A stretch of 64,000 nt of DNA from Anaerolineales bacterium (GTDB lineage: Bacteria; Chloroflexota; Anaerolineae; Anaerolineales; UBA11579). Positions 1-64,000 of this stretch are shown here, in pieces. The notes under the pieces were generated by a model, which saw nothing but the letters and a program-made list of their open reading frames with translations, searched no databases and was not told the origin of the DNA. Position 1 is the stretch's first letter. Every line of letters starts with the position of its first letter. The DNA is taken from positions 310,001 to 374,000 of the forward strand of contig JAHBVC010000001.1 of assembly GCA_019637755.1 (NCBI GenBank), in the 5' to 3' direction. The position numbers were made by a program, and so were the translations under genes.

Positions 1-1
1 G

Positions 2-1300
2 AACACCTGGGTGATTGAAGGTGGCGAACCGCTGCGCGGCGAGATCAAGGTCAGCGGCGCTAAGAATTCGATTACCAAGTTGCTGGTGGCTTCGCTGCTC
101 AGTGAGCAGCCCAGCCACTTCAGCAACGTGCCGAACATTGGCGACCGTGACATTACGCAAGAGATGTGCGCGGCGGTAGGCGCGACCTTCAGCAGCACCA
201 ACGGCCACAGCCTGCAGGTCAGCACGCCCACGATCAGCACCAACCATATCAGCAAGGAGCTGGGCGGGCGCAACCGCCTGGCAATCATGCTGATGGGCCC
301 GCTGCTGCACCGCACTGGCAAGGCGATCATTCCGGCGGCCGCCGGCGGCGACCAGATCGGCCCGCGCCCGGTGGATTTTCACCTGCAGGGCGTGCAACAG
401 ATGGGCGCCAGCGTGGAAACCAAGGATGGCAACTACATCATCCAGGCGGATCGCCTGCGCGGCGCCGAGATCACGCTCGATTACCCCAGCGTGACCAGCA
501 CCGAAAATCTGCTGATGGCGGCCAGCATGGCCAAAGGGCGCACCATCATCCAAAACGCTGCCATCGAGCCGGAAGTGGTGGACTTGGTGAGCTATCTGCA
601 AAAGATGGGCGCCATTATTGATTATCAGGTTGACCGCACCTTCGTTGTCGAGGGGGTAGACACGCTCAGTGGCGCCAGCCACCGCCTGCTGCCAGACCGC
701 ATCGTGGCCGCCTCGCTGGGCGCGGCAGCCGTGGCCACTGGCGGCGATGTGTTCGTGCGCAACGCCAGCCAGCCAGATATGCTCACCTTCCTGAACACGC
801 TGCGCCGCGTAGGCGGCAAGTTTGAAGTACAGGAAGACGGCATTCGCTTCTATGCGGATGGGCCGCTCAAAGCCATCCACCTGGAAACCAGCGTACATCC
901 CGGCTTCATGACCGATTGGCAATCACCCTTCCTGTTGCTGCTCACTCAAGCGGAGGGCATGTCCGTAGTGCACGAAACCGTATTCGAAGATCGCTTCGGC
1001 TACGTCAAAGCGCTGCAAGATATGGGCGCTGAGATTGCGCTGTACGACAGCTGCATGGGCCACCGTTGCCGCTTTGCCGCAAGTAGCTACAAGCACAGCG
1101 CGGTGATCAAAGGCCCCAGCAAGCTACGCTCGGCAGAGGTGACCGTGCCTGATCTGCGCGCCGGCTTCACCTATCTGATTGCCGCCATTATGGCCGCAGG
1201 CCAATCGCGCGTGCACGGTATTGAGCACATCACGCGCGGCTACGAGAATTTGGAAAGCAGCCTGCGCAATCTTGGGGCGCGCATTCAGGCTGTACAATAG
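2..1300 (+). CDS. murA: UDP-N-acetylglucosamine 1-carboxyvinyltransferase, 5' end cut by window
   Basis: Cytoplasmic enzyme that transfers enolpyruvate from PEP to UDP-GlcNAc, the first committed step of peptidoglycan synthesis. The frame is open to the window edge (codons for N-T-W-V-I-E-G-G), so the true start is upstream; the GTG at 11 is unlikely to be the start. The SGAKN motif carrying the Lys/Asn substrate pair is at about residues 15-19 counted from that GTG, RPVDFH follows the active-site loop, and DLRAG near the C-terminus holds the conserved Arg. The loop reads GGDQIGPRP where E. coli has GGCTIGARP, so the Cys115 equivalent is Asp (codon 350-352). Such enzymes are naturally fosfomycin-insensitive in Mycobacterium and Chlamydia. 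Length fits the family (about 420 aa). Confidence 0.95.
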
Positions 1301-1311
1301 GCGCACATTTC

Positions 1312-1434
1312 GTCATTGCGAGGAGTAGGCGCTGCGCAGCAGCGGCAACGGACGAAGCAATCTGGCCTTGCGCACCAAGCTTAAAAACCAGTTGCTTCGT
1401 GCGCAGCTCCTGACGGAGCTGGCCTCGCAATGAC
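1312..1434. repeat. Palindromic intergenic repeat (GTCATTGCGAGG family)
   Basis: A 123-bp imperfect palindrome. The outer arms GTCATTGCGAGG (1312-1323) and CCTCGCAATGAC (1423-1434) match perfectly over 12 bp. Inner arms around ACGAAGCAA (about 1352-1360) and TTGCTTCGT (about 1392-1400) also pair. It fills the gap between murA and the Trm112-like gene. Two further elements in this window (16,040-16,113 and 19,249-19,363) share the GTCATTSCGA ends. Confidence 0.8.
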
Positions 1435-1456
1435 AAACGAAGATAGGAGAACTGAC

Positions 1457-1684
1457 ATGGTGAGCACTGAACTGATTGAGATTTTGCGCTGCCCGCAGTG
1501 TGTACAAAGCGGCAAAGGCGAGCTGGAATTTTATAAAGAGGCCTGGTTCGTGTGCAATGATTGCGGCCGCAAGTACCCGGTGATCGATGATATCCCCGTG
1601 ATGCTGATCGAAGTTGGCGACAAATGGGTCAGCACCGCCAAGGACAAGCTGGAAGTCCCCGCCCCCAAGAGCGCTGCCGACTGA
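1457..1684 (+). CDS. Trm112-like zinc-ribbon protein (UPF0434/YcaR type)
   Basis: A 75-aa protein with two CxxC knuckles, CPQC near residue 12 and CNDC near residue 36, followed by GRKYPVIDDIPVML. That C-terminal phrase is typical of the Trm112/YcaR family. Trm112 proteins activate methyltransferases in eukaryotes and archaea; the bacterial members have no settled role. The start is ATG at 1457, preceded by AGGAGA at 1445-1450; an earlier in-frame codon at 1430 lies inside the palindromic repeat and has no ribosome-binding site. It precedes a HEAT-repeat gene on the same strand. Confidence 0.8.
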   Translation: MVSTELIEILRCPQCVQSGKGELEFYKEAWFVCNDCGRKYPVIDDIPVMLIEVGDKWVSTAKDKLEVPAPKSAAD

Positions 1685-1685
1685 C

Positions 1686-1726
1686 GTCGGGGCCGACTAA
1701 AGTCGGGGCCGACTAAGGTCGGAGCC
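1686..1726. repeat. Tandem 16-bp repeat, 2.6 units
   Basis: Two full units of GTCGGGGCCGACTAAR (1686-1701 and 1702-1717) and a partial third (GTCGGAGCC, 1718-1726). Each unit contains the self-complementary GTCGG/CCGAC. It fills the gap between the Trm112-like gene and the HEAT-repeat gene. Confidence 0.7.
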
Positions 1727-1733
1727 TTTTACT

Positions 1734-2315
1734 GTGACCACGCTGGCAGAGCGGATGGCTGACCTCCTGAGCGGTGATGTTGAGCGCGCCGAGGCAGCCG
1801 CCGCGGCCTTGCCCGCTGATAATGCAGAGGCGGCCTTCACCGCCCTGCTCCCACTACTTCAAGACAAAAACGAAGACACGCGCTGGTGGGCCGTACGCGG
1901 CTTGGCGGGCTTCAATACGCCTGCCGCCAGTGAGCAGCTCACTGCCGCGTTGGGCGATGCCAGCCCCAGCGTGCAACAGTGTGCCGCGCTAGCACTCAGC
2001 CAACGCATCTGGCCTGCTTGCGTAGCGCCGCTGGCCGCCTTGCTCGCCAGCCGAGATGGCCTGCTGGCACGCATCGCAGGCGACGCGCTAGTAGCGCAGG
2101 CTGGCGAAGCCGTGCCAGCCCTCATTGCTGTGCTGGAGGGCCAGAGCAGCCCATCCGCCCGCGTGGAGGCCGCCCGCGCCCTGGCGCTAATTGGCGATAC
2201 GCGCGCCATCCCCGCGCTGTTCAAACTGCTCGACAGCGAATCTGCGTTGCTAGAGCACTGGGCCAGCGAAGGCCTGCAAAAGATGGGCGTAGGCATAGCC
2301 TTCTTCACGCCGTAG
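1734..2315 (+). CDS. HEAT-repeat protein
   Basis: A 193-aa alanine-rich helical protein with about five HEAT/PBS-lyase-type repeats. Signature helices read RWWAVRGLAGF, VQQCAALALSQ, ARVEAARALALIGD and HWASEGLQKMG. Such repeats form scaffolds for protein binding, and no catalytic residues are visible, so a specific role cannot be given. The start is GTG 1734; ATG 1755 in the same frame is a possible alternative. There is no signal peptide, so it is probably cytoplasmic. Confidence 0.75.
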   Translation: MTTLAERMADLLSGDVERAEAAAAALPADNAEAAFTALLPLLQDKNEDTRWWAVRGLAGFNTPAASEQLTAALGDASPSVQQCAALALSQRIWPACVAPLAALLASRDGLLARIAGDALVAQAGEAVPALIAVLEGQSSPSARVEAARALALIGDTRAIPALFKLLDSESALLEHWASEGLQKMGVGIAFFTP

Positions 2316-2352
2316 CAGCAAGTCGTGCTACTTCACCCGCTACAATAGAGCC

Positions 2353-3120
2353 ATGAATACGCTGCTGCGCTTAGTGGATGACATTCACATTCCACAAATG
2401 GGCTTTGGCACCTGGGAACTCAAAGACCCTTACCAGGCCACGCTAGATGCCCTCAAGGTTGGCTACCGCCATATTGACACCGCCGACTATTATCACAATC
2501 ACGTCGAAGTAGGCCTGGCGATGAAGGCCAGCGGCGTGCCGCGTGACGAGATTTTCTTAGTCACCAAGCTATACGGCCGTACGCTGGAACCGAAGAACGT
2601 TGCGCCGGCGATCGATCGCTTCCTCAAAGAGCTGGACGCCGAGCAGATCGACCTGCTGCTCGTTCACTGGCTGGCTGGCGTACCCGCCGAAGACAGCTTG
2701 CTGGCGATGGACAAAGCCCACGCCGCCGGCAAAGTGCGTACCCTCGGCGTCTCGAACTTCGAAGTGGACGATATGCAAGCCGCGCTGGCTACTGGGTTGC
2801 CGGTGTGCAACAACCAAATCGAATACAACTTGGAAGTACGCCCGGACGATGTGGCTGATTTCTGTCTGGCCAATGACGTCACCGTCACTGCCTATAGCCC
2901 TATAAGGGTAAGCGGTGGCGCCAAAACGCGCGCGCTGGTAACCAAGCTGGCAGAGCAATACCGCTGCACCGCCGAGCAAGTCATTCTCGCCTGGCTGATG
3001 GCCAAAGGCTTTATCGTCATCCCGCGTTCCAACAATCCCAAACACATTGAAAGCAACTTCCGCTCACTGCAAGTGACCCTCACCAAGGAGGATGTGGCCG
3101 CGCTGAATGCCAGCGCCTAG
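2353..3120 (+). CDS. Aldo/keto reductase (first of a tandem pair)
   Basis: NADPH-dependent oxidoreductase of the AKR superfamily, 255 aa, resembling 2,5-diketo-gluconate reductases. The catalytic tetrad is visible: Asp42 and Tyr47 in IDTADYY, Lys72 in TKLYG, and His104 in LLVHW. The C-terminal cofactor loop reads IPRSNNPKHIESNF. The ATG at 2353 gives the usual AKR start (VDDIHIPQMGFGTWEL). A paralogue follows after 9 bp, which suggests tandem duplication and co-transcription. The physiological substrate cannot be read from sequence. Confidence 0.9.
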   Translation: MNTLLRLVDDIHIPQMGFGTWELKDPYQATLDALKVGYRHIDTADYYHNHVEVGLAMKASGVPRDEIFLVTKLYGRTLEPKNVAPAIDRFLKELDAEQIDLLLVHWLAGVPAEDSLLAMDKAHAAGKVRTLGVSNFEVDDMQAALATGLPVCNNQIEYNLEVRPDDVADFCLANDVTVTAYSPIRVSGGAKTRALVTKLAEQYRCTAEQVILAWLMAKGFIVIPRSNNPKHIESNFRSLQVTLTKEDVAALNASA

Positions 3121-3129
3121 CCCAGCATC

Positions 3130-3906
3130 ATGATGCTCAAAACCATTGCACTCACCGCGGATATCCAAATTCCGCAGCTCGGCTTCGGCACCTCGCAGCT
3201 CAAGGAGGCCGCCCAGGCCAGTATCCTGCATGCGCTGCACAGCGGCTACCGCCACATCGATACCGCCGACATGTACGGCACGCACGCTGCGGTGGGCGCG
3301 GCATTGCGCGAGAGCGGCGTGCCGCGCAGCGAGGTGTTCATCACTACGAAACTATGGAGCCACTCGGTCGCCGTAGACAAAGTTGCCCCCGCCGTCGATC
3401 GCTTCCTCGATGAGTTGCAGATGGACTATGTAGACTTGCTGCTCATCCACTGGCCCAGCGAAGAAGCCGAGCCTGAAGAGACCCTGCCCGCCATGCAAGC
3501 CGTGCTGGCGGCGGGCAAAGCGCGCGCATTAGGAGTTTCCAACTACGGCGTGGACCTGCTGCAGCGTGCCCTGGCTACCGGGGTGCAGGTGGTCAACAAT
3601 CAAATTAAGTACAACCTGGAGACCCGCCCAGACGATGTAGTGGCGTTTTGCAAAGCCAACGGCATCACCGTCACTGCTTACAGCCCCATCAAGGCCTTAG
3701 GGGATGAGAAAACACAGCAAACGGTACAGGCGCTAAGCAGCCAGTACGGCTGCAGCCCGCAGCAGCTAGCTTTGGCCTGGCTGCTGGCCAAGGGCCTTAT
3801 TCCCATCCCACGCTCGACTAAGCCTGAGAACATTGAAGCCAACTTCGCCGCCCAAGACATCACCCTCAGCGCCGAAGACATTGCTTCACTGGATGCGGCA
3901 GCATAG
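3130..3906 (+). CDS. Aldo/keto reductase (second of a tandem pair)
   Basis: A 258-aa AKR paralogue of the preceding gene. The tetrad is present: Asp44 and Tyr49 (IDTADMY), Lys74 (TTKLW) and His107 (LLIHW). The cofactor-binding loop is IPRSTKPENIEANF. Both copies keep all catalytic residues, so both are probably active, perhaps on different carbonyl substrates. The start codon could be 3130 or the adjacent ATG at 3133. The next gene (EamA) begins 1 nt after the stop, so the four genes from 2353 to 6363 are likely one operon. Confidence 0.9.
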   Translation: MMLKTIALTADIQIPQLGFGTSQLKEAAQASILHALHSGYRHIDTADMYGTHAAVGAALRESGVPRSEVFITTKLWSHSVAVDKVAPAVDRFLDELQMDYVDLLLIHWPSEEAEPEETLPAMQAVLAAGKARALGVSNYGVDLLQRALATGVQVVNNQIKYNLETRPDDVVAFCKANGITVTAYSPIKALGDEKTQQTVQALSSQYGCSPQQLALAWLLAKGLIPIPRSTKPENIEANFAAQDITLSAEDIASLDAAA

Positions 3907-3907
3907 C

Positions 3908-4333
3908 ATGAGCCAGTCGTGGGTCTTCTGGGCCTTCCTCTCGGCGTTGTTTGCCGCGGCCACCAGCTTGCTGGGCAAGCTCGGTATCAGCGGCATCAGC
4001 TCCGATGTGGGCGCCTTTGTGCGCACTCTGGTCGTGGTGCCCGCCATGGCCATGGTGCTGTGGGCCACCGGCCAGTTTTCGCAAACGCAAGAGTGGACAC
4101 CGCGCAATCTCATCCTGCTGGCCTTGTCCGGCCTGGCCACGGCGGCTTCCTGGTTGGCCTTCTACCGCGCCCTCAGCACTGGGCAAGCCGCCCAAGTCGT
4201 CTCTGTCGACAAGCTGAGTGTTGTCTTCGTGGCCCTCTTCGGTGTTGTGCTGCTGGGCGAAAAGCTCACTACCCTAAACTGGCTCGGCATTGTGCTCGTA
4301 GCTGCAGGCACTTTCCTGATCGCATTCCGCTAA
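3908..4333 (+). CDS. Half-size EamA/DMT-family transporter
   Basis: A 141-aa membrane protein with about five hydrophobic segments. It matches a single EamA repeat: an N-terminal helix [18 protein letters not shown], then [24 protein letters not shown] and a final helix. Full-size DMT exporters have two such repeats (about 300 aa), so this form should dimerise. The substrate is unknown. ATG 3908 is chosen because an earlier in-frame codon (3833) lies inside the AKR gene. The stop TAA overlaps the start of the next gene (TAATG). Confidence 0.8.
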
Positions 4334-6363
4334 TGACAAACCGACTCGCCCACGCCAACTCGCCCTACCTGCTGCAGCACAAAGACAACCCAGTGGATTG
4401 GTATCCCTGGGGCGCTGAGGCGCTGACGCGCGCCAAGGCAGAAGACAAGCCCATCTTCCTGAGCATTGGCTATGCCGCCTGCCACTGGTGCCATGTGATG
4501 GCGCATGAATCCTTCGAGGACCCGGCGGTAGCTGCCTTCATGAACGAACACTTTGTGAATATCAAAGTGGATCGCGAAGAGCGCCCCGATATTGACGGCA
4601 TCTATATGGGCGCGGTGGTGGCGATGACTGGCTCCGGCGGCTGGCCGATGAGCGTATTCCTAACGCCGGATGGCGAACCCTTCCTGGGCGGCACCTACTT
4701 CCCACCGGTGGCGCGCCACAACCTACCCTCCTTCATGGACGCCTTGCGCCACGTGCAGCGCATCTGGAGCGAGGAGCGCGACAAGGTGATCGAGAACGGG
4801 CGCATCATTACCCAGCATCTGCAGCCCCCCAGCAGCGCCGCCGCCGAAGAGCACAGCGTGAGCGCGGATGCGCTTAGCCAGGCCGTGATGGCGCTGGCCC
4901 AAGCCTACGACTGGCGGCATGGCGGCTGGGGCCAGGCGCCCAAGTTTCCGCAGCCGATGACGATTGACTTCCTGCTGGCGCGTGCCACCCATGGCGACCA
5001 GTTAGCACTGGATATGGCGCGCCACGCCCTGCAAAGCATGGCGCTGGGCGGCATGTACGATGTGGTCGGTGGCGGCTTTGCCCGCTACAGCGTAGACAAT
5101 TACTGGCGTGTGCCCCACTTTGAAAAAATGCTATATGACAACGCCTTGTTAGCACGCGCCTACTTGCACGGCTATCTGGTCACGCAGGATGAAGACATGC
5201 GCCGGGTGTGCGAGCGCACGCTGGATTTTGTGGCGCGTGAATTGCGGGATGCTGGCGGCGGCTTCTACAGCAGCCTGGATGCTGACTCCGAAGGCGAAGA
5301 AGGTAAGTTCTATGTATGGAGTTTGGCGGAGATCACGGCCAGCCTGGGTACGCCGCTGGCCGAGCTGGTCATCGCCGCCTACGGCGTGAGCGCCGCCGGC
5401 AACTTTGAGGGCCACAACGTGCTGCAACGCGTCAAGAGCGATGCCGAGCTAGCCCAGCAATTTGGGCTGGAGGCTGCCGCGGTGCGCGCACAACTGGATA
5501 GCGCGCACAGCACGCTGCTGGCGGCACGCAGCCCGCGGGTACGCCCAGGCACGGACGACAAGGTGCTCACCGCCTGGAACGGCTTGATGCTAATCGCCTA
5601 CGCCGAGGCAGCCCGCTACCTGAAGAGGCCCGACTATTTGCAGATTGCCCAGGCCAATGCAGATTTTCTGCTGCGCGAACTGTATGAGGGCAGCCGTCTG
5701 CTGCGCTCGTGGCGTGCCGGCCAGGCAGCCCACAATGCCTATTTGGAAGATTACGCCGCGCTCACGCTGGGCTTGCTGGCCCTGTATCAAAGCGATGGCG
5801 ATGTGCGCTGGTATGCCGCTGCCGAAAAGCTGGCCGGGGAATTCACGCAGCACTTCGCTGACCCGGCGGGCGGCTTCTTCGACACGCGGGATGACCATGA
5901 AGCGCTGATAGCACGCCCCAAGGATCAGCAAGACAATGCCACCCCCAGCGGCAATTCACTGGCTGCACTGGCCTTGCTGCAGCTACACGCCTATAGTGGC
6001 AACTCGGCCTGGTACGAAAGCGCCAGCCGTATGCTGGCGGCGATGCAGGCCAGCGCAGCACGCTACCCCACCGCGTTTGCCCAGTGGCTACACGCAAGCA
6101 ACTGGCTTTTAGCTGGCGGCCGCGAGATCGCCATCCTGGGCGAGGACGCCGAGGCGCTCACCAGTACACTGTGGAGTGCATGGCGTCCGTTTGATGTGGC
6201 CGCCATTGCGGTCAGCAGCCCGGCGCCAGCGGGCAGCCCGGCGTTGCTAGACCAACGCCCGCTCAAGGATGGCAGGGCAACAGCCTATGTGTGCCGCAAT
6301 TTTGCCTGCCAACTGCCAGTGAATACAGCTGGCGAACTGGCCAGCCAGCTAGCCGCTAGCTGA
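4333..6363 (+). CDS. DUF255 thioredoxin-domain protein (YyaL/spermatogenesis-associated 20 family)
   Basis: A 676-aa protein. The N-terminal thioredoxin-like domain carries CHWC (Cys50, Cys53) inside the hallmark [18 protein letters not shown]. The remainder is an all-helical (alpha/alpha)6 barrel like N-acylglucosamine 2-epimerases and six-hairpin glycosidases (for example [20 protein letters not shown]). Family members are widespread but their reaction is not established; a redox or thiol role is inferred from CxxC. Start ATG 4333 overlaps the TAA of the EamA gene. Its 3' end overlaps the convergent VOC gene by 8 bp. Confidence 0.9.
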
Positions 6364-7060
6364 ACTCGTTCACCAGCGCAGTGACATGCGCCAGCTCATC
6401 GGCAATTTGCTCTTGTGCCTCGGCGGACAGGGTTAGCCCAGCCAGCGCAGATAACGATTCCTTAGCCAAGGGTTCGTCCCCTAGACGCACGGCCAACTCA
6501 GCACGGTAGAGATAGGCGCGTGCCAACACTACTGGCTCTGATTCCGGATGCCGCGCCAGCGCGTTCTGCAGCGTGCGCATTGCATCCGCCTCACGACCAG
6601 CGGCGTCACCCAAACGCGTAGCCACCTCGATGAGGTGCTCTAAACATTCCGCCTGCTCTTCGTCTTCTTCAGAATCACCCATCTGCGAAATTCGCAGCCA
6701 GTTGCCGCCGGGGTCCACCAGGCTGAAGCCGCTCACCGTGCCAAACTTCTTGCGTGGGCGGGTCACGCGTGGCAACCCCGTCACCGGCAACTTACCAAAA
6801 GCCGCCCTCAGCCGCTCGGCAAAGTGGCGATAGAGTGCATCCGTATCCGGCACGACAACGATCGCCATGCCATATGAATTCTCAGGCTCAAATCCATCCA
6901 TGCCGAATATATGTAGGTGGATATCCTCGTACTGGACAACGGCATAGGGATTGGGCCGCAGTTGACGATAGGTACGCCTAAAACCAAGATTTTCATAGAA
7001 GGCGATGGACTCATCTACATCTCGGCAAGGCAAACAGGGATAGGTGCGCTCATTAGCCAT
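6356..7060 (-). CDS. VOC/glyoxalase-fold (bleomycin-resistance-like) protein with helical C-terminal extension
   Basis: A 234-aa protein. Residues 1 to about 125 form a vicinal-oxygen-chelate domain ([18 protein letters not shown], then [12 protein letters not shown]), as in bleomycin-resistance and glyoxalase proteins. The remainder is acidic and helical with TPR-like character ([18 protein letters not shown]). The VOC part may bind a small molecule or drug; no enzyme activity can be assigned. It faces away from pgi and overlaps the DUF255 stop. Confidence 0.75.
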
Positions 7061-7120
7061 TCAGGTACTATACCCGCAGAGGAGTTGGTGCTTAGGGGCA
7101 CTTGTGGTTTACTAGGCTCT

Positions 7121-8755
7121 ATGAATATCTCAATGCATCTGGGCACATCGGCTACTGCGTTCGAAACCGCACTGCAGCACGCGGCCAGCAACAAGCTGGT
7201 GGAGCGCATCTGGCAGCGTGACCATACCGTGTGGAATCCCAGCCCCAGCGAGATCAGCAATCGCCTCGGCTGGCTGGATATTGCCGAGCGCATGCAGCCC
7301 GAAGCCGCCGCCCTGACGCTGTACGCGCGCCAGCTACACAGTGAAGGCATCACGCATGCACTGCTACTTGGCATGGGCGGCAGCAGTCTGGCGCCCGAGG
7401 TGTACAGCCTGCTGCTGGGCGGCCAAGGTGGCGTAAAGCTCGGCGTGGTGGACAGCACTGACCCTGATTACATCCGCACGTTCGCTACAGCCTACGATCC
7501 GGCGCACACCGTTTACATCGTCTCTACCAAATCCGGCGGCACAGTGGAGACGCTTTCGTTGTTCAAGTATTTTTATAATCAGGCGCTAGCCAGCGTAGGT
7601 CAGCACGCTGGCGGCCATTTCATCGCCATCACTGACCCCGGTAGCAGCCTAGCCACACTGGCCGAGCAGTATCACTTCCGCAGCACCTTCCTGGCGGATG
7701 CCAACATCGGCGGCCGCTATTCGGCACTGTCACATTTTGGCTTGGTACCCGCGGCGCTGCTCAATATTGACCTCGGCCGCTTGCTGGCACAGGCGCAGCG
7801 CGCTGCAGCCAGCTGCCAGGTGCCAGATGCCAGCAACCCTGGCTTGCAGCTAGGTGTTGCCATGGGCGTGCTGGCCCAGGCTGGCCGCGACAAGCTGACC
7901 TTCATTACGCCCCCCGCCCTGCAACCCTTTGGAGATTGGGCTGAGCAGCTCATCGCCGAGAGCACCGGCAAGCACGGCCAGGGCGTCCTGCCCGTGGTGG
8001 CCGAGCCGCTGGGCAGCCTTGACGAGTACGGCAATGACCGCGTGTTTGTAACTCTGGGTGAGCAGGCTGGCGAAGCCGCTGAACTCATAGCGCAACTGAG
8101 ATCAGCCAGGCATCCGGTCCTTGAGCTTAGTTGGGATGATGAATACAGCCTGGGCGCACAATACTTCCTGTGGGAGTTTGCCACCGCGGTCGCTGGGCAG
8201 GTGCTCGGTATCCAACCCTACGACCAGCCAGACGTCGAATCGGCCAAGGTGCAGGGGCGCGCCTTTGTGGACGAGTACACGCGCACGGGCAACCTGCCCT
8301 CTGGCGAACAGCAGCCGCTGAACGCTGAAGCCTTGCACGCTGCGCTGGCGCTGGCCAAGCCCGGCGACTACATCGCCCTGCAAGCCTATGCCGCACCCAG
8401 CCAAGCCCTGACCCAGGCGTTGCAAGCCCTGCGTGGGCACATTCTCAGCACGCAACAGGTGGCCAGCACGCTGGGCTACGGGCCGCGCTTCTTGCACTCT
8501 ACGGGCCAATTGCATAAAGGCGATGGCGGGCATGGCGTCTTCATCCAGTTTGTGACCCAGCCCAGCGCGGCGGATTTGCCGATTCCCGATGCGGCCGGCA
8601 GCGCCACCAGCAGCCTGAGCTTTGGCGTGCTCAAGGCGGCCCAAGCGCTCGGCGATGCAGCTGCGCTGCGGGCAGCTGGCCGCTGCGTAACCAGCTTTGC
8701 GGTGTCCGGCGATCTGGCTGAGCAGCTGGACACCATTTTGAAAGACTGGGCATGA
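7121..8755 (+). CDS. pgi: Glucose-6-phosphate isomerase, stand-alone form of the transaldolase/Pgi C-terminal half
   Basis: Interconverts glucose-6-phosphate and fructose-6-phosphate. The SIS-type core shows GMGGSSLAPEV, VSTKSGGTVETLS and SLDEYGNDRVFVTLG, and the C-terminus has LGYGPRFLHSTGQLHKGG-like sequence. The N-terminus (LVERIWQRDHTVWNPSP) resembles the linker of bifunctional transaldolase/Pgi proteins, but no transaldolase domain precedes it here. ATG 7121 gives 544 aa; ATG 7133 is an alternative, and the open frame upstream to 6917 overlaps the divergent VOC gene. The stop overlaps rpiA by ATGA, so translation is coupled. Confidence 0.88.
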   Translation: MNISMHLGTSATAFETALQHAASNKLVERIWQRDHTVWNPSPSEISNRLGWLDIAERMQPEAAALTLYARQLHSEGITHALLLGMGGSSLAPEVYSLLLGGQGGVKLGVVDSTDPDYIRTFATAYDPAHTVYIVSTKSGGTVETLSLFKYFYNQALASVGQHAGGHFIAITDPGSSLATLAEQYHFRSTFLADANIGGRYSALSHFGLVPAALLNIDLGRLLAQAQRAAASCQVPDASNPGLQLGVAMGVLAQAGRDKLTFITPPALQPFGDWAEQLIAESTGKHGQGVLPVVAEPLGSLDEYGNDRVFVTLGEQAGEAAELIAQLRSARHPVLELSWDDEYSLGAQYFLWEFATAVAGQVLGIQPYDQPDVESAKVQGRAFVDEYTRTGNLPSGEQQPLNAEALHAALALAKPGDYIALQAYAAPSQALTQALQALRGHILSTQQVASTLGYGPRFLHSTGQLHKGDGGHGVFIQFVTQPSAADLPIPDAAGSATSSLSFGVLKAAQALGDAAALRAAGRCVTSFAVSGDLAEQLDTILKDWA

Positions 8756-9438
8756 GCACAAACGCGTACAAGCAAGCCGCGGCCGAAGCGGCGGTTCAGT
8801 TGGTCGAAAGTGGCATGGTGGTCGGGCTGGGGCACGGTAGCACGGTGCAGTTTGCACTCGAAGCGCTGGCCGCCCGCGTGCAAACAGGCGCGCTGCATGA
8901 CATCACCGGCATCCCTTGCTCCAAGCACACCGAAGCCGAAGCCACGCGCCTGGGCATCCCCCTCGGCACTATCGAAGACTATGCTAGCATCGACCTGACG
9001 CTGGATGGCGCCGACGAAGTAGACCCGGCGCTCAACCTCATCAAAGGTGGCGGCGGCGCGTTGCTACGCGAAAAGATTGTGGCGCAAATCAGCCAGCGTG
9101 AAGTCATCATGGTGGATGAGGGCAAACTTTCCGATGCGCTTGGGCGTAATTTCGCCTTGCCCGTCGAGGTGCTGCCCTTTGCCATCCGCCAGGCGCAAGA
9201 CTTCATCACCAGCCTGGGCGCTGAGCCGCGCCTGCGCCAGCGTGATGGACAGCCCGTGCTGAGCGACCAGGGCAACTACCTGCTTGACTGTCACTTTGGC
9301 CCGATTGAAGACGTGCACACCTTAGCGCGCCAGCTTGAAGGGCGCGCTGGTATTGTTGAACATGGGCTATTTTTAGGATTGACCACAGATTTATTCGTGG
9401 CCGGCGCCGCAGGCGTGCGCCACCAGCGCAGGGGCTAG
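8752..9438 (+). CDS. rpiA: Ribose-5-phosphate isomerase A
   Basis: Converts ribose-5-phosphate to ribulose-5-phosphate in the non-oxidative pentose phosphate pathway. At 228 aa it has normal RpiA length and shows the family motifs GHGSTVQFALEAL (phosphate loop), DGADEVDP (catalytic Asp) and KGGGGALLREK (catalytic Lys). The start overlaps the pgi stop (ATGA) and its stop TAG directly abuts the pgl ATG. The three sugar-phosphate genes therefore form one tight operon. Confidence 0.95.
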   Translation: MSTNAYKQAAAEAAVQLVESGMVVGLGHGSTVQFALEALAARVQTGALHDITGIPCSKHTEAEATRLGIPLGTIEDYASIDLTLDGADEVDPALNLIKGGGGALLREKIVAQISQREVIMVDEGKLSDALGRNFALPVEVLPFAIRQAQDFITSLGAEPRLRQRDGQPVLSDQGNYLLDCHFGPIEDVHTLARQLEGRAGIVEHGLFLGLTTDLFVAGAAGVRHQRRG

Positions 9439-10161
9439 ATGGAAACCTTGATCTTTGCCAATGCCAGCGAGCTGGCTACAGGCGCGGCTGGCTTTGTCGC
9501 CGCCCGCGCCCAAGAAGCCATCGCCACTCGTGGCCGCTTCGATGTAGCCCTCTCCGGCGGCAGCACGCCGCTGAGCGCCTATGCACAACTCGCCGCGCCG
9601 CCGCTGCGTGACAGCGTAGACTGGCAGCAGGTGCACATCTTTTGGAGCGATGAGCGCTGCGTACCGCCCGATGACGCGCAGAGCAACTACGCCGCCGCCA
9701 AAGCGGCCCTGCTCGACCATGTGGCCATTCCACAGGCCAACATCCACCGCATGCGCGGCGAGCTGCCGCCAGCCCAGGCTGCCGAAGACTATCGCCAGCA
9801 GCTTGCAGAACACTTCCACACGCCCGCGTTTCCTATATTTGATCTGATTCTGCTTGGCTTGGGTACTGACGGGCACACCGCCTCGCTCTTCCCTGGCAGT
9901 GCGGCACTACGCACCGGCGAAGTGCCAGTGACCGAAAATTACGTTAGCAGCCTGGAAAGCTGGCGGCTGACCTTTACCTTACCGCTGATCAATTCGGCGC
10001 GCAAGGTAGCCTTCTTAGTCTCCGGCGCGGGCAAAGCCGCCATGGTGAGCGAAGTGCTCACCCCCGGGGGGCGCCCCCTGCCCGCAAAAGCAGTCAACCC
10101 GCACTCAGGCGGGTTGACTTGGTTACTGGATACAGATGCAGCGGCGAGTTTGCCTAGCTAG
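9439..10161 (+). CDS. pgl: 6-phosphogluconolactonase
   Basis: Hydrolyses 6-phosphogluconolactone in the oxidative pentose phosphate pathway. The 240-aa DevB-type protein shows ALSGGSTPLSAY, FWSDERCVPPDDAQSNY and LGLGTDGHTASLFPG, all diagnostic. It begins at the base after the rpiA stop. Glucose-6-phosphate dehydrogenase and 6-phosphogluconate dehydrogenase are not in the window. The 3' end overlaps a convergent small lipoprotein gene by 4 bp. Confidence 0.95.
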   Translation: METLIFANASELATGAAGFVAARAQEAIATRGRFDVALSGGSTPLSAYAQLAAPPLRDSVDWQQVHIFWSDERCVPPDDAQSNYAAAKAALLDHVAIPQANIHRMRGELPPAQAAEDYRQQLAEHFHTPAFPIFDLILLGLGTDGHTASLFPGSAALRTGEVPVTENYVSSLESWRLTFTLPLINSARKVAFLVSGAGKAAMVSEVLTPGGRPLPAKAVNPHSGGLTWLLDTDAAASLPS

Positions 10162-10370
10162 CCCCGCCCCACCGCGGCGACGACCAGAACAACAAGAATA
10201 ACCAGAAGAATGATGGCGTTGCTGTCCAAGCCGCCCGCTGAGTTGCCGCCACCGCCATCCGAGCCGGTGAGATCGATTTGGCCCCCGGCGCTGATTGAAC
10301 CGCAGGCAGCAAGCAAAACACCAAAGACAATTACCAGGATCAAGCTCAGTAGTACCACTTTCCTTGTCAT
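10158..10370 (-). CDS. Small Cys-lipoprotein with C-terminal membrane segment
   Basis: A 70-aa protein. Signal peptide MTRKVVLLSLILVIVFGV is followed by lipobox LLAAC-G, a Gly/Ser-rich spacer, and a second strongly hydrophobic helix (AIILLVILVVLVVAAVG). It should be lipid-anchored and also span the membrane. The start is set by GGAGG six bases before ATG 10370; upstream in-frame codons have no ribosome-binding site. The function is unknown. Confidence 0.7.
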   Translation of the reverse strand: MTRKVVLLSLILVIVFGVLLAACGSISAGGQIDLTGSDGGGGNSAGGLDSNAIILLVILVVLVVAAVGRG

Positions 10371-10477
10371 CGTAGCCTCCATAGATAGGTCATGGCCCCT
10401 GTAGCCAAGCCAACGGCAGCAGGCACGCACAGGTTATGCCCCATTTGGGCTAGCTGAAAGGCTTATCTGCAACTAAG

Positions 10478-13413
10478 CTAGTTTTTGAGTTGGGCGGCGA
10501 GCAGCGAAACTGGATGCAGCGCTTCGCGCTGGGTGCCGCTGGCAATTTGCGAGCGGCACGAGGCGCCCACTGCCACGACATGCTGCCCAGCCGGCGCGTT
10601 GCGCACCGCGGGGAACACGGCAATCTCGCCAATTTGCATGGAGAGATCGTAATGCTCGGCTTCGTAGCCAAAGGAGCCGGCCATGCCGCAGCAGCCAGAA
10701 TTGATCAGCTCGACCTCGTAGCCCAACTCGCGCAGCAGCGCGGCGCTGGCCTGCTGGCCTGAGGGCACGCCATCATCGGCGGGCGCCTGCGCCTTCTGGT
10801 AACAGTGGCCGTGCATCAATACAGATGGTTGTGCTGGCGTGGATAATGCGGCGCGCAAGCCATCTACTCCGCGGCGCAGCAGGAACTCATCCAGCATGTA
10901 GCAGCGCTTGGCCAGTGCGCTCACGCCTTCGGCGCCTGGCAGCAGGTCAAGATACTCGTCCTTGAACGTGTAGATTTCAGACGGCTCGATGCCGATGACA
11001 GGCAGCCTGCGCTCAGGGTCCCACGCTTCGATCAAGCGCACAACCTTGGCGGCATAGTCTTTCGCCTGCGGTAGCAGACCCTTGGAGATCAGCGTGCGGC
11101 CGGCGCCTTCAAACGGCAGCACGGCGGCCTTGACGCCCGCGGCAGCCAGCACGCGCAACGCGTCGGCTGTGACCTGGGGGTAAAACAGCTCGATGAAGGG
11201 ATCACGCAGGAAGAGTACATCCGCTTCAGCCACGGAGACCGAAGGCAGCTTGATGCTGCTGGCAAACTTGGGCAGCCCGCGCTTGGCCGAGAGGCCAAAG
11301 AGCTTCTCCCCCAGCATTTTGCCGATGCCGCTTTGCAACATCAGGTTGCTAACAGGTGCTACAGCACGGCCGAGCTTGCCGAGCACGCCAATGTAGCCGA
11401 ACAAGTAGTCACGCAGCGGGCGGCGGTGCGTCTTGTAATAATCGTTCAGGAAGTCGTACTTGATCTTGGCCATATCCACGCCGGAGGGGCATTCGGCTTT
11501 GCAGCCCTTGCACTCCAAGCACAGGTCCAGCGCAGCGTGCACCGCCTTCTGCGCGTTGGCAGCGGGTGCGCCCTGCCCCGGCATGCCCGTCGAGATCATG
11601 GCGCGTAGCAGGTTGCCGCGGCCGCGTGTGCTGTGTTCTTCTTCACGCGTGGCTTGGAACGATGGGCACATTACGCCGCCGTCTTTGCGGCACACGCCCG
11701 CGCCGTTGCACATCTCGATGGCGCCGCCCAGCCCACCTTGGCTCGAAAAATCGAGTATGGGCAGCCACGGGTCTGATGTGTACTCTGTGCCGTAGCGCAA
11801 GTTGAGATGCATCGGCTGCGGCTCGAGAATTTTGCCCGGGTTGAGGCGCGAGCTGGGGTCCGCGGCGCGCTTGAGGTCACGGAAAGCATTATTGATCTCC
11901 GGCCCAAAGGTTTCTTCCAGCCACTCGCCGTGCGAGAGGCCATCGCCGTGCTCGCCGCTCATCGAGCCGTTGTATTGCTTAGCAGCGGCCATCACATCTT
12001 GCGTGATGCCGCGCATCTGCTCAATGCCACGCAAGGTCTTGAGATTGATCAGTGGGCGCACGTGCAAGCAGCCCGCCGAAGCGTGAGCGTAAAAATCGCC
12101 GCCGGTGCCGTACCCCTCCAGAATGCGCATGAAGGCGCGCACAAACTGGCCGAGGTTCTCCACCGGCACGGCCACATCTTCAATAAAGGGTAGCGGCTTG
12201 GCATCGCCGGGGCGCGACATCAGCAGGCCAAGGCCCACCTTGCGCACGCCCCACACGTTGTCTTGCTCCGTTTGCGAGATGGCGCGCACAGCATCCACGC
12301 CAAGAGTATCGAGTCGCTTGAGCAGCTCATCTTCGCTGTCGCCAGCAAACTCAATGATGAGGATGGCCGCCGGGTCGCCTTTGACAAAGCCTAGACGATC
12401 GGCATAGGCCGGCACGCTGCGCGCCAGATTGATCATGGCACGCGGAATAAGTTCGATGGCCGAGGGCTCCAGCTTGAGAAGGCCGGGAGCGGCATCACAG
12501 GCCTCAGCGATGCTGGGGTATGACAGCACGCCTAGCACGGTGCGCTTGGGCTTAGGCACCAGGCGCACCAGCATACGCTTGAGCACCACCAGCGTTCCTT
12601 CAGAGCCAACGATTGCGGGCGCCAGGTTGATGTGCCCGTCAGCAATCGGTGGATACACGTCCCCCGCCCCAGCCCGCGACCACATGGGTGGTTGGCTGGG
12701 CGACCAGGGCAGCAAATAGTTCAGGCTGTAGCCGGAGGCACGCCGCCAGGTGCGCGGCCAGCTCTGGCGGATGCGCTCACCGTGTTGTTCACGAATACTG
12801 AGCGCCTGGCGGTACAAGCTGCCCTCGACCGTATCGCCCTCAGCGCGGTTAAAGGCTTCTTGCAGCGCCATCTGCTCCAGGCGCGCCTGTGAACCATCCG
12901 CCAGCAGCACATCCGCAGCGATGAGATTGTCTGAGGTCATGCCGTAACTGATGGAATGCGCGCCGGTGGAGTTGTTGCCGGCCATGCCCCCCAAGGTGGC
13001 CCGGTCTGAGGAAGCCGGGTCTGGCCCGAACATCAGGCCGTGGCTATTGGCCACCTTGTTGAATGCATTTAGCACCATGCCGGGTTGCACCCAGGCGGTG
13101 CGCTGTTGGGGGTCAATCTCCAGCACCTGGTTGAGGTAACGCGTGAAATCCAGAATGATGGCCGGGCCGATGGTCTGGCCCGCCAGGCTGGTGCCAGAGC
13201 CGCGCGGCAGGATGGGCACGTTGTATTGTGCCGCCAGCTCCACGATGGCTTCGAGGTCTTCTTCATGACGCGGCAGAGCTACGCCAAGGGGTTCGATCTG
13301 GTATATCGAGGCATCCGTACTGTACAGGCGGCGATTGGTAGCATCCAGCCGCAATTCACTGACCGTGCGTTTGTGCACCTCAGCGGCGAAATTCTTCAAC
13401 AGTTCTGGGGCCA

Positions 13414-13414
<1 letters not shown>
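10478..13414 (-). CDS. FAD-linked dehydrogenase fused to Fe-S/CCG subunit (D-lactate or glycolate dehydrogenase family, YdiJ-like)
   Basis: A 978-aa fusion of GlcD-like and GlcF-like parts. Residues about 40-230 form an FAD-binding-4 domain (LPRGSGTSLAGQTIGPAII); the FAD-oxidase C-terminal domain follows; a ferredoxin-type region has CLECKGCKAECPSGVD; a Cys-rich module holds CCGMAGSFGYE. It should oxidise a D-2-hydroxyacid and pass electrons to quinone, but the substrate (lactate, glycolate or 2-hydroxyglutarate) cannot be chosen from sequence. Start ATG 13414 has GGTGGAG upstream and overlaps the hflX stop (TAATG). An earlier in-frame start (13,507) would lie inside hflX. Confidence 0.9.
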
Positions 13415-14765
<1,351 letters not shown>

Positions 14766-14766
<1 letters not shown>

Positions 14767-15938
14767 TAGCGCCTTCTTTGCAACCAGTCAGAAATGCGCT
14801 CGGCGCCCTCGCGCAAGCGAGCCACATCGGTGACCAGCGAGACACGGAAGTAGCCTTCGCCGTGCTGGCCAAAGACCACGCCCGGGGTGGTGCTCACGCC
14901 ACATTCGTTGAGCATCGCCGCACAGAACTCCATACTGTTCTCGCCGGCGGGCACGGGGGCCCAGACGTAGAGAGCCGCTTGCGGCGGAGCGACGCGCAAA
15001 CCGGCGCGGTGCAGGCCGTCTACTACGGCATCACGGCGCTCTTGGTAAATGCGATTGCGTTCGTTGAGCCAAGTCTGGTCACCCAGCATGGCCATCTCGC
15101 CAGCCGCCATCAACGGCGCAAAAATCGCCGAGTCTTGCTGGCTCTTGTAAGTCTCAATGAATTTGAGCGCCTGCGGGTGACCAACGGCCATACCCACGCG
15201 CCAGCCAGCCATGTTGTAAGTCTTGGAGAGTGAGTTGAACTCCACCGCCACTTCTTTGGCGCCTGGCACCTGCATGATGCTGGGGGCGCGGTAACCGTTG
15301 AAGCCTACATCGCAATATGGATTGTCATGCGCCACCAGAATATTGTGCTGGTGGGCAAAGTCGATCACCTTCTCGAAGAAGGCAATATCGGCAATGGCGC
15401 CGGTGGGATTGTTGGGATAGTTGAGCCACAGAATCTTGGCGCGGCGCAGCACATCCGCAGGGATGGCGGTGAGGTCCGGCAGGAAGGCGTTCTCCTCCAG
15501 CAGCGGCATGAGGTGCACCTGGCCGCCAGCGATCTCGGTGCTCTTGGCGTACACGGCATAGCTGGGGTCTGGCACCAGGGCAATATCGCCCGGGTTGAGC
15601 ACGGCCTGGCTGAGGATGAACAAGCCCTCTTTGGAGCCGAGCAGATCGATGGCCTCAGTGGCCGGGTCAATCTCCACGCCGAAGCGCGCCTGGTAATACT
15701 CGGATACCGCCTTGCGGAACTTCTGCGTCATGCCCAGGGTGTAACCGTGGGTGTCGGCGCGCTGGGCGGACTCGAACATGGCTTCGAGGATGAAGCCCGG
15801 CGGCGGCAGATCCGGGCTACCAATATCCAAGCGCACCACGTCGGTGCCCTTGGCACGCAGGGCAGCAATACGCTTGGCAAGGTCTGCAAAGAAGTACGGT
15901 TTAAGTGATGCAATGCGATGTGCGGGTTGAAGTTCCAT
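14766..15938 (-). CDS. Class I/II PLP aminotransferase (LL-diaminopimelate aminotransferase-like)
   Basis: PLP-dependent transaminase of fold type I, 390 aa from the ATG at 15938. Motifs are YPNNPTGA, the Asp-containing VAHDNPYCDVGF and the Schiff-base Lys in SLSKTYNMAGWRVG. The overall pattern resembles DapL-type enzymes, but the amino-donor specificity is uncertain. An in-frame TTG at 15968 would add ten residues; ATG 15938 matches the family start better. It is the first gene of the aminotransferase-hflX-dehydrogenase operon. Confidence 0.85.
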
Positions 15939-16039
15939 AAGAGCGTAGTTTACCTCTGAACGCGACAATCAAAATCTCTGTTAATCGGTCAATTGCTCAG
16001 TCGTTTGGTTGACTGGTCGATTGGTCCATGGAGACTAGC

Positions 16040-16113
16040 TGTCATTCCGAGCGAAGCGAGGAATCCCCTGAGACCCCGCAACATGGAGGCCTTTGGCCTC
16101 ATTTGGAATGACA
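16040..16113. repeat. Palindromic intergenic repeat (GTCATTCCGAG family)
   Basis: Ends TGTCATTCC (16040-16048) and GGAATGACA (16105-16113) are perfect inverted repeats. The left half continues GAGCGAAGCGAGGAATC and the centre holds AGGCCTTTGGCCT. It is the second of three related elements in the window, here between two minus-strand genes. The remaining bases 15,939-16,165 show no gene. Confidence 0.75.
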
Positions 16114-16165
16114 AGGCGTGCAATCGTGTATAGCTTCGAAGCTAATTGGAAGTTGACAGGCGAGC

Positions 16166-16759
16166 CTAGCCACTAACAGAATTAAGATATTCTGGATAAC
16201 TTGAGCGGTAGCCTAAAGCGTAGCCAATTCCGCCCAGCAAACCGAACAGTACTTTCTGCGCCACTGGTGGTGGCCCCGCCAGGTAGCCGCCGTGCTTGAG
16301 CAAGCTCTGCATCGACACGGCCAATTGCAATGGACTGGGGTTGCCCTTGGCATCCACCTTGCCATCCCGCGCCAGCCCATACTGAGTAGCAATCGTGTTG
16401 AGCGTGTCAATCACCGCTTCAGGGCTGGCGTGCTCAAATGTATCGGTTTGGATCATGTGCAGCTCTTCGTCACCAGTGTTCCACGGGTGAATGTGGGCTT
16501 TCTTGGCAGGCAAGATCACCGTATCACCGGCCTTGGCTACATATTGCTTACTGTCAAGTTGATACGTACAGGATCCCGAAAGAATTTCGAATTTTTCTTC
16601 CCACCACATATGTAAATGGGCAGGCAAGTCTTGCCCGGAGTGAGCTCGATAAAAATACTCAATCTGAAAGCCATTCCCTTGGGTTTCTTTTTGTGTCTTA
16701 CGAACCACAGCCCGAACACCAGCCTGCGGGTTCTCAGCTACAAACCCTGCTTCAATCAT
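16166..16759 (-). CDS. Cupin-domain protein
   Basis: A 197-aa protein with a single cupin barrel. The metal motif 1 region is LPAHLHMWWEEKFEILSG (His-x-His and Glu), and motif 2 is around PAKKAHIHPWNTGDEEL. The C-terminal 60 residues are helical and moderately hydrophobic (LLGGIGYALGYRSSYPEYL). Metal binding is likely; the substrate is unknown. The start ATG 16759 has GGAGAGGG upstream. Confidence 0.75.
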   Translation of the reverse strand: MIEAGFVAENPQAGVRAVVRKTQKETQGNGFQIEYFYRAHSGQDLPAHLHMWWEEKFEILSGSCTYQLDSKQYVAKAGDTVILPAKKAHIHPWNTGDEELHMIQTDTFEHASPEAVIDTLNTIATQYGLARDGKVDAKGNPSPLQLAVSMQSLLKHGGYLAGPPPVAQKVLFGLLGGIGYALGYRSSYPEYLNSVSG

Positions 16760-16903
16760 GTTTCACCCTCTCCTTGTGCAAGCTAGCCGATGAAGCTGCG
16801 TTAACAACAGAGGAAGCGCTTCATAGCAAACCTCATCAGCCCTGATTCAATCCCTTTATCCTACTATCCTTTTGAAGGCCTAAGAAGTTTGAGCCACTTG
16901 CCC

Positions 16904-17836
16904 TTACTGCGCCAGCACCCAGGCCAGCACCACCTCACCCACTACCCCCAGGCTGCGCGGCGAGATCTTGTCCAGCGTGTCTTGCACGGTGTGCCAGTAG
17001 GGATAGTCGAAGTCGATGATATCTACCGCGGGAATTTCACGCGCCAGAAACGGCGTGTGGTCATCCAGCATGGTGTGCTTGGGATCGTTGATGAAGATGT
17101 CGGCGTAGCCCAGCTCGGCGGCCTGCGCCCAGATCTCGGCGGCCAGGCGCGGATCCGAATTGCGCTCCAGGTAGATTTGCAAATCGGCATCGCCGATCAT
17201 GTCGAGGATGATGACTGCGTCGGGCAGTTCGGCCAGCGAGTCGGCCATCAGGCGGCTGCCCATGATCCAATCCCAACCCTCGATGCTGCCGTTGTCCTCG
17301 GCATCGAAGAAGGCCAGCGTCACCGTGGCATCCGGGTTATTCAGCGGCAGCACGCGCGCCAGCTCCAGCAGTACGGCTACGCCAGAGGCGCCGTCGTTGG
17401 CGCCCTGCACCGGCTGGCTGTGGTTGGCAGGTTCAGGGTCATGGTCTGCAAAGAAGCGGCTGTCATAATGCGCGCCGAGAATGATCCACGGCGCATCTTC
17501 GCTGCCCGGCCAGGTGGCCAGGATGTTATGTACCGGCTGGCCGAGTAGCTCGCCATCAGGCTGCTCCGGCGTCCAACCGTAGCGCTCCAGCGTATCGGCA
17601 ATATAGGAGCGTGTTTGCTCATGCGCTTGGCTGCCCGGGGTGCGCGGGCCATAGGCCATCTGCGCCTCGGCGTGGGCAAAGGCGCTCTGCCCGTTGAAAT
17701 TGGCGGTGGCCTTCAGGGCACGCGTGCTGTACAGGGTCAGCGCTACGCCAAAGACGATGATGAACAAAAAGAACAACACGGCGCGCGGGTCGGGCCGGCG
17801 CGGCGTAGCGGGTTTAGGCAGTTTGGAGTTGGCCAT
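16904..17836 (-). CDS. Membrane-anchored M28 zinc peptidase, glutaminyl-cyclase-like
   Basis: A 310-aa protein with one N-terminal membrane helix ([18 protein letters not shown]) and an extracytoplasmic M28 domain. Zinc and catalytic residues appear in [24 protein letters not shown] and the WHT of [12 protein letters not shown]. The spacing [18 protein letters not shown]...WHT is closer to glutaminyl-peptide cyclotransferases than to classical aminopeptidases, so either activity is possible. Start ATG 17836 overlaps the trmFO 3' end by 23 bp; the longer frame to 17893 is less likely. Confidence 0.8.
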
Positions 17837-19190
17837 GCAAATACTCGTCGAGGTCTTGTAGCGCGCGCGCCGAATAGGCCTTGGCGCGGTCACGGCGGCC
17901 CATGCGGCCGGTAATTTCTAGCGCAGGCATAATGCCGTAGTTGGCCTTCATCGGCTGGAAGTCTGCTTCGTCTGCATGCGTCACATAGTGGCACAACGCG
18001 CCCAGCATCGTGGTGGGCGGCAACTGCAGCAACGGCTGCCCAGCGTGCAAGCGTGCAGCATTGAGTCCAGCCAGCAAGCCAGTGGCAATGTTGCCGACAT
18101 ACCCCTCTACCCCGGTGATCTGCCCGGCGAAGAACAAATCCTCACGCGTGCGGAATTGCAGCGTAGGGTCGAGCAGACGCGGTGATGAAACAAACGTATT
18201 GCGGTGCATCTGGCCGTAGCGTTCAAACACGGCATTTTGTAAGCCCGGGATCATGCGGAAGACGCGCTTCTGGTCAGGGAATTTGAGATTGGTCTGGAAG
18301 CCGACCATGTTGTAGAGCGTGCCGGCCAAGTTATCCTGGCGTAGCTGCAGCACCGCATGCGGCCGTTTTCCGGTACGCGGGTCACGCAGGCCCACCGGGC
18401 GCATCGGGCCGAAGGCCAGGGCACGCTCGCCGCGCTCGGCGATGATCTCGACCGGCAAACAGCCTTCGAAGAATTCGTGCGCGCCGGTGCGCACACCTGC
18501 GCCGTCATCCGTCTGCAATTGGCTCTCAAACTCACGCAGCTCAATGCGCTCGGCGGCCAACAGCGCCGCCAGGAAGGCATCGTACTCCTCGCGCGTCATC
18601 GGACAGTTGATGTAATCACCTTGCTCTTCCTCTCCACGGTCATAGCGCGAGGCGCGGAAGGCAATGCTCATGTCAATCGACTCTAGGCTGATGATGGGCG
18701 AGATGGCATCGAAGAAAAACAAGTGCTGCTCGCCGCTTAATTTGGCGATGGATTGCGACAAGCTAGAAGATGTGAGCGGGCCGGAGGCGATGATGGTGAG
18801 CCCATCCGGCACCTGCGGCATTTCCTCGCGCAGCAGGGTGATGTTGGGGTGCGCCTGGATGCGCTGGGTCACCGCCGCGGCAAAGCCGTCACGGTCCACC
18901 GCCAGCGCCCCACCCGCCGGCAGCGCCGTCTCCTGCGCCACCTCGATCAGCAGGCTGCCCATGCGGCGCAGCTCATTCTTGAGCAGGCCACCGGCGCGGT
19001 CTGGCAGGTCAGAGCCGAGCGAGTTGGAGCACACCAGCTCCGCCAGGTGCAGGCTGACGTGCGCCCCCGTAGGTACCGAGGGGCGCATTTCATACAAGGC
19101 TACGCGCAAGCCCGCTTGGGCAGCCTGCCAGGCGGCTTCGCTACCGGCCAGCCCGCCGCCAACGACGATGAGATCAGGTTTGGGGGTCAT
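17814..19190 (-). CDS. trmFO: Methylenetetrahydrofolate-tRNA-(uracil-5-)-methyltransferase TrmFO
   Basis: FAD- and folate-dependent enzyme that forms m5U54 in the tRNA T-loop. At 458 aa it shows the FAD fold [16 protein letters not shown] at the N-terminus, [20 protein letters not shown] and, near the C-terminus, [18 protein letters not shown]. All are TrmFO hallmarks. ATG 19190 places the glycine-rich loop about ten residues in, as usual; the frame upstream to 19253 runs into a repeat. Confidence 0.95.
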
Positions 19191-19248
19191 TGCAACAATT
19201 TTATCAAAAGCAATCAACCCCATCATTCTCGCTCTATCTGTCTGCAAA

Positions 19249-19363
19249 GTCATTCCGACGAGCCAGCATTAAGGGCGAGGAGGAATCCTTTAGGGCAAGA
19301 TACACCAAGCTGAATTTCGAATGCCCTAAAGGATTCCTTGCGGCTCTGCCGCTTCGGAATGAC
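19249..19363. repeat. Palindromic intergenic repeat (GTCATTCCG family), long-stem copy
   Basis: Outer arms GTCATTCCG (19249-19257) and CGGAATGAC (19355-19363). Inner arms AGGAATCCTTTAGGGCA (19281-19297) and its exact complement (19322-19338) give 17 perfect base pairs. It lies between divergent trmFO and rpoN and could act as a terminator-like or insulating hairpin. Confidence 0.8.
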
Positions 19364-19392
19364 GATATCTGCTTGCCTGGTCCAAACTCGCC

Positions 19393-19408
19393 TGGCACAG
19401 AACTTGCA
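19393..19408 (+). promoter_or_regulatory. Sigma-54 (-24/-12) promoter of the rpoN operon
   Basis: TGGCACAGAACTTGCA matches the consensus TGGCAC-N5-TTGCA exactly. The GG (19394-19395) and GC (19406-19407) dinucleotides are ten bases apart, as RpoN requires. The predicted start of transcription is near 19420, about 35 nt before the rpoN ATG. It implies that sigma-54 drives its own operon. Confidence 0.75.
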
Positions 19409-19432
19409 TCTTTAGGGGTGCGTATCTATAAT
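19404..19432 (+). promoter_or_regulatory. Overlapping sigma-70-type promoter of rpoN
   Basis: A perfect -10 hexamer TATAAT at 19427-19432 lies 17 bp after TTGCAT (19404-19409), a partial -35. That -35 overlaps the -12 element of the sigma-54 promoter, so the two holoenzymes would compete. It could provide a basal level of rpoN transcription. Confidence 0.5.
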
Positions 19433-19455
19433 CCACTCGCTTCAGGAGCTCAAAA

Positions 19456-20871
19456 ATGGCCTTCACTCCTATTCTGCGCCAGGGTCCGTCCCAGCGCCCG
19501 CAAGCTACCGCCCACCTGGCTCAAACCATGAGCCTGTTGGGGCTTAACTTGCAAGAATTGAACCAGAAGATCGAATCGGCGCTGGCCGCAAACCCCGCCC
19601 TGGAGCTGCTCGAGGGACGCCACTGCCCGGGCTGCGGCCGGCTGCTGCGTCCCGGCGCCTACTGCGGCGCCTGCGCCGCCACCGATACCGCCAAGGGCGA
19701 TGAGCCCGTCGTGTTCATTGCCCCGCCGGAAGACGGCTATGGCCGTGGCACGCGCAGTGGCGAAGAGATCCCTGAAGATTTCAATGCTTCACAACCGGAA
19801 GACCTGGCGAGCTATGTGCTGCGCCAAATTGCCAGCGAGCTCAACGAGCAGGAGCAGCTCATCGCCGCTCACCTGCTCAGCACGCTGGATGATGACGGCC
19901 TGCGCACGGTACCCCTATTGGAAGTGGCGCGCTACTACCACGTGCCTGTTACCGATGTTGAAGACGTAGCGCAAATGATTATGCTGGCTGACCCGGTTGG
20001 CGTTGGCGCGGCCTCCACCAGCGAGGCCATGCTGATCCAATTGCGCTCCCTGGGCGACAAAGTGCCCAATCTCGAATTGTGCGCGCGTGCCATCACCGAT
20101 GGGCTTAACGCACTCAGCAAAAAACAATATGCTGAGCTCGGCAGCCTGCTGGGTGTGAGCAAAGCCAAAGCCCAGCAAGTGGCCGAATTCATCGCCGCCA
20201 ACCTGAACCCGTTCCCGGCCCGCGCCCACTGGGGCAGCCTGCGCACGCAGACCACCGACACGCCGCCGGTCTACCAGCGCCCTGACCTGATCATCAAGAT
20301 GCAGGAAGATGGGCGCATGGTGGTGGAAGTCACCTGGCCGCTGCGCGGCGTGCTGCGCGTGAACCCGCTCTTCCAGCAGGCGCTGCAGGAAGCGCCGGAA
20401 GACAAGTCTGAGCAATGGAAGATCGACTTGGAGCAGGCCAACTTGCTGATCAAGTGCCTGGCCCAGCGCAATCAAGCCATCGTGCGCCTGATGCAGGTGC
20501 TGGCGGTGGTGCAGCGCGAATTCATCCTGGGGGGCGATGCGCACCTGCGCCCCTTCACCCGCGCCACGATTGCCGATGAGTTGGGCGTACACGAGTCGAC
20601 TGTGTCGCGCGCCGTGGCGGGCAAATCCGTTGAGTTGCCCTCGGGCAAGATCGTGCCGCTGGCGCAATTCTTTGATCGCAGCCTGCACATCCGCACCGCA
20701 CTCAAGAAGATCGTCAAAGATGAGCCCAAGCCGCTGAGCGATACTGCGTTGGCCAAATTGCTGGCGAAAGAAGGCTACGATGTAGCCCGGCGCACGGTGG
20801 CAAAATATCGCACAATGGAGGGCATCCTGCCAGCGCATCTGCGCAAGCCGCAGGCGGTTGCCTACTCATGA
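19456..20871 (+). CDS. rpoN: RNA polymerase sigma-54 factor
   Basis: A 471-aa sigma-54. Region I contains the Gln/Leu-rich TAHLAQTMSLLGLNLQELNQ with the usual ANPALELLE. The core-binding and HTH regions follow (FTRATIADELGVHESTVSRAVAGKS), and the RpoN box ARRTVAKYR is at residues 444-452. Unusually, region I is followed directly by a four-Cys zinc knuckle (Cys57, 60, 70, 73; CPGCG...CGAC). SD AGGAG precedes ATG 19456. The stop overlaps the kinase start (ATGA). Confidence 0.95.
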   Translation: MAFTPILRQGPSQRPQATAHLAQTMSLLGLNLQELNQKIESALAANPALELLEGRHCPGCGRLLRPGAYCGACAATDTAKGDEPVVFIAPPEDGYGRGTRSGEEIPEDFNASQPEDLASYVLRQIASELNEQEQLIAAHLLSTLDDDGLRTVPLLEVARYYHVPVTDVEDVAQMIMLADPVGVGAASTSEAMLIQLRSLGDKVPNLELCARAITDGLNALSKKQYAELGSLLGVSKAKAQQVAEFIAANLNPFPARAHWGSLRTQTTDTPPVYQRPDLIIKMQEDGRMVVEVTWPLRGVLRVNPLFQQALQEAPEDKSEQWKIDLEQANLLIKCLAQRNQAIVRLMQVLAVVQREFILGGDAHLRPFTRATIADELGVHESTVSRAVAGKSVELPSGKIVPLAQFFDRSLHIRTALKKIVKDEPKPLSDTALAKLLAKEGYDVARRTVAKYRTMEGILPAHLRKPQAVAYS

Positions 20872-22775
20872 CCCTGACGATCAGCAATCTATCGCCCTTC
20901 AAACGCCGCAGCGCCGGCAGCGAGGAGATCCACGCCCTGCTGGATCTGCTCCCTCACCCGGCATTGATTGCCAGCGCCCGCACGGGGCGCATTTTGTTTG
21001 CCAATGGCCCGGCCACAGAGTTGAGCGCCTATACGCGCAAAGAACTCAGCGAGCTGGACCTTGCCACCTTGCTGCCCGGCCTGGCGCCCAGTGCGCGCGG
21101 CAAGCAGGCCAGCACGCTGATCAAACGCAACAGCCAGCCGGTTTCCGTGCAGGCCAGCCTCACCCACCTGAATGGGAATGAGCACTGGGTGGCGATCATG
21201 CTGGAAACCGCGGCCAGCGCTCCGGCCGCCACGGATACCGCCCAGCGCTGGGAAGCCTTGCACATGCTCAGCCTGGCCGCCCAGCAGCCCGAGCTCTCCT
21301 CCGCTTACCGCCAGATCCTGCAAGCCGGCGCGCTGCTCACCGGCGCCCAGCATCTGGTGCTCTACACGCCCAGCGCCAGTGGCGCCCTGCAAGTGCAAGC
21401 CGTGCACGGCAGCGGCATGGATTTCCCCGCCACGCTGGAAGCCAAAGACGTGGCGACGCTGCGCGTGCCCAAAGTATGGCAATCCGGGCGGCCGATCGAA
21501 TCGCAATTGCAACGCGCCGCTCACGCCAGCAAGCTCAGCTACCTGGCCAGCACTCCGCTCGACCTGACCCATCCGGAGGCTGGCCTGCTGGCCGCCGCCG
21601 ACGAGACCGCCGCGCCCAGCGAAGTGCTGCTGACCCTGCTGCAGATCCTGGGTGCCAGCGCCAGCGCCGCGGCCCTCAACGCCGAGGTGCAGCACGCCTG
21701 GCGCAGGGATGCCGCCCGCCTGGCCGAGCACGAACAGGTCACCGCCGTGCTGCGCGAGCATATGCAAGATGGCGTGTTGTTTGTGGACGCCAGCCTGCAA
21801 TTGACTGAGCTCAACATGGCCGCCGAAGCCATGCTGGGCTATTCCCAGAATGAGGTTTTGCAGCGCCCGGTGCAAGAAGTGCTGATCGGCACGCGCACGC
21901 TGCTGCCCGAGCTGGAGATGGCCCTGCAGAACAACCAGGTGATGGAGGTGGGCAAGCGCAAGCTACTGCGCCGCGATGGGCAGGAATTTCTGGCGTTGGT
22001 ACGCATCGCCCCGATCGCGCCGCAGGGCAAGCTAGCCCGCCTGGCGATCCTGATCAGTGATCTCAGCGAGCACGAAGCCTTCCACCTGCAGACCCTGCAA
22101 ATGAGCGACCGCGCCTGGCTGGGCGATGTGGCCGCCATCTTTGCCCACGAAATGCAAAACCCACTCAACAACATCAGCACCGGCTTGCAAGTGATGCAAA
22201 TGGGGTTGAGCGAGAACGATCCCAGCCATGCCCAATTGCAAAGCATGCTGGAGGATTGCGAGCGCCTGGCGCGCTACATGCATTCAATGCTGGGCGTGGC
22301 ACGTGGCCGCGCCCACCAGCCCGAGCCAATGGACATCGCCGAATTCTGCCGCCAGCAGATGGCGCGCTGGCGCGTGCGCCTGCAGCGCAAGAACATTCAG
22401 GATCATTTGCATATAGGCGAGCACATTCCACTCATCATGGGCGATGCTCACGCTTTGGAGCAAGTCTTCACTAATCTGTTCACCAACGCCATGCAGGCGA
22501 TGAGCGGCCAGGAGCGCGGCTTGCTGGCGCTCAACGTCAGCGCCAGTGGCGATGGCATGGTTGAAGTGGTCATCTCGGACAATGGCCCCGGCGTGCCGGA
22601 GGAACTGCGCTCGCGCATCTTCGAAGCCTTCTTCACCACTAAAGGCGGCGAAGGTACCGGCCTGGGGCTCTCGATCACGCGCCGCATCGTGATGGCGCAC
22701 AAAGGCGAGATCACCCTGGAAAGCTTCCCCGGCGGCACCTTATTCAAGCTGCGCCTGCCCGTGGTACAAAACTAA
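20868..22775 (+). CDS. Soluble PAS/GAF-type sensor histidine kinase (NtrB-like)
   Basis: A 635-aa kinase without clear membrane segments. Domain order: N-terminal PAS (LLPHPALIASARTGRILFAN), a GAF-like middle, a second PAS (REHMQDGVLFVDAS), HisKA with phospho-acceptor His427 (FAHEMQNPLNNI), and HATPase_c with DNGPGVPEELRSRIF and GEGTGLGLSI. It is translationally coupled to rpoN and followed after 18 nt by the sigma-54 activator, so it probably phosphorylates that activator. The cytosolic signal is unknown. Confidence 0.9.
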   Translation: MTLTISNLSPFKRRSAGSEEIHALLDLLPHPALIASARTGRILFANGPATELSAYTRKELSELDLATLLPGLAPSARGKQASTLIKRNSQPVSVQASLTHLNGNEHWVAIMLETAASAPAATDTAQRWEALHMLSLAAQQPELSSAYRQILQAGALLTGAQHLVLYTPSASGALQVQAVHGSGMDFPATLEAKDVATLRVPKVWQSGRPIESQLQRAAHASKLSYLASTPLDLTHPEAGLLAAADETAAPSEVLLTLLQILGASASAAALNAEVQHAWRRDAARLAEHEQVTAVLREHMQDGVLFVDASLQLTELNMAAEAMLGYSQNEVLQRPVQEVLIGTRTLLPELEMALQNNQVMEVGKRKLLRRDGQEFLALVRIAPIAPQGKLARLAILISDLSEHEAFHLQTLQMSDRAWLGDVAAIFAHEMQNPLNNISTGLQVMQMGLSENDPSHAQLQSMLEDCERLARYMHSMLGVARGRAHQPEPMDIAEFCRQQMARWRVRLQRKNIQDHLHIGEHIPLIMGDAHALEQVFTNLFTNAMQAMSGQERGLLALNVSASGDGMVEVVISDNGPGVPEELRSRIFEAFFTTKGGEGTGLGLSITRRIVMAHKGEITLESFPGGTLFKLRLPVVQN

Positions 22776-22793
22776 AAAGGAATTTGCCCACCC

Positions 22794-23975
22794 ATGAGCA
22801 TGACGTTACTCCTCATTGAAGACGAAAAAGCCGCCCGCACCAACGTGGCTACCTTCCTCAAGAAGAAGGATTACGAGGTGCTGGAAGCCGGAGACCTGAA
22901 GACCGGCCGTGAGTTCATCCAGCAGGGGCTGGTGGATATTGTGTTGCTGGATGTGCAGTTGCCCGACGGGCTAGGCACCTCCCTACTCGAGGAAACCGTC
23001 TCAATGGTGATGCGCCCACTGATGATCGTAGTCACCGGCCACGGCAACATTGAAATGGCCGTCGAAGCGATGAAGAGCGGCGCGCACGACTTTTTACAGA
23101 AACCGGTCGATCTGAAGCAGGTAGAAAAATCAGTGCAGCGCGCTGGCGAGATCGTTGCCATGCGCCGCGAGCTGCAGCAACTGCGCCAAACCCAGTACGA
23201 TGATTTTGTGCTGGGCAGCAGCCAGGCAATGAAGACGATGATGGAGCTGGCCGAGCGCGTGGCGCAATCCTCCGTTTCAGTCTTGATCAGCGGCGAAACC
23301 GGCACCGGCAAGGAAGTGGTGGCCAAGGCGATCCACGAGCTGGGGGCGCGCAAAGACAAGCCCTTCATGGCGATCAACTGTGCCGCCTTCCAAAGCACCA
23401 TGATCGAATCCGAATTGTTCGGGCACGAAGCGGGCGCCTACACCGGCGCCGAGAAGCGCAAGCTGGGCCTGTTTGAGCTGGCCAACGATGGCGTGCTGTT
23501 CCTCGACGAGATCGCTTCGATGCCGCTGGATATGCAGGCCAAGCTGTTGCGCGCCCTCGAGGAGCGCAGCTTTCACCGCATGGGCGGCACCACCCTCATC
23601 AAAGTCGATGTGCAGGTGCTGGCCGCCTCCAATCGCAACCTGCAGGCGCTGATCGAAAAAGGCGATTTCCGCGAAGACCTGTTCTATCGCCTCAACGTGC
23701 TGGAGCTGAACGTGCCGCCGCTGCGCGAGCGCAAGCCAGACATCCCCGAATTGGTGGGCTTCTTCGTGCGCCACTTCAATATGCGCATGGGCCGCAACAT
23801 TCAAGACATTACTCCGCAGGCCATGCAGGCCTTGAATGAGTATGACTGGCCGGGGAATATCCGTGAGTTGCGCAACGTTTTAGAGCGTGCTATGCTGCTG
23901 TGCGACGAAGCTGCCATTGATCTGCGCCACCTGCCCGTCGAACTTGCCAGCCCGAAGCCGGCCAAGAAAAAGTAG
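22794..23975 (+). CDS. NtrC-family sigma-54 activator lacking the DNA-binding domain
   Basis: A 393-aa response regulator. The receiver domain has Asp53 ([10 protein letters not shown]). The AAA+ domain carries Walker A GETGTGKE, the sigma-54 loop GAYTGA (residues 214-219, Tyr for the usual Phe) and Walker B GVLFLDEI; the sensor region ends [17 protein letters not shown]. The usual Fis-type HTH is absent: the protein ends about 25 residues later in a basic tail (SPKPAKKK). It therefore should activate sigma-54 polymerase from solution, as described for Helicobacter FlgR and Chlamydia CtcC. SD AAAGGAA precedes the start. Confidence 0.9.
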
Positions 23976-23992
23976 CTGACGCCGCCATAGCC

Positions 23993-26344
23993 ATGAAGCC
24001 TGCACCGGGTCCAGCTCAGGGGGGGTCTTTGCTTCCACGCGTGCGCTGGCCAAAGTTCCTGCGCGCCCCCCACTTCACAGATCCGCACACTCGCCGATTT
24101 GCCGGCATCCTCAACTTTATGCTGTGGGTCGGCCTGTTCATCATGGCCGTGCACCTGGTACTCACCCTGGTGCTGCCGCGCACCCCCTTTCTGAATCCCT
24201 ATTTTGAGTTGCTGGTGGCCCTGCTCATGGGCACCTGCTTGCTATTGCTGCACCTGCGCCAACCGCGCCTGGCCGCAGGCGGCTATGTGCTCGGCCTCTG
24301 GCTGGTGGTCACCGCCTCCGCGATGGAGCTGGGCCAGGTGACCAGCGCCGGGGTGAGCACGCTGTACACCGTGATCCTGGTGGCCGGCGTGCTCCTCGGG
24401 CGCGCCGGCGGCCTCAGCGTGGCGGCGCTCAGCGGGCTGGCGGTGGTGTACATGACCTGGAGCGCGGCCGGCGCCAGCACGCCGGATTGGGCCCCGATCA
24501 TCACCATCGTGCTTAACTTCGGGCTGGTGGCGCTGATGGTGATCATTGGCGAGCACGCCATCCGCACGTCATTATCCAGCGCGGCGCACAGCCACTCTTT
24601 GCTGAGCCAGCGCAGCGCGCAGCTACAGGCCACCGCCGATATTGGCCTGGCGGCCACGGCCAGCGACGATGTGGACGATTTTCTCAAAGCAGTGACGCAA
24701 GTCATCGCCGAGCGCTTTGCGCTGCATCACGTATCCATCCTCACCCTCAGCCAGGGCACCAGCGAACTCTCGCTCAACCCACTCAGCCAGGGCGGCCAGG
24801 TGTATAGCGCCATGCCCAGCTTCTCGCTCGGCGAGGCCAACGCCACGCGCAGCATCATTGCCCACGTCGCCCGCACGCGCAGGCCGTACCTGGCCAGCGA
24901 TGTGCACAGCGACGCGTTGTATCTGCATCACCCCGATCTGGGCGAGGCACGTTCGGAGATTGCCGTGCCAATTATGGAAGGCACGCGGTTGTTCGGCGTG
25001 CTGGATGTGATCAGCAACCAAACCTCGCTGGATATGGACGACCTCAACGCCTTGCAAGTGCTGTGCACGCAGCTGGGCACGGTGATCTACAACAAGCGTC
25101 TGCTGCAACTCTCGCGCCGCCACCTGGAAGAGACCCGCGCCCTGCACGCCATCGCCCTGGCTGGCATGGAGGCCTCCGACGAAGAGGAGTTCCTGCGCCA
25201 AGCCGCCAACGTCATCGGCAGATCCCTGTTCTCCGAGAATTTTGGCATCCTGCTGATAGACCCCAAGCGCAAGGTGCTGGAACACAAGGCCTACCATCAG
25301 GATGGCGCCTATCGTGCCCCGGCCATCCCGCTGGGGCGTGGCATCACTGGCGTGGTGGCGCAAACTGGCAAACCTCTGCTGGTGGGTGACGTAAAACGTG
25401 ACCCGGATTACCTGATGGTGGATGAGCGCGTGCGTTCGGAGCTGTGCGTGCCGTTGCGCGTGAAGAATGAGGTCATCGGTGTGCTCGATACGGAGAACCA
25501 CGCACCGCACGCCTTCAGCCAGAACGATTTGCAGCTCCTCGAAGCCTTGGCCGGGCAGATCGCGCTCTCACTGGAGCGCATTCGCCTGTTGAGCGATACC
25601 GAGCGCCGCGCCGAAGAATTAGCCGAGACGCTCAAACAGCAGGAGGAGCTGGCGCGCCTGCGCGACCAGTTCGTGCAGAACGTTTCGCACGAATTCCGTA
25701 CCCCGCTGGCGATCGTCAGTGGCTATATCGAAATCCTCAGCAGTGGTGACCTTGGCCCCCTGCCCGCCGAATACCACGAACCGGTAGAGATCATCGCCCG
25801 CCGCACGCAAATGCTCACCCGCCTGGTGGAGGATCTGACCTCATTGCTGAACGTACAGGACCAACGCAATGATTTTGTAACCCTCTATCTGGGCGATCTG
25901 CTCAATACACTCTATCCGCACCAGCGCACCCAGGCACTCGCCAGCCAGATCGTGCTGGAGTGGGAGGTGCCGGCCAGCCTACCCCCCATTCGTGGCGAGG
26001 AAACGCTGCTGCGCACCATGCTGAATAACCTGCTGGACAATGCGATCAAATTCACCCCCAGCGCGGGCCGCGTCAGCCTGCGGGCCAACGTGGAAGGCGC
26101 GTCGATCTGCCTGCGCATCCACGATAGTGGCATTGGCATCCCGCCCGAGCAGCAAAGCCGCGTGTTCGAGCGCTTCTATCAGGTGGATGGCAGCAGCTCA
26201 CGCCGCTTCGGCGGCACTGGCCTGGGCCTGGCGCTAGTGAAAGAGATCGTGGAGCTGCACGGCGGCGAGATCCGCCTGGATAGCCAGCCCGAGCAAGGCA
26301 CCACCTTTGAGGTGCGCCTGCCGCTGCTTCCCCCTGAAGCCTAA
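23993..26344 (+). CDS. Membrane sensor histidine kinase with two GAF domains
   Basis: A 783-aa kinase. The N-terminal 180 residues contain about six hydrophobic helices (LNFMLWVGLFIMAVHLVLTL and others). Two GAF domains follow (about 220-370 and 390-540), then HisKA with His566 (VSHEFRTPLAIV) and HATPase_c (HDSGIGIPPEQQ, FGGTGLGLALVKEI). It follows the activator by 17 nt and may be a second input to it or act on a regulator elsewhere. The 3' end overlaps the convergent E1 gene. Confidence 0.9.
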   Translation: MKPAPGPAQGGSLLPRVRWPKFLRAPHFTDPHTRRFAGILNFMLWVGLFIMAVHLVLTLVLPRTPFLNPYFELLVALLMGTCLLLLHLRQPRLAAGGYVLGLWLVVTASAMELGQVTSAGVSTLYTVILVAGVLLGRAGGLSVAALSGLAVVYMTWSAAGASTPDWAPIITIVLNFGLVALMVIIGEHAIRTSLSSAAHSHSLLSQRSAQLQATADIGLAATASDDVDDFLKAVTQVIAERFALHHVSILTLSQGTSELSLNPLSQGGQVYSAMPSFSLGEANATRSIIAHVARTRRPYLASDVHSDALYLHHPDLGEARSEIAVPIMEGTRLFGVLDVISNQTSLDMDDLNALQVLCTQLGTVIYNKRLLQLSRRHLEETRALHAIALAGMEASDEEEFLRQAANVIGRSLFSENFGILLIDPKRKVLEHKAYHQDGAYRAPAIPLGRGITGVVAQTGKPLLVGDVKRDPDYLMVDERVRSELCVPLRVKNEVIGVLDTENHAPHAFSQNDLQLLEALAGQIALSLERIRLLSDTERRAEELAETLKQQEELARLRDQFVQNVSHEFRTPLAIVSGYIEILSSGDLGPLPAEYHEPVEIIARRTQMLTRLVEDLTSLLNVQDQRNDFVTLYLGDLLNTLYPHQRTQALASQIVLEWEVPASLPPIRGEETLLRTMLNNLLDNAIKFTPSAGRVSLRANVEGASICLRIHDSGIGIPPEQQSRVFERFYQVDGSSSRRFGGTGLGLALVKEIVELHGGEIRLDSQPEQGTTFEVRLPLLPPEA

Positions 26345-28728
26345 AAGAAAATCGGGTAGCGCTGTGGCTGCGCCTCGTGCAGCATGCGGTACACCGTGTA
26401 GAAGATATCTTCCACATTGGGCTTCGACCAGTAATTGCCATCGCTGCCATAGGCCGGGCGATGGGCCGCGGCACTCAGCGTACGCGGCGCGGCGTCCAGC
26501 CATTGGTAGCCGCCCTGCCTCTCCAACACTTCTTGCAGCATAAACGCACTGGTGCCACCGGGCACGTCCTCATCCAGAAAGAGAATGCGATTGGTCTTCT
26601 TGAGCGATTCGACGATGCGGCCGTGCAAATCAAACGGCATTAGCGATTGCACATCGATCAGTTCCATCTGGATGCCGTGCGCCGCCAGGGCCTCGGCGGC
26701 CTCCGCGGCGATGCGGCACAACGGGCCATAAGTCACCACAGTCACGTCATCGCCCTCGCGCAATACTTCCGGCACGCCTACCGGCACGGTGAACTCGGCC
26801 AGGTTATCCGGCAGGCGCTCTTTCAAGCGGTAGCCGTTGAGCACCTCCACCACCAGCGCCGGCTCGTCGGCCGCCAGCAAGGTATTGTAGAAGCCCACCG
26901 CCTGGGTCATGTTGCGGGGCACCAGCACCAGCATGCCGCGCAGCAGGTGCAGCGCCCCGGCCATCAGCGAGCCAGAGTGCCAGATGCCCTCCAGGCGGTG
27001 GCCGCGCGTGCGCACGATCAGCGGTGCCTTCTGGCCGCCGCGCGTGCGCCAATGCAGGGTGGCGACATCATCCGAAAGAATTTGCAGGCCATACAGCAGA
27101 TAATCGAGGTATTGGATCTCAGCGATCGGGCGCAGGCCGCGTAGCGCCAGGCCGATGGCCTGGCCCATGATGGTAGCCTCGCGAATGCCGGTGTCGGCGA
27201 CGCGTTGCGCGCCGTACAGTCCTTGCAGGCCGGCGAAGCCTTGATTCACATCCCCCAGCAGGCCGAGATCTTCGCCAAATGCCACCACGCGCGGATCACG
27301 CGCCAGAATGGCATTGAAGCCGCGGTTGACAATTTCGAAGCCATTCAAGGCTGGCGATTGCTCGCTATACACGGGCTTAACCTCGGGGACGCGTTCGGCG
27401 CTGTGCGAATACAGCGCCGAAGCGTAGCGCTCGGCGGCCTGCGCCTCTTGCTCCTGCTTCCAGCGCACCAACAGCGGCTTGCCAGGCAGCGGCTCATCCT
27501 TGAGCAGCGTCATCGCCTTGCGATAGGCCACATGCATATCCTGGCGCAGCGGCGTGGCGGCCGCTTGCATGGCGGCCAGCATTTGGTTCAGCTCGGCAGC
27601 GTGCGCCGAAGCGCCGGCCACCTCGGTGAGCATATCGCCAAAGGTTTGCATCTCCTGCAGGATCGGCCGGGTATAGGCATCCCAGGCGCGCGCCCGGATC
27701 GTCTCGACTTCGTGTTTATCCGCCTGCTCCCAGGCGTCCAGTTCGGCCTCGGTAGCCATGCCCTGCGCCACGATCCACTGGCGGAAGCGCGGCAGGCAGT
27801 CATACTCCTGCTCCCATTGCAGGCGCTCGGCGCTCTTGTAGCGCTCGTGGCTGCCTGAGGTGGAGTGCCCCTGGGGCTGGGTGAGCTCGGTGATGTGCAG
27901 GATCGCCGGGGTGTGCTGCTGGCGGGCGTTGGCGGCCGCCTGCGCGTAGGCCGCGAGCAAGGCGGGGTAATCCCAGCCGGGCACAGTGTAAATGTCATAC
28001 CCATCGCGGCCGCCGGGGCTGCGTTGGAAGCCGGAGAGCAGGCGCGAGAGATCGGCGGTGAGTTGGTGCTGGTTGGGCACCGAAATGCCGTAGCCATCAT
28101 CCCAGATCGAGAGCACCGCGGGCGCCTGCAAGACGCCGATGGCATTCACCGCCTCCCAGAAGACGCCCTCGGCGCTGCTGGCATTGCCAATCGTGCCGAA
28201 GGCAACTTCATTGCCCCGGCGCGAGAACTGGGTGAACGCGTGCAGCGCCTCGACCTCACGATAGAGTTTGGAAGCATGGGCCAGGCCCACCAGGCGCGGC
28301 ATCTGTGCCGCAGTGGGCGAGATATCCGATGAGGAGTTTTTGATCTCGCTGAGCGCCTTCCACGAGCCGTCTGGGTTGAGGCTGCGCGTGGCAAAGTGCG
28401 CGTTCATGGCGCGGCCAGCGGTGGCCGGCTCAGCGTTCAGATCCGTATTGGCAAACAGTTGGGCAAAGAATTCATCCAGGGTGTGCTGGCCGATGGCGAA
28501 CATGAAGGTTTGATCACGGTAATAGCCTGAGCGAAAATCGCCGGGTTGGAACGCACGCGCCATGGCGATCTGCGCCAGCTCTTTGCCATCACCAAAGATG
28601 CCAAACTTGGCCTTGCCACTCAGCACTTCGCGGCGGCCGATCAAGCTAGCCTGGCGGCTGCGATACGCCAGCCGATAGTCGGCGAGAATGTCTTCACGCA
28701 CAAAATTGGAATTTGCTGTTTGGGCCAT
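26341..28728 (-). CDS. Fused E1 alpha/beta 2-oxoacid (branched-chain or pyruvate) dehydrogenase
   Basis: A 795-aa thiamine-diphosphate enzyme. The N-terminal half is E1-alpha-like (FQPGDFRSGYYRDQTFMFAIG, TIGNASSAEGVFWEAVN) and the C-terminal half E1-beta-like (VVAFGEDLGLLGDVNQGFAG, FLDEDVPGGTSAFMLQEVL). Fused E1 proteins act with E2 and E3 in 2-oxoacid dehydrogenase complexes; neither partner is nearby. Substrate choice (branched-chain or pyruvate) is uncertain. SD AAAGGA precedes ATG 28728. A strong promoter and structured leader lie upstream. Confidence 0.88.
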   Translation of the reverse strand: MAQTANSNFVREDILADYRLAYRSRQASLIGRREVLSGKAKFGIFGDGKELAQIAMARAFQPGDFRSGYYRDQTFMFAIGQHTLDEFFAQLFANTDLNAEPATAGRAMNAHFATRSLNPDGSWKALSEIKNSSSDISPTAAQMPRLVGLAHASKLYREVEALHAFTQFSRRGNEVAFGTIGNASSAEGVFWEAVNAIGVLQAPAVLSIWDDGYGISVPNQHQLTADLSRLLSGFQRSPGGRDGYDIYTVPGWDYPALLAAYAQAAANARQQHTPAILHITELTQPQGHSTSGSHERYKSAERLQWEQEYDCLPRFRQWIVAQGMATEAELDAWEQADKHEVETIRARAWDAYTRPILQEMQTFGDMLTEVAGASAHAAELNQMLAAMQAAATPLRQDMHVAYRKAMTLLKDEPLPGKPLLVRWKQEQEAQAAERYASALYSHSAERVPEVKPVYSEQSPALNGFEIVNRGFNAILARDPRVVAFGEDLGLLGDVNQGFAGLQGLYGAQRVADTGIREATIMGQAIGLALRGLRPIAEIQYLDYLLYGLQILSDDVATLHWRTRGGQKAPLIVRTRGHRLEGIWHSGSLMAGALHLLRGMLVLVPRNMTQAVGFYNTLLAADEPALVVEVLNGYRLKERLPDNLAEFTVPVGVPEVLREGDDVTVVTYGPLCRIAAEAAEALAAHGIQMELIDVQSLMPFDLHGRIVESLKKTNRILFLDEDVPGGTSAFMLQEVLERQGGYQWLDAAPRTLSAAAHRPAYGSDGNYWSKPNVEDIFYTVYRMLHEAQPQRYPIFF

Positions 28729-28759
28729 ACCAAATCCTTTGGGGAAAAGCGGGACTTGG

Positions 28760-28771
28760 CTAGTTTATCAT
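28760..28771 (-). other. Possible three-codon leader ORF (M-I-N-stop)
   Basis: In the predicted E1 leader, ATG ATA AAC TAG follows AGGTGAGGGG by two bases. That purine stretch (28774-28783) could act as a ribosome-binding site and is complementary to the loop and 3' arm of the upstream hairpin. It may be a mini-ORF or chance. Confidence 0.3.
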
Positions 28772-28799
28772 AGCCCCTCACCTGCCCTTTTAAAGCGAC

Positions 28800-28832
28800 A
28801 AACGCCTAGGTGAGGGGGGCACCCAGGCGCTT
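28800..28832 (-). promoter_or_regulatory. C-loop hairpin in the 5' leader of the E1 dehydrogenase gene
   Basis: On the minus strand, AAGCGCCT (28832-28825) pairs fully with AGGCGTTT (28807-28800), one G-T pair included. It is capped by GGTG, CCCCCCT, CACC. The same cap tops two hairpins at 35,651-35,788. The downstream AGGTGAGGGG (28783-28774) is complementary to CCCCTCACCT of the cap, so two exclusive folds are possible. Confidence 0.55.
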
Positions 28833-28842
28833 ATCGATTGCA

Positions 28843-28870
28843 AGTATAGCGACTGGGGTGCTAATGTCAA
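28843..28870 (-). promoter_or_regulatory. Sigma-70-type promoter for the E1 dehydrogenase gene
   Basis: On the minus strand, TTGACA (28870-28865) and TATACT (28848-28843) are separated by 16 bp. The predicted transcript starts near 28836, giving a leader of about 107 nt that begins with the C-loop hairpin. No gene occupies 28,729-28,944. Confidence 0.6.
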
Positions 28871-28944
28871 GCGAATTGACAAAAATGAAGTTAAAAATCC
28901 GCTAAGTGACAGATTAATGGGTTTGCAATTGTGTGCGCTGAGGG

Positions 28945-29739
28945 TCAGCTCAGCCCCTGTTTGTCTTGCAAGCGAATGCTTAGCCCAGTGCCGCCAAAGT
29001 CTTTGCACACGAAAACCGGCGCCTGCGGCGTGCTGCGCTTTTTGTCGTAGCGATAGCCGATCGCATTGAACCCGGCCAGCTCATCCGGCGCCTCAACGCG
29101 ATTCACCAGCAACCAGTGCGCAAAAGCGCCGCGCGCCACCTTGGCATGCACAGTAACGAAAGCCGGCTCGCCGGTCTTACGGTTGATCGTCAGGAATTTT
29201 GGCGTCACCAGGCGAGCTGCATCGATATACGCGGTGACCACATCCGAATATTCCTTCGCCGCCAGGTTCACCACGGGGCCAGCCTGCGGCAACTGCTGCG
29301 CCACCTGCGCGCCCCAATACGCATATAGGTTCTTGGCGGGCAACCCGGGCAGCTTGTAGCCCATCTCCAGGCGATACGGTGCGATGCCATCCAGCGGGCG
29401 CAGCACCCCATACAAGCCGGAGAGAATACGCAAGGTCTTGTTGGCGTAATTGCGTTCGGCGGCGCTCAGGCTGGGGGCTTGCATGCCGCTGTAGATGTCC
29501 CCGATGAAACTGTCCAGCGCAGCGGTCTGCGCCGCCGGCGCATCCGTCCAGGCCGCCAGCAGCGCCTGGGTCTTGAGCGCCAAGGGCGCCGAAAGCTTCA
29601 TCATGCGCGCCAACTCCTCGGCGCTGAGCGCCTGCAGGTAGGCGGCCAACTGGCGCGCCTGCGCCAGCAAGGCAGGCTGGGCCAACCCCGCCTGCGGGGC
29701 GCTGCGCATCGCTTTCGAAGAATGTAGCAAGATCAGCAT
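28945..29739 (-). CDS. yaaA: Peroxide stress protein YaaA (DUF328/UPF0246)
   Basis: A 264-aa cytoplasmic protein of the YaaA family, which limits intracellular iron during peroxide stress in E. coli. Diagnostic phrases include ILSGLYGVLRPLDGIAPYRLEMG, NLAAKEYSDVV and the C-terminal FNAIGYRYD. Start ATG 29739. It is divergent from the metal-sensor gene, which fits a metal/oxidant stress neighbourhood. Confidence 0.9.
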   Translation of the reverse strand: MLILLHSSKAMRSAPQAGLAQPALLAQARQLAAYLQALSAEELARMMKLSAPLALKTQALLAAWTDAPAAQTAALDSFIGDIYSGMQAPSLSAAERNYANKTLRILSGLYGVLRPLDGIAPYRLEMGYKLPGLPAKNLYAYWGAQVAQQLPQAGPVVNLAAKEYSDVVTAYIDAARLVTPKFLTINRKTGEPAFVTVHAKVARGAFAHWLLVNRVEAPDELAGFNAIGYRYDKKRSTPQAPVFVCKDFGGTGLSIRLQDKQGLS

Positions 29740-29768
29740 GTCCTGATTTTAGCAAACAAGCCGTAGCC

Positions 29769-29797
29769 TTGACGCATGAGCCCAGTAGCTGTAATAT
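29769..29797 (+). promoter_or_regulatory. Promoter of the ArsR-family metal sensor
   Basis: TTGACG (29769-29774), 17 bp, TAATAT (29792-29797). Transcription would begin near 29804, which excludes ATG 29798 and leaves ATG 29819 as the start, with a short leader without an SD. The operator overlaps the -10 and start point. Confidence 0.65.
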
Positions 29798-29815
29798 ATG
29801 AGCAGTTATTCATAT
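29796..29815. promoter_or_regulatory. SmtB/ArsR-type operator 1
   Basis: ATATGA (29796-29801), 8 bp, TCATAT (29810-29815). The TGAGCA...TATTCA pattern fits SmtB/CzrA-type operators. Bound protein would block the -10 and give autorepression. Confidence 0.65.
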
Positions 29816-29818
29816 ATC

Positions 29819-30178
29819 ATGCCGGCCACCAAAGCCCTACCCCGCAGCCACAGCGACGCCCGCGAGCTGGCCCGCCTTGAGCAAGACCTGCTGCCGCAGC
29901 GCTCCGCCGAGCGCCTGGCCGAGATCTTCAAAGCGCTCAGCGATCCGACGCGTTTGCGCCTGATCTCACTCCTGCTGGAGAATGAAGCCTGCGTGCACAA
30001 TCTGCAAGACGTGCTGGGCATGAGCCAATCAGCCATCTCGCACCAGTTACGCCACCTGCGCCTATTGAAGTTGGTGCGCTTCCGCAAAGAAGGGCGCCAC
30101 GTCTACTACGCCCTGGATGATGAGCATGTGCGCAAGCTGTTCGAACAAGGCCTGCTGCACGCGCAACATCGCGGCTGA
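29819..30178 (+). CDS. ArsR/SmtB-family metal sensor (CzrA-like)
   Basis: A 119-aa winged-helix repressor. The recognition region is NLQDVLGMSQSAISHQLRHL. The C-terminal alpha-5 helix contains Asp101-x-His103-x10-His114-x2-His117, the zinc/cobalt site of CzrA (Asp, His, His, His), and there is no alpha-3 CxCxxC arsenic motif. It should release DNA on binding Zn or Co. Start ATG 29819 is set by the promoter; ATG 29798 lies upstream of the predicted transcript. The metal ATPase 67 nt downstream is the evident target. Confidence 0.88.
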   Translation: MPATKALPRSHSDARELARLEQDLLPQRSAERLAEIFKALSDPTRLRLISLLLENEACVHNLQDVLGMSQSAISHQLRHLRLLKLVRFRKEGRHVYYALDDEHVRKLFEQGLLHAQHRG

Positions 30179-30193
30179 TTTTTTTGCAAAAAC

Positions 30194-30213
30194 ACATGAA
30201 CAACTGCTCATGT
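30194..30213. promoter_or_regulatory. SmtB/ArsR-type operator 2, before the metal ATPase
   Basis: ACATGA (30194-30199), 8 bp, TCATGT (30208-30213). Arm length and spacing equal operator 1. It lies 31 bp before the ATPase start, so the ATPase probably has its own repressible promoter. Confidence 0.6.
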
Positions 30214-30244
30214 ATTGAAAACAGATTTCATTATCCGAGGATGC

Positions 30245-32659
30245 ATGCAACACAAAGTTAAGCTGGAACTTGAGTTGATCTTGCCTGAGATGGAAGCCGG
30301 TGATGATTGCGCCCAGCACCTCACCACCCGGCTAGGCGCGCAACGCGGCATCTCGCAGGCGCACATCGTCAGCGCGGGCACACATGCCGAGCTGTGCCTG
30401 CACTTCGACCCGAACCTGATCTCGCTGGCTGGCGTAGAGCGCCTGGCCCGCGAGACCGGCGCGGCGGTCACCAGCCAGTTTCGCCACGAGCAACTGGCCT
30501 TCGCCGGCCTCAACGTAGCCGATGCCGCCCTCAGCCTTGAACGCCAGCTGGCGGCCCTGCCCGGCATGTTGCATGCCAACGTGAACTATGCCGCCGGGCT
30601 GATCTTCATTGCCTACGACAGCCGCCAACTGCTGCGCACCGAGATTCTGGCAACGATCCACAGCATGGGCGTGCGCGTGCTGCCGCCACCCGCTGCTGAC
30701 GCCTCCCACGAGCATGCCCACGCCGGTGAACACGGCCACAGCCACGGCAGCGCCCCCACATTCCTGCCACACTGGATGCAAGAGCGCTGGACGCTGCTGC
30801 TGGTGGCGCTGGCGGCGGCCTGCTTCCTCACCGGCTGGCTGGGCGCCCGTTTCTTTGGCTTCCCCACCGCCCTGAGCACCACGCTGTACATCCTGGCCTA
30901 TATCGCCGGCGGCTACGATGTTGCCACCCACGCCCTGCCCGCGCTTTTCAAAGGCAAGCTGGATACCGATATCCTGATGCTGGCGGCCGCCGCTGGCGCG
31001 GCCATTCTCGGCGAGTGGAGCGAGGGCGCCTTCCTGCTGTTACTGTTCGCCATCGGTCACGCCGGCGAACACTATGCCCTCGACCGGGCGCGCAATGCGA
31101 TCAACGCGCTGGGCGAGCTGATGCCCAAAACCGCGCAGCTCAAGCGCGGGGACACCTTGATTGAAACGCCGGTGGAGCAACTACGCCTGGGCGATGTGGT
31201 GGTGGCGCGCCCGGGTGACCGCATTGCTGTGGATGGCCGGGTGGCCCAGGGGAACAGCCTGATGGATCAAAGCCCGATCACCGGTGAAAGTGTGCCGGTG
31301 GAAAAAGGCCCCGGCGCAGAGGTCTTCGCTGGCAGCGTAAACCAGAACGCCGCGCTGGAGATCGAGGTCACCCGCCTGGCGGCCGATAACACACTGGCCC
31401 GCGTAATGAAGCTGGTGGCCGAGGCACAAAGCCAGCAAAGCCCCACGCAGCAATTTGCCGACCGGTTTACCAGCCGCTTCGTGCCGGCGGTGTTTATCGC
31501 CACGCTGTTGGTAGTGGCCCTGCCGCCGCTCTTCGGCTGGATGGCGTGGCAAGCCAGCTTCTACCGCGGCATGCTGCTGCTGGTGGCGGCTTCGCCCTGC
31601 GCACTGGCGATCGGGACGCCGGCGGCGGTGCTGGCGGGCATTGCCCAAGCCGCCCGCAACGGCGTGCTGATCAAAGGTGGCGTGCATTTAGAGAACCTCG
31701 GCCGCCTGCGAGCGATGGCCTTCGACAAAACAGGCACCCTGACCCAGGGGCGCTTCCGCGTCACCGAGATCGTGCCTAGCGCGGCGAGCGATGAAATCGA
31801 GCTGCTGCGCACGGCCGCAGCGGTGGAGCGGCATTCCAACCACCCGCTAGCCCAGGCGATCGTGCAGGCCGCCGCCGAGCGGCAACTGGCGCTACCCAGT
31901 GCCAGCGGGCTGGAGAACATCCCTGGGCGCGGCGTGCGCAGTACCTTGGCCGGCGAGCAGGTGCGCATTGGCACGCCCGCGCTGCTCAGCGAAGAGAGCC
32001 GCCTGGTGCTGGATAGCCCGCTCGAGCAGCGCCTGGCCGAGCTGCAAGCGGCCGGGCGCTCCACCATGCTGGTGAGCCACGGCGCGCGCCTGCTGGGCTT
32101 GCTGGCCCTAGCAGATACGCCGCGCCCGCAGGCCGCCGCGGTGCTGGCGCGCCTGCGCCAACTGGGGCTGGATCATCTAGTGATGCTCACCGGCGATCAT
32201 GCCGCGGTGGCGCAGCAGATCGCCGCACCCCTGGGAATCAGCGAGGTGCGCGCCAACCTGCTGCCTGAGCACAAGCTGGAAAGCATTGAGGAGCTCGAGC
32301 AGGAGTATGGCGCCATCGCCATGGTGGGCGATGGCGTCAACGATGCGCCGGCGCTGGCGCGCGCCACGGTAGGCATTGCCATGGGTGGCGCTGGCACAGC
32401 GGTAGCGCTGGAGACCGCCGATGTGGCGCTGATGGGCGACGATCTGGAGACGCTGCCCTTCGCAGTGGGCCTCAGCCGCGCCAGCCGTGGCATCATCCAG
32501 CAAAATTTATGGCTCTCGCTGGGGGTCATCGCGCTCTTGGTGGTGAGCTCCGTCTTCGGGCTGGTGCAGTTGGGCTTTGCCGTCTTGTTGCATGAAGGCA
32601 GCACACTCCTGGTGGTGGGCAATGCCTTACGCCTGCTGGGCTATCGCCAGCCGGCATAA
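30245..32659 (+). CDS. P1B-type heavy-metal ATPase, SPC/HEGST (P1B-4-like)
   Basis: An 804-aa membrane pump. Two N-terminal ferredoxin-like regions lack CxxC; a His-rich linker at about residues 154-170 (HEHAHAGEHGHSHG) may bind metal. The translocation site is Ser450-Pro451-Cys452; the phosphorylated Asp494 is in DKTGTLT; GDGVNDAPAL and the late helix motif HEGSTLLVVGNALRLL follow. SPC plus HEG[GS]T characterises the P1B-4 group, linked to Co, Zn or Fe export. SD GAGG precedes ATG 30245. With the CzrA-like sensor it forms an efflux unit. Confidence 0.9.
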   Translation: MQHKVKLELELILPEMEAGDDCAQHLTTRLGAQRGISQAHIVSAGTHAELCLHFDPNLISLAGVERLARETGAAVTSQFRHEQLAFAGLNVADAALSLERQLAALPGMLHANVNYAAGLIFIAYDSRQLLRTEILATIHSMGVRVLPPPAADASHEHAHAGEHGHSHGSAPTFLPHWMQERWTLLLVALAAACFLTGWLGARFFGFPTALSTTLYILAYIAGGYDVATHALPALFKGKLDTDILMLAAAAGAAILGEWSEGAFLLLLFAIGHAGEHYALDRARNAINALGELMPKTAQLKRGDTLIETPVEQLRLGDVVVARPGDRIAVDGRVAQGNSLMDQSPITGESVPVEKGPGAEVFAGSVNQNAALEIEVTRLAADNTLARVMKLVAEAQSQQSPTQQFADRFTSRFVPAVFIATLLVVALPPLFGWMAWQASFYRGMLLLVAASPCALAIGTPAAVLAGIAQAARNGVLIKGGVHLENLGRLRAMAFDKTGTLTQGRFRVTEIVPSAASDEIELLRTAAAVERHSNHPLAQAIVQAAAERQLALPSASGLENIPGRGVRSTLAGEQVRIGTPALLSEESRLVLDSPLEQRLAELQAAGRSTMLVSHGARLLGLLALADTPRPQAAAVLARLRQLGLDHLVMLTGDHAAVAQQIAAPLGISEVRANLLPEHKLESIEELEQEYGAIAMVGDGVNDAPALARATVGIAMGGAGTAVALETADVALMGDDLETLPFAVGLSRASRGIIQQNLWLSLGVIALLVVSSVFGLVQLGFAVLLHEGSTLLVVGNALRLLGYRQPA

Positions 32660-32662
32660 AAA

Positions 32663-32690
32663 AAAGGCCCTAGCGAATGCCAGGGCCTTT
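32663..32690 (+). terminator. Rho-independent terminator after the metal ATPase
   Basis: AAAGGCCCT (32663-32671), 10-nt loop, AGGGCCTTT (32682-32690), then TTCTTGTTT. The A-rich left flank lets it serve the converging lipoprotein gene too. Confidence 0.85.
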
Positions 32691-32703
32691 TCTTGTTTCG
32701 CGG

Positions 32704-33315
32704 TCAGGCGCCGTAGTCAAAGGTGCTGATCACTTGATCCAGCAACTGTAGATCGCCGATGCCGGCCAATTCCAGATAGCTATCGCCGAGCACAAATAGG
32801 TAGAGCACGCTTTCTTTGCCCTGGCTATCCAGCAGCAGCCAGCGCACTCCCGCCGGGCCATTAGCGGGGGTTACGTGATCTTCGCTAACGATCTGCGTGC
32901 CTGAGCTTTCGATGGCAGTGCGGCGCATGCTCATCCGTGCGGCTAGGTCCCCCTTGGGGTCCCACTGGTATTCAGCGATCTGTAGCAGGCTTTCGCCGGC
33001 CGGCACTTCTTCAAAGCCCGCCGGGCCTGGATCCCATGAAAGGATCTGTACGTAGCTGCCGCGCGCGCCACTTTCGCCGCCCAGGATCTGCCAACTGGTC
33101 GGGTAGTCGAGATGGAAGCGCCCCTGCGCATCGCTAAAGAGCTGGGTTTCAAAGGCCGGCGTAGGAATCGCCGTCACCGCCAGGGGCGCTTCCGGCTGGC
33201 TGGTGCTGGCCTGCACTGGCGCCTCGGTGGCGGGCGCTACGGCGGGCGATTGCGTAGGATACGCACAACTGGCCAGGAGTATTGCAAGCAAAAACAAGAC
33301 AGGTTTTGATTTCAT
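32704..33315 (-). CDS. Secreted Cys-lipoprotein, PsbP-like fold possible
   Basis: A 203-aa lipoprotein. Signal peptide MKSKPVLFLLAILLAS ends at lipobox LLAS-C, followed by a Pro/Ala/Thr-rich linker. The remaining domain begins FHLDYPTSWQIL and ends LLDQVISTFDY, a pattern common in lipoproteins with a PsbP-like fold. No catalytic residues are recognised and the function is unknown. GAGGT lies before ATG 33315. Confidence 0.75.
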   Translation of the reverse strand: MKSKPVLFLLAILLASCAYPTQSPAVAPATEAPVQASTSQPEAPLAVTAIPTPAFETQLFSDAQGRFHLDYPTSWQILGGESGARGSYVQILSWDPGPAGFEEVPAGESLLQIAEYQWDPKGDLAARMSMRRTAIESSGTQIVSEDHVTPANGPAGVRWLLLDSQGKESVLYLFVLGDSYLELAGIGDLQLLDQVISTFDYGA

Positions 33316-33378
33316 CGCGACCTCACAGATCGAGCTAAGAGTATCGGCAAATTATGCCGTATGCGGGCAGCTTTAGGC

Positions 33379-34179
33379 TTAGTCAAAGGCGCAGCGAAAG
33401 CCGCGATTTTGCCCCGGCGAGTTGGGCACATGGTATAGGCGGCTGAACGCCATCGCAAACTTGCCGGGGTCAAACCATGAGGCGCCGCGCAATACTTTGG
33501 CCGTGGCATCGGCACCTTCCAAGCCATCCTCGAAGTACCAATCGGCCACCCACTCGCGCACATTGCCGCCCATATCCAGCACACCGTAAGGGCTGGCGTT
33601 GCGCGGTTTGCTACCCACCGCGATGGTGCCTTCGTGGGCGTTATTGATGTTCACTGTACCAAACCACTCAGGGTCTTCTTCGCCCCAGGCATACGTGCGC
33701 TCGTCTGCCCCGCGGGCGGCCTTTTCCCATTCTGCTTCGCTGGGCAAGCGCCCGCCGAGCCATTCGCAATAGGTTTCAGCGGCATACCAGGAGACGAAGA
33801 CCACCGGGTGATCCGCGTAGGCAGGATCATAGTAATGCGGGTTGCGCTCCTGGCGCAGCGGCAGGTCACAGACACCCGCCTCCACGCACAGGGCATATTG
33901 AGCATTGGTGATCGGCGTGCGCGTGATCCAAAACGTGGGCAGCCACACTTCCTGTGGCTGCAGTGCCAACTGGCCCACGCGCCGGTTGTTCTCCTGGCGG
34001 CCAATGCGCACCGGCCCGGCTGGCACGCGTGCTTCCACTACCTCACGATCGACACGATTGTGCGTAAAGATCGGGCGGCCAGCGCGTAGAAACCAGCCTA
34101 ACTGCCCGGCCAGCGCCAGCACTGCCAATGAGAACCCCCAACGTAGCCATATTGCGAATTTCATTTGCTTGCCCACCAT
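33379..34179 (-). CDS. Membrane-anchored SUMF1/FGE-fold protein lacking catalytic cysteines
   Basis: A 266-aa protein with one N-terminal membrane helix (WLRWGFSLAVLALAGQLGW) and a formylglycine-generating-enzyme sulfatase domain: HPVVFVSWYAAETYCEWLGG, RLPSEAEWEKAARG, GNVREWVADWY, RGASWF and the terminal GFRC. Between RGASW and GFRC, where true FGEs carry the catalytic Cys pair, no Cys is present. It is therefore unlikely to make formylglycine; binding or another EgtB-like role is possible. ATG 34179 with GGTAGG upstream is preferred over the longer frame to 34353, which lies inside the next gene. Confidence 0.8.
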   Translation of the reverse strand: MVGKQMKFAIWLRWGFSLAVLALAGQLGWFLRAGRPIFTHNRVDREVVEARVPAGPVRIGRQENNRRVGQLALQPQEVWLPTFWITRTPITNAQYALCVEAGVCDLPLRQERNPHYYDPAYADHPVVFVSWYAAETYCEWLGGRLPSEAEWEKAARGADERTYAWGEEDPEWFGTVNINNAHEGTIAVGSKPRNASPYGVLDMGGNVREWVADWYFEDGLEGADATAKVLRGASWFDPGKFAMAFSRLYHVPNSPGQNRGFRCAFD

Positions 34180-34196
34180 GTTTAACCTACCTTGTA

Positions 34197-35438
34197 CTAG
34201 CCGCGGGCAGCCAAGCGCTTGCGCAGCCGCGGCGACTGCACGCGGCTGGCATCCAGCCCGCCCGCGCCCAAAAAGCGCACGAAGCGGGCAAAGCCCTGCG
34301 CCAGGGCATCGCCAAAGTCTGCATTCTGCGCCAATGCTTCGTTCTCGAGCCATAAGCCAAGAATGTGATAGCGGTTGGCGCTACGATCCAGCTTGCTGTC
34401 AAAGCGCCCCACCAACTGATCGCCCCACAAGATCGGCAAGGTGTAGTAGCCATATTTGCGCTGCGGCTCCGGCTTGTACACCTCCCACACATAATCAAAG
34501 TCAAATAAGAGTTTGGCGCGGCCGCGGGCACTGACGGGTTCCAGCGGCGCCAGGAAGGTCACTTCCTCCTGGGTGCTGGGGCCGCGCGGCGCCCAGGCCG
34601 TGGGCACGCGCCCGGCAGCCAGGGTTTGCAAAAGCTTGCGGTCGCGGCCCACAGCACAGTAGATATGCTTCCAGCCCTCCACTTGCACTTCAATCAGCTC
34701 CCCCTTGGCCAGCATATCGCCAACGATCTGCTGAGCCTTCTCCGTGGGCACGCCACGAAAGAACACATCGGCGGTGCGGTTGAGGCGCGTCAGGCCGTTG
34801 AAGCGCACCTCTTTGAGGAAAAGGAAACGGTCGGTATCCGCATCGCTGGCCTCATAGATCAGCTCGGCGGGCGCCACGGCTTCCGTGAGGGCATAGACGC
34901 GCTCGAAGTTCTCGCGATGATGGGTCATCACTTCGCCGGTGCGCCAAAGGTAGTACAGCGCCACCGCGCTGTCTTTGCGGCCACGGTAGCTTTCGGTGCG
35001 CTGGCGCTCGGCCATCTTGAAATCACGATTGCTCAGCGTGCCGCGCTGGCGCAGCAGTTGGCGCATCTCGGCGATGGCCGCGGCGTGCTCGTGTGCGCTG
35101 CTGCGCAGGCGTTGCGCTTCCTCGCGCTCGCGCCGCATGACCACGCGCCAGTACGGCAGCTCATCCATCGGGCGCACGGCCAACCAGCCGCCCCAATCGA
35201 AGAATTTGCGCTGCTGGTAGGTGGGGCGCTCCCAGTCACCCGGGCGGTACTCCAGCACGCGGCCGTGCAGCTTGATATCCTGGCTGCGGGCGATGATCTG
35301 CAGCGGATCGAGCTGCAGATACTCCATGGCACGCATGGCCTGCTGTGTGCCGCGGGCGCCCTGCCAGCGGCGCCCCGGCCACAGGCCTTGCTTACCGAGA
35401 ATGTAGCGGCGCGCGGTTTGCGCGTCAATGTGAAGCAT
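34197..35438 (-). CDS. Winged-helix DNA glycosylase of the YcaQ/AlkX (HTH_42) family
   Basis: A 413-aa cytoplasmic protein. The N-terminal wHTH region holds RAMEYLQLDPLQIIARSQDI, with the Q-hydrophobic-D arrangement of AlkX/YcaQ-type glycosylases that remove alkylated or crosslinked bases. Later motifs (FDWGGWLAVRPMDELPYWR, YGYYTLPILWGDQLVGRFD) are typical of the family. It is the last chromosomal gene before the tRNA-Arg/prophage junction, and overlaps nothing. Confidence 0.85.
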   Translation of the reverse strand: MLHIDAQTARRYILGKQGLWPGRRWQGARGTQQAMRAMEYLQLDPLQIIARSQDIKLHGRVLEYRPGDWERPTYQQRKFFDWGGWLAVRPMDELPYWRVVMRREREEAQRLRSSAHEHAAAIAEMRQLLRQRGTLSNRDFKMAERQRTESYRGRKDSAVALYYLWRTGEVMTHHRENFERVYALTEAVAPAELIYEASDADTDRFLFLKEVRFNGLTRLNRTADVFFRGVPTEKAQQIVGDMLAKGELIEVQVEGWKHIYCAVGRDRKLLQTLAAGRVPTAWAPRGPSTQEEVTFLAPLEPVSARGRAKLLFDFDYVWEVYKPEPQRKYGYYTLPILWGDQLVGRFDSKLDRSANRYHILGLWLENEALAQNADFGDALAQGFARFVRFLGAGGLDASRVQSPRLRKRLAARG

Positions 35439-35501
35439 GGCGCCTATTTTACATAGATAGTTGATCAGGGCAGGAGCAATGCAGCCGGCGTGGGGGTAAA
35501 C

Positions 35502-35529
35502 AAAAATCCCCGTAGCTACGGGGATTTTT
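35502..35529. terminator. Bidirectional terminator next to the tRNA-Arg remnant
   Basis: A 28-bp perfect palindrome: five A, TCCCCGTAGC, its complement, five T. It lies 2 bp past the tRNA 3' end and would terminate the minus-strand tRNA gene, which supports this side being original chromosome. Confidence 0.85.
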
Positions 35530-35531
35530 TG

Positions 35532-35571
35532 TGGCGAGAGTGAGATTCGAACTCACGACCAAGGGCTTAGA
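35532..35571 (-). other. Prophage attachment site: 3' half of tRNA-Arg(TCT)
   Basis: On the minus strand the 40 nt read as anticodon TCT, AA, stem GCCCT, variable TGGTC, T-arm GTGAG-TTCGAAT-CTCAC, acceptor TCTCGCC and discriminator A. The base before the anticodon is C, not the obligatory U33, and no 5' half (GGCGAGA) follows, so the gene is cut there. This is the classic scar of tyrosine-integrase insertion into a tRNA gene. Nested inverted repeats AGAGTGAG/CTCACTCT (35537-35544, 35588-35595) and GAACTC/GAGTTC (35549-35554, 35570-35575) flank the junction. The restored tRNA should lie at the other prophage end. Confidence 0.75.
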
Positions 35572-35616
35572 GTTCGACCTTGACAGACTCACTCTAAAAA
35601 TAACCAGAAACAACTG

Positions 35617-35640
35617 AGACACCTGACTAGGTGTCTTTTT
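35617..35640 (+). terminator. Rho-independent terminator at the prophage left end
   Basis: AGACACCT, GACT, AGGTGTCT followed by a T run to 35642. It acts on the plus strand and separates the att region from the hairpin/tRNA region. Confidence 0.8.
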
Positions 35641-35650
35641 TATTTCGTTA

Positions 35651-35788
35651 CAGACATCCAAGTCAGCTCCTGCAGCGGGTGCCCCCCCTCACCTGTTGCA
35701 GGGCTGATCTGGGCGTCTGTGCACACGAATGTCGATCCAGCGGCGCGGGGTGCCCCCCTCACCTCGTGTCGCTGGATGGGCGTTCGTG
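35651..35788 (+). ncRNA. Candidate structured RNA: two tandem C-loop hairpins
   Basis: Hairpin 1 (35651-35719): CAGAC/GTCTG, TCAGC/GCTGA, CCTGCA/TGCAGG, then GGTG, seven C plus T, CACC. Hairpin 2 (35724-35788): CACGAA/TTCGTG, ATCCAGCG/CGCTGGAT, then GGTG, six C plus T, CACC. The stems differ in sequence yet pair throughout; the caps are the same. No ORF fits here. The plus strand is favoured because the region sits between a plus-strand terminator and plus-strand tRNA genes. The C-rich loops could pair with Shine-Dalgarno sequences. GCGC-TCA-GCGC and a pyrimidine-rich tract follow (about 35,792-35,822). Confidence 0.5.
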
Positions 35789-35829
35789 GCAAGCGCTCAG
35801 CGCAGTTTCTTCTTTCTCCTTCGGTTGAC

Positions 35830-35856
35830 CCCTGGCTGAGCCAATGCCAGCCAGGG
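35830..35856 (+). other. Hairpin 4 bp before the phage tRNA-Met
   Basis: CCCTGGCTG and CAGCCAGGG form 9 bp around a 9-nt loop. It ends three bases before the tRNA 5' end and may belong to a common precursor with the tRNAs. Confidence 0.5.
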
Positions 35857-35859
35857 CAC

Positions 35860-35931
35860 AGCGCGGTAGAGCAGCGGCAGCTCGCCAGGCTCATAACCTG
35901 GAGGCCGGTGGTTCAAATCCACCCCGCGCTA
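35860..35931 (+). tRNA. tRNA-Met(CAT), phage-borne
   Basis: Acceptor AGCGCGG/CCGCGCT, D-arm GAGC/GCTC, anticodon arm CCAGG-CTCATAA-CCTGG with anticodon CAT, T-arm GGTGG-TTCAAAT-CCACC, discriminator A. CCA is not encoded. The 1-72 pair is A-U and the anticodon stem lacks three consecutive G-C pairs, so it is an elongator (or Ile2-type CAU) rather than an initiator. Confidence 0.9.
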
Positions 35932-36007
35932 CAAAAACCTTTTGTGAAGGCGACACCTGCCAGGAAGCGCAAGCAGTGGCGTGACGGCTCGGAGAGACGA
36001 GCACATC

Positions 36008-36081
36008 GGGATGGTAGCTCAACCGGATAGAGCAGGCGCCAGATAAGCGTCAGGTTGCTGGTTCAAATCCAGCCCATCCCA
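36008..36081 (+). tRNA. tRNA-Ile(GAT), phage-borne, with A at position 33
   Basis: Acceptor GGGATGG/CCATCCC, D-arm GCTC/GAGC, anticodon stem GGCGC/GCGTC, T-arm GCTGG-TTCAAAT-CCAGC, discriminator A, no encoded CCA. The seven-base loop reads CAGATAA, so the anticodon is GAT, but position 33 is A instead of the near-universal U. Confidence 0.85.
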
Positions 36082-36083
36082 CT

Positions 36084-36132
36084 TTTACGCAGGCCGCTAG
36101 ATCCTGCGTAAACCAGGCGGCCAGGCGCCTGG
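36084..36132. repeat. Two adjacent inverted repeats after the tRNAs
   Basis: TTTACGCAGG (36084-36093) pairs with CCTGCGTAAA (36103-36112), ten perfect base pairs directly after tRNA-Ile. It is followed at once by CCAGGCG/CGCCTGG (about 36,113-36,132). They may end the tRNA transcript or serve as operators for the early operon; there is no T run. Bases 36,133-36,201 hold only the SD of the next gene. Confidence 0.5.
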
Positions 36133-36201
36133 ATCACCACCGACACCAAATGCAGGCTGGCGGCACCTGGCGGCCGCCGGCCAAGTGGGAAGGGGCATCG
36201 C

Positions 36202-36579
36202 ATGGCTGCCAAGAACCTCAACGACAGCATCAAACACTTCTTGCTGCTCATCCTGGCGGAGCACCTCGGTCACGAGAACCGCATCAAGCGCTCTGTTCTC
36301 AAAGAGGAGCTATGCCTGCGCCTGGGTGCCAATGTCAGCGACCGCAAGATGCGCGACATGCTTGAGGAGCTGCGCAACGAAGAGCGCGGTTGCTGGATCT
36401 GTGGCTCGCTGAAATCGGGCTACTTCGCCGCCAAAGACGAGGCCGAACTACGCGCCCACCTGGCCAAAGACAAGATGCGTATCGCCAACATCGCGCGCCG
36501 CGTGCGCAACCAAGAAACACATGCGGGGCTGCAATCCCCCGATCAAATCCGCATGGAAGACCTGCTGGCCTCAGCATGA
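36202..36579 (+). CDS. Phage early protein, winged-helix-like
   Basis: A 125-aa basic helical protein, the first gene of the plus-strand early operon. RIKRSVLKEELCLRLGANVSDRKMRDMLEEL looks like a winged-helix segment, so DNA binding is plausible. GCWICGS contains a CxxC, but no second pair is visible. SD GGAAGGGG precedes ATG 36202. The function is not recognised. Confidence 0.65.
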   Translation: MAAKNLNDSIKHFLLLILAEHLGHENRIKRSVLKEELCLRLGANVSDRKMRDMLEELRNEERGCWICGSLKSGYFAAKDEAELRAHLAKDKMRIANIARRVRNQETHAGLQSPDQIRMEDLLASA

Positions 36580-36608
36580 TCAACCGCCCACTACACCACG
36601 AGGACGAT

Positions 36609-36734
36609 ATGGAGCAAGAAAAGCAAGACAGCCAACTACGCCCTATCGGCGCCAAGAAAGCACACATCTACTTCATTGGCGCATTACTGTTCGTCGTCTG
36701 CTATATGGCCTTGGCCCTGGGATTGTTGCGATGA
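36609..36734 (+). CDS. Small phage membrane protein (41 aa)
   Basis: A charged N-terminus is followed by one transmembrane helix (AHIYFIGALLFVVCYMALAL). SD GAGG at about 36,600-36,603 supports ATG 36609. The stop overlaps the next start (ATGA). Confidence 0.6.
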   Translation: MEQEKQDSQLRPIGAKKAHIYFIGALLFVVCYMALALGLLR

Positions 36735-37051
36735 CTGGCAAAAGCCCAAACCCTGAGCGTGTTCATAAGCGCAAGCAGGCCATCTTGCAGCTTTTGCGCC
36801 ACAACCAGTCAAAGGGGCTTCCCCCGCCAAGCATCCGCGAGTTTGCTAAGGCGGCTGGCATCTCGTCAACCTGTGTGACGAGGTGCTACCTGCACAAAAT
36901 GGCGGCTGAGGGGCTAATCACCACCACACCCGGCATCTCCCGCGGAACTGTCCTGGCGCAGACAATCCAAGAACAGGCCATCGTGCGCATTCCCCTTCGC
37001 GGCATTCTGCGCGACCACCGCATCGTGTGGGTTTCGCCGGAGGACGAGTGA
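36731..37051 (+). CDS. LexA-DNA-binding-domain-like HTH regulator
   Basis: A 106-aa protein. RKQAILQLLRHNQSKGLPPPSIREFAKAAGISSTCVTRCYLHKMAAEGLI matches the LexA-type winged helix (residues about 12-62). There is no peptidase domain; the C-terminus is a short beta-rich tail (VRIPLRGILRDHRIVWVSPEDE) resembling the LexA linker. It may regulate early transcription. The start is coupled to the upstream membrane protein by ATGA. Confidence 0.7.
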   Translation: MTGKSPNPERVHKRKQAILQLLRHNQSKGLPPPSIREFAKAAGISSTCVTRCYLHKMAAEGLITTTPGISRGTVLAQTIQEQAIVRIPLRGILRDHRIVWVSPEDE

Positions 37052-37209
37052 GAGCACGCTACCGGATCGAGGCCACGATCGGTGGCTGGCACATTATTGA
37101 TGCTGCTGCAAATGCGGCGGTCAGCCCAGCCTATGCCGACATCTACGCCTGCTATCGCGACGCCGTGGCGCTCAACCTGGCGGCGCAGCAAGAAGGAGCT
37201 CAGGCGTGA
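37048..37209 (+). CDS. Small phage protein (53 aa)
   Basis: Starts at GTG 37048 with GGAGGA upstream, overlapping the preceding stop (GTGA). The sequence (YRIEATIGGWHIIDAAANAAV) suggests a small alpha/beta fold. No family is recognised. Confidence 0.5.
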   Translation: MRARYRIEATIGGWHIIDAAANAAVSPAYADIYACYRDAVALNLAAQQEGAQA

Positions 37210-37520
37210 GCGACCGCTACGAAGTGGCGAGCATACCTGGCCGCCCAATCGGCACACTCAACGGCCTCATTATCGGGTGGACGCAGGAAACTAGCCCGCG
37301 CCTGTTTTTTATGGGTGAGATGGACCAGGTGCGGCTCATGTTCCCTGCAAGCGGCACTTGGTGCCAGCTACTCAAGGTCAATGGGGAGTCTGCTCTGGTG
37401 GCTGAATACAAGCCAGAGCTGGATGTGCACATTCGCCATGTGATCGATACGCTCATAGACCTCCGCGTCCAGCATCCGGAATTGATGCAGCTGACCCTTC
37501 TTGACCAGGGGGCTGAGTGA
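37206..37520 (+). CDS. Phage protein of unknown function (104 aa)
   Basis: Starts at GTG 37206 (GTGA overlap) with GAAGGAG upstream. A beta-rich first half is followed by an amphipathic helix (DVHIRHVIDTLIDLRVQHPEL). No recognised domain. It immediately precedes and overlaps the replication-initiator-like gene. Confidence 0.5.
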   Translation: MSDRYEVASIPGRPIGTLNGLIIGWTQETSPRLFFMGEMDQVRLMFPASGTWCQLLKVNGESALVAEYKPELDVHIRHVIDTLIDLRVQHPELMQLTLLDQGAE

Positions 37521-38206
37521 GCATTCGCATCCCTCCGCAATACGTCAACGTGCCCGCTGCAATCAAATACAGCCGTGACCCACGCGCCTCCGCACCGGTC
37601 AAACAGACCTATGACGAGTTGCGCGGCCTGGCCTGGGTCAACAACTATAAGCACACGCCTGCCCTCGACCTTGGTGAGCTGCTGTCTTTCCTCGATCTCG
37701 GGCGCAGTGCGTTCTATACCCACCTCAAAGCAATGACCGAGCTCGGCTGGCTGCGTTCAGAGAGCGTCGGGGGTGGCAAGCTGCGCATCCATTTCCTCCC
37801 CAGTCCAATAATCCGGACAAGTTTTGCCAGTCCAGAGTTTCGGACTGAGTCCGGAATTCCGGACAGTTTTCCCTTTTGGGAGGCTGCAGTTAATACAACA
37901 ACAGCAGAACAACAAAACCAACAAGGTTTAGAAGCTGTTGCTGTATTCAGTAATGCAGTAGAGAGCGCGAGATACGAAGTCTTGTCAGCCGTAACTGAGC
38001 CGGAACGCTCCCGCTTAGCGCGCGACCTCACCAAAACCCCCGACCAGATCAAGGCCGATATTGCCCGCTGGCAGAAGAAAGGCTCACCTGGCGTGGGCCT
38101 TCTGGTGACCATGCTTCGCAATGACCCCCCGGAAATAGACCCCAATTCTGAAGAGGCTCGCCAGAAGTACGTGAACGGCGAATTCGCCGACTTCATCGAG
38201 CACTAA
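37517..38206 (+). CDS. Phage replication-initiator-like winged-helix protein
   Basis: A 229-aa protein starting at GTG 37517. The N-terminal domain (about residues 25-95; DLGELLSFLDLGRSAFYTHLKAMTELGWLR) is a winged helix like those of phage O-type and DnaD-related replication proteins. A flexible, Gln/Thr-rich linker follows, then a C-terminal helical part (RARDLTKTPDQIKADIARWQ-like). The linker-coding DNA carries repeats and an A+T-rich tract, as in lambda O, so initiator function is inferred. Helicase genes follow downstream. Confidence 0.6.
   Translation: MSIRIPPQYVNVPAAIKYSRDPRASAPVKQTYDELRGLAWVNNYKHTPALDLGELLSFLDLGRSAFYTHLKAMTELGWLRSESVGGGKLRIHFLPSPIIRTSFASPEFRTESGIPDSFPFWEAAVNTTTAEQQNQQGLEAVAVFSNAVESARYEVLSAVTEPERSRLARDLTKTPDQIKADIARWQKKGSPGVGLLVTMLRNDPPEIDPNSEEARQKYVNGEFADFIEH
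37811..37960. other. Candidate phage replication origin inside the initiator gene
   Basis: Four TCCGGA/TCGGAC-type sites occur within 52 bp: 37812-37817, 37840-37845, 37850-37855 and 37858-37863. The last two form the perfect palindrome GTCCGGAATTCCGGAC (37849-37864). CCGGACA-GTTTT occurs twice in direct orientation. An A+T-rich, CAACAA-rich tract follows (about 37,880-37,960). Confidence 0.5.
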
Positions 38207-38214
38207 GAGGACAC

Positions 38215-38421
38215 ATGAAAGCAATCACCCAACTGGCTTTGAACGCCATCACCAGCCTGCGCAAGTTCTGGGCCAAGTCTGACCCTGTGCTCGCCCTGAC
38301 TGAGCTGCAGCGCATCCGTGACGCTGCCAACGAAGCCATCGACGAAGTCGACCACGGTCTGCAACAACGCAATGCCGCCAACGGCGTGTTCGCCCCTGAC
38401 TACATAGAGCGCTTGCGATGA
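38215..38421 (+). CDS. Small helical phage protein (68 aa)
   Basis: SD AGAGGA precedes ATG 38215. The sequence is largely helical (LTELQRIRDAANEAIDEVDHGLQQ) and soluble. Its stop overlaps the helicase-methyltransferase start by 4 bp. Function unknown. Confidence 0.6.
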   Translation: MKAITQLALNAITSLRKFWAKSDPVLALTELQRIRDAANEAIDEVDHGLQQRNAANGVFAPDYIERLR

Positions 38422-40904
38422 CCGATCAATACACCGACTTCCTGAAAGCCAAAGTGGCTGTGGTCGAGTGGACAGGCATTGATGTGCCTGCATCTCGCCT
38501 GCACCACAGCACTTTGCCTCACCAGGCAGACGCCATCCGTTGGATGCTGCGTATCGGCCGCGGGCTGCTGGCGGCCAGCTTTGGGCTTGGCAAGACCCAT
38601 GCCCAAGTAGAAGCCGCCCGCATCATCGTAGAAGAGCACGGCGGTAAGTTCTTGGTGGTGACCCCGCTGGGCGTGCGCCATCAATTCATCGACGAAGACG
38701 GACCCCGCCTGGGTGTGCCGTTCAAGTACGTGGCTACAGATGCCGAGGTTGAAGCGGCTGACACGCCCTTCCTGGTAACCAACTACGAGCGCATCCGTGA
38801 AGGCCACATCACGCCGGCGCAGTTCACCGGCATCTCGCTCGACGAAGGCAGTGTGCTGCGCTCCCTGGGCAGCGACACCTACGCCGTCTTTGAGCGTGCC
38901 TGCAAGGACATCCCGTTCCGCTATGTGGCCACGGCCACCCCAAGCCCGAACAACTACAACGAGATCATCAACTATGCTGACTTCCTCGGCCACATGGACC
39001 GTGGCCAGGCGCTGACGCGCTGGTTCAAGCGCAATCCCGACAAAGCCGGCGACCTCACGGTTCACCCGCACCTCGAAAAGGAATTCTGGACCTGGGTGGC
39101 CAGCTGGGCCTTGTTCATCAACAAGCCCAGTGACCTCGGCCACTCAGATGAGGGCTACGACCTGCCTGAAATGCGTGTGCATTGGCACCGCATTCCGGTA
39201 GACCACTCCCGCGCTTTCGGCCAGACCGACAGCTTCGGCCAGCACCGGCTGCTGCTGGATGCGGCCGGCGGCGTGCGAGAGGCCAGCGAAGAGAAGCGCG
39301 CCACGCTGAGCGCTCGCCTGGCCAAGGCGCAGGAAATCATGTCTCAAAACGGCCAGGATACGCATTGGCTGATCTGGCACCATCTGGAGGCTGAGCGCTC
39401 CGCCATTGAGGAGCACATCCCCGCGGCGGTCACGGTCTACGGTTCGCAGGATCTGGAAACCCGTGAGCAGCACATCCTCGACTTCTCGCACGGCCGTATT
39501 CCGGTGCTGGCCACGAAGCCAGAGATCGCCGGATCCGGATGCAACTTCCAGCGCCATTGCCACTCCAACATCTTCCTGGGCGTTGACTACCGCTTCCAAG
39601 ACTTCATTCAGGCCGTGCACCGCACGCATCGCTTTCAGCAAACCCAGCCCGTAGATATCCACATCATCTACGCCGAGAGCGAGGATGGAGTAGTGGACGT
39701 GCTCAAGCGCAAATGGCGCCAGCACGACGAGCTGACCGCCCGCATGAGCGCCATCATCCGCGAGCATGGCTTGAGCGAGGAAGCGCTGCGCTCCACCGCA
39801 TCCCGATCGCTGGGCGTTGCCCGGCAGCAGCACGATGGCCAGCTATTCACAGCCATCAACAACGACTGCGTGGAGGAGAGCCGTAACCTGCCGGATAGCT
39901 CCATCGGCTTGTGGCTGACCAGCATCCCCTTTGGCAATCACTACGAGTACGTCGCCAGCCTGAATGACTTCGGCCACAACGAGGATGACGCCACCTTCTT
40001 CAAGCAGATGGACTTCCTCATCCCAGAGATGTACCGATCGCTGCAGCCCGGCCGGATGGCCTGCATCCATGTCAAAGACCGCATCATGTACGGCTGGCAG
40101 GGCGAGGGCTTCCTGTTCGTCAACCCGTTCAGCGACAAGACCGTGGCCGCCTTCCAGAAGCACGGCTTTCTGTACCAGGGCCGCATCACCGTCGTCACCG
40201 ACGTGGTGCGCGAGAACAACAGCACCTACCGCCTTGGCTACACCGAGATGTGCAAGGACGGCACCAAGATGGGCGTCGGCCTGCCGGAGTATGTGCTGCT
40301 GTTCCGCAAGCCCCCTTCTGACAACTCAGACGCTTACGCCGACGTGCCGGTGGTCAAGAGCAAGGACGCCTACAGCATTGGCCGCTGGCAGCTGGATGCT
40401 CATTCTTTCTGGCGCTCGAACGGTGACCGGCTGCTGCAGCCGTGGGAAGCCGAGGCCTGGTACGACTACCAGGCGCACGTGGGCGAGATGGACAGGCTGG
40501 AGCGCAAGAATGCTCTGTCCAAGTCCTTCCTGATGAATGCCGTTGAATCGCCCAGCGATCGGGTGTGGACAGACGTCAACTTCATGCGCGGCCTCAACGC
40601 CGAGCAAAGCCGCAAGCGGCTTGAGAACCACGTTTGCCCGCTGCCCTTTGACATTGTTGAACGCCTGATTGAGCGCTACAGCAACGCCGGCGACTTGGTG
40701 GCGGATCCGTTTGCTGGCCTTTTCACTGTCCCTTACTGCGCCGTGAAGAATGGCCGGCGTGGCTTTGGCACCGAACTCAACCCTGATTACTACAAGTACG
40801 GCCTGCGTTACATGCAGGACATTGAGACGCAAAAGCTCGCGCCTACTCTTTTTGATCTGCTTGAAACCCAATCGCAACAACCGGAGGAACAAGATGGCAA
40901 CTGA
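38418..40904 (+). CDS. SNF2-like helicase fused to DNA methyltransferase
   Basis: An 828-aa phage fusion. The first about 450 residues are an SF2/SNF2-type ATPase: Walker A GLGKT (56-60), motif II-like ISLDEGS, motif III-like VATATPSPNN, and motif VI-like AVHRTHRFQQ. The C-terminal about 330 residues form a beta-class amino-methyltransferase: motif IV-like TSIPF with Ser502, helix LIPEMYRSLQPGRMACIHVKD, and AdoMet motif DPFAGLFTVPYCAVKNGRRG near residue 763. Relatives usually have SPPF at motif IV; here Ile replaces the first Pro. It likely methylates adenine-N6 or cytosine-N4 while moving on DNA. Confidence 0.85.
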   Translation: MTDQYTDFLKAKVAVVEWTGIDVPASRLHHSTLPHQADAIRWMLRIGRGLLAASFGLGKTHAQVEAARIIVEEHGGKFLVVTPLGVRHQFIDEDGPRLGVPFKYVATDAEVEAADTPFLVTNYERIREGHITPAQFTGISLDEGSVLRSLGSDTYAVFERACKDIPFRYVATATPSPNNYNEIINYADFLGHMDRGQALTRWFKRNPDKAGDLTVHPHLEKEFWTWVASWALFINKPSDLGHSDEGYDLPEMRVHWHRIPVDHSRAFGQTDSFGQHRLLLDAAGGVREASEEKRATLSARLAKAQEIMSQNGQDTHWLIWHHLEAERSAIEEHIPAAVTVYGSQDLETREQHILDFSHGRIPVLATKPEIAGSGCNFQRHCHSNIFLGVDYRFQDFIQAVHRTHRFQQTQPVDIHIIYAESEDGVVDVLKRKWRQHDELTARMSAIIREHGLSEEALRSTASRSLGVARQQHDGQLFTAINNDCVEESRNLPDSSIGLWLTSIPFGNHYEYVASLNDFGHNEDDATFFKQMDFLIPEMYRSLQPGRMACIHVKDRIMYGWQGEGFLFVNPFSDKTVAAFQKHGFLYQGRITVVTDVVRENNSTYRLGYTEMCKDGTKMGVGLPEYVLLFRKPPSDNSDAYADVPVVKSKDAYSIGRWQLDAHSFWRSNGDRLLQPWEAEAWYDYQAHVGEMDRLERKNALSKSFLMNAVESPSDRVWTDVNFMRGLNAEQSRKRLENHVCPLPFDIVERLIERYSNAGDLVADPFAGLFTVPYCAVKNGRRGFGTELNPDYYKYGLRYMQDIETQKLAPTLFDLLETQSQQPEEQDGN

Positions 40905-41472
40905 ATTTTCACCTGCCCCAAATGAAGCAGTCGGCTTGGTCGAACGCCTGGCCGAGAAACACGGTCTTGATGAATTGCGCATCGGCGTGCTCATGCGCGA
41001 TGAGGCCGCCGTGGTCAAAGGCCGTGAAGTCTGGGCCAAGGCCTACAAGCCGCCCGCCTGGGCACCCGCCTTTGGCCTCGACTACGACCTGCTGGTCGAG
41101 CTGGCCGCCAACAAGTGGAACGTTCTCGACCGCCACCAACGCGAAGCGCTGGTTGACTTCGCCCTCTGCCATGTGCAAGCAGACTACGACGAGAAGAAAG
41201 GCATCACCGTCTACAAGATGGTTGCGCCTGACATTCAGGCGTTCTCCAGCAACCTGCAGGAGTATGGCCTTTGGTATCCGACTGCCCATCTCGGAAGTTC
41301 AACCTTTGAGGACGCTCGCCAAGTGCAAATGCCCGGCGTTGCCCGCAAAGGCAAGGTTGAGTCCGTCAAGGAAGAATTCACAGCTGGCATGGGAAGGATC
41401 GGCCTTGATGATGTGAATTTTGAAACCACTGAAGGCGGCTTAGTCATCAGCGCCTCTAAGGGGGATGCGTAA
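40894..41472 (+). CDS. Phage putative-metallopeptidase-like protein with degenerate HExxH
   Basis: A 192-aa protein; SD GGAGGA precedes ATG 40894 and the start overlaps the previous gene by 11 bp. The region YDLLVELAANKWNVLDRHQREALVDFALCHVQADYD resembles the phage putative-metallopeptidase domain, in which HELxH is expected where this protein has FALCH. First His and Glu are missing, so protease activity is doubtful. The assignment to this family is tentative. Confidence 0.5.
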   Translation: MATEFSPAPNEAVGLVERLAEKHGLDELRIGVLMRDEAAVVKGREVWAKAYKPPAWAPAFGLDYDLLVELAANKWNVLDRHQREALVDFALCHVQADYDEKKGITVYKMVAPDIQAFSSNLQEYGLWYPTAHLGSSTFEDARQVQMPGVARKGKVESVKEEFTAGMGRIGLDDVNFETTEGGLVISASKGDA

Positions 41473-41661
41473 ATGGACTACGACCGCGAAGCCAGCAAGT
41501 TCATGAAGTCGCTCACCAACTTTCACGACAGCGACAACGCTAAACGTCGCTTGGCCAACCTGCTGCGCAAAGCCGCTGCCAGCAGTAAGCCGTTGCTCCC
41601 GCCATTCCCGCCCACAGATGAGCCGCTGCCTTCGGGCGATGATGAGCTGGTGCCAGCATGA
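41473..41661 (+). CDS. Small phage protein (62 aa)
   Basis: ATG 41473 directly abuts the previous stop. A charged helical N-terminus is followed by an acidic, Pro-rich tail (LLPPFPPTDEPLPSGDDE). No recognised family. Confidence 0.55.
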   Translation: MDYDREASKFMKSLTNFHDSDNAKRRLANLLRKAAASSKPLLPPFPPTDEPLPSGDDELVPA

Positions 41662-41792
41662 GCAGCCAGGCACCCGATCCTCAGGCGGCCTTTGCGTGTG
41701 GTGTGCTGGCGCTACTGGTAGCCATAACGCTTACTGTATTCCTGTGCATCTTATCTATCCCGTTTGCCCTGTTTCTTTTGGCGGGGGCCTAG
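41658..41792 (+). CDS. Small phage membrane protein (44 aa)
   Basis: ATG 41658 overlaps the previous stop (ATGA) and the frame ends at TAG 41792. It encodes one long hydrophobic segment (FACGVLALLVAITLTVFLC and on to FALFLLAGA). It could be a holin-like or envelope-active small protein, but its place in the early operon argues for a host-takeover role. Confidence 0.5.
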   Translation: MSSQAPDPQAAFACGVLALLVAITLTVFLCILSIPFALFLLAGA

Positions 41793-41795
41793 GGT

Positions 41796-42662
41796 ATGGC
41801 TGAGCGCACGGGCATCGAATGGTGCCATCACACCTTCAACCCCTGGATGGGCTGCACCAAGGTCTCGGCCGGCTGCAAGCACTGCTACGCTGAGCGCGAG
41901 AACCTACGCTACGGCAAGCACCGCTGGGGTCCCGGCGCGCAGCGCCAGGTGACCAGCGACACCTACTGGAAGCAGCCGCTGAAGTGGAACCTCAAAGCGG
42001 CCGCGGATGGTGTGCGCCGGCGCGTGTTCTGCGGCAGCTGGTGCGACGTATTCGAAGACCGCCCTGACCTGGTAGCGCCGCGGGCACGCCTGTTCGAGCT
42101 CATCGAGCAGACCCCGCACCTGGACTGGCTGCTGCTCACCAAGCGCCCGGAGAACGTTCTGCACATGGTGCCTATGCGATGGCGCTATTTCCACTTCCCC
42201 AGGAACGTCTGGTTTGGAACAAGCGTAGAAAACCAGCAGACAGCAGATACGCGCATTCCTCAACTAAAGAAACTATTTCTTGCCGAGCGCCGATTCCTGA
42301 GTTGCGAGCCTCTGCTGAACTCAGTTGATCTCGCCCGCCACCTTACTGGGGGTCTGGGCAACGGAAGGATCGACTGGGTCATCGCCGGCGGCGAGAGCGG
42401 GCCGAACGCCAGGCCCATGCACCCTGACCACGCCTACAGCCTGCTCGACCAGTGCCAGGCCTCCGGCGTGCCGTTCTTCTTCAAGCAATGGGGCGAGTGG
42501 GTGCCGCTGCGCGAGTTGCCCGAAAGCACCCAAGTCACCGCCTCGGCGGTCGTCGCTGATGAGACCGATGTATTCGCGCCGGGCTACGAGTTGCTGCGTG
42601 CCGGCAAGCGTGCGGCCGGCCGCCTGCTGCGCCAACGCACCTGGGATGAGGTGCCCGCATGA
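41796..42662 (+). CDS. DUF5131 (phage Gp37/Gp68) family protein
   Basis: A 288-aa protein. The family hallmark TGIEWCHHTFNPWMGCTKVSAGCKHCYAE is near the N-terminus, with three clustered Cys (W-x-GC...GCKHCYAE) reminiscent of radical-SAM cores. WLLLTKRPEN, WFGTSVENQQTAD, WVIAGGESGPNARPMHP and PFFFKQWGEW are further hallmarks. The family is common in phages and mobile elements, sometimes with three-Cys-motif partner proteins; no reaction is established. Start ATG 41796. Confidence 0.88.
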   Translation: MAERTGIEWCHHTFNPWMGCTKVSAGCKHCYAERENLRYGKHRWGPGAQRQVTSDTYWKQPLKWNLKAAADGVRRRVFCGSWCDVFEDRPDLVAPRARLFELIEQTPHLDWLLLTKRPENVLHMVPMRWRYFHFPRNVWFGTSVENQQTADTRIPQLKKLFLAERRFLSCEPLLNSVDLARHLTGGLGNGRIDWVIAGGESGPNARPMHPDHAYSLLDQCQASGVPFFFKQWGEWVPLRELPESTQVTASAVVADETDVFAPGYELLRAGKRAAGRLLRQRTWDEVPA

Positions 42663-43090
42663 ACAAACACATCACCGCCCGCGCCCTGCTAGATTTTGCC
42701 GGCCGCGAGTATCGCTCCCGCGCCGAGCGTCGCTGGGCTTCTGAGGGTCAGATCCTGATCGCAGAGCTGTTCCATACGCCGGTTGAGGTCACGCTCTATG
42801 AGCCAATGAGCTTCAGCGTGCCGGGCGGCCGTTACACGCCCGACTTCCTGCACATCCTCTCCACCGGTGAGCAGGTCTTTGTCGAGATCAAGGGCAGCCG
42901 CCGACAGACAAACTACCGCGATGCACGCTCCAAGCTGCGTGCCGCCGCTGAGGTGTATCCCTACTTTCACTGGGTGGAAGCGCTGGCCCCTAGCCGCAAT
43001 ACGGGCTGGAAACTCGAGCAAATCGGTCAGCCAAGCCAAACTGACAACCCACTAAGAAACGCTAAGAAGGCCACGAAATCAGATGAATAA
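42659..43090 (+). CDS. DUF1064-like phage nuclease, PD-(D/E)XK type
   Basis: A 143-aa protein with RSRAERRWASE, a central FSVPGGRYTPDFLHILSTGEQVFVEIKGSRRQ and a following helical part. The PDF...VEIKG arrangement provides the Asp, Glu and Lys of a PD-(D/E)XK nuclease core. It may process recombination or replication intermediates. ATGA overlap with the DUF5131 stop. Confidence 0.7.
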   Translation: MNKHITARALLDFAGREYRSRAERRWASEGQILIAELFHTPVEVTLYEPMSFSVPGGRYTPDFLHILSTGEQVFVEIKGSRRQTNYRDARSKLRAAAEVYPYFHWVEALAPSRNTGWKLEQIGQPSQTDNPLRNAKKATKSDE

Positions 43091-43508
43091 TCCATCCCCC
43101 ACTACTGACACCACTTGGCTTGAAAAAGCCACCTCAGAGGACAACTGGCGCGAACAGCTGGACCTGCTCGTAGGCCAGCACAAGCATCCAGAAGACGTTG
43201 GCAACCTGGCCGCCTGCAAACGGCTTGCGCCAAAGCTACGCGCTGTCGCTGGCGGCCGGGTGAGCTGGACGCCTAACTACATCCTGGGCGTGTTGCATCG
43301 CAACAAAGGCATGAGCGCTCCATCCCCCATCTTCACCAACGCTTTGGCCGCTTTGCTGCGCAGGAAGCGCGACCGCAGCAAGGACAAGCTGCGGGTCTGT
43401 GTGCCGGTGGCCACGGCCGCCGAGCGCGACTACATCAACCGCACACTCAACGCAGAAGAGAAACGCAATGCTCTATTGGTGGCGGCCTATTTTGAGGAGG
43501 AAGCATGA
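43083..43508 (+). CDS. Phage protein of unknown function (141 aa)
   Basis: Begins inside the nuclease gene (8-bp overlap). KLRAVAGGRVSWTPNYILGVLHRNKGMSAPSPIFTNALAALLRRK suggests an HTH-like helical region. A basic middle stretch supports nucleic-acid binding. No recognised family. Confidence 0.55.
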   Translation: MNNPSPTTDTTWLEKATSEDNWREQLDLLVGQHKHPEDVGNLAACKRLAPKLRAVAGGRVSWTPNYILGVLHRNKGMSAPSPIFTNALAALLRRKRDRSKDKLRVCVPVATAAERDYINRTLNAEEKRNALLVAAYFEEEA

Positions 43509-43606
43509 GCGAAAGTATGGGCTGGATATTTGCGGCTCTTTGCTGCGTGGTGCCTGTGATGGGTGTGATGCTCATCGGCGCCGGGCTGATCGAGAGGAAG
43601 CGATGA
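43505..43606 (+). CDS. Small phage membrane protein (33 aa)
   Basis: ATG 43505 (ATGA overlap) with GAGGAGG upstream. One transmembrane helix (WIFAALCCVVPVMGVMLIGA) and a basic end ERKR. The stop overlaps the next start, so both coding neighbours are coupled to it. Confidence 0.5.
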   Translation: MSESMGWIFAALCCVVPVMGVMLIGAGLIERKR

Positions 43607-44082
43607 GCACACAAGACCTAAGTCTATTGACGGCTGATGAGCGCGAGATAGCCAATCGCTTTTCAAACAGAAACAACCTGGGCGATGGCGTGCCCAACTT
43701 TCTGCTTCGCGCTCTCATCGCGGCCCGCTCCGAGATTCGCGCAATCCGCGAACAAGCCATCGGCGTGTGCGTTGCCGAAAAAGCCGCGGACAGCGCCTGG
43801 ATGAACGTGCTGTCGCGTTCGTCTGAGGCTCTTGGGTTGCCGATGCCTGATGGTGTTAGCGGCGAGGCTCACGCAATCGCCCGCGCCGAGAACAAGCGCA
43901 AGGATGAAGTGATTGCCAATCTCATTGCTGCTGCTGAGGATGGACGAAACCTGTTGCGCCAGATGGCCGAAGTTAGCAGTCTGGCTGGGCGTAAAGGTGC
44001 GCATGAGCGCGCTGATGCAATTGACGCTGTACTCAAAGAAGCCGCCACCGTCACGCTGCAATCCGAGAAAGGCGGTGAGTGA
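43603..44082 (+). CDS. Helical phage protein of unknown function (159 aa)
   Basis: ATG 43603 overlaps the previous stop; SD GAGAGGAAG. Mostly helical with a coiled-coil-like C-terminal half (RAENKRKDEVIANLIAAAEDGRNLL). No recognised domain. Confidence 0.55.
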   Translation: MSTQDLSLLTADEREIANRFSNRNNLGDGVPNFLLRALIAARSEIRAIREQAIGVCVAEKAADSAWMNVLSRSSEALGLPMPDGVSGEAHAIARAENKRKDEVIANLIAAAEDGRNLLRQMAEVSSLAGRKGAHERADAIDAVLKEAATVTLQSEKGGE

Positions 44083-44282
44083 TGGAGTGCTCGTGTGTTT
44101 TGTGCGAGGAGTGTGGCGGTTCGGGTGATGTGTACGTAGCTTTTGGCGGTCAATACTTGGGCCGACACAGAAGTGATGACCTCGATGAGCTAGAAACTTG
44201 CCCACTTTGCGGCGGTGATGGCCTCGAGTATGAATGCCAGGATTGCCAGATGGGCGATGTTGCAAGTGAGGAGCAACCATGA
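44082..44282 (+). CDS. Small DnaJ-type zinc-finger protein
   Basis: A 66-aa protein containing CVLCEECGGSGD and CPLCGGDGLEYECQDC, two CxxCxGxG-like knuckles as in the DnaJ Cys-rich domain but without a J domain. It should bind zinc and perhaps act as an adaptor. Adjacent starts GTG 44079 and ATG 44082 are possible. Confidence 0.65.
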   Translation: MECSCVLCEECGGSGDVYVAFGGQYLGRHRSDDLDELETCPLCGGDGLEYECQDCQMGDVASEEQP

Positions 44283-44800
44283 CTGACCTGGACGAACGCG
44301 CCGAGATTATGGGGCTGGCCACTCAAAAGCAAAGAGAATTGCTGGCCGCTCATCCCGATTTTCGGGACGCGATGGACAACGAAACTTTGCGGAAATGGAT
44401 TATGGGCACAATGACTGACCTAGAGAAGCTGGCTCGCGAGCACGCCTCAAAAATGGCTGCCGAGCTAGAGGATGGCATTCGTTTGGGCGTGCGAGAGGGT
44501 GGTGGCGGCGATGTTGCCGTGAATGAGCGCATGGTGGCCTATCTTGAACGCCAACTTTCGCGTGCCTACGCCGCTGGCCGCATCGAGGGGCTGAAAGAGG
44601 CAGAGGTGCTTACTTCTGCTCATTATTGCGACCCTGGAACCAATGGCGTGGTGAGCGGGCCTGTTCCCGCTCAAGCCATCCGCGCCCGCATCCAAGAGTT
44701 GGAGGGTGTTCGGGATACGTGTGAGCTGGTTTCCTTTGTGATTGAGGGCGAAGTCGGTAAAGTCAAAGAATTGGAGCCAAGCGATGACGCAAGTCACTAA
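44279..44800 (+). CDS. Phage protein of unknown function (173 aa)
   Basis: Begins with ATGA overlap. Helical, with two amphipathic regions (DLEKLAREHASKMAAELEDGI and MVAYLERQLSRAYAAGRIEGL). It overlaps the helicase start by 17 bp, which suggests coupled expression. No recognised family. Confidence 0.55.
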   Translation: MTDLDERAEIMGLATQKQRELLAAHPDFRDAMDNETLRKWIMGTMTDLEKLAREHASKMAAELEDGIRLGVREGGGGDVAVNERMVAYLERQLSRAYAAGRIEGLKEAEVLTSAHYCDPGTNGVVSGPVPAQAIRARIQELEGVRDTCELVSFVIEGEVGKVKELEPSDDASH

Positions 44801-46265
44801 GCGCATCCAAGAGCACTTCGAAGGGCTGAGTGCTGACCTGCGCGCCCTCGAGGAGCTGGCCGCTCAGCGCCGCAGCGACTACCACGCCATCAGTCGCAAA
44901 TATGACCTGTCCAAGCTGGACCCGGAAGCCTTCGATCGCTTCATGGCCAAGCCGTATCTACTACGCCCGCTGCGTGGGGATCGCTGGGAGCTGGTCATGC
45001 CTCGCTTCGTAGACTTCAAGGCCGGCTGGCCTGTGCGCGTGGAGGGCGAGTACACCGTCTACGCCATCAACCGCATGATCGATCTCATCACGCCGATGCC
45101 GGATTGGCTACGCGCTGAGATCAACCTGGCACAGCCGGAATTTTCGGCGCACATTGAGGGCGATTGGCTGGTGGTGGACAAGGGTAAGCCCAACGACGTC
45201 TGGGCCAGCCTCGGCGGCGGCAAGCGCTTCAGCAAGCGCGAGGGCAAGCGGCTCAAGATGCCGGAGACCCAGCGCCTGCAGGTGATCCGTGACCTGCTGC
45301 GTAAGGGCGTGCTGCCGTACCGCCCGCAGCCCATCCCGGCTGAGCTGCGCCGCAACCCGGCCGACTTTACCAGCATCCAGCTGCGCGAGAAGCAAGCGCG
45401 TGACTTTGCTACCTGGCTTGAATACAGTGCCGTAAGCGCCTTCGCTACCGGCGGTGGCGGCAAGACCTTCTTTGGCATCTACGCCGGCGCATCCGTATCC
45501 GGTCACAAAGCCGTGGTGGTGCCACGCCGTGCCATCGCCCAGCAGTGGGAAGCGCGCATCAAGCTCCTGGCGCCCAAGATGGCGCACGAGTGGGATTTCC
45601 TGACCTACCAGGCGATGCACAAGCGCGTGCCCAACAAGAAATACAGCCTCGTCATCTACGATGAGATCCAGCACATGCCCGCCAACATGGGCATCAAGGC
45701 CAGCCAGATGCACACCGCTACCCGTATTGGCCTGAGCGCCACGCCTTGGCGCGAGGATGGCAATGAGGACATCATCCCGGCGCTGTGCGGCTTGCCCGTG
45801 GGCGCCGACTGGCCGTCTGGGGAGCCGGCCGACACGAAGGTTTGGATCGTAGATGGCCAGAAGGAAAAGCTGGACATGGTGGAGCAATTGGTCGGCGAGC
45901 CCACTGCGGGCAAGACGATGATCTTCGTCTACCGCCTGGATGTTGGCCACACCATCGCCAAGCGCCTGGGCGTGCCCTTTGTCCACGGTGCCACTGCCAA
46001 GCAGTATAAGGTGATCCAGGATAACGACACCTTCGTGATCAGCAAGGTGGGCGATGCCGGCGTGAGCATCAACGCCACCCGTGTGATCGAGGTCGACTGG
46101 CTTGGCGGCCGGGCCGAAATTGGCCAGAGAGCTCTGCGCACGCAACACGCTGACGAACGCGGCGAGTTTCACATCCTGATGACCCGCGGCGAGTACAACG
46201 ACAGCGCCAAGCGGCTGAGCGCCCTGGATGCGCTCAGCTTTGATGTGCACGTGATGGGCGCGTAA
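44784..46265 (+). CDS. SF2 DEAD/DEAH-type phage helicase
   Basis: A 493-aa helicase. Motif I is FATGGGGKTFF, motif II IYDEIQHM, motif III LSATPWRED, and the C-terminal RecA domain shows KTMIFVYRLD and a motif VI-like IGQRALRTQHADER. It resembles phage and XPB/RadD-like branch-migration helicases used in replication and recombination. Start ATG 44784 has TTGGAG upstream; the longer frame to 44742 lies inside the previous gene. Confidence 0.85.
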   Translation: MTQVTKRIQEHFEGLSADLRALEELAAQRRSDYHAISRKYDLSKLDPEAFDRFMAKPYLLRPLRGDRWELVMPRFVDFKAGWPVRVEGEYTVYAINRMIDLITPMPDWLRAEINLAQPEFSAHIEGDWLVVDKGKPNDVWASLGGGKRFSKREGKRLKMPETQRLQVIRDLLRKGVLPYRPQPIPAELRRNPADFTSIQLREKQARDFATWLEYSAVSAFATGGGGKTFFGIYAGASVSGHKAVVVPRRAIAQQWEARIKLLAPKMAHEWDFLTYQAMHKRVPNKKYSLVIYDEIQHMPANMGIKASQMHTATRIGLSATPWREDGNEDIIPALCGLPVGADWPSGEPADTKVWIVDGQKEKLDMVEQLVGEPTAGKTMIFVYRLDVGHTIAKRLGVPFVHGATAKQYKVIQDNDTFVISKVGDAGVSINATRVIEVDWLGGRAEIGQRALRTQHADERGEFHILMTRGEYNDSAKRLSALDALSFDVHVMGA

Positions 46266-46499
46266 ATGAGCACGCGCTACGAAGGCCGCAAGATGTCCCG
46301 CCAAGAGCGCCGCCAGCTCCAGCAAAACTCCTTCCGCTGGAATCAGTGCGAACGCAAGAAGGCATTTCCCAGCAAAGCCGTCGCCAAGCGCGTGCGCCAC
46401 TTCAAGCATCCCGATCACTATGTCGAGCCGTACCAATGCCCGCATTGCGGCAAGTGGCACCTCGGTGCGCCGCCCAAGCGAAGCCGCATGAAGGGATGA
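46266..46499 (+). CDS. Small zinc-ribbon phage protein (77 aa)
   Basis: ATG 46266 abuts the helicase stop. Very basic, with RWNQCERKKAF and, near the C-terminus, YQCPHCGKWHLG. Two Cys in CPHC plus upstream Cys/His could bind zinc; similar small ribbons occur beside phage nucleases. Probable nucleic-acid binding. Confidence 0.6.
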   Translation: MSTRYEGRKMSRQERRQLQQNSFRWNQCERKKAFPSKAVAKRVRHFKHPDHYVEPYQCPHCGKWHLGAPPKRSRMKG

Positions 46500-46918
46500 T
46501 GAGCAATCTTCCTGTGCCCGAGCTCTCCGAGCAAACGATCGCTAACATCGTAGCCCGTATCCGCGAGGGTTACCGCCAGATTTCCGAAGCCAACGGTTTC
46601 GGCACTATCCGCATCACCATTGAGCGCGCCGGCTCAGCGAAGGAGAAGATCATCCTTGGCGTGGAGACCTCGCGCCCAGTGTCCAGGCATGTGCGGGAAG
46701 GCACGATGAGCACACTGCCTGCACCCGAGCTCTCCGAGCAAGCCATCGCTAACATCATGAAAGATATCCGTGATGGCTACCGCAGGATTGCAGAGACCAC
46801 CGGCTTCGGCACCATCCGCATCACCATCGAACGCGCCGGCTCAGCCAAGGAGAAGATCATCCTCGGCGTGGAGACCTCGCGCCCAGTGTCCAGGCATGTG
46901 CACGAGGAAGCCGAATGA
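46499..46918 (+). CDS. Tandem-duplicated phage protein (two about 69-aa repeats)
   Basis: A 139-aa protein of two similar halves. Each starts with LP-x-PELSEQ and ends GFGTIRITIERAGSAKEK then IILGVETSRPVSRHV; the 33 residues from GFGTIR to SRHV are identical, with only synonymous nucleotide changes between copies. The second half begins with its own ATG (46706) and SD GGGAAGG, so a half-length product may also be made. ATG 46496 is an alternative first start. No known family. Confidence 0.7.
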   Translation: MSNLPVPELSEQTIANIVARIREGYRQISEANGFGTIRITIERAGSAKEKIILGVETSRPVSRHVREGTMSTLPAPELSEQAIANIMKDIRDGYRRIAETTGFGTIRITIERAGSAKEKIILGVETSRPVSRHVHEEAE

Positions 46919-46921
46919 AGC

Positions 46922-46944
46922 ACGGCAGTTAGCAAAACTGCCGT
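46922..46944. repeat. Perfect hairpin between two early genes
   Basis: ACGGCAGTT, AGCAA, AACTGCCGT: nine perfect pairs. No T run follows, so it is not a classical terminator; it lies just before the start of the sigma-like gene and may act on its translation or as an operator. Confidence 0.5.
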
Positions 46945-46956
46945 AAGATGGAGACG

Positions 46957-47352
46957 ATGGGGGTCGCAAGTGGCAAAGGCCAATTACACAAACACATACA
47001 CATTGCATTAAAGGAGTGGGGCTCGCCCAGCCGCAAAGGCATCGAGCCCTTCTTCCGCTTGGCCGTTTTTCGCAGGCGTGGCTTGCACCGCCGCCTGCGG
47101 GTGGTGGAAGCGCGCCTGACCTTGAACATGCTACTGAAGAGCTACATTTACGAGCTGGGCCAACTACAGCCCAGCATCGCAAATGTGCTGCTCCAGCGGT
47201 TTAGTGAGCATATTACAACTAAGGAAATTGCCTACAACATGGGTGCCAGTATAGAGACCGTGAACCGCATGCAGGCCGCGGGCATCCGCTATCTGGCAGA
47301 CATAATCTGGGACGATGAGTTGTTGGGAGAAAGCAAAGAAGGCCAACGGTGA
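46957..47352 (+). CDS. Sigma-70 region-4-like phage late regulator
   Basis: About 131 aa. The C-terminal half holds SYIYELGQLQPSIANVLLQRFSEHITTKEIAYNMGASIETVNRMQAAGIRYL, a region-4/LuxR-like HTH as in sigma-factor-like phage late activators (ArpU-type position). ATG 46957 has GGAG upstream; ATG 46948 is an alternative. As the last early gene, facing the late operon, it is a candidate late-gene switch. Confidence 0.65.
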   Translation: MGVASGKGQLHKHIHIALKEWGSPSRKGIEPFFRLAVFRRRGLHRRLRVVEARLTLNMLLKSYIYELGQLQPSIANVLLQRFSEHITTKEIAYNMGASIETVNRMQAAGIRYLADIIWDDELLGESKEGQR

Positions 47353-47367
47353 GGGTTGGCATTCTTT
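47335..47367. terminator. Bidirectional terminator between early and late operons
   Basis: AAAGAA-G-GCCAAC (47335-47347) pairs with GTTGGC-A-TTCTTT (47355-47367). A and T tracts on both sides allow termination of both converging operons. It overlaps the end of the sigma-like gene. Confidence 0.75.
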
Positions 47368-47403
47368 GCTGTCCACTTTACTGCGCTGCGATAAATCAGA
47401 GCC

Positions 47404-48300
47404 TCACCCGCGGCTAGCCGCTGCCCGCATGGTCTGCCAGTCCTTGAGCACCTCCGGGCTGACGTACGGCTGCGTCTCCGCCTTCACCGGCGCCGGCTCC
47501 GGATCATCTACGATCGGCTCCGCTTCGGGCTCCACCACCGGCGGCGCCCAGGGAAACGCGCTCAGCGCGGCCCACAGCGCAAGATCCCGCCGGGCGTAGT
47601 ACCACTCCCAGAAGTTGGCGCCGCTGAGGCCCAGATCCTTGCAGGCCTGTAGGAACTCGGTCACCTGGCCAGCCGTCGGCGCCCAGCCGCCATCCGGGTA
47701 GGCGCAGCCGGTGGGCACGATCGGGCGCCACACCTTCAGCGCCTGGTGCTCGCGCACCGAACGCCGCAACTGCGCCGCCGGGTTGCTGGCCTGCACCCAG
47801 TACACCTGCGGCATGTTGATGTCGCTGTACTCCAGGAACGTCTCGAAGGGCAGCGGGCGATGCAGCGTGGGGTAGCGATAGCTGCTGAAACCGATCGGGG
47901 TGCTGGGCAGGCCGGCGCGCAGCGCTTGCATGTATTGGCGCGCCGCTGCTTCCATGCCCTTCTGCTTGAACTCTACCTCGGCATTGACCACGAAACCATC
48001 CAGGCCGAACTGCTTGACGCGTTGGATGGCCATCGCCGCTTCGGCGGCCGGGTTGCGGCCGTAGATGTACTGCCAACCCCACGCCTGGATGCCGCGGGCG
48101 CGCAACGCATCGACCACGGCCGGCACGTTATCCTTGCCGGTCTTAGGATCGATGTTGTAGGCGTACTGCCCATCCGCCACTTTGATGAGCACATGCGTGA
48201 GGCCAGCCTCGGCGGCCACCTGGGCGATGCGCTCCGGGTCGCCACCCTCTACCCGGCTGTTGATCCACAAATACATTCCTTTGCCGTTCAAAATATCCAT
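47404..48300 (-). CDS. TIM-barrel hydrolase-like phage protein (possible endolysin)
   Basis: A 298-aa protein. The first about 240 residues look like a glycoside-hydrolase TIM barrel: GKGMYLWINSRVEGGDPERIA, ALRARGIQAWGWQYIYGRN, DGFVVNAEVEFKQKG with candidate acidic residues, and MPQVYWVQASNP. A Pro/Glu-rich linker and short C-terminal tail follow. Its position at the end of the late operon fits an endolysin or tail-tip muralytic enzyme. ATG 48300 has GGAG eight bases upstream. Confidence 0.6.
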   Translation of the reverse strand: MDILNGKGMYLWINSRVEGGDPERIAQVAAEAGLTHVLIKVADGQYAYNIDPKTGKDNVPAVVDALRARGIQAWGWQYIYGRNPAAEAAMAIQRVKQFGLDGFVVNAEVEFKQKGMEAAARQYMQALRAGLPSTPIGFSSYRYPTLHRPLPFETFLEYSDINMPQVYWVQASNPAAQLRRSVREHQALKVWRPIVPTGCAYPDGGWAPTAGQVTEFLQACKDLGLSGANFWEWYYARRDLALWAALSAFPWAPPVVEPEAEPIVDDPEPAPVKAETQPYVSPEVLKDWQTMRAAASRG

Positions 48301-48317
48301 ATTCAAAACTCCTATTC

Positions 48318-49214
48318 TTAATAGATGAAATCACCACTAGCGGTAAACTCGTGATAGGTGTATCCACCGTCCTCGGTAATCGCACCTCCAGTTGCTACAG
48401 GCGGCCCAGGGTATCGGATAATCACAATCCCGCTCCCGCCGGCACCACCGCTCTTGGCAGCGCTAGTAGACGTAGCACCACCACCGCCACCACCGGTGTT
48501 TGCCTGCCCTGGCTGCCCGACATAACTGTTCGCTGATTTGCCGCCACTTCCACCACCGCCAGAACCGCCATCCGCACCGTCGGCATTGCCACCAACGCCA
48601 CCGTTTCCACCACCGCCACCACCGCCATAATCTCCCCCCCAAACGCTCACCCCATTGGCGCCAGCGCCGGCCAGAGTATCTGTAGCATTGCCGCCATTGG
48701 CTGCGCTACTGCCGCCACCACCAGCAGCCCATTTTGTTCCCTGGGCACCATTACCTCCATTGCCGCCGGGTGTACCAACGCCGCCAGTCGTAATGGACCC
48801 GCCGCCACCGCCGCCCGGACCACCGGCTCCACCGTTTTCCCCGTAAGGCATACCTGCCCCGCCACCAACCGAGGTGAACCCGTTGAATGAGGTATTGCCT
48901 CCTTTTGCCCCCCGTGCAGTAGCATCTGCTGCACCAGCACCTCCGGCACCACCATTACCAACAACCACGGGGTACGTTCCTGGTAGCAAAGCCATACTCT
49001 CGAGGAGTAGCACTTGCCCACCGCCACCGCCGCCAGCGGCATACCCATTCGCAGCGCGAACACCAGCACCCCCACCACCGCCGGCCACGAGCAAAACGTC
49101 TGCAAGTATTTCCAGTCCTCGACCGATGATGATGGGATAGTCGCCCAATAGCGGGTAATCGGTAAGGAGAGGGAAACCTTCACTTAGCGGGAGGGGGAAT
49201 TTAGGACGCGGCAT
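48318..49214 (-). CDS. Glycine-rich tail-fibre-like protein
   Basis: A 298-aa protein. After about 40 residues, most of it is Gly/Ala-rich sheet repeats (LLVAGGGGGAGVRAANGYAAG and PGGGGGG-type runs), ending IVIIRYPGPP and a short globular tail. This matches Gly-rich fibre domains of phage and surface proteins (polyglycine-II-type sandwich). Role: receptor-binding or fibre tip. Confidence 0.7.
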   Translation of the reverse strand: MPRPKFPLPLSEGFPLLTDYPLLGDYPIIIGRGLEILADVLLVAGGGGGAGVRAANGYAAGGGGGGQVLLLESMALLPGTYPVVVGNGGAGGAGAADATARGAKGGNTSFNGFTSVGGGAGMPYGENGGAGGPGGGGGGSITTGGVGTPGGNGGNGAQGTKWAAGGGGSSAANGGNATDTLAGAGANGVSVWGGDYGGGGGGGNGGVGGNADGADGGSGGGGSGGKSANSYVGQPGQANTGGGGGGATSTSAAKSGGAGGSGIVIIRYPGPPVATGGAITEDGGYTYHEFTASGDFIY

Positions 49215-49216
49215 TC

Positions 49217-49519
49217 TTATTTGCTCTCGGCCAGCGAAAAATGGAAAGTGACGCCAGCCTGATCACAGTCAACCTGAATTTCGTCTCCGATATTGAGCGT
49301 TGGCGCACAAGGAAAAGGGAAGCTCTCTCCAGGATCAAATGCCTTAGGGGGGATTAGTACATGCGTGGCTGAGGAGCCAGCAATATAGATGCCAACCAAG
49401 GCTTCACCCAGGCCAGCATTGGATACCTGAACCCAGCCAAGCACCTGAGGCTTGCCAGTGGCAGTAAAAACAACTTCTTTATCTTCTGATCCGCTTGCTA
49501 CATAATTGACACCAGGCAT
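49217..49519 (-). CDS. Small beta-rich phage structural protein (100 aa)
   Basis: ATG 49519 with AAGGAG upstream. Beta-strand-rich (GKPQVLGWVQVSNAGLGEALVGIYIAG), with a DxGESFPF-like turn. Its place among tail genes suggests a fibre or baseplate decoration. No recognised family. Confidence 0.55.
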   Translation of the reverse strand: MPGVNYVASGSEDKEVVFTATGKPQVLGWVQVSNAGLGEALVGIYIAGSSATHVLIPPKAFDPGESFPFPCAPTLNIGDEIQVDCDQAGVTFHFSLAESK

Positions 49520-49532
49520 TTTCTGCTCCTTT

Positions 49533-49901
49533 TTATCCTGCGACCCAGATGTGCGCCAGGCTTGCTCCCCCCGAGCCGCCCACGATCGTATCGCCCTGCC
49601 GCACCAGCGCTTGCCCATCCTGCACCTCGCCGATTTCGAGCGTCACCGGATCGCTTTCACCATCTACCTGCAACCGGCGCACGCCGTCCTCATTGACGAT
49701 GGTGTCGAGCATGTCAACCCCATCCTCGAGGTTGTTCATGTGCTCAGCGTTGACCGGGGTGCCGGCATGCGCGACCAACGAGGCGAGACTGATCTGCACA
49801 TCCTCATAGATCGGCTCCCCCTCCCCATCACTGATGTTGTAGCGGGGATCGCCAACAAGGAGATCATCTACCCAATCTGTGCGTTCATATTGCTTAGCCA
49901 T
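49533..49901 (-). CDS. Phage tail/fibre-associated protein (122 aa)
   Basis: An acidic protein. The phrase AHAGTPVNAEHMNNLEDGVDML is typical of the N-terminal connector of phage tail fibres and hinge proteins, where a fibre trimer attaches. Probable structural role between baseplate and fibre. Confidence 0.6.
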   Translation of the reverse strand: MAKQYERTDWVDDLLVGDPRYNISDGEGEPIYEDVQISLASLVAHAGTPVNAEHMNNLEDGVDMLDTIVNEDGVRRLQVDGESDPVTLEIGEVQDGQALVRQGDTIVGGSGGASLAHIWVAG

Positions 49902-49910
49902 TTTTTGCCT

Positions 49911-50576
49911 CTACAATCCTGTAATCCTGGCTGCCAACCGCCGCGGACGGTGAATTTCGGGGTGTTCTACGAAAGTTGGACTGCCTATTGGATCAATAAA
50001 CTTCCCTCCAATCACATCGGCATAACTATCAATTAGGGGCCAGTAGTGCTGGAGACCCTGAGGAAAGAACAATGGAGAGAGTTGATCCATGTACATTGCC
50101 ATCTTCTGATCGTCTGAAGGAATCTCGCCAAACCAGATCGCAAGCTCGGCAAGTTGACCGACAAAGAAATCGGCCGAAGAACCCCGCCCTATGTAGGTGC
50201 GGTTGGGGGAAGCGGCGCCCACACTAGTGGTGTTGACACCCTTGCTAGCCCCATTCAAGAACGCATTCCGGCTCGTGCTGCTCAAGAACTCAGCCATACC
50301 AAGTTGCCATTGGTTCGCCACGTAGGCAGCGCTAGAGTTTGCCTGATCCTGCGCTCCCGTAGAGCTACTCTTGAGGGCATTCACCCTGTCGCCGCCAGCC
50401 CCATCGATGCCCATAGCAAAACCTCTGTTATTGGACGAGTTGAAGATTGTTAATATTCGTTGGTTGGCCGTCTGGCTACTTGATTTGAACCATGCCATGC
50501 ACAACACAGGCTCTGTGCTAAAAAGACCCTCCATGATCTGGGCATATTGGTTGGCGCCATTCAACAACAGAGCCAT
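49911..50576 (-). CDS. LamG/concanavalin-like phage tail protein
   Basis: A 221-aa protein with a LamG-type jelly roll: LLLNGANQYAQIMEGLFSTEP, MAWFKSSSQTANQRILTIF, TYIGRGSSADFFVGQLAELAIWFGEIPSDDQ. The last phrase is the usual end of LamG domains. Likely carbohydrate binding at the tail tip for host recognition. Confidence 0.75.
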   Translation of the reverse strand: MALLLNGANQYAQIMEGLFSTEPVLCMAWFKSSSQTANQRILTIFNSSNNRGFAMGIDGAGGDRVNALKSSSTGAQDQANSSAAYVANQWQLGMAEFLSSTSRNAFLNGASKGVNTTSVGAASPNRTYIGRGSSADFFVGQLAELAIWFGEIPSDDQKMAMYMDQLSPLFFPQGLQHYWPLIDSYADVIGGKFIDPIGSPTFVEHPEIHRPRRLAARITGL

Positions 50577-51092
50577 TTACTTTCTCTCCAGGTGTAGATA
50601 CAAGCCCAAAAGCTTCACATTTGATATCTCGGCGGCAGCGGAAGCCATAAGGATGTCTCCCGCATTCAGCTCGGTCGTCCAAGTGGACAGTGAAACCGAT
50701 GCGCTCTTGCTAGCGCCACTCAAAGCTGGCTTCTGGGAACCAGTAATACTATTGGAGCTGTTTGGCGGATAGCTTCCGTAGGTTGTTCGCCAGACATCTA
50801 AAGTGATAGACCCAACTCCAGAAGCAAGGATGGTCCAACCAATAATGGTGCTGGCCGAGGGAATACACATTGGAAGTTGGCCCACTGTGCCCACGGGCAC
50901 AACACTGTATCCATCCCCAAAGGGGAAAAGAATGTTGTATTTGGTTTTGACTACATCCCCAAACTCAATCACCTTACTGCGATTGACCATGTTGGGTTCC
51001 GTTGGATCTTCGGCATACAACAGAGCGGCCTGCGGAAGAACGCTCACTTTGTGGCCGTCGTCGGCCAGCTGCTGCAAAGTTTTATCTGCCAT
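50577..51092 (-). CDS. Phage baseplate/tail protein of unknown family (171 aa)
   Basis: Beta-rich with repeated Ser/Thr strands (SVSLSTWTTELNAGDILMASAAA). Its start overlaps the stop of the preceding large tail gene by one base. The C-terminal strand pattern suggests a fibre head domain. No catalytic motif. Confidence 0.55.
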   Translation of the reverse strand: MADKTLQQLADDGHKVSVLPQAALLYAEDPTEPNMVNRSKVIEFGDVVKTKYNILFPFGDGYSVVPVGTVGQLPMCIPSASTIIGWTILASGVGSITLDVWRTTYGSYPPNSSNSITGSQKPALSGASKSASVSLSTWTTELNAGDILMASAAAEISNVKLLGLYLHLERK

Positions 51093-52459
51093 TACGCATA
51101 CTCCCGAAACATGTTTTGGCGCAGCAAATTAGCGCCGGCGACCGCCACCCCTGTCCGTGGCCGCAGGTACGGGTGCTCCATCGGCGGCACATACTGCGGC
51201 ACAATCCCGCGGGCCAGTACCCGCCCCAGGAAGCCACCCGCCATATCAAATTCAATGCGCCGCACTTGGGTGAGTAGCTTCTTGCGGTAATAGGTATTCA
51301 CCAGCACTTTGGCGCCCGGCGTCACATCCGAGGGCAGCACCTCATACTCCTGCTGATAGCGCTGGCGGTAGTAGTCGCGCAGGGTATCCAAGACGCCTTG
51401 GGCAGCATCCTCGGAAACCAAAGTGGCTTCTCGGATGGATAGCATTTTCTTGTTCCCGTAGCTGGCCGCATCTGCCTCAACAAACTGGAACGACTTCATC
51501 CGGTCCTGCCACGGGTAGCCGGTGATCAGGATCTCAGCTTCCTCGCTCAGCGTGAGCGTGACGGAATTAGGGCCGAACTGGAAACTACCGCCAACCGCAA
51601 TCCAGTCTCCACTGGTCGTTACGATCCGATCGCCTTCAGTGCTCACCAAGGTGTCCGGAACAAAGCCTGGGCCAATGATCTCGATGTTGTAGTAAGGCCG
51701 CTCGAAAATGATCTTATGGGTGCCAGCGCCCAGGATGCCATCGAACACCGTTTCTGGCGCGTCAGACTCCTTGTAGTCGTGGCTTACCAGCTCGACCGAA
51801 TACACCAGAGGCAACAAAGACGGTTTGCGGCTGTCAGCCACACTCGCGTCGGCCAAAATCACATCGGGCATTTTGTTGGGCAATGCGACAGAGCGGATGG
51901 TGAGCTTGTCAGACCCAAAAGTACTCACCGTGGCACGGGCAGCAAATAGCATTTGCTTTAGCGCGCTGCGGTAGCTTCCAGGTGCAATCCACCCCTTCAG
52001 GGTTCTCGATGCGATGCTCGGGTCCAGGTCATAGGGGATATCAGCCGGCACCAACACCTGGCGCAAGGCAGTATCCAGCGTGACCGGGCTGGCCCAGAAG
52101 ATGCCCTCGAACGCCATCTCTTCCATCACCCCGATCAGATCGATGGCCTGAAACTGAATCTCCTGCTCGCTGAGGTTGGACCAATCTTCCAGGTAGAACT
52201 TGCCCAGCCATTTCAAACTCCCGTCTACCCGTTCGTACGCCAGGATGGGAAGCCGCTCAGCCAGCAAATTCACCCGATCGGCGTTGAACATCGAGAATGT
52301 TTCATCTGTGCTGATGATGGTGAACTCAATGGAGCTGCCGGGCAGCTCGTCGCTGATCGGGCTGCTTTCTACTACCAAATGAGCAGTGCGCACCTGCGGG
52401 CCTTCAAAGACCAACGTTTCATCGCCGATCGTCATTTGGATAACCGGAGATGTGCTCAT
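51092..52459 (-). CDS. Phage tail-associated structural protein (Tal/gp27-hub-like position)
   Basis: A 455-aa protein located directly after the Dit-like protein, where the tail-associated hub (Tal) normally is. It is beta-rich (MTIGDETLVFEGPQVRTAHLVVESSP), with a late basic region RDYYRQRYQQEYEVL and LRPRTGVAVAG. ATG 52459 overlaps the upstream stop (ATGA). No peptidase motif was recognised. Confidence 0.6.
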   Translation of the reverse strand: MSTSPVIQMTIGDETLVFEGPQVRTAHLVVESSPISDELPGSSIEFTIISTDETFSMFNADRVNLLAERLPILAYERVDGSLKWLGKFYLEDWSNLSEQEIQFQAIDLIGVMEEMAFEGIFWASPVTLDTALRQVLVPADIPYDLDPSIASRTLKGWIAPGSYRSALKQMLFAARATVSTFGSDKLTIRSVALPNKMPDVILADASVADSRKPSLLPLVYSVELVSHDYKESDAPETVFDGILGAGTHKIIFERPYYNIEIIGPGFVPDTLVSTEGDRIVTTSGDWIAVGGSFQFGPNSVTLTLSEEAEILITGYPWQDRMKSFQFVEADAASYGNKKMLSIREATLVSEDAAQGVLDTLRDYYRQRYQQEYEVLPSDVTPGAKVLVNTYYRKKLLTQVRRIEFDMAGGFLGRVLARGIVPQYVPPMEHPYLRPRTGVAVAGANLLRQNMFREYA

Positions 52460-52839
52460 GGCCTGTCCTTCGGACCCTGGGCGGTAAAGGTCACACTGAG
52501 GGCTTTCCACCAAGTGGCAGCGGGCGTCCAGCGCTTGAGCTCCCGGGTCACCTCAGACACATAGGCGATGAACGTGAAGGTGGTGCCATCTTCAGCTGGG
52601 ATGGTGACCGTGTGGAACTCCACCGGCTCACGCAGCTTGGACGTCAGTCGGCCAAACTCAGCCCGCTCTTCCCAGGTGGTCGGCGAAGCGAAGATCAGCC
52701 GTGCCTTAGGAAAGGTTCCAATCAGCTCGCGCCGCAGGTTGCCATCTACTGTGCGCTCAGCGTACTTGTCCAAGAAGTTGAGCGTATCCGTCAGCTGCAG
52801 AATAGGCACATTGAAGGTGTCACCGTCGATTACGATCAC
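52456..52839 (-). CDS. Dit-like distal tail protein
   Basis: A 127-aa protein between tape measure and hub. The N-terminal MIVIDGDTFNVPILQLTDTLNFLDKYAERT and the strand pattern fit a minimal distal-tail or baseplate protein. Four-base overlaps at both ends tie it to its neighbours. Assignment rests mainly on gene position. Confidence 0.5.
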   Translation of the reverse strand: MIVIDGDTFNVPILQLTDTLNFLDKYAERTVDGNLRRELIGTFPKARLIFASPTTWEERAEFGRLTSKLREPVEFHTVTIPAEDGTTFTFIAYVSEVTRELKRWTPAATWWKALSVTFTAQGPKDRP

Positions 52840-55316
52840 GCCGCCCCTCCACTGCTTACCAGCGAACTATCGGCGCGCACATACTCCTGGTCGATCTTGG
52901 GCTTCAGGATCCGCACCAGCTCAGCCATGCTGCCAGTGAAGTTGATCGTCACCTGCTGGCTGCCCTGGGCCCCGGCAACGGCGCGCTCCAGCATTTGCTC
53001 CAGGAGCGCCTGCGGGGCCTCAATGTTGTTGCCGTTGCGCTGGTCGCCCAGCACCGCCAGGAACTCAGCGTTCGGCGGGATCACCGCGCCGCGGGCCAGG
53101 CGGGGGATTTGCGGCACGCCCACCGTGGGAATGCTCAGCCCAAAGCTCTTGCCGCCAAAATTCGGCACCCAGTCGGGGATGTTCACTTTGAGTGAATTCA
53201 TGCCGCCGATCACCGCGTTCAGCCCGCCGGCCACCGCCCGCAGCATGCCGTTGATCAGATCGATGATGCCGTTGACGGTGTTCTTGACGAAGCCCTTGAT
53301 CCCGTCCCAGGTACGCTGCCAGCCTACACTTAGGCTATCCAGCAGGGTGTTGAAGCCACGAGATATTGGCTCGAAAACATTTTCCTTGAACCAAAGGCCA
53401 ATGCGATTAAGTGAGTATTTGATATTCTCGACAGCCAACACAGTAGCCTTAGAAACTTCATCCCAATGGCGAATAAGAAGAACAATCACAGCGATGATGG
53501 CGCCAATAGCTAAACCTATCAGGAATATAGGGCTGCTAACAATCGCCATGATCGCAGCAAAACCTGTAGACACAGCGGTGGCAATGCCAGTAATTAAGGT
53601 ATATGCCTGCAATGCCGCGTACAGGAGCCAGAAACCAGCGGCGAGAGAACCCACGACAACGACGAGTGTTTCAACAGTTCCTTGGTTGTCATCAATCCAA
53701 CCCGAAAAATCCTCCAACTTCTCGGTTACCCAACCCAATGCCTCCAACAATTTTTCTCCGCTCCACTCCGCGATCGGCTGCAGGAACTCCTCCCACAGCC
53801 ATTTCCCCAGCGGCTCTAAGGCATCCAACACCGAGTTGAGTACATCAATAGCACCAGACAGCAGATCAAGAAACACAGGGACAGCATCATTCAAGACCCA
53901 AGTACCGAAGGGCACCAGAACGTTTTCCCACAGCCAGAGCAAACCTTCGCCCACATTCACTGCAAATGGCGCCAGCGAATCCCACAGATTTACAAGTGAG
54001 GCATTGATGTTCTCCCAGTCCACCTTCATAAGCCCATTAGCGATTGCATCAACAAACCGTGGTAAACCTTCACCCAGCACCCAAGTGCCGACGGGAACAA
54101 GGAATTCGTTGTAGAAATTAATCAAGGCTAGAGCCGCAAAATCTTTCAATGGGCTTAAGGCATCACCAAGACGACCTAAGGCATCTGTCACGGGCTGAAT
54201 TGCCGCCAAAAAGCTCTGCTTCCAGGCCTCGACCTTGGCTTTGAGCTCTTCCAACTGCTCGTCAATGACCTGCGAATCAAACGGAGAGGCCGCCCCCGCC
54301 GCTGGCATCCCGCCAACACCCGCAGCATCGCCGGTGCCGCTGGTATCCGGCTGCTCCAATACATTCAGCTCATCGAACGGTGCCAGGGCGCCCTTGGCAG
54401 CCTTGCCTGCCTTCTCGGTCTGCTTGGCCAAGTTGGCCTGGCCGTCTGCCGCCGCATTGCTCGCATCGGCCACCGCATCCATAGACTGGCGCGCCGCGCC
54501 AATATCCACGCCAAACAGGATGCTCATAATGCTGGCCAGGCGGTTTGCAAACACCGTCAGCAAGTCAATCGCCGCCTTGATGTACGGCATCACCCGCTGG
54601 GCGATCGGGATGATGACATTACCGATCCCCACCTTAAGGTTGTAGAAGCTCACACCCAGCGCCGATAGCTGGCCGGCGTAGGTGCCGGCTAGCTTGGCCG
54701 CATCGCCAGTTTGGAAGCGGGTCTCCTGCAGGATGCCCTGGTATTCAGCATCGATCTTCTGCTGCTGGGTCAGCGCACCCACGGTGGTGCCGATCGAGGC
54801 GGCGTAGTCACGCCACATCTTGGCCACGTTCTTGGTGACACCGGCGTTGTCTACCAGCAGGGAGTTCTCGTTCTTCAGGCCTTCACTGGCCGATTCGATG
54901 GCTTCGCCCATCGAGAGCCGGCCCTGCCGGCCGAAGGCGGCGCTGTCCTTGAGAGCCGTAAGCACACCTTCGATCTGCGAGGTGTCATAGCCACGCAGCA
55001 GAAGGTTCTTGTACGCGTTGACGGCATTGGTGGCCGGCACCAGGCCATCCGCGGTGAAGTCTTTTATGAACTCGTGGGCGTCTGCAAAACTGGTGCCCAC
55101 ACCCTCGGCCACCGACTGCAGGCCCACCATCGCAGAAGCGGTTTCGCTGGCTGCCTGCACCGCGGTGCGCCCAAACGCCACAATCGCCGCGACGGCGAAA
55201 GTGGTTGCCACAAGGCGCCCAATACGCAGCAGGATCTTCTGCATCGAGGCCACGCCCGTGTTGAAGCCGCGCTCATCAATGCGCGTGTCAATGCGAATAG
55301 AGCCGTCGTACTGCAT
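52836..55316 (-). CDS. Tail tape measure protein
   Basis: An 826-aa protein, the longest tail gene. It opens with IRIDTRIDERGFNTGVASMQKI, a standard tape-measure start, continues with helical Ala-rich sequence, a hydrophobic stretch in the second half (AIMAIVSSPIFLIGLAIGAI and IAVIVLLIRHW) and Trp-rich repeats (LWDSLAPFAVNVGEGLLWLW). It sets tail length and probably aids DNA passage. The length predicts a tail of roughly 120 nm at about 0.15 nm per residue. Confidence 0.9.
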   Translation of the reverse strand: MQYDGSIRIDTRIDERGFNTGVASMQKILLRIGRLVATTFAVAAIVAFGRTAVQAASETASAMVGLQSVAEGVGTSFADAHEFIKDFTADGLVPATNAVNAYKNLLLRGYDTSQIEGVLTALKDSAAFGRQGRLSMGEAIESASEGLKNENSLLVDNAGVTKNVAKMWRDYAASIGTTVGALTQQQKIDAEYQGILQETRFQTGDAAKLAGTYAGQLSALGVSFYNLKVGIGNVIIPIAQRVMPYIKAAIDLLTVFANRLASIMSILFGVDIGAARQSMDAVADASNAAADGQANLAKQTEKAGKAAKGALAPFDELNVLEQPDTSGTGDAAGVGGMPAAGAASPFDSQVIDEQLEELKAKVEAWKQSFLAAIQPVTDALGRLGDALSPLKDFAALALINFYNEFLVPVGTWVLGEGLPRFVDAIANGLMKVDWENINASLVNLWDSLAPFAVNVGEGLLWLWENVLVPFGTWVLNDAVPVFLDLLSGAIDVLNSVLDALEPLGKWLWEEFLQPIAEWSGEKLLEALGWVTEKLEDFSGWIDDNQGTVETLVVVVGSLAAGFWLLYAALQAYTLITGIATAVSTGFAAIMAIVSSPIFLIGLAIGAIIAVIVLLIRHWDEVSKATVLAVENIKYSLNRIGLWFKENVFEPISRGFNTLLDSLSVGWQRTWDGIKGFVKNTVNGIIDLINGMLRAVAGGLNAVIGGMNSLKVNIPDWVPNFGGKSFGLSIPTVGVPQIPRLARGAVIPPNAEFLAVLGDQRNGNNIEAPQALLEQMLERAVAGAQGSQQVTINFTGSMAELVRILKPKIDQEYVRADSSLVSSGGAA

Positions 55317-55516
55317 TACAGGCCGTGCTCCTTACGACGCTCAAGGGTTTGGCGGTGCTGTTCATAAATGCTCGGCAGGTAGCCTTGCGGCTGCAAGAGC
55401 AGCTCAATATAGGCTTCCAACACCTCAGGCTTCATCTGCTGCACGTGCTCCTGCACGCCGGGCGTGGCCAGCAGATCATCCATGACCGCCTGGTCATACT
55501 CAGCTGGCTTGCTCAC
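55316..55516 (-). CDS. Small phage tail protein (66 aa)
   Basis: Lies between Gp15 and the tape measure. Helical (VMDDLLATPGVQEHVQQMKPEVLEAYIELLL). In related phages a short gene often sits here, sometimes as part of the chaperone system. It overlaps Gp15 by 17 bp. Confidence 0.6.
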   Translation of the reverse strand: MSKPAEYDQAVMDDLLATPGVQEHVQQMKPEVLEAYIELLLQPQGYLPSIYEQHRQTLERRKEHGL

Positions 55517-56054
55517 GCTTGCGCCGCCCTTTCTCTACCAAGCGGTCGAATTCATCATCCTGCATCCGCTCGTCAGGAGTGCGCTCATCAAGCTCTTCCA
55601 AATCAAACCGAGCCCCCAGTTCGCTGGCTGCCTGGCGCTCCTCCTTGGTGGCCTTGCCGGTTTTCACGCGCTTGCGCAACGAGACCAGCTGGTTAAACGC
55701 CGTCTCGTTGCCCAAATCCATGAATAGGGCCAGAAAACTCCACCAATGCAGCTCAGCGCCCTGCAAGTCAATGCCATGTGTCTGCCGGAAGGCGGCAAAA
55801 ATCAGGGCACCGTCTTTGCCGAAGGAGTACACCCGCGGCCCATCCGCAGCATGGTCCTCACTCTCGGGCTGGCCGGCATTCAGGTACCAATTCACCCGCT
55901 CCTGCAACTCGATCAACTCGGCCGGAGTAAGCTCGCCAAAGTCAACCTCGGGGAACAAATTGCTCAGCAAAACGCCCTGCTTTTCGCTAGCTGTCAGCTC
56001 AGGATCCTCAAACGCCAAGAGGCCGCCAAGGGCGGCCCGGAAATCGGTGTTCAA
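55500..56054 (-). CDS. Gp15-family tail assembly protein; true N-terminus probably at ATA 56120
   Basis: 184 aa from TTG 56054. Sequence NTDFRAALGGLLAFEDPEL and LIELQERVNWYLNAG, HWWSFLALFMDL match bacteriophage Gp15 proteins of Gram-positive siphoviruses, which act with the upstream chaperone in tail assembly. The same frame continues upstream for 22 codons reading SVNLLVSDFPESITLGGREL, the conserved family N-terminus, starting at ATA (56118-56120) with GGAG six bases before it. No ATG, GTG or TTG lies in that extension. Confidence 0.8.
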   Translation of the reverse strand: MNTDFRAALGGLLAFEDPELTASEKQGVLLSNLFPEVDFGELTPAELIELQERVNWYLNAGQPESEDHAADGPRVYSFGKDGALIFAAFRQTHGIDLQGAELHWWSFLALFMDLGNETAFNQLVSLRKRVKTGKATKEERQAASELGARFDLEELDERTPDERMQDDEFDRLVEKGRRKREQAS

Positions 56055-56116
56055 GGCGAGCTCGCGCCCTCCCAGGGTGATGCTTTCAGGGAAGTCGGAG
56101 ACCAGCAGATTGACGC

Positions 56117-56569
56117 TTATTTGCCGCTCCGCTTCTGCTTCTTGCCGCCGCGGCGAGGCACCACATAAGGCTTTAGCTTCTCGGCCCGGGGTTTCTCAAT
56201 GAAGGGCGTGAGCTGCTCAAAAAAGATTTCGAACTGGCGCAAGCTGCGTGCGTCGCCAAATACCATCTGGGCGGTACCAGCACCAAACAGGTCATCTACC
56301 AGGCCGCGGATGTAATCACACGCCTCACTAAGCAGTTTGAGCCGGTCACCCACATTCAGGGGCACCCCCAGCTCATCGGTTGCTACATGGCTGCCCAGAT
56401 CGTTGTTGCGCTGCTGGTAGTACTCGATCTTGGCCTTCAGCTCGTTGAAAACCTTGTAAAAGCGCTCGATGAAAGCAACATCGCTAGGGTCAAACTCAAG
56501 CACCTTGCTCTCATCCTCATTGATGAGAATGCGCTTCAGGTTGGGCTGATCAATTCGAATGGAATCCAT
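56117..56569 (-). CDS. Tail assembly chaperone-like protein
   Basis: A 150-aa protein between major tail protein and Gp15, the chaperone (gpG) position. Helical (FIERFYKVFNELKAKIEYYQQ, SEACDYIRGLVDDLFGAG) with a basic end (RRGGKKQKRSGK). ATG 56569 has AGGAGA upstream; the longer frame to 56614 crosses a hairpin. Its stop TAA overlaps the proposed Gp15 start. Confidence 0.7.
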   Translation of the reverse strand: MDSIRIDQPNLKRILINEDESKVLEFDPSDVAFIERFYKVFNELKAKIEYYQQRNNDLGSHVATDELGVPLNVGDRLKLLSEACDYIRGLVDDLFGAGTAQMVFGDARSLRQFEIFFEQLTPFIEKPRAEKLKPYVVPRRGGKKQKRSGK

Positions 56570-56583
56570 CGGTTTATCTCCTG

Positions 56584-56619
56584 CCCGTATGGAGCGCGGC
56601 AAGCCGCGCTCCATACGGG
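56584..56619. repeat. 17-bp perfect hairpin between major tail protein and chaperone genes
   Basis: CCCGTATGGAGCGCGGC (56584-56600) and its exact complement (56603-56619) around a 2-bp centre. On the minus strand it is followed at once by the SD of the chaperone gene. No T run, so attenuation, processing or translation control is more likely than simple termination. Confidence 0.8.
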
Positions 56620-56635
56620 GGCTGACTGTCTCTAC

Positions 56636-57133
56636 TTATGCGCTCTCTTCGGTCGCGGTGAACTCCAGCTCCACGGGGTCAAACCAGCCCTTGACCTGGT
56701 CGCCGCGGTAATTGAGGTTCCCGCTCATCCGCACCCCAGCACCACCGGCACCACCAAAGTTGTCATAGGCAATCGAAACCTCGTGCTTGGTGGCCGGGTA
56801 CTTGCCTTCCACCTTTTCGTGATACGTGTACACGTTCACGATTTCGGTCACCGCATCATCCAGCACCGGCGGGCCGTCGCGCCACAGGCCTTCGAGGTAG
56901 GCTAGGGCCTCGTCGCTCATGATCAGGCGAGCATCAAACGGCAGTGCACGCTGGTAGCTGTTGGTGTCCGTGGTGGCCTCTTTGTCGCTGATGTAGTGCT
57001 CGGTCTCCGTCTGCGGATTGGCGTTCACCGCAGAATCGGAAATCCCCTTGCCCAACAGCGCGAAGGTGGCAGACCCCGCTTTGGGGGTCGTGTCGATGAA
57101 AGTGCGGAATTGATCTCGGCGTACTTTTGCCAT
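56636..57133 (-). CDS. Major tail protein
   Basis: A 165-aa beta-rich protein (AKVRRDQFRTFIDTTPKAGSATFALLGKGI, YISDKEATTDTNSYQRALPFDARL) located between tail-completion and chaperone genes, as expected for the tail tube subunit. NEATTDTNSY-like and FTATEESA phrases are typical of phage tail tube proteins. SD AGGAGAAAT precedes it. Confidence 0.8.
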   Translation of the reverse strand: MAKVRRDQFRTFIDTTPKAGSATFALLGKGISDSAVNANPQTETEHYISDKEATTDTNSYQRALPFDARLIMSDEALAYLEGLWRDGPPVLDDAVTEIVNVYTYHEKVEGKYPATKHEVSIAYDNFGGAGGAGVRMSGNLNYRGDQVKGWFDPVELEFTATEESA

Positions 57134-57145
57134 AGCTATTTCTCC

Positions 57146-57592
57146 TTACTCAGATTCGTCGCTCGTCATCGCCGGTTGGAAGTACTCCAGCCGGCAACTG
57201 ATTTGGTAAATTGCACTGTCGCTCTCGCCCTGCTGGGCCAGGAAGCCCGAATTCACGGCTTCAACGGCTTCTGCCGTGCGGCGATCGCCAAGATCAGGCA
57301 GGTCACCATCCGCCGTACGGCGCTCAAACTCATCGCTGAGAAACTCCATGAACCCGCTATTGGCCAGGCGTGCCTGGTCGTCCGCGGTGGGTGCCGCAAA
57401 CTGGATTGCAAACGCATACTGGCGCGTGCTACTGCCATCCAGATAGCGTTCCACAATGGGCGGGCCAGGCAGCGGGACGATGGCATACTGCGTCAGCGTG
57501 CCGGCATCTACGTAATCCACAAACAACGGGGCCTCGGCCGCAAGCAGATCAAAGCTGCCGATCCACGTCTGCAGTGCTTCGATGATGGTCAT
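57146..57592 (-). CDS. Minor capsid / tail terminator protein
   Basis: A 148-aa protein: MTIIEALQTWIGSF, GPPIVERYLDGSSTRQYAFAIQFAAP, ISCRLEYFQ. This is the pattern of tail-terminator or minor capsid protein from gram-positive siphoviruses. It overlaps its upstream partner by 4 bp. Confidence 0.7.
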   Translation of the reverse strand: MTIIEALQTWIGSFDLLAAEAPLFVDYVDAGTLTQYAIVPLPGPPIVERYLDGSSTRQYAFAIQFAAPTADDQARLANSGFMEFLSDEFERRTADGDLPDLGDRRTAEAVEAVNSGFLAQQGESDSAIYQISCRLEYFQPAMTSDESE

Positions 57593-57987
57593 CGCACACC
57601 ACCGCCGGCCAGGCGCCGGGCTTTGCGCACGGTGGCCCCGCCGTCAGCCGCCTTCCATCGGTGGAACCAGTAGGGCCCACGCAAGGGGCCAGTTTGGCTG
57701 CCAGGCTTGCGCTTGGCGTAGTACTGGCGGCGTGCATACAGGGCAATCCACTGCACCAGGCCGCTACCGACTTCAGTGCCCAGTTGGCCCGTCTTGATCA
57801 GCGTGCCAGTGAGTAAAGGCGTGAAGGGCTCCGTTCCTCGCAGGACTTCGCTATCCACGAAGTGCTGCGCACCGGTGTAGCGCCCTTGCCAAACCGGCTT
57901 GAAGCCGGGGTTCCAGATCAGGCGTGCAGACCCGTTTGGCGTGTGGAAGACGGCGCCCCGCGGCGTCTGAATGACCGGCCCGCTCAT
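57589..57987 (-). CDS. Minor capsid protein 2 family (head closure)
   Basis: A 132-aa protein. AQHFVDSEVLRGTEPFTPLLTGTLIKTG matches the Minor_capsid_2 signature (VD-EVLR-P-TG-L). It helps close the head-tail connection. ATGA overlaps with both neighbours. Confidence 0.75.
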   Translation of the reverse strand: MSGPVIQTPRGAVFHTPNGSARLIWNPGFKPVWQGRYTGAQHFVDSEVLRGTEPFTPLLTGTLIKTGQLGTEVGSGLVQWIALYARRQYYAKRKPGSQTGPLRGPYWFHRWKAADGGATVRKARRLAGGGVR

Positions 57988-58406
57988 TTGGCACCCACCT
58001 GCCAGTGGTGCATAGCTTCACCACCAGCCTTCATCGTGTCCACGCTACTGATCGCCAGCACGTCGTCGTACTTGGCCTTCAGCGCCGATGGGCCGAAATC
58101 ATCGTCCAACTCGTCATCCACCAGGCCCCGCACCACAAAGTCGCCAGTCTGCAGTGTCCACGTCACCAGATCTTCGTCGCCCGATTCATCCTGGCCTGCC
58201 TGCCACTCCTTGGGCGCCAGGTAGCCAGGGATGCTCATCGGGATGTAGATGGCGGCCTGGTCTGCGGCGATGTTGCCGCCGCTGGCCAGCACGTTGCGTG
58301 CTTTGCGGTTCTCCCACATCACGCCCAGCAGCTGCACGCGCTGAAACCGCTCCTTGCGTTCTTCGATGTATTTGTTGTAGAGCGTCAGGTCGGCGTTGGT
58401 GATCAT
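57984..58406 (-). CDS. Minor capsid protein 1 family (head-tail joining)
   Basis: A 140-aa protein beginning MITNADLTLYNKYIEERKERFQRVQLLGV, typical of the putative minor capsid family next to Minor_capsid_2. Later LVTWTLQTGDFVVRGLV. Role in neck assembly. Overlaps by 4 bp on both sides. Confidence 0.75.
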   Translation of the reverse strand: MITNADLTLYNKYIEERKERFQRVQLLGVMWENRKARNVLASGGNIAADQAAIYIPMSIPGYLAPKEWQAGQDESGDEDLVTWTLQTGDFVVRGLVDDELDDDFGPSALKAKYDDVLAISSVDTMKAGGEAMHHWQVGAK

Positions 58407-58798
58407 CGGCCGTACTCGCCTTCGTAGAAGCCACGGAACATCAAGCCGGTGCCGGCCAGGTACTTGCTCACCGCTTGCTCCACTTGCTGGGCAAGGCTGA
58501 GCTGCTTTTCGGAGCCGGCCGCATAGGTCACGGAGTAGTTGCCCAGGCGCTCGGCCTGCACGCCAACCGCGCCGCCGGCCTGCTGCGCTGCCTGCTCAAC
58601 TTCAGCGGCTGCACAGCAGGCTTTGCCCAGCAGGGTTAGCGTGGCCTGGTCGGTCTCAGGCACCTTGGGCGCCCGCCCAAAGGTGAGCGCATCGATTTGC
58701 TCTGATGCGCGCAGGGCCAGTGCAGGGAAGGCATCCTCAGCTATGGCCGCGCCGAGATATACGGTGGTGTAGAAGTCGTAATCTGCGTACGCGGCCAT
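58403..58798 (-). CDS. Head-tail connector protein
   Basis: A 131-aa protein: YADYDFYTTVYLGAAI, RASEQIDALTFGR, then helical KACCAAAEVEQAAQQ and YSVTYA. It resembles gp6-like connector proteins directly downstream of capsid. Bases 58,799-58,825 hold only the SD. Confidence 0.7.
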   Translation of the reverse strand: MAAYADYDFYTTVYLGAAIAEDAFPALALRASEQIDALTFGRAPKVPETDQATLTLLGKACCAAAEVEQAAQQAGGAVGVQAERLGNYSVTYAAGSEKQLSLAQQVEQAVSKYLAGTGLMFRGFYEGEYGR

Positions 58799-58825
58799 AG
58801 CTGTTCAGGCGTAATCCAGGAGCGC

Positions 58826-59722
58826 TTAGGCGCTCTCGCCCGGTTTCATGTGCAGGTAGATGCCGGTGGCCTTGTTGTCGTACACCCAGGCATCGTGATA
58901 GAGACGGAACTGGAACTTCCATGCGTCCATATCCTGATTGGTGTCAGGATCAAAGATTTTGGGAATGGCGAGCTTGGTAGCCTGGTCGCGGGCAGTGCGA
59001 TGCAACAGAAGGAAGTTGATATCCTGCGCGCCAACCGCAGGGGCAAAGCCGCCCGCAGAGGACGAGGAGCCCGGGTTCAACGTGATCGCCGTCTTGAAGC
59101 GGGTCTGCGGCACCATGCGGATGGGCACCCCGTCCAAGGTCGTGAGGCGGCGATCGGCGGCCTGCTCATTGCCCAGGGAGCGAGTAACCGCACCCTTGAG
59201 CATGTTCCACACACTGTCGGACGCATAGAGCAGGCGACCTTCCTGAGGGACTTCGGCGGCGTCCAACGCCTCATTGGCAGCATCGATAGCTGCCAGAACG
59301 GTGTCCTTGTTCAAGACTTCAGGAGTGTCAACTTCCTGGCCGGCACCATCCGCCCAAATCGCAAAGCGGGTGGCGTCAACCTCGGGCACTACCTGGGTGC
59401 GCATGAATTCGCCCGCCAAGGAGCCGAAGGCCATGCCCAGGGTCTCTTCGTTGTCCATGCGGTCGACATTGAACTCACGGCCGCGTTCCTTGGTCAGCTG
59501 GATGGTTTCCCAGGCACCGGTTACATCGCCTACCGGATAGCCGGTATTGCGGCCATAGTTACCCAGGCCCACCATGCTGGTCTTGAAGATCTTGACTTCG
59601 TTTGCGCCGCCGAAGTCAACGGGCTTGGTCAGCGCGTCGAGATCAGCAGTAAGGGATTCCCGCTTGTAGATCTCATCTAAGATGGGCAAAAACTTCTCGG
59701 CAAGGGTGATGCTGTTTGCCAT
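58826..59722 (-). CDS. Major capsid protein
   Basis: A 298-aa protein: N-terminal ITLAEKFLPILDEIYKRES, then FKTSMVGLGNYGRNTGYPVG, ERGREFNVDRMDNEE, and the terminal INFLLLHRTARDQATKLA. These match A118/N4-gp56-type HK97-fold capsid proteins of gram-positive siphoviruses. It follows the GP20 scaffold by 3 bp, the standard order. Confidence 0.85.
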   Translation of the reverse strand: MANSITLAEKFLPILDEIYKRESLTADLDALTKPVDFGGANEVKIFKTSMVGLGNYGRNTGYPVGDVTGAWETIQLTKERGREFNVDRMDNEETLGMAFGSLAGEFMRTQVVPEVDATRFAIWADGAGQEVDTPEVLNKDTVLAAIDAANEALDAAEVPQEGRLLYASDSVWNMLKGAVTRSLGNEQAADRRLTTLDGVPIRMVPQTRFKTAITLNPGSSSSAGGFAPAVGAQDINFLLLHRTARDQATKLAIPKIFDPDTNQDMDAWKFQFRLYHDAWVYDNKATGIYLHMKPGESA

Positions 59723-59725
59723 CGT

Positions 59726-60343
59726 TTAGTCTCCTTTGGTTTCGGTCAGGCCGGCACCAGCGCGCATAGCGCTCACAACAGCGTCATCAGTGGCGTTGCC
59801 GGCTTTGCCACCCTTCACCGTTTGGCGAGGGGCGGGGTCAGTGTCAGAGAACAGGTAGTCGTCAGTCTCTTTGATCTTCTCCAGTTGCTCGCTGAGACCG
59901 GCAATCGAGCCGTCCTCATCGTTCAGCTTCAGCAGATCGATCTTGAGCAGCGCCTTGGCAGCCTTGGTGTTCTTCACCTTGGCCGCGGTCAGGGCGCCAT
60001 CCAGCGCATGGTCAAAGGCCTGAGCCTTCAGTTTGGATTCAGCCTCGGCGGCCACCTTCTTCGCGGCTTCCTGGGCCTCACTGGCTTTTGCCTTCCATTC
60101 CTCGACCGACTTTTTCAGCTCATCCGGCTTCAGGCCTTCAAAGCTCTTGATGGTCTCGCCGGCTTCGTCGAGCCGCGTCTGCAAGGCAGTTGCCTTCTCT
60201 TCGGCCGCCACCGTCTTGGCCTTCTGGGCCTCGACCGCCTGGCCGTTCAGCTTCAGCAGCTCTTCCTGCAGGTTGTCCGGCAGGCCGGCCTTCTTGATGG
60301 CCTCTTCGGTCAAGCCCAGATTTTCAAGATCTGACTTCTTCAT
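59726..60343 (-). CDS. GP20-family scaffolding protein
   Basis: A 205-aa coiled-coil protein. The N-terminus GLTEEAIKKAGLPDNLQEEL, long Lys/Glu/Ala helices (VEEWKAKASEAQEAAKKVAAE) and the C-terminal acidic/TDPAP region fit phage minor structural GP20 scaffolds. It guides capsid assembly and is normally just before the capsid gene, as here. SD AGGAGACAC precedes it. Confidence 0.88.
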   Translation of the reverse strand: MKKSDLENLGLTEEAIKKAGLPDNLQEELLKLNGQAVEAQKAKTVAAEEKATALQTRLDEAGETIKSFEGLKPDELKKSVEEWKAKASEAQEAAKKVAAEAESKLKAQAFDHALDGALTAAKVKNTKAAKALLKIDLLKLNDEDGSIAGLSEQLEKIKETDDYLFSDTDPAPRQTVKGGKAGNATDDAVVSAMRAGAGLTETKGD

Positions 60344-60454
60344 TCCTGTGTCTCCTGGGAGCTAGCGCTCCGATATCCATCTAGCCGTTTTAGGTGGTCG
60401 GCGTCACCCGATGGCTGGCTGCTTTTACGCCTGCCAGGCTGGCGAAATTGGAAA

Positions 60455-60505
60455 CAAAAAAAGCCGCGCTTGCGGCACGTCTCTCGACATGTCACAAGCG
60501 CGGCT
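60455..60505 (-). terminator. Terminator between lipoprotein and scaffold gene
   Basis: On the minus strand AGCCGCGCTTG pairs with CAAGCGCGGCT (60505-60495 and 60472-60462), followed by a T run. The region 60,344-60,619 holds no gene; the scaffold operon may have its own promoter after this terminator. Confidence 0.8.
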
Positions 60506-60619
60506 GAGGTTCAGCGGGGCTGTACTTCTATTTAGTTTTTTGCTTCCGGCCCAATACTAGCAGAGCAATCTGCAAGTTGTCAACCAGAAAGGGAAGCCTT
60601 CTTGATCTCTTTATCAGCC

Positions 60620-61252
60620 TTATTCTGTTGCAAGATAGAAACTGTCACCCAAGAAGGGTTCATAAACAAGCAGTAGCCCGGTGTCTGCAATGCTGACAAT
60701 GAATGGGATTGCCCCTGAAATCGATGCACCGCCGTAGAACTCAGTATTGAAGTCTAATAGACCTGGCACACCAGCCACGAATATCTCGGGCTCGCTTGTA
60801 ATGCCACTACTCCCTAACATCTTGAAGCTTGAAGAGAAGATGGAGCATTTTTCATCTACTGTCTTTTGACACGCAATGCTGACAGACACCAAAACATATT
60901 CTTCATCAGCCTCGGGTGCTGAGTTGAACTGGTTTGCGCTCATCACTGTCTGTGTGGCAGGGCGTACGCTCCCTGTAAGCGTAAATGCCATTCCATCAGC
61001 AATGATCTCTGACCCGGCAGGTGCAGGGTTGCTTCGGGCTGTACCCAGAGCAGGCTGCTCTGTTGCGGCAGCGGCAGTACTCGATTCACCGTCTCCGCCT
61101 TGGGCGAGGATGACGGCTACCTGAGTATTTACCGCATCTTCTTGGCTTACAGGGGCATTTACTTGCACCTCTGACCCTCCCCCGCAGGCTAAAGATGCAA
61201 ATACCAAAACCAATACTAGAATGCTAAGTTTCCCAACATGTTTGTTCTTCAT
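60620..61252 (-). CDS. Prophage-borne Cys-lipoprotein (cargo gene)
   Basis: A 210-aa lipoprotein. Signal peptide GKLSILVLVLVFASLA, lipobox SLAC-GGG, a Ser/Ala/Gln-rich linker, then a DUF4352-like beta domain (EYVLVSVSIACQ...KTVDEKCSIF). It is flanked by terminators on both sides and is less G+C-rich than its neighbours, so it is an independent transcription unit inside the head operon. Expected on the outer face of the cell membrane; a role in superinfection exclusion or host conversion is inferred. Confidence 0.8.
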   Translation of the reverse strand: MKNKHVGKLSILVLVLVFASLACGGGSEVQVNAPVSQEDAVNTQVAVILAQGGDGESSTAAAATEQPALGTARSNPAPAGSEIIADGMAFTLTGSVRPATQTVMSANQFNSAPEADEEYVLVSVSIACQKTVDEKCSIFSSSFKMLGSSGITSEPEIFVAGVPGLLDFNTEFYGGASISGAIPFIVSIADTGLLLVYEPFLGDSFYLATE

Positions 61253-61370
61253 TTTTTGATATCCCTCTTTCTTGGTCGCCCACCTTTTAGCCTTGGGCGC
61301 TTTTTGTATGCCTCTGCTCTGGCCGGGTCAATATCCCAAACCGGCCCGCGCTTACGAGCTTTGATGATAC

Positions 61371-61416
61371 CAAAAAAAGAGCAGCGTTTTTAACCGCTCT
61401 CTTTTTGTTGGTATTT
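61371..61416. terminator. Terminator downstream of the small MuF-adjacent gene
   Basis: Imperfect hairpin with GAG-GCG and CGC-CTC stems, flanked by seven A on the left and CTTTTTG on the right. It overlaps the 3' end of the 53-aa gene and isolates the lipoprotein from the head operon. Confidence 0.5.
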
Positions 61417-61551
61417 ATCCGGTGATACCACCTCAGTTTGCAGCACGACCGTCACATTCTTGATGTCTGGCAGGTTGTACTTCTTGCGAATCCCCGCCAC
61501 AATAGCCAGCAATGCCCGGCAGATGATCTCAGCAAGCATGCGGTCGCTCAT
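61390..61551 (-). CDS. Small phage protein after MuF (53 aa)
   Basis: ATG 61551 overlaps the MuF stop (ATGA). Sequence SDRMLAEIICRALLAIVAGI and KNVTVVLQTEVVSPD. Mixed helix and strand, no recognised family. Likely a head-assembly accessory. Confidence 0.6.
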   Translation of the reverse strand: MSDRMLAEIICRALLAIVAGIRKKYNLPDIKNVTVVLQTEVVSPDKYQQKESG

Positions 61552-62648
61552 ATCTGCTCCCGAACGCGCTGCCGGCGAAGCCCGGTCTGTCCGACGAAAT
61601 CTCGCATCCGCGCCTGCCAAAGGCGCACCTTGGCACTTTCGCTGGTCGCATCCAGCCCGGCGGCCTCCAGCGTCAGTGCCCGGCGCTTCCACTCGCGGAT
61701 CTTGCGCTCGAGGCCGCGCTGCACCTGGGTAGCCTCGTAGGCCGTCAGCTGGCGGCCGCGGTAGTCCACACTCTCGTTAGCCAGGTGCTCCCGCATTGCC
61801 TCATCGTAGGCGTTCTCAGACAACCCTTCAAAAAACGGGTACCAGCTATGCCGGCAGTTGGCGCCGCCCAGCCCGGTCACCGTGCCCCAGCCAGTCTCGG
61901 CCACAAAGGGCGGGTATAGCGGATGCGTGCCCGATCGAGAGAAGATGCGCCCCTGCCAAAGCTGATGGCTTGGCCGGGCGCCAATATGCGCCGAGGTCTG
62001 AACCAGGTCCACGCCCATTTCATCAGCCCGCGCCCACTGCAGCTGCCCGGCCGCCTGCCCTACCCCCGTCAGCACGGTGCGCCGCATCGCCACATCCAGC
62101 TTGTCTCGGCGACCAGATGGATACATCACCTCCAGCCCGCTGGCACCCACGTTGCCCACGGCCGCCCGGATAGCCTGGTCGTAGCTCATGGCACCGCTGC
62201 TCACCTGCAGGAAAGCCATGTCGGCCGCCTGCACAAAGGCTTGCTGAGCCGTCAGCACGGTGGTCTGCGTGAGGTTGCGCATGCTGCCATTGGTGCGCTG
62301 GATGGCAATCGAGAGCACAGAGGCCATCTGCGGCGAGAGATTGAGCGGCAGCGGGTCCAGCCCGGCCGCCCTGTAAATGCCATCGTCAAAGCGTACCGCC
62401 TGCACGCCCGCCTGACGCAGGATCTCAGCTACTTGGCGCTCGGATTGCCCAGTCAGCCTGGCCAGCTCGCGCAGAATGTCCTCGTACAGCGCTCCGGTTT
62501 CGTTAAGCCGCTGCACCTGCCAGGCGGCCGAGGCAAAGTTGAGCCCAGCCAGCCGGCGAGCAATATCCTGCAGCACAGCATCCTCAAACTCGTGATAGAG
62601 CTTGAGGATGGCATCTGCAGAAACGTCGAACTGGCCGGGCGTCAACAT
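61548..62648 (-). CDS. MuF-like phage minor capsid protein (Phage_min_cap2)
   Basis: A 366-aa protein. The hallmark TSAHIGARPSHQLWQGRIFS, then GWGTVTGLGGANCRHSWYPFFEG, marks the Phage_min_cap2/MuF family, injected or internal head proteins of the SPP1 gp7 type. The N-terminus is helical (DIARRLAGLNFASAAWQVQRL). Normally follows portal, which should be beyond the right edge. Confidence 0.88.
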   Translation of the reverse strand: MLTPGQFDVSADAILKLYHEFEDAVLQDIARRLAGLNFASAAWQVQRLNETGALYEDILRELARLTGQSERQVAEILRQAGVQAVRFDDGIYRAAGLDPLPLNLSPQMASVLSIAIQRTNGSMRNLTQTTVLTAQQAFVQAADMAFLQVSSGAMSYDQAIRAAVGNVGASGLEVMYPSGRRDKLDVAMRRTVLTGVGQAAGQLQWARADEMGVDLVQTSAHIGARPSHQLWQGRIFSRSGTHPLYPPFVAETGWGTVTGLGGANCRHSWYPFFEGLSENAYDEAMREHLANESVDYRGRQLTAYEATQVQRGLERKIREWKRRALTLEAAGLDATSESAKVRLWQARMRDFVGQTGLRRQRVREQI

Positions 62649-62653
62649 CTCGT

Positions 62654-63373
62654 TTACTGGCTAGAGAGTTCTAGCGGTTTCGCGCCTTGTACTTGGTCAT
62701 ACAGGCTTTGCTCAAACAAGACATGATTGTCGATGTACGGGACTATAGCCATAAGCAGGGCCGAGCTTTGATCTTTGGTATAACCTCGGGCAGCGAGGTT
62801 CACTTTGGCCAAGAAGAAACGCTTACTGCGGGCCATCTGCTCGCGGTAGCCAGGCACCGTATAACGGCGATGCTCACCGCCGGGCTGGTCGGCCAAGTGG
62901 ACGAAAGGCAAGTCGATCACTTCCAGGCCGAAGCCGGCCTGCTTGGCGCGCCAGCAATAATCGATATCATCGAAGCCGGCGTGCAGGTACTGCTCCTCGA
63001 AGGGGCCAACACCATCGTACAACTGGCGGTGCATTAGCAGGATCCAACCATAGAGGTACTCAACATCTGCACCCCACTCCTCTTTGGTCTTGTGGCGCAG
63101 TTCCATGCCATAGATATTGTTGGGATCGAGGCCGCTCACCAACTCTACAAATTCACCCTGGCAAAGGATGTCGTCATTGGTGAACATGAGCCAGTCACCG
63201 GCTGCCTGCCTGGCGCCCTGGTTGAGCGCCTGGGTGTAGCGATAATCTGGCTCACCCTCGGTGTTCACTCCCACCACCTGAACAGCAGGCTCGTGCTTGT
63301 GAATGCTTTCGGTGTATGGTGTTGCGAAATCGCCATAAGCCTTGGTGTAGGGGAAAATGACGGACAGCTTCAT
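62654..63373 (-). CDS. Glycosyltransferase family 2-like protein in the phage late operon
   Basis: A 239-aa GT-A-type protein: KLSVIFPYTKAYGDF, YTQALNQGARQAAGDWLMFTNDDILCQ (nucleotide-sugar DxD-like NDD), and FDDIDYCWRAKQAGFGLEVID with HL. Start ATG 63373 overlaps the methyltransferase stop by ATGA; ATG 63391 is an alternative. It could glycosylate virion or host envelope. It has no membrane anchor. Confidence 0.75.
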   Translation of the reverse strand: MKLSVIFPYTKAYGDFATPYTESIHKHEPAVQVVGVNTEGEPDYRYTQALNQGARQAAGDWLMFTNDDILCQGEFVELVSGLDPNNIYGMELRHKTKEEWGADVEYLYGWILLMHRQLYDGVGPFEEQYLHAGFDDIDYCWRAKQAGFGLEVIDLPFVHLADQPGGEHRRYTVPGYREQMARSKRFFLAKVNLAARGYTKDQSSALLMAIVPYIDNHVLFEQSLYDQVQGAKPLELSSQ

Positions 63374-63945
63374 CGCTTCACCCCACTCCATACATGCTGA
63401 TGAATGCCCAACTGCTGAAACTCCAAACTTGCCACTTCGTCTACGAAGCGCTTCACCGCGGGCCAGGTGCGTGCCCCGTAGTCATGGAACGCTATCAGCC
63501 CGCCCGGCCTCACGAACGGTGCCCAAGCAAGATAATCCGCCTGCACCATCGCGTACGTATGCGTAGCGTCAATGTACAGCAGGTCGATGGGTCGACCACT
63601 CCATTTCTTGGACATTTCCACGCTCTCGCCTCGCATGGTCTGTACGTTGAAATGCCCGAGTGCGAGGCTGGATATGTTGCGTTTGAATTTTTCCAGGTCT
63701 ACCAGGTTGGGCCACTTGTCTACGCAGAAGAGTTGAACGCTTCGATGCATGGCTGAGGCCATATAGCCAGCACTGCGCCCCCAGAAGCTGCCAACCTCAA
63801 CAATGATGCCGTTCTCAGGCACTTGGCTAGCCAACCAGGCCAACCGCCGGGCGTCCGTCTCCTTTACGCCGATATGGCGACCGAAGGTATCGTCAATGAG
63901 CTGTGCATGCGGAGGGGTGAAGAGTCCGGCTTGTTGATTACTCAT
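63370..63945 (-). CDS. Class I SAM-dependent methyltransferase (Methyltransf_24-like)
   Basis: A 191-aa enzyme: AdoMet motif IIVEVGSFWGRSAGYMA, acidic loop LFCVDKWPN, IDLLYIDATHTYAMVQADYLAW and GGLIAFHDYG. This group often acts in sugar or O-methyl pathways. Overlaps by ATGA with genes on both sides, so it forms a cassette with the glycosyltransferases. Confidence 0.8.
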   Translation of the reverse strand: MSNQQAGLFTPPHAQLIDDTFGRHIGVKETDARRLAWLASQVPENGIIVEVGSFWGRSAGYMASAMHRSVQLFCVDKWPNLVDLEKFKRNISSLALGHFNVQTMRGESVEMSKKWSGRPIDLLYIDATHTYAMVQADYLAWAPFVRPGGLIAFHDYGARTWPAVKRFVDEVASLEFQQLGIHQHVWSGVKR

Positions 63946-64000
63946 AGGTACGCCTCCAAGCGTGAGATAAAGTGCTGCGGGTTGAATTGATGGCCAATAT
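63942..64000 (-). CDS. Partial upstream gene, 3' end only
   Basis: The minus-strand frame from the window edge encodes IGHQFNPQHFISRLEAYL and a TGA overlapping the methyltransferase ATG (ATGA). GGAG of that gene's SD lies inside it. Too short to identify; by context it may be another sugar-related enzyme. Confidence 0.55.
   Translation of the reverse strand, partial: IGHQFNPQHFISRLEAYL

What the first reader, a model, noticed from the sequence alone, without database searches (positions are those of the whole stretch)
35651..35788. Two tandem hairpins with an invariant C-rich cap and divergent stems, at the prophage end
Seen: hairpins 1 and 2 share the cap GGTG, 6-7 C plus T, CACC. Their stems (CCTGCA/TGCAGG with CAGAC/GTCTG; ATCCAGCG/CGCTGGAT with CACGAA/TTCGTG) are unrelated in sequence yet fully complementary, and similar internal loops separate outer and inner stems. 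A third copy of the cap sits at 28,800-28,832 on another stem. Conserved loop with compensating stems is what selection on RNA structure looks like. No gene covers the region. Known background: C-rich sRNA loops can pair with Shine-Dalgarno sequences. Inference: a small structured RNA, expressed with or beside the phage tRNAs, that acts on G-rich ribosome-binding sites or recruits a protein.
Basis: partly seen in the sequence, partly recalled or inferred. Interest (0 to 1): 0.85.

Follow-up and report, generated by a model that had tools for sequence, protein, structure and literature searches.

The report
C-loop small RNA of Anaerolineales
The two hairpins belong to a previously undescribed family of tiny structured RNAs with an invariant CCCCCCU loop, found almost throughout one order of Chloroflexota bacteria (Anaerolineales) and in phages, where many copies look switched by the bacterial DNA-damage repressor; the loop probably pairs with G-rich start sites of messenger RNAs.

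Summary
H1 (35651-35719) and H2 (35720-35791) fold with z = -10.7. Their cap is the invariant core of an RNA family absent from Rfam. The 'third copy' (28792-28836, minus strand) is a canonical gene: strong promoter, 12-bp stem starting at the predicted transcription start, GGGUG-CCCCCCU-CACC cap, UUUA tail. In 63 host and 31 phage copies the stems show massive compensatory change under an unchanging loop. The covariance model hits 94 of 108 good genomes of the order and nothing convincing elsewhere in the phylum. Tandem copies have their own promoters and 31 of 76 downstream genes point the other way, so this is a discrete, probably trans-acting small RNA. Phage copies sit mainly between terminase and portal genes; 23 of 40 phage promoters carry the LexA box found at host lexA genes (0 of 76 host copies do). 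In one phage clade the loop is perfectly complementary to the G-tract before a terminase-small-subunit gene. Best reading: antisense control of G-rich start sites, working like actinobacterial 6C/B11 RNA but not a member. H1/H2 are long prophage variants without a visible promoter; their expression and strand are unproven.

The parts
35651..35719 (+). H1: long hairpin with cap GGTG-CCCCCCCT-CACC (cap 35678-35693)
   Evidence: fold -103.3 kcal/mol for H1+H2, z -10.7; weak family match at 35668-35707, E 0.0087 in the window
35720..35791 (+). H2: long hairpin with cap GGTG-CCCCCCT-CACC (cap 35749-35763)
   Evidence: fold; family model match at 35736-35777, E 7.4e-07 in the window
28792..28836 (-). 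canonical host copy of the C-loop small RNA (stem, cap, stem, U-rich tail)
   Evidence: family model 63.9 bits, E 5.4e-17; same place beside the E1 dehydrogenase/transketolase gene in other genomes of the genus and family
28843..28870 (-). promoter of the canonical copy: TTGACA (28865-28870), 16 nt, TATACT (28843-28848)
   Evidence: sequence; promoters precede 59 of 76 host copies against 2 of 447 control stretches
35616..35640 (+). intrinsic-terminator-like hairpin just upstream of H1, also present before the hairpin of the related prophage L089
35530..35577 (-). 3' part of a tRNA gene, the likely prophage attachment site (inference)
   Evidence: sequence; sub-threshold Rfam match to a stretch that holds a tRNA end, 35532-35570
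35860..35932 (+). tRNA-Met(CAT) downstream of H2
36008..36082 (+). tRNA-Ile(GAT)
36521..37051 (+). prophage gene with a LexA-type DNA-binding domain
   Evidence: PF01726 E 1.4e-07; PHROG transcriptional repressor

Best explanation
A new small-RNA family of Anaerolineales and phages. Shown by sequence: a hairpin with an invariant UG-CCCCCCU-CA core on a freely covarying stem, behind its own promoter so that the predicted transcript begins at the first base of the stem, mostly intergenic and often in tandem; phage copies sit largely between terminase and portal genes, and over half of their promoters carry a LexA-type operator. Inferred: the exposed loop base-pairs in trans with G-tracts (AGGGGGG) in start regions of messenger RNAs and blocks ribosome binding, as shown elsewhere for 6C/B11. 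Host copies are probably constitutive; LexA-box phage copies would be made on DNA damage or prophage induction. H1/H2 are prophage derivatives that keep the loop on longer stems, probably within a longer transcript that includes the phage tRNAs.
For: Covariation: 12 of 13 variable pairs with changes on both sides, 193 compensatory cells against 41 +/- 8, 0 of 500 shuffles; repeated on 31 phage copies, 74 against 25 +/- 4. The helix next to the loop is also exchanged as pairs (CTTG/CAAG, CCTG/CAGG, GAGTG/CACTT) while the loop is kept. Fixed -10 to cap distance of 18-19 nt in most copies; promoters 59 of 76 against 2 of 447. Distribution: 155 of 201 genomes of the order. Independent genes: tandem copies with own promoters, 31 of 76 downstream genes on the other strand. 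LexA box in 23 of 40 phage promoters, shuffled mean 0.44, same box at 18 of 19 host lexA genes. Target lead: AGGGGGG in the SD position of a terminase-small-subunit gene in 18 phage contigs, 16 of which carry the hairpin; isolated-strand pairing -17.4 kcal/mol against -12.6 for an anti-SD tail.
Against: No transcript data. G-tract start sites are not enriched in the window's genus and no conserved host target was found. The terminase leader is known from one phage clade only, so its complementarity counts as one event. H1/H2 have no promoter on either strand.
Confidence: 0.58

Rival explanations
1. The RNA is a decoy or recruitment site: a host RNA-binding protein recognises the UG-CCCCCCU-CA hairpin loop, and host, phage and prophage copies titrate or deliver it.
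For: The loop and the two pairs below it are kept over a whole order while targets are not apparent; tandem copies and phage copies fit a dose-dependent decoy; H1/H2 keep the loop on another scaffold.
Against: No partner known; a bare C-run is simple for a protein site; perfect complementarity to the phage terminase leader would be coincidence.
Confidence: 0.22
2. The hairpin is a 5'-terminal leader element that stabilises or regulates the mRNA of the next gene in cis.
For: The hairpin is at the predicted 5' end and a same-strand gene often follows within 150 nt; one site is syntenic in the genus beside the 795-aa E1 dehydrogenase gene.
Against: 31 of 76 downstream genes lie on the opposite strand; separate terminators follow 23 of 80 copies against 5 of 80 control stretches; tandem copies have their own promoters; in phages a second promoter often follows.
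Confidence: 0.1
3. H1/H2 act from the other strand: minus-strand transcripts would expose G-rich loops (GGUGAGGGGGGCACC) that pair with and silence the host C-loop RNA, a prophage sponge.
For: No plus-strand promoter for H1/H2; the reverse complement is a perfect loop complement of the host RNA.
Against: No minus-strand promoter either; the tRNAs behind H2 are on the plus strand; the family cap has its C side on the plus strand, as in phage copies with promoters.
Confidence: 0.05
4. A DNA-level element: a mobile palindromic repeat, an operator, or a phage replication or packaging site.
For: H1/H2 lie next to a prophage end and phage copies lie near terminase genes.
Against: Stem sequences differ while pairing is kept, G-U pairs included, which a double-stranded DNA operator or a recently copied repeat would not show; copies stand at a fixed distance behind a promoter.
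Confidence: 0.04

Closest known systems
6C RNA (Rfam RF01066; B11 in mycobacteria)
   Same: Hairpin loops with runs of 6-7 C; in M. abscessus the C-loops pair with a G-tract in the eccB4 5' UTR and repress it, shown by compensatory mutations (PMC10470900). H1+H2 in tandem even resemble its two C-loops.
   Different: 6C is one RNA with two C-loop hairpins in Actinobacteria; here the usual unit is a single hairpin at the 5' end, with a different closing sequence, in Anaerolineales and phages. The 6C model does not match the copies.
Sibling C-rich small RNAs of Firmicutes (LhrC of Listeria, csRNAs of streptococci; from own knowledge)
   Same: Short RNAs in several copies, some in tandem with own promoters, with C-rich single-stranded stretches complementary to Shine-Dalgarno regions.
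   Different: Different sequence, structure and phylum; not compared by a model here.
LexA-controlled phage genes of the GAAC-N4-GTTC type (own knowledge; as in Bacillus)
   Same: GAAC-N4-GTTC box between -35 and -10, as at the host lexA genes.
   Different: Here the controlled product would be a small RNA inside the late gene region of the phage.

Membership tests
6C RNA (RF01066) | match to the family covariance model at its gathering score | tested here: not met
   No 6C hit among matches up to E 10 at 35401-36200 or up to E 1 in seven family loci; 0 of 21 related genomes over the cut-off and none for the window's genome
6C RNA (RF01066) | two stem-loops in one RNA, each with a run of at least six C | tested here: not met
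   Canonical copies have one hairpin, with tandem copies each behind its own promoter; only H1+H2 form a pair, and whether they share a transcript is unknown
6C RNA (RF01066) | occurs in Actinobacteria | tested here: not met
   55 genome stretches, all titled Chloroflexi/Anaerolineales and relatives except one probably mis-binned contig
6C RNA (RF01066), way of working | C-loop represses mRNAs through G-tracts at ribosome-binding sites | tested here: inconclusive
   Perfect complement in the terminase leader of one phage clade, no enrichment in the host genus; needs a reporter test
LexA regulon (phage copies) | LexA operator of the host overlapping the promoter | tested here: met
   23 of 40 phage promoters with at most one mismatch, shuffled mean 0.44, maximum 4; the box stands before 18 of 19 host lexA genes
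LexA regulon (phage copies) | LexA binding and induction by DNA damage | not testable with these tools
   needs gel shift and mitomycin C induction

The most novel reading that the evidence does not exclude
A bacterial order and its phages share one antisense RNA. The phage version is released by LexA on DNA damage and, with the host's constitutive copies, silences translation of the phage terminase small subunit (and other G-tract leaders), so that DNA packaging is timed by, or exposed to, a host-encoded RNA; H1/H2 are a prophage's own altered copies.
Probability: 0.22. Interest if true: 0.85.

Novelty: new variant of a known kind. Interest (0 to 1): 0.74.

Why it matters
It appears to be one of the most widely kept small RNAs of a large, little-studied bacterial order, missing from Rfam release 15. 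Phages carry it under what looks like the host's SOS operator, beside the packaging genes, which makes the question of how phages use host-type small RNAs directly testable. It would also be an independent case, in another phylum, of the 6C/B11 principle that a bare C-run in a hairpin loop is a sufficient regulator.

Tried and rejected
1) Cis leader: rejected as the general rule because 31 of 76 downstream genes face the other way and tandem copies have own promoters. 2) 6C membership: the model does not match. 3) DNA operator or repeat: compensatory change. 4) A small ORF starting at the GTG of the cap: considered by eye; 7-C copies shift the frame and the stem covaries without a codon pattern. 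5) G-rich start sites as general host targets: AGGGGGG-N-ATG 59 against 59 reversed in the genus (my sums); TGAGGGGGG-N-ATG 51 against 29 over 21 genomes (my sums), which a plain SD effect can explain; the fetched host loci gave no recurring gene except one small membrane protein seen twice. 6) Hits in three genomes of other classes are unrelated hairpins without the loop. 7) INPHARED phages similar to 35600-36120: only the tRNA-Met part matches in the rows listed. 8) Caps not preceded by G, and 7-C caps, in viral contigs: mostly chance (3 of 39 and 0 of 7 with at least 10 of 12 stem pairs), a useful control for the GGGTG set (43 of 57). 9) The whole genome was not available as a file, so no genome-wide target scan was made. 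10) Literature searches found no description, but the library holds only open papers.

Full report
Observation. Both hairpins exist as described. The 150 bases from 35651 fold into H1 (69 nt) and H2 (72 nt) at -103.3 kcal/mol, more than ten standard deviations below shuffled sequence. The cap is GGTG-C7T-CACC in H1 and GGTG-C6T-CACC in H2; a third copy lies on the minus strand at 28809-28823. Rfam has no match at any of them.

From two hairpins to a family. A scan of 60 relatives with a cap pattern found it in 46 of 61 genomes, mostly as exactly GGTGCCCCCCTCACC, while the reversed pattern is rare. I fetched 73 regions. Read side by side they show one arrangement: a TTGACA/TATAAT-type promoter, a 12-bp stem, the cap, the complementary stem, then ATTTAA or a similar U-rich tail. 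The distance from the -10 hexamer to the cap is 18-19 nt in most copies, so the predicted transcript starts at the first base of the stem. Promoters with at least 9 of 12 consensus letters precede 59 of 76 distinct host copies but only 2 of 447 control stretches.

Structure under selection. In 63 distinct host copies (A1), 12 of 13 variable pairs show changes on both sides, with 193 compensatory cells against 41 expected from shuffles; sliding the partner by one to three columns destroys the signal. An independent set of 31 phage copies gives the same. The helix next to the loop is invariant in these two sets by construction of the search, but other searches show that it too is exchanged as pairs: CTTG/CAAG, CCTG/CAGG and GAGTG/CACTT. 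What stays is UG-CCCCCCU-CA. A fixed loop on an exchangeable stem suggests that the loop is the working part.

Distribution. The covariance model hits 155 of 201 genomes of the order, 94 of 108 good ones. In the phylum sample it hits 24 of 25 same-order genomes and none of the other orders of the class that are listed; three weak hits in other classes are unrelated hairpins. A promoter-plus-cap scan of one genome for each of 84,980 species returned 55 stretches, titled Anaerolineales, Anaerolineae, Anaerolineaceae, Levilinea, Bellilinea, Leptolinea, Anaerolinea or Chloroflexi/Chloroflexota, plus one short 'Rhodobacteraceae' MAG contig that is probably a binning error. That the order is Anaerolineales is an inference from these titles.

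Discrete RNA genes. Most host copies are intergenic; 31 of 76 downstream genes lie on the opposite strand (my count). Two or three copies in a row, about 140-190 bp apart, each have a promoter (L084, L115, L111, L113, L080, L062). A separate intrinsic terminator follows within 180 nt in 23 of 80 copies against 5 of 80 control stretches. This is the anatomy of trans-acting sibling small RNAs.

Phage copies. The 16-letter cap occurs in 57 stretches of IMG/VR contigs; 43 have at least 10 of 12 stem pairs, against 3 of 39 for caps not preceded by G. Terminase-large genes are upstream neighbours in 27 and portal genes downstream neighbours in 17 (families checked on representatives). Of 40 distinct phage promoters, 23 contain GAAC-N4-GTTC with at most one mismatch (shuffled mean 0.44), against 0 of 76 host promoters. 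The same box stands upstream of 18 of 19 host lexA genes. So many phage copies are very likely repressed by LexA and released by DNA damage (inferred from the operator).

Candidate target. In 18 phage contigs (two further pattern hits are unrelated sequence) a P27-type terminase-small-subunit gene has the leader TTAGGCAGGGGGGGTAGGCG followed by the start codon. Sixteen of these contigs also carry the C-loop hairpin: 13 with the exact cap and 3 with the CCTG/CAGG form. The two without are contigs of 6.4 and 5.7 kb. The AGGGGGG tract sits where the Shine-Dalgarno sequence should be and is a perfect complement of the loop; as isolated strands the loop binds it at -17.4 kcal/mol, an anti-SD tail at -12.6, and a standard SD is bound by the loop at only -5.9. 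This is one clade, so it is a good lead, not proof. In the window's genus G-tract start sites are not enriched, and I found no conserved host target.

H1 and H2. They lie just inside a prophage. The left end is marked by a tRNA 3' fragment near 35530-35577; tape measure, head, scaffold and minor head genes lie at 52-63 kb, and a LexA-domain gene lies at 36521-37051. A related prophage in G008 (L089, 71% identity over 1 kb) has one such hairpin at the same place, again just behind a terminator, with the same cap but a different stem. A third long version (L097 in G004) also lies beside tRNA genes. These long versions lack the family promoter (for H1/H2), so their expression, and even their strand, is open. 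They are best read as prophage derivatives that keep the loop.

Comparison. The nearest known RNA is 6C/B11 of Actinobacteria, whose C-loops repress an mRNA with a G-tract in the 5' UTR (PMC10470900). The present RNA plausibly works like it but fails its model and its taxonomic range; I do not file it there. It is an unlisted family and a new variant of the C-loop antisense principle, with a phage branch that looks SOS-controlled.

What is shown and what is inferred. Shown from sequence: structure, covariation, promoters, distribution, phage position, LexA box, complementarity. Inferred: transcription, length, pairing in vivo, SOS induction, any effect on packaging, and any function of H1/H2.

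Noticed in passing
L171:1493-1572 (+), L178:3446-3526 (-), L193:4434-4512 (+) and about 14 other viral loci: Directly behind the phage C-hairpin, mostly behind a second promoter, lies another conserved structured RNA (GCAGTCCTGGTGTAGACCGGGAC...GTCGGA..GATGC) that ends in a strong terminator; 13 of 17 predicted pairs covary and Rfam has no match. In L182 and L205 it seems to share a transcript with the C-hairpin.
   Followed up: partly
window 60382-60444 (-): Rfam GP20-b RNA match (38.2 bits, E 8.8e-05) in the prophage head region, next to the scaffold gene.
   Followed up: no
L223-L241 (host lexA loci): The host lexA genes of the order carry GAAC-N4-GTTC in the promoter region (18 of 19), which defines the probable SOS box of Anaerolineales.
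   Followed up: yes
L418, L432 (genomes G001 and G007): A small membrane protein gene (MEQxLYWLxGxLGVPLVNWLK...) has AGGGGGG in start position in two genomes of the genus; a possible further target, perhaps of prophage origin.
   Followed up: no
window 28766-28785 (-): GGTGAGGGG just downstream of the canonical copy is a 9-nt complement of its cap, in front of the next gene's promoter; related genomes keep a G-run there but not the exact match.
   Followed up: partly
L255 (JALWPC010000230.1): A 6.1-kb contig binned as Rhodobacteraceae carries a canonical copy; probably a mis-binned Anaerolineales piece.
   Followed up: no
L089:3000-3250: After the prophage hairpin of G008 come further strong hairpins, one with loop ATTACCCC; perhaps a multi-hairpin RNA at the prophage end.
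   Followed up: no
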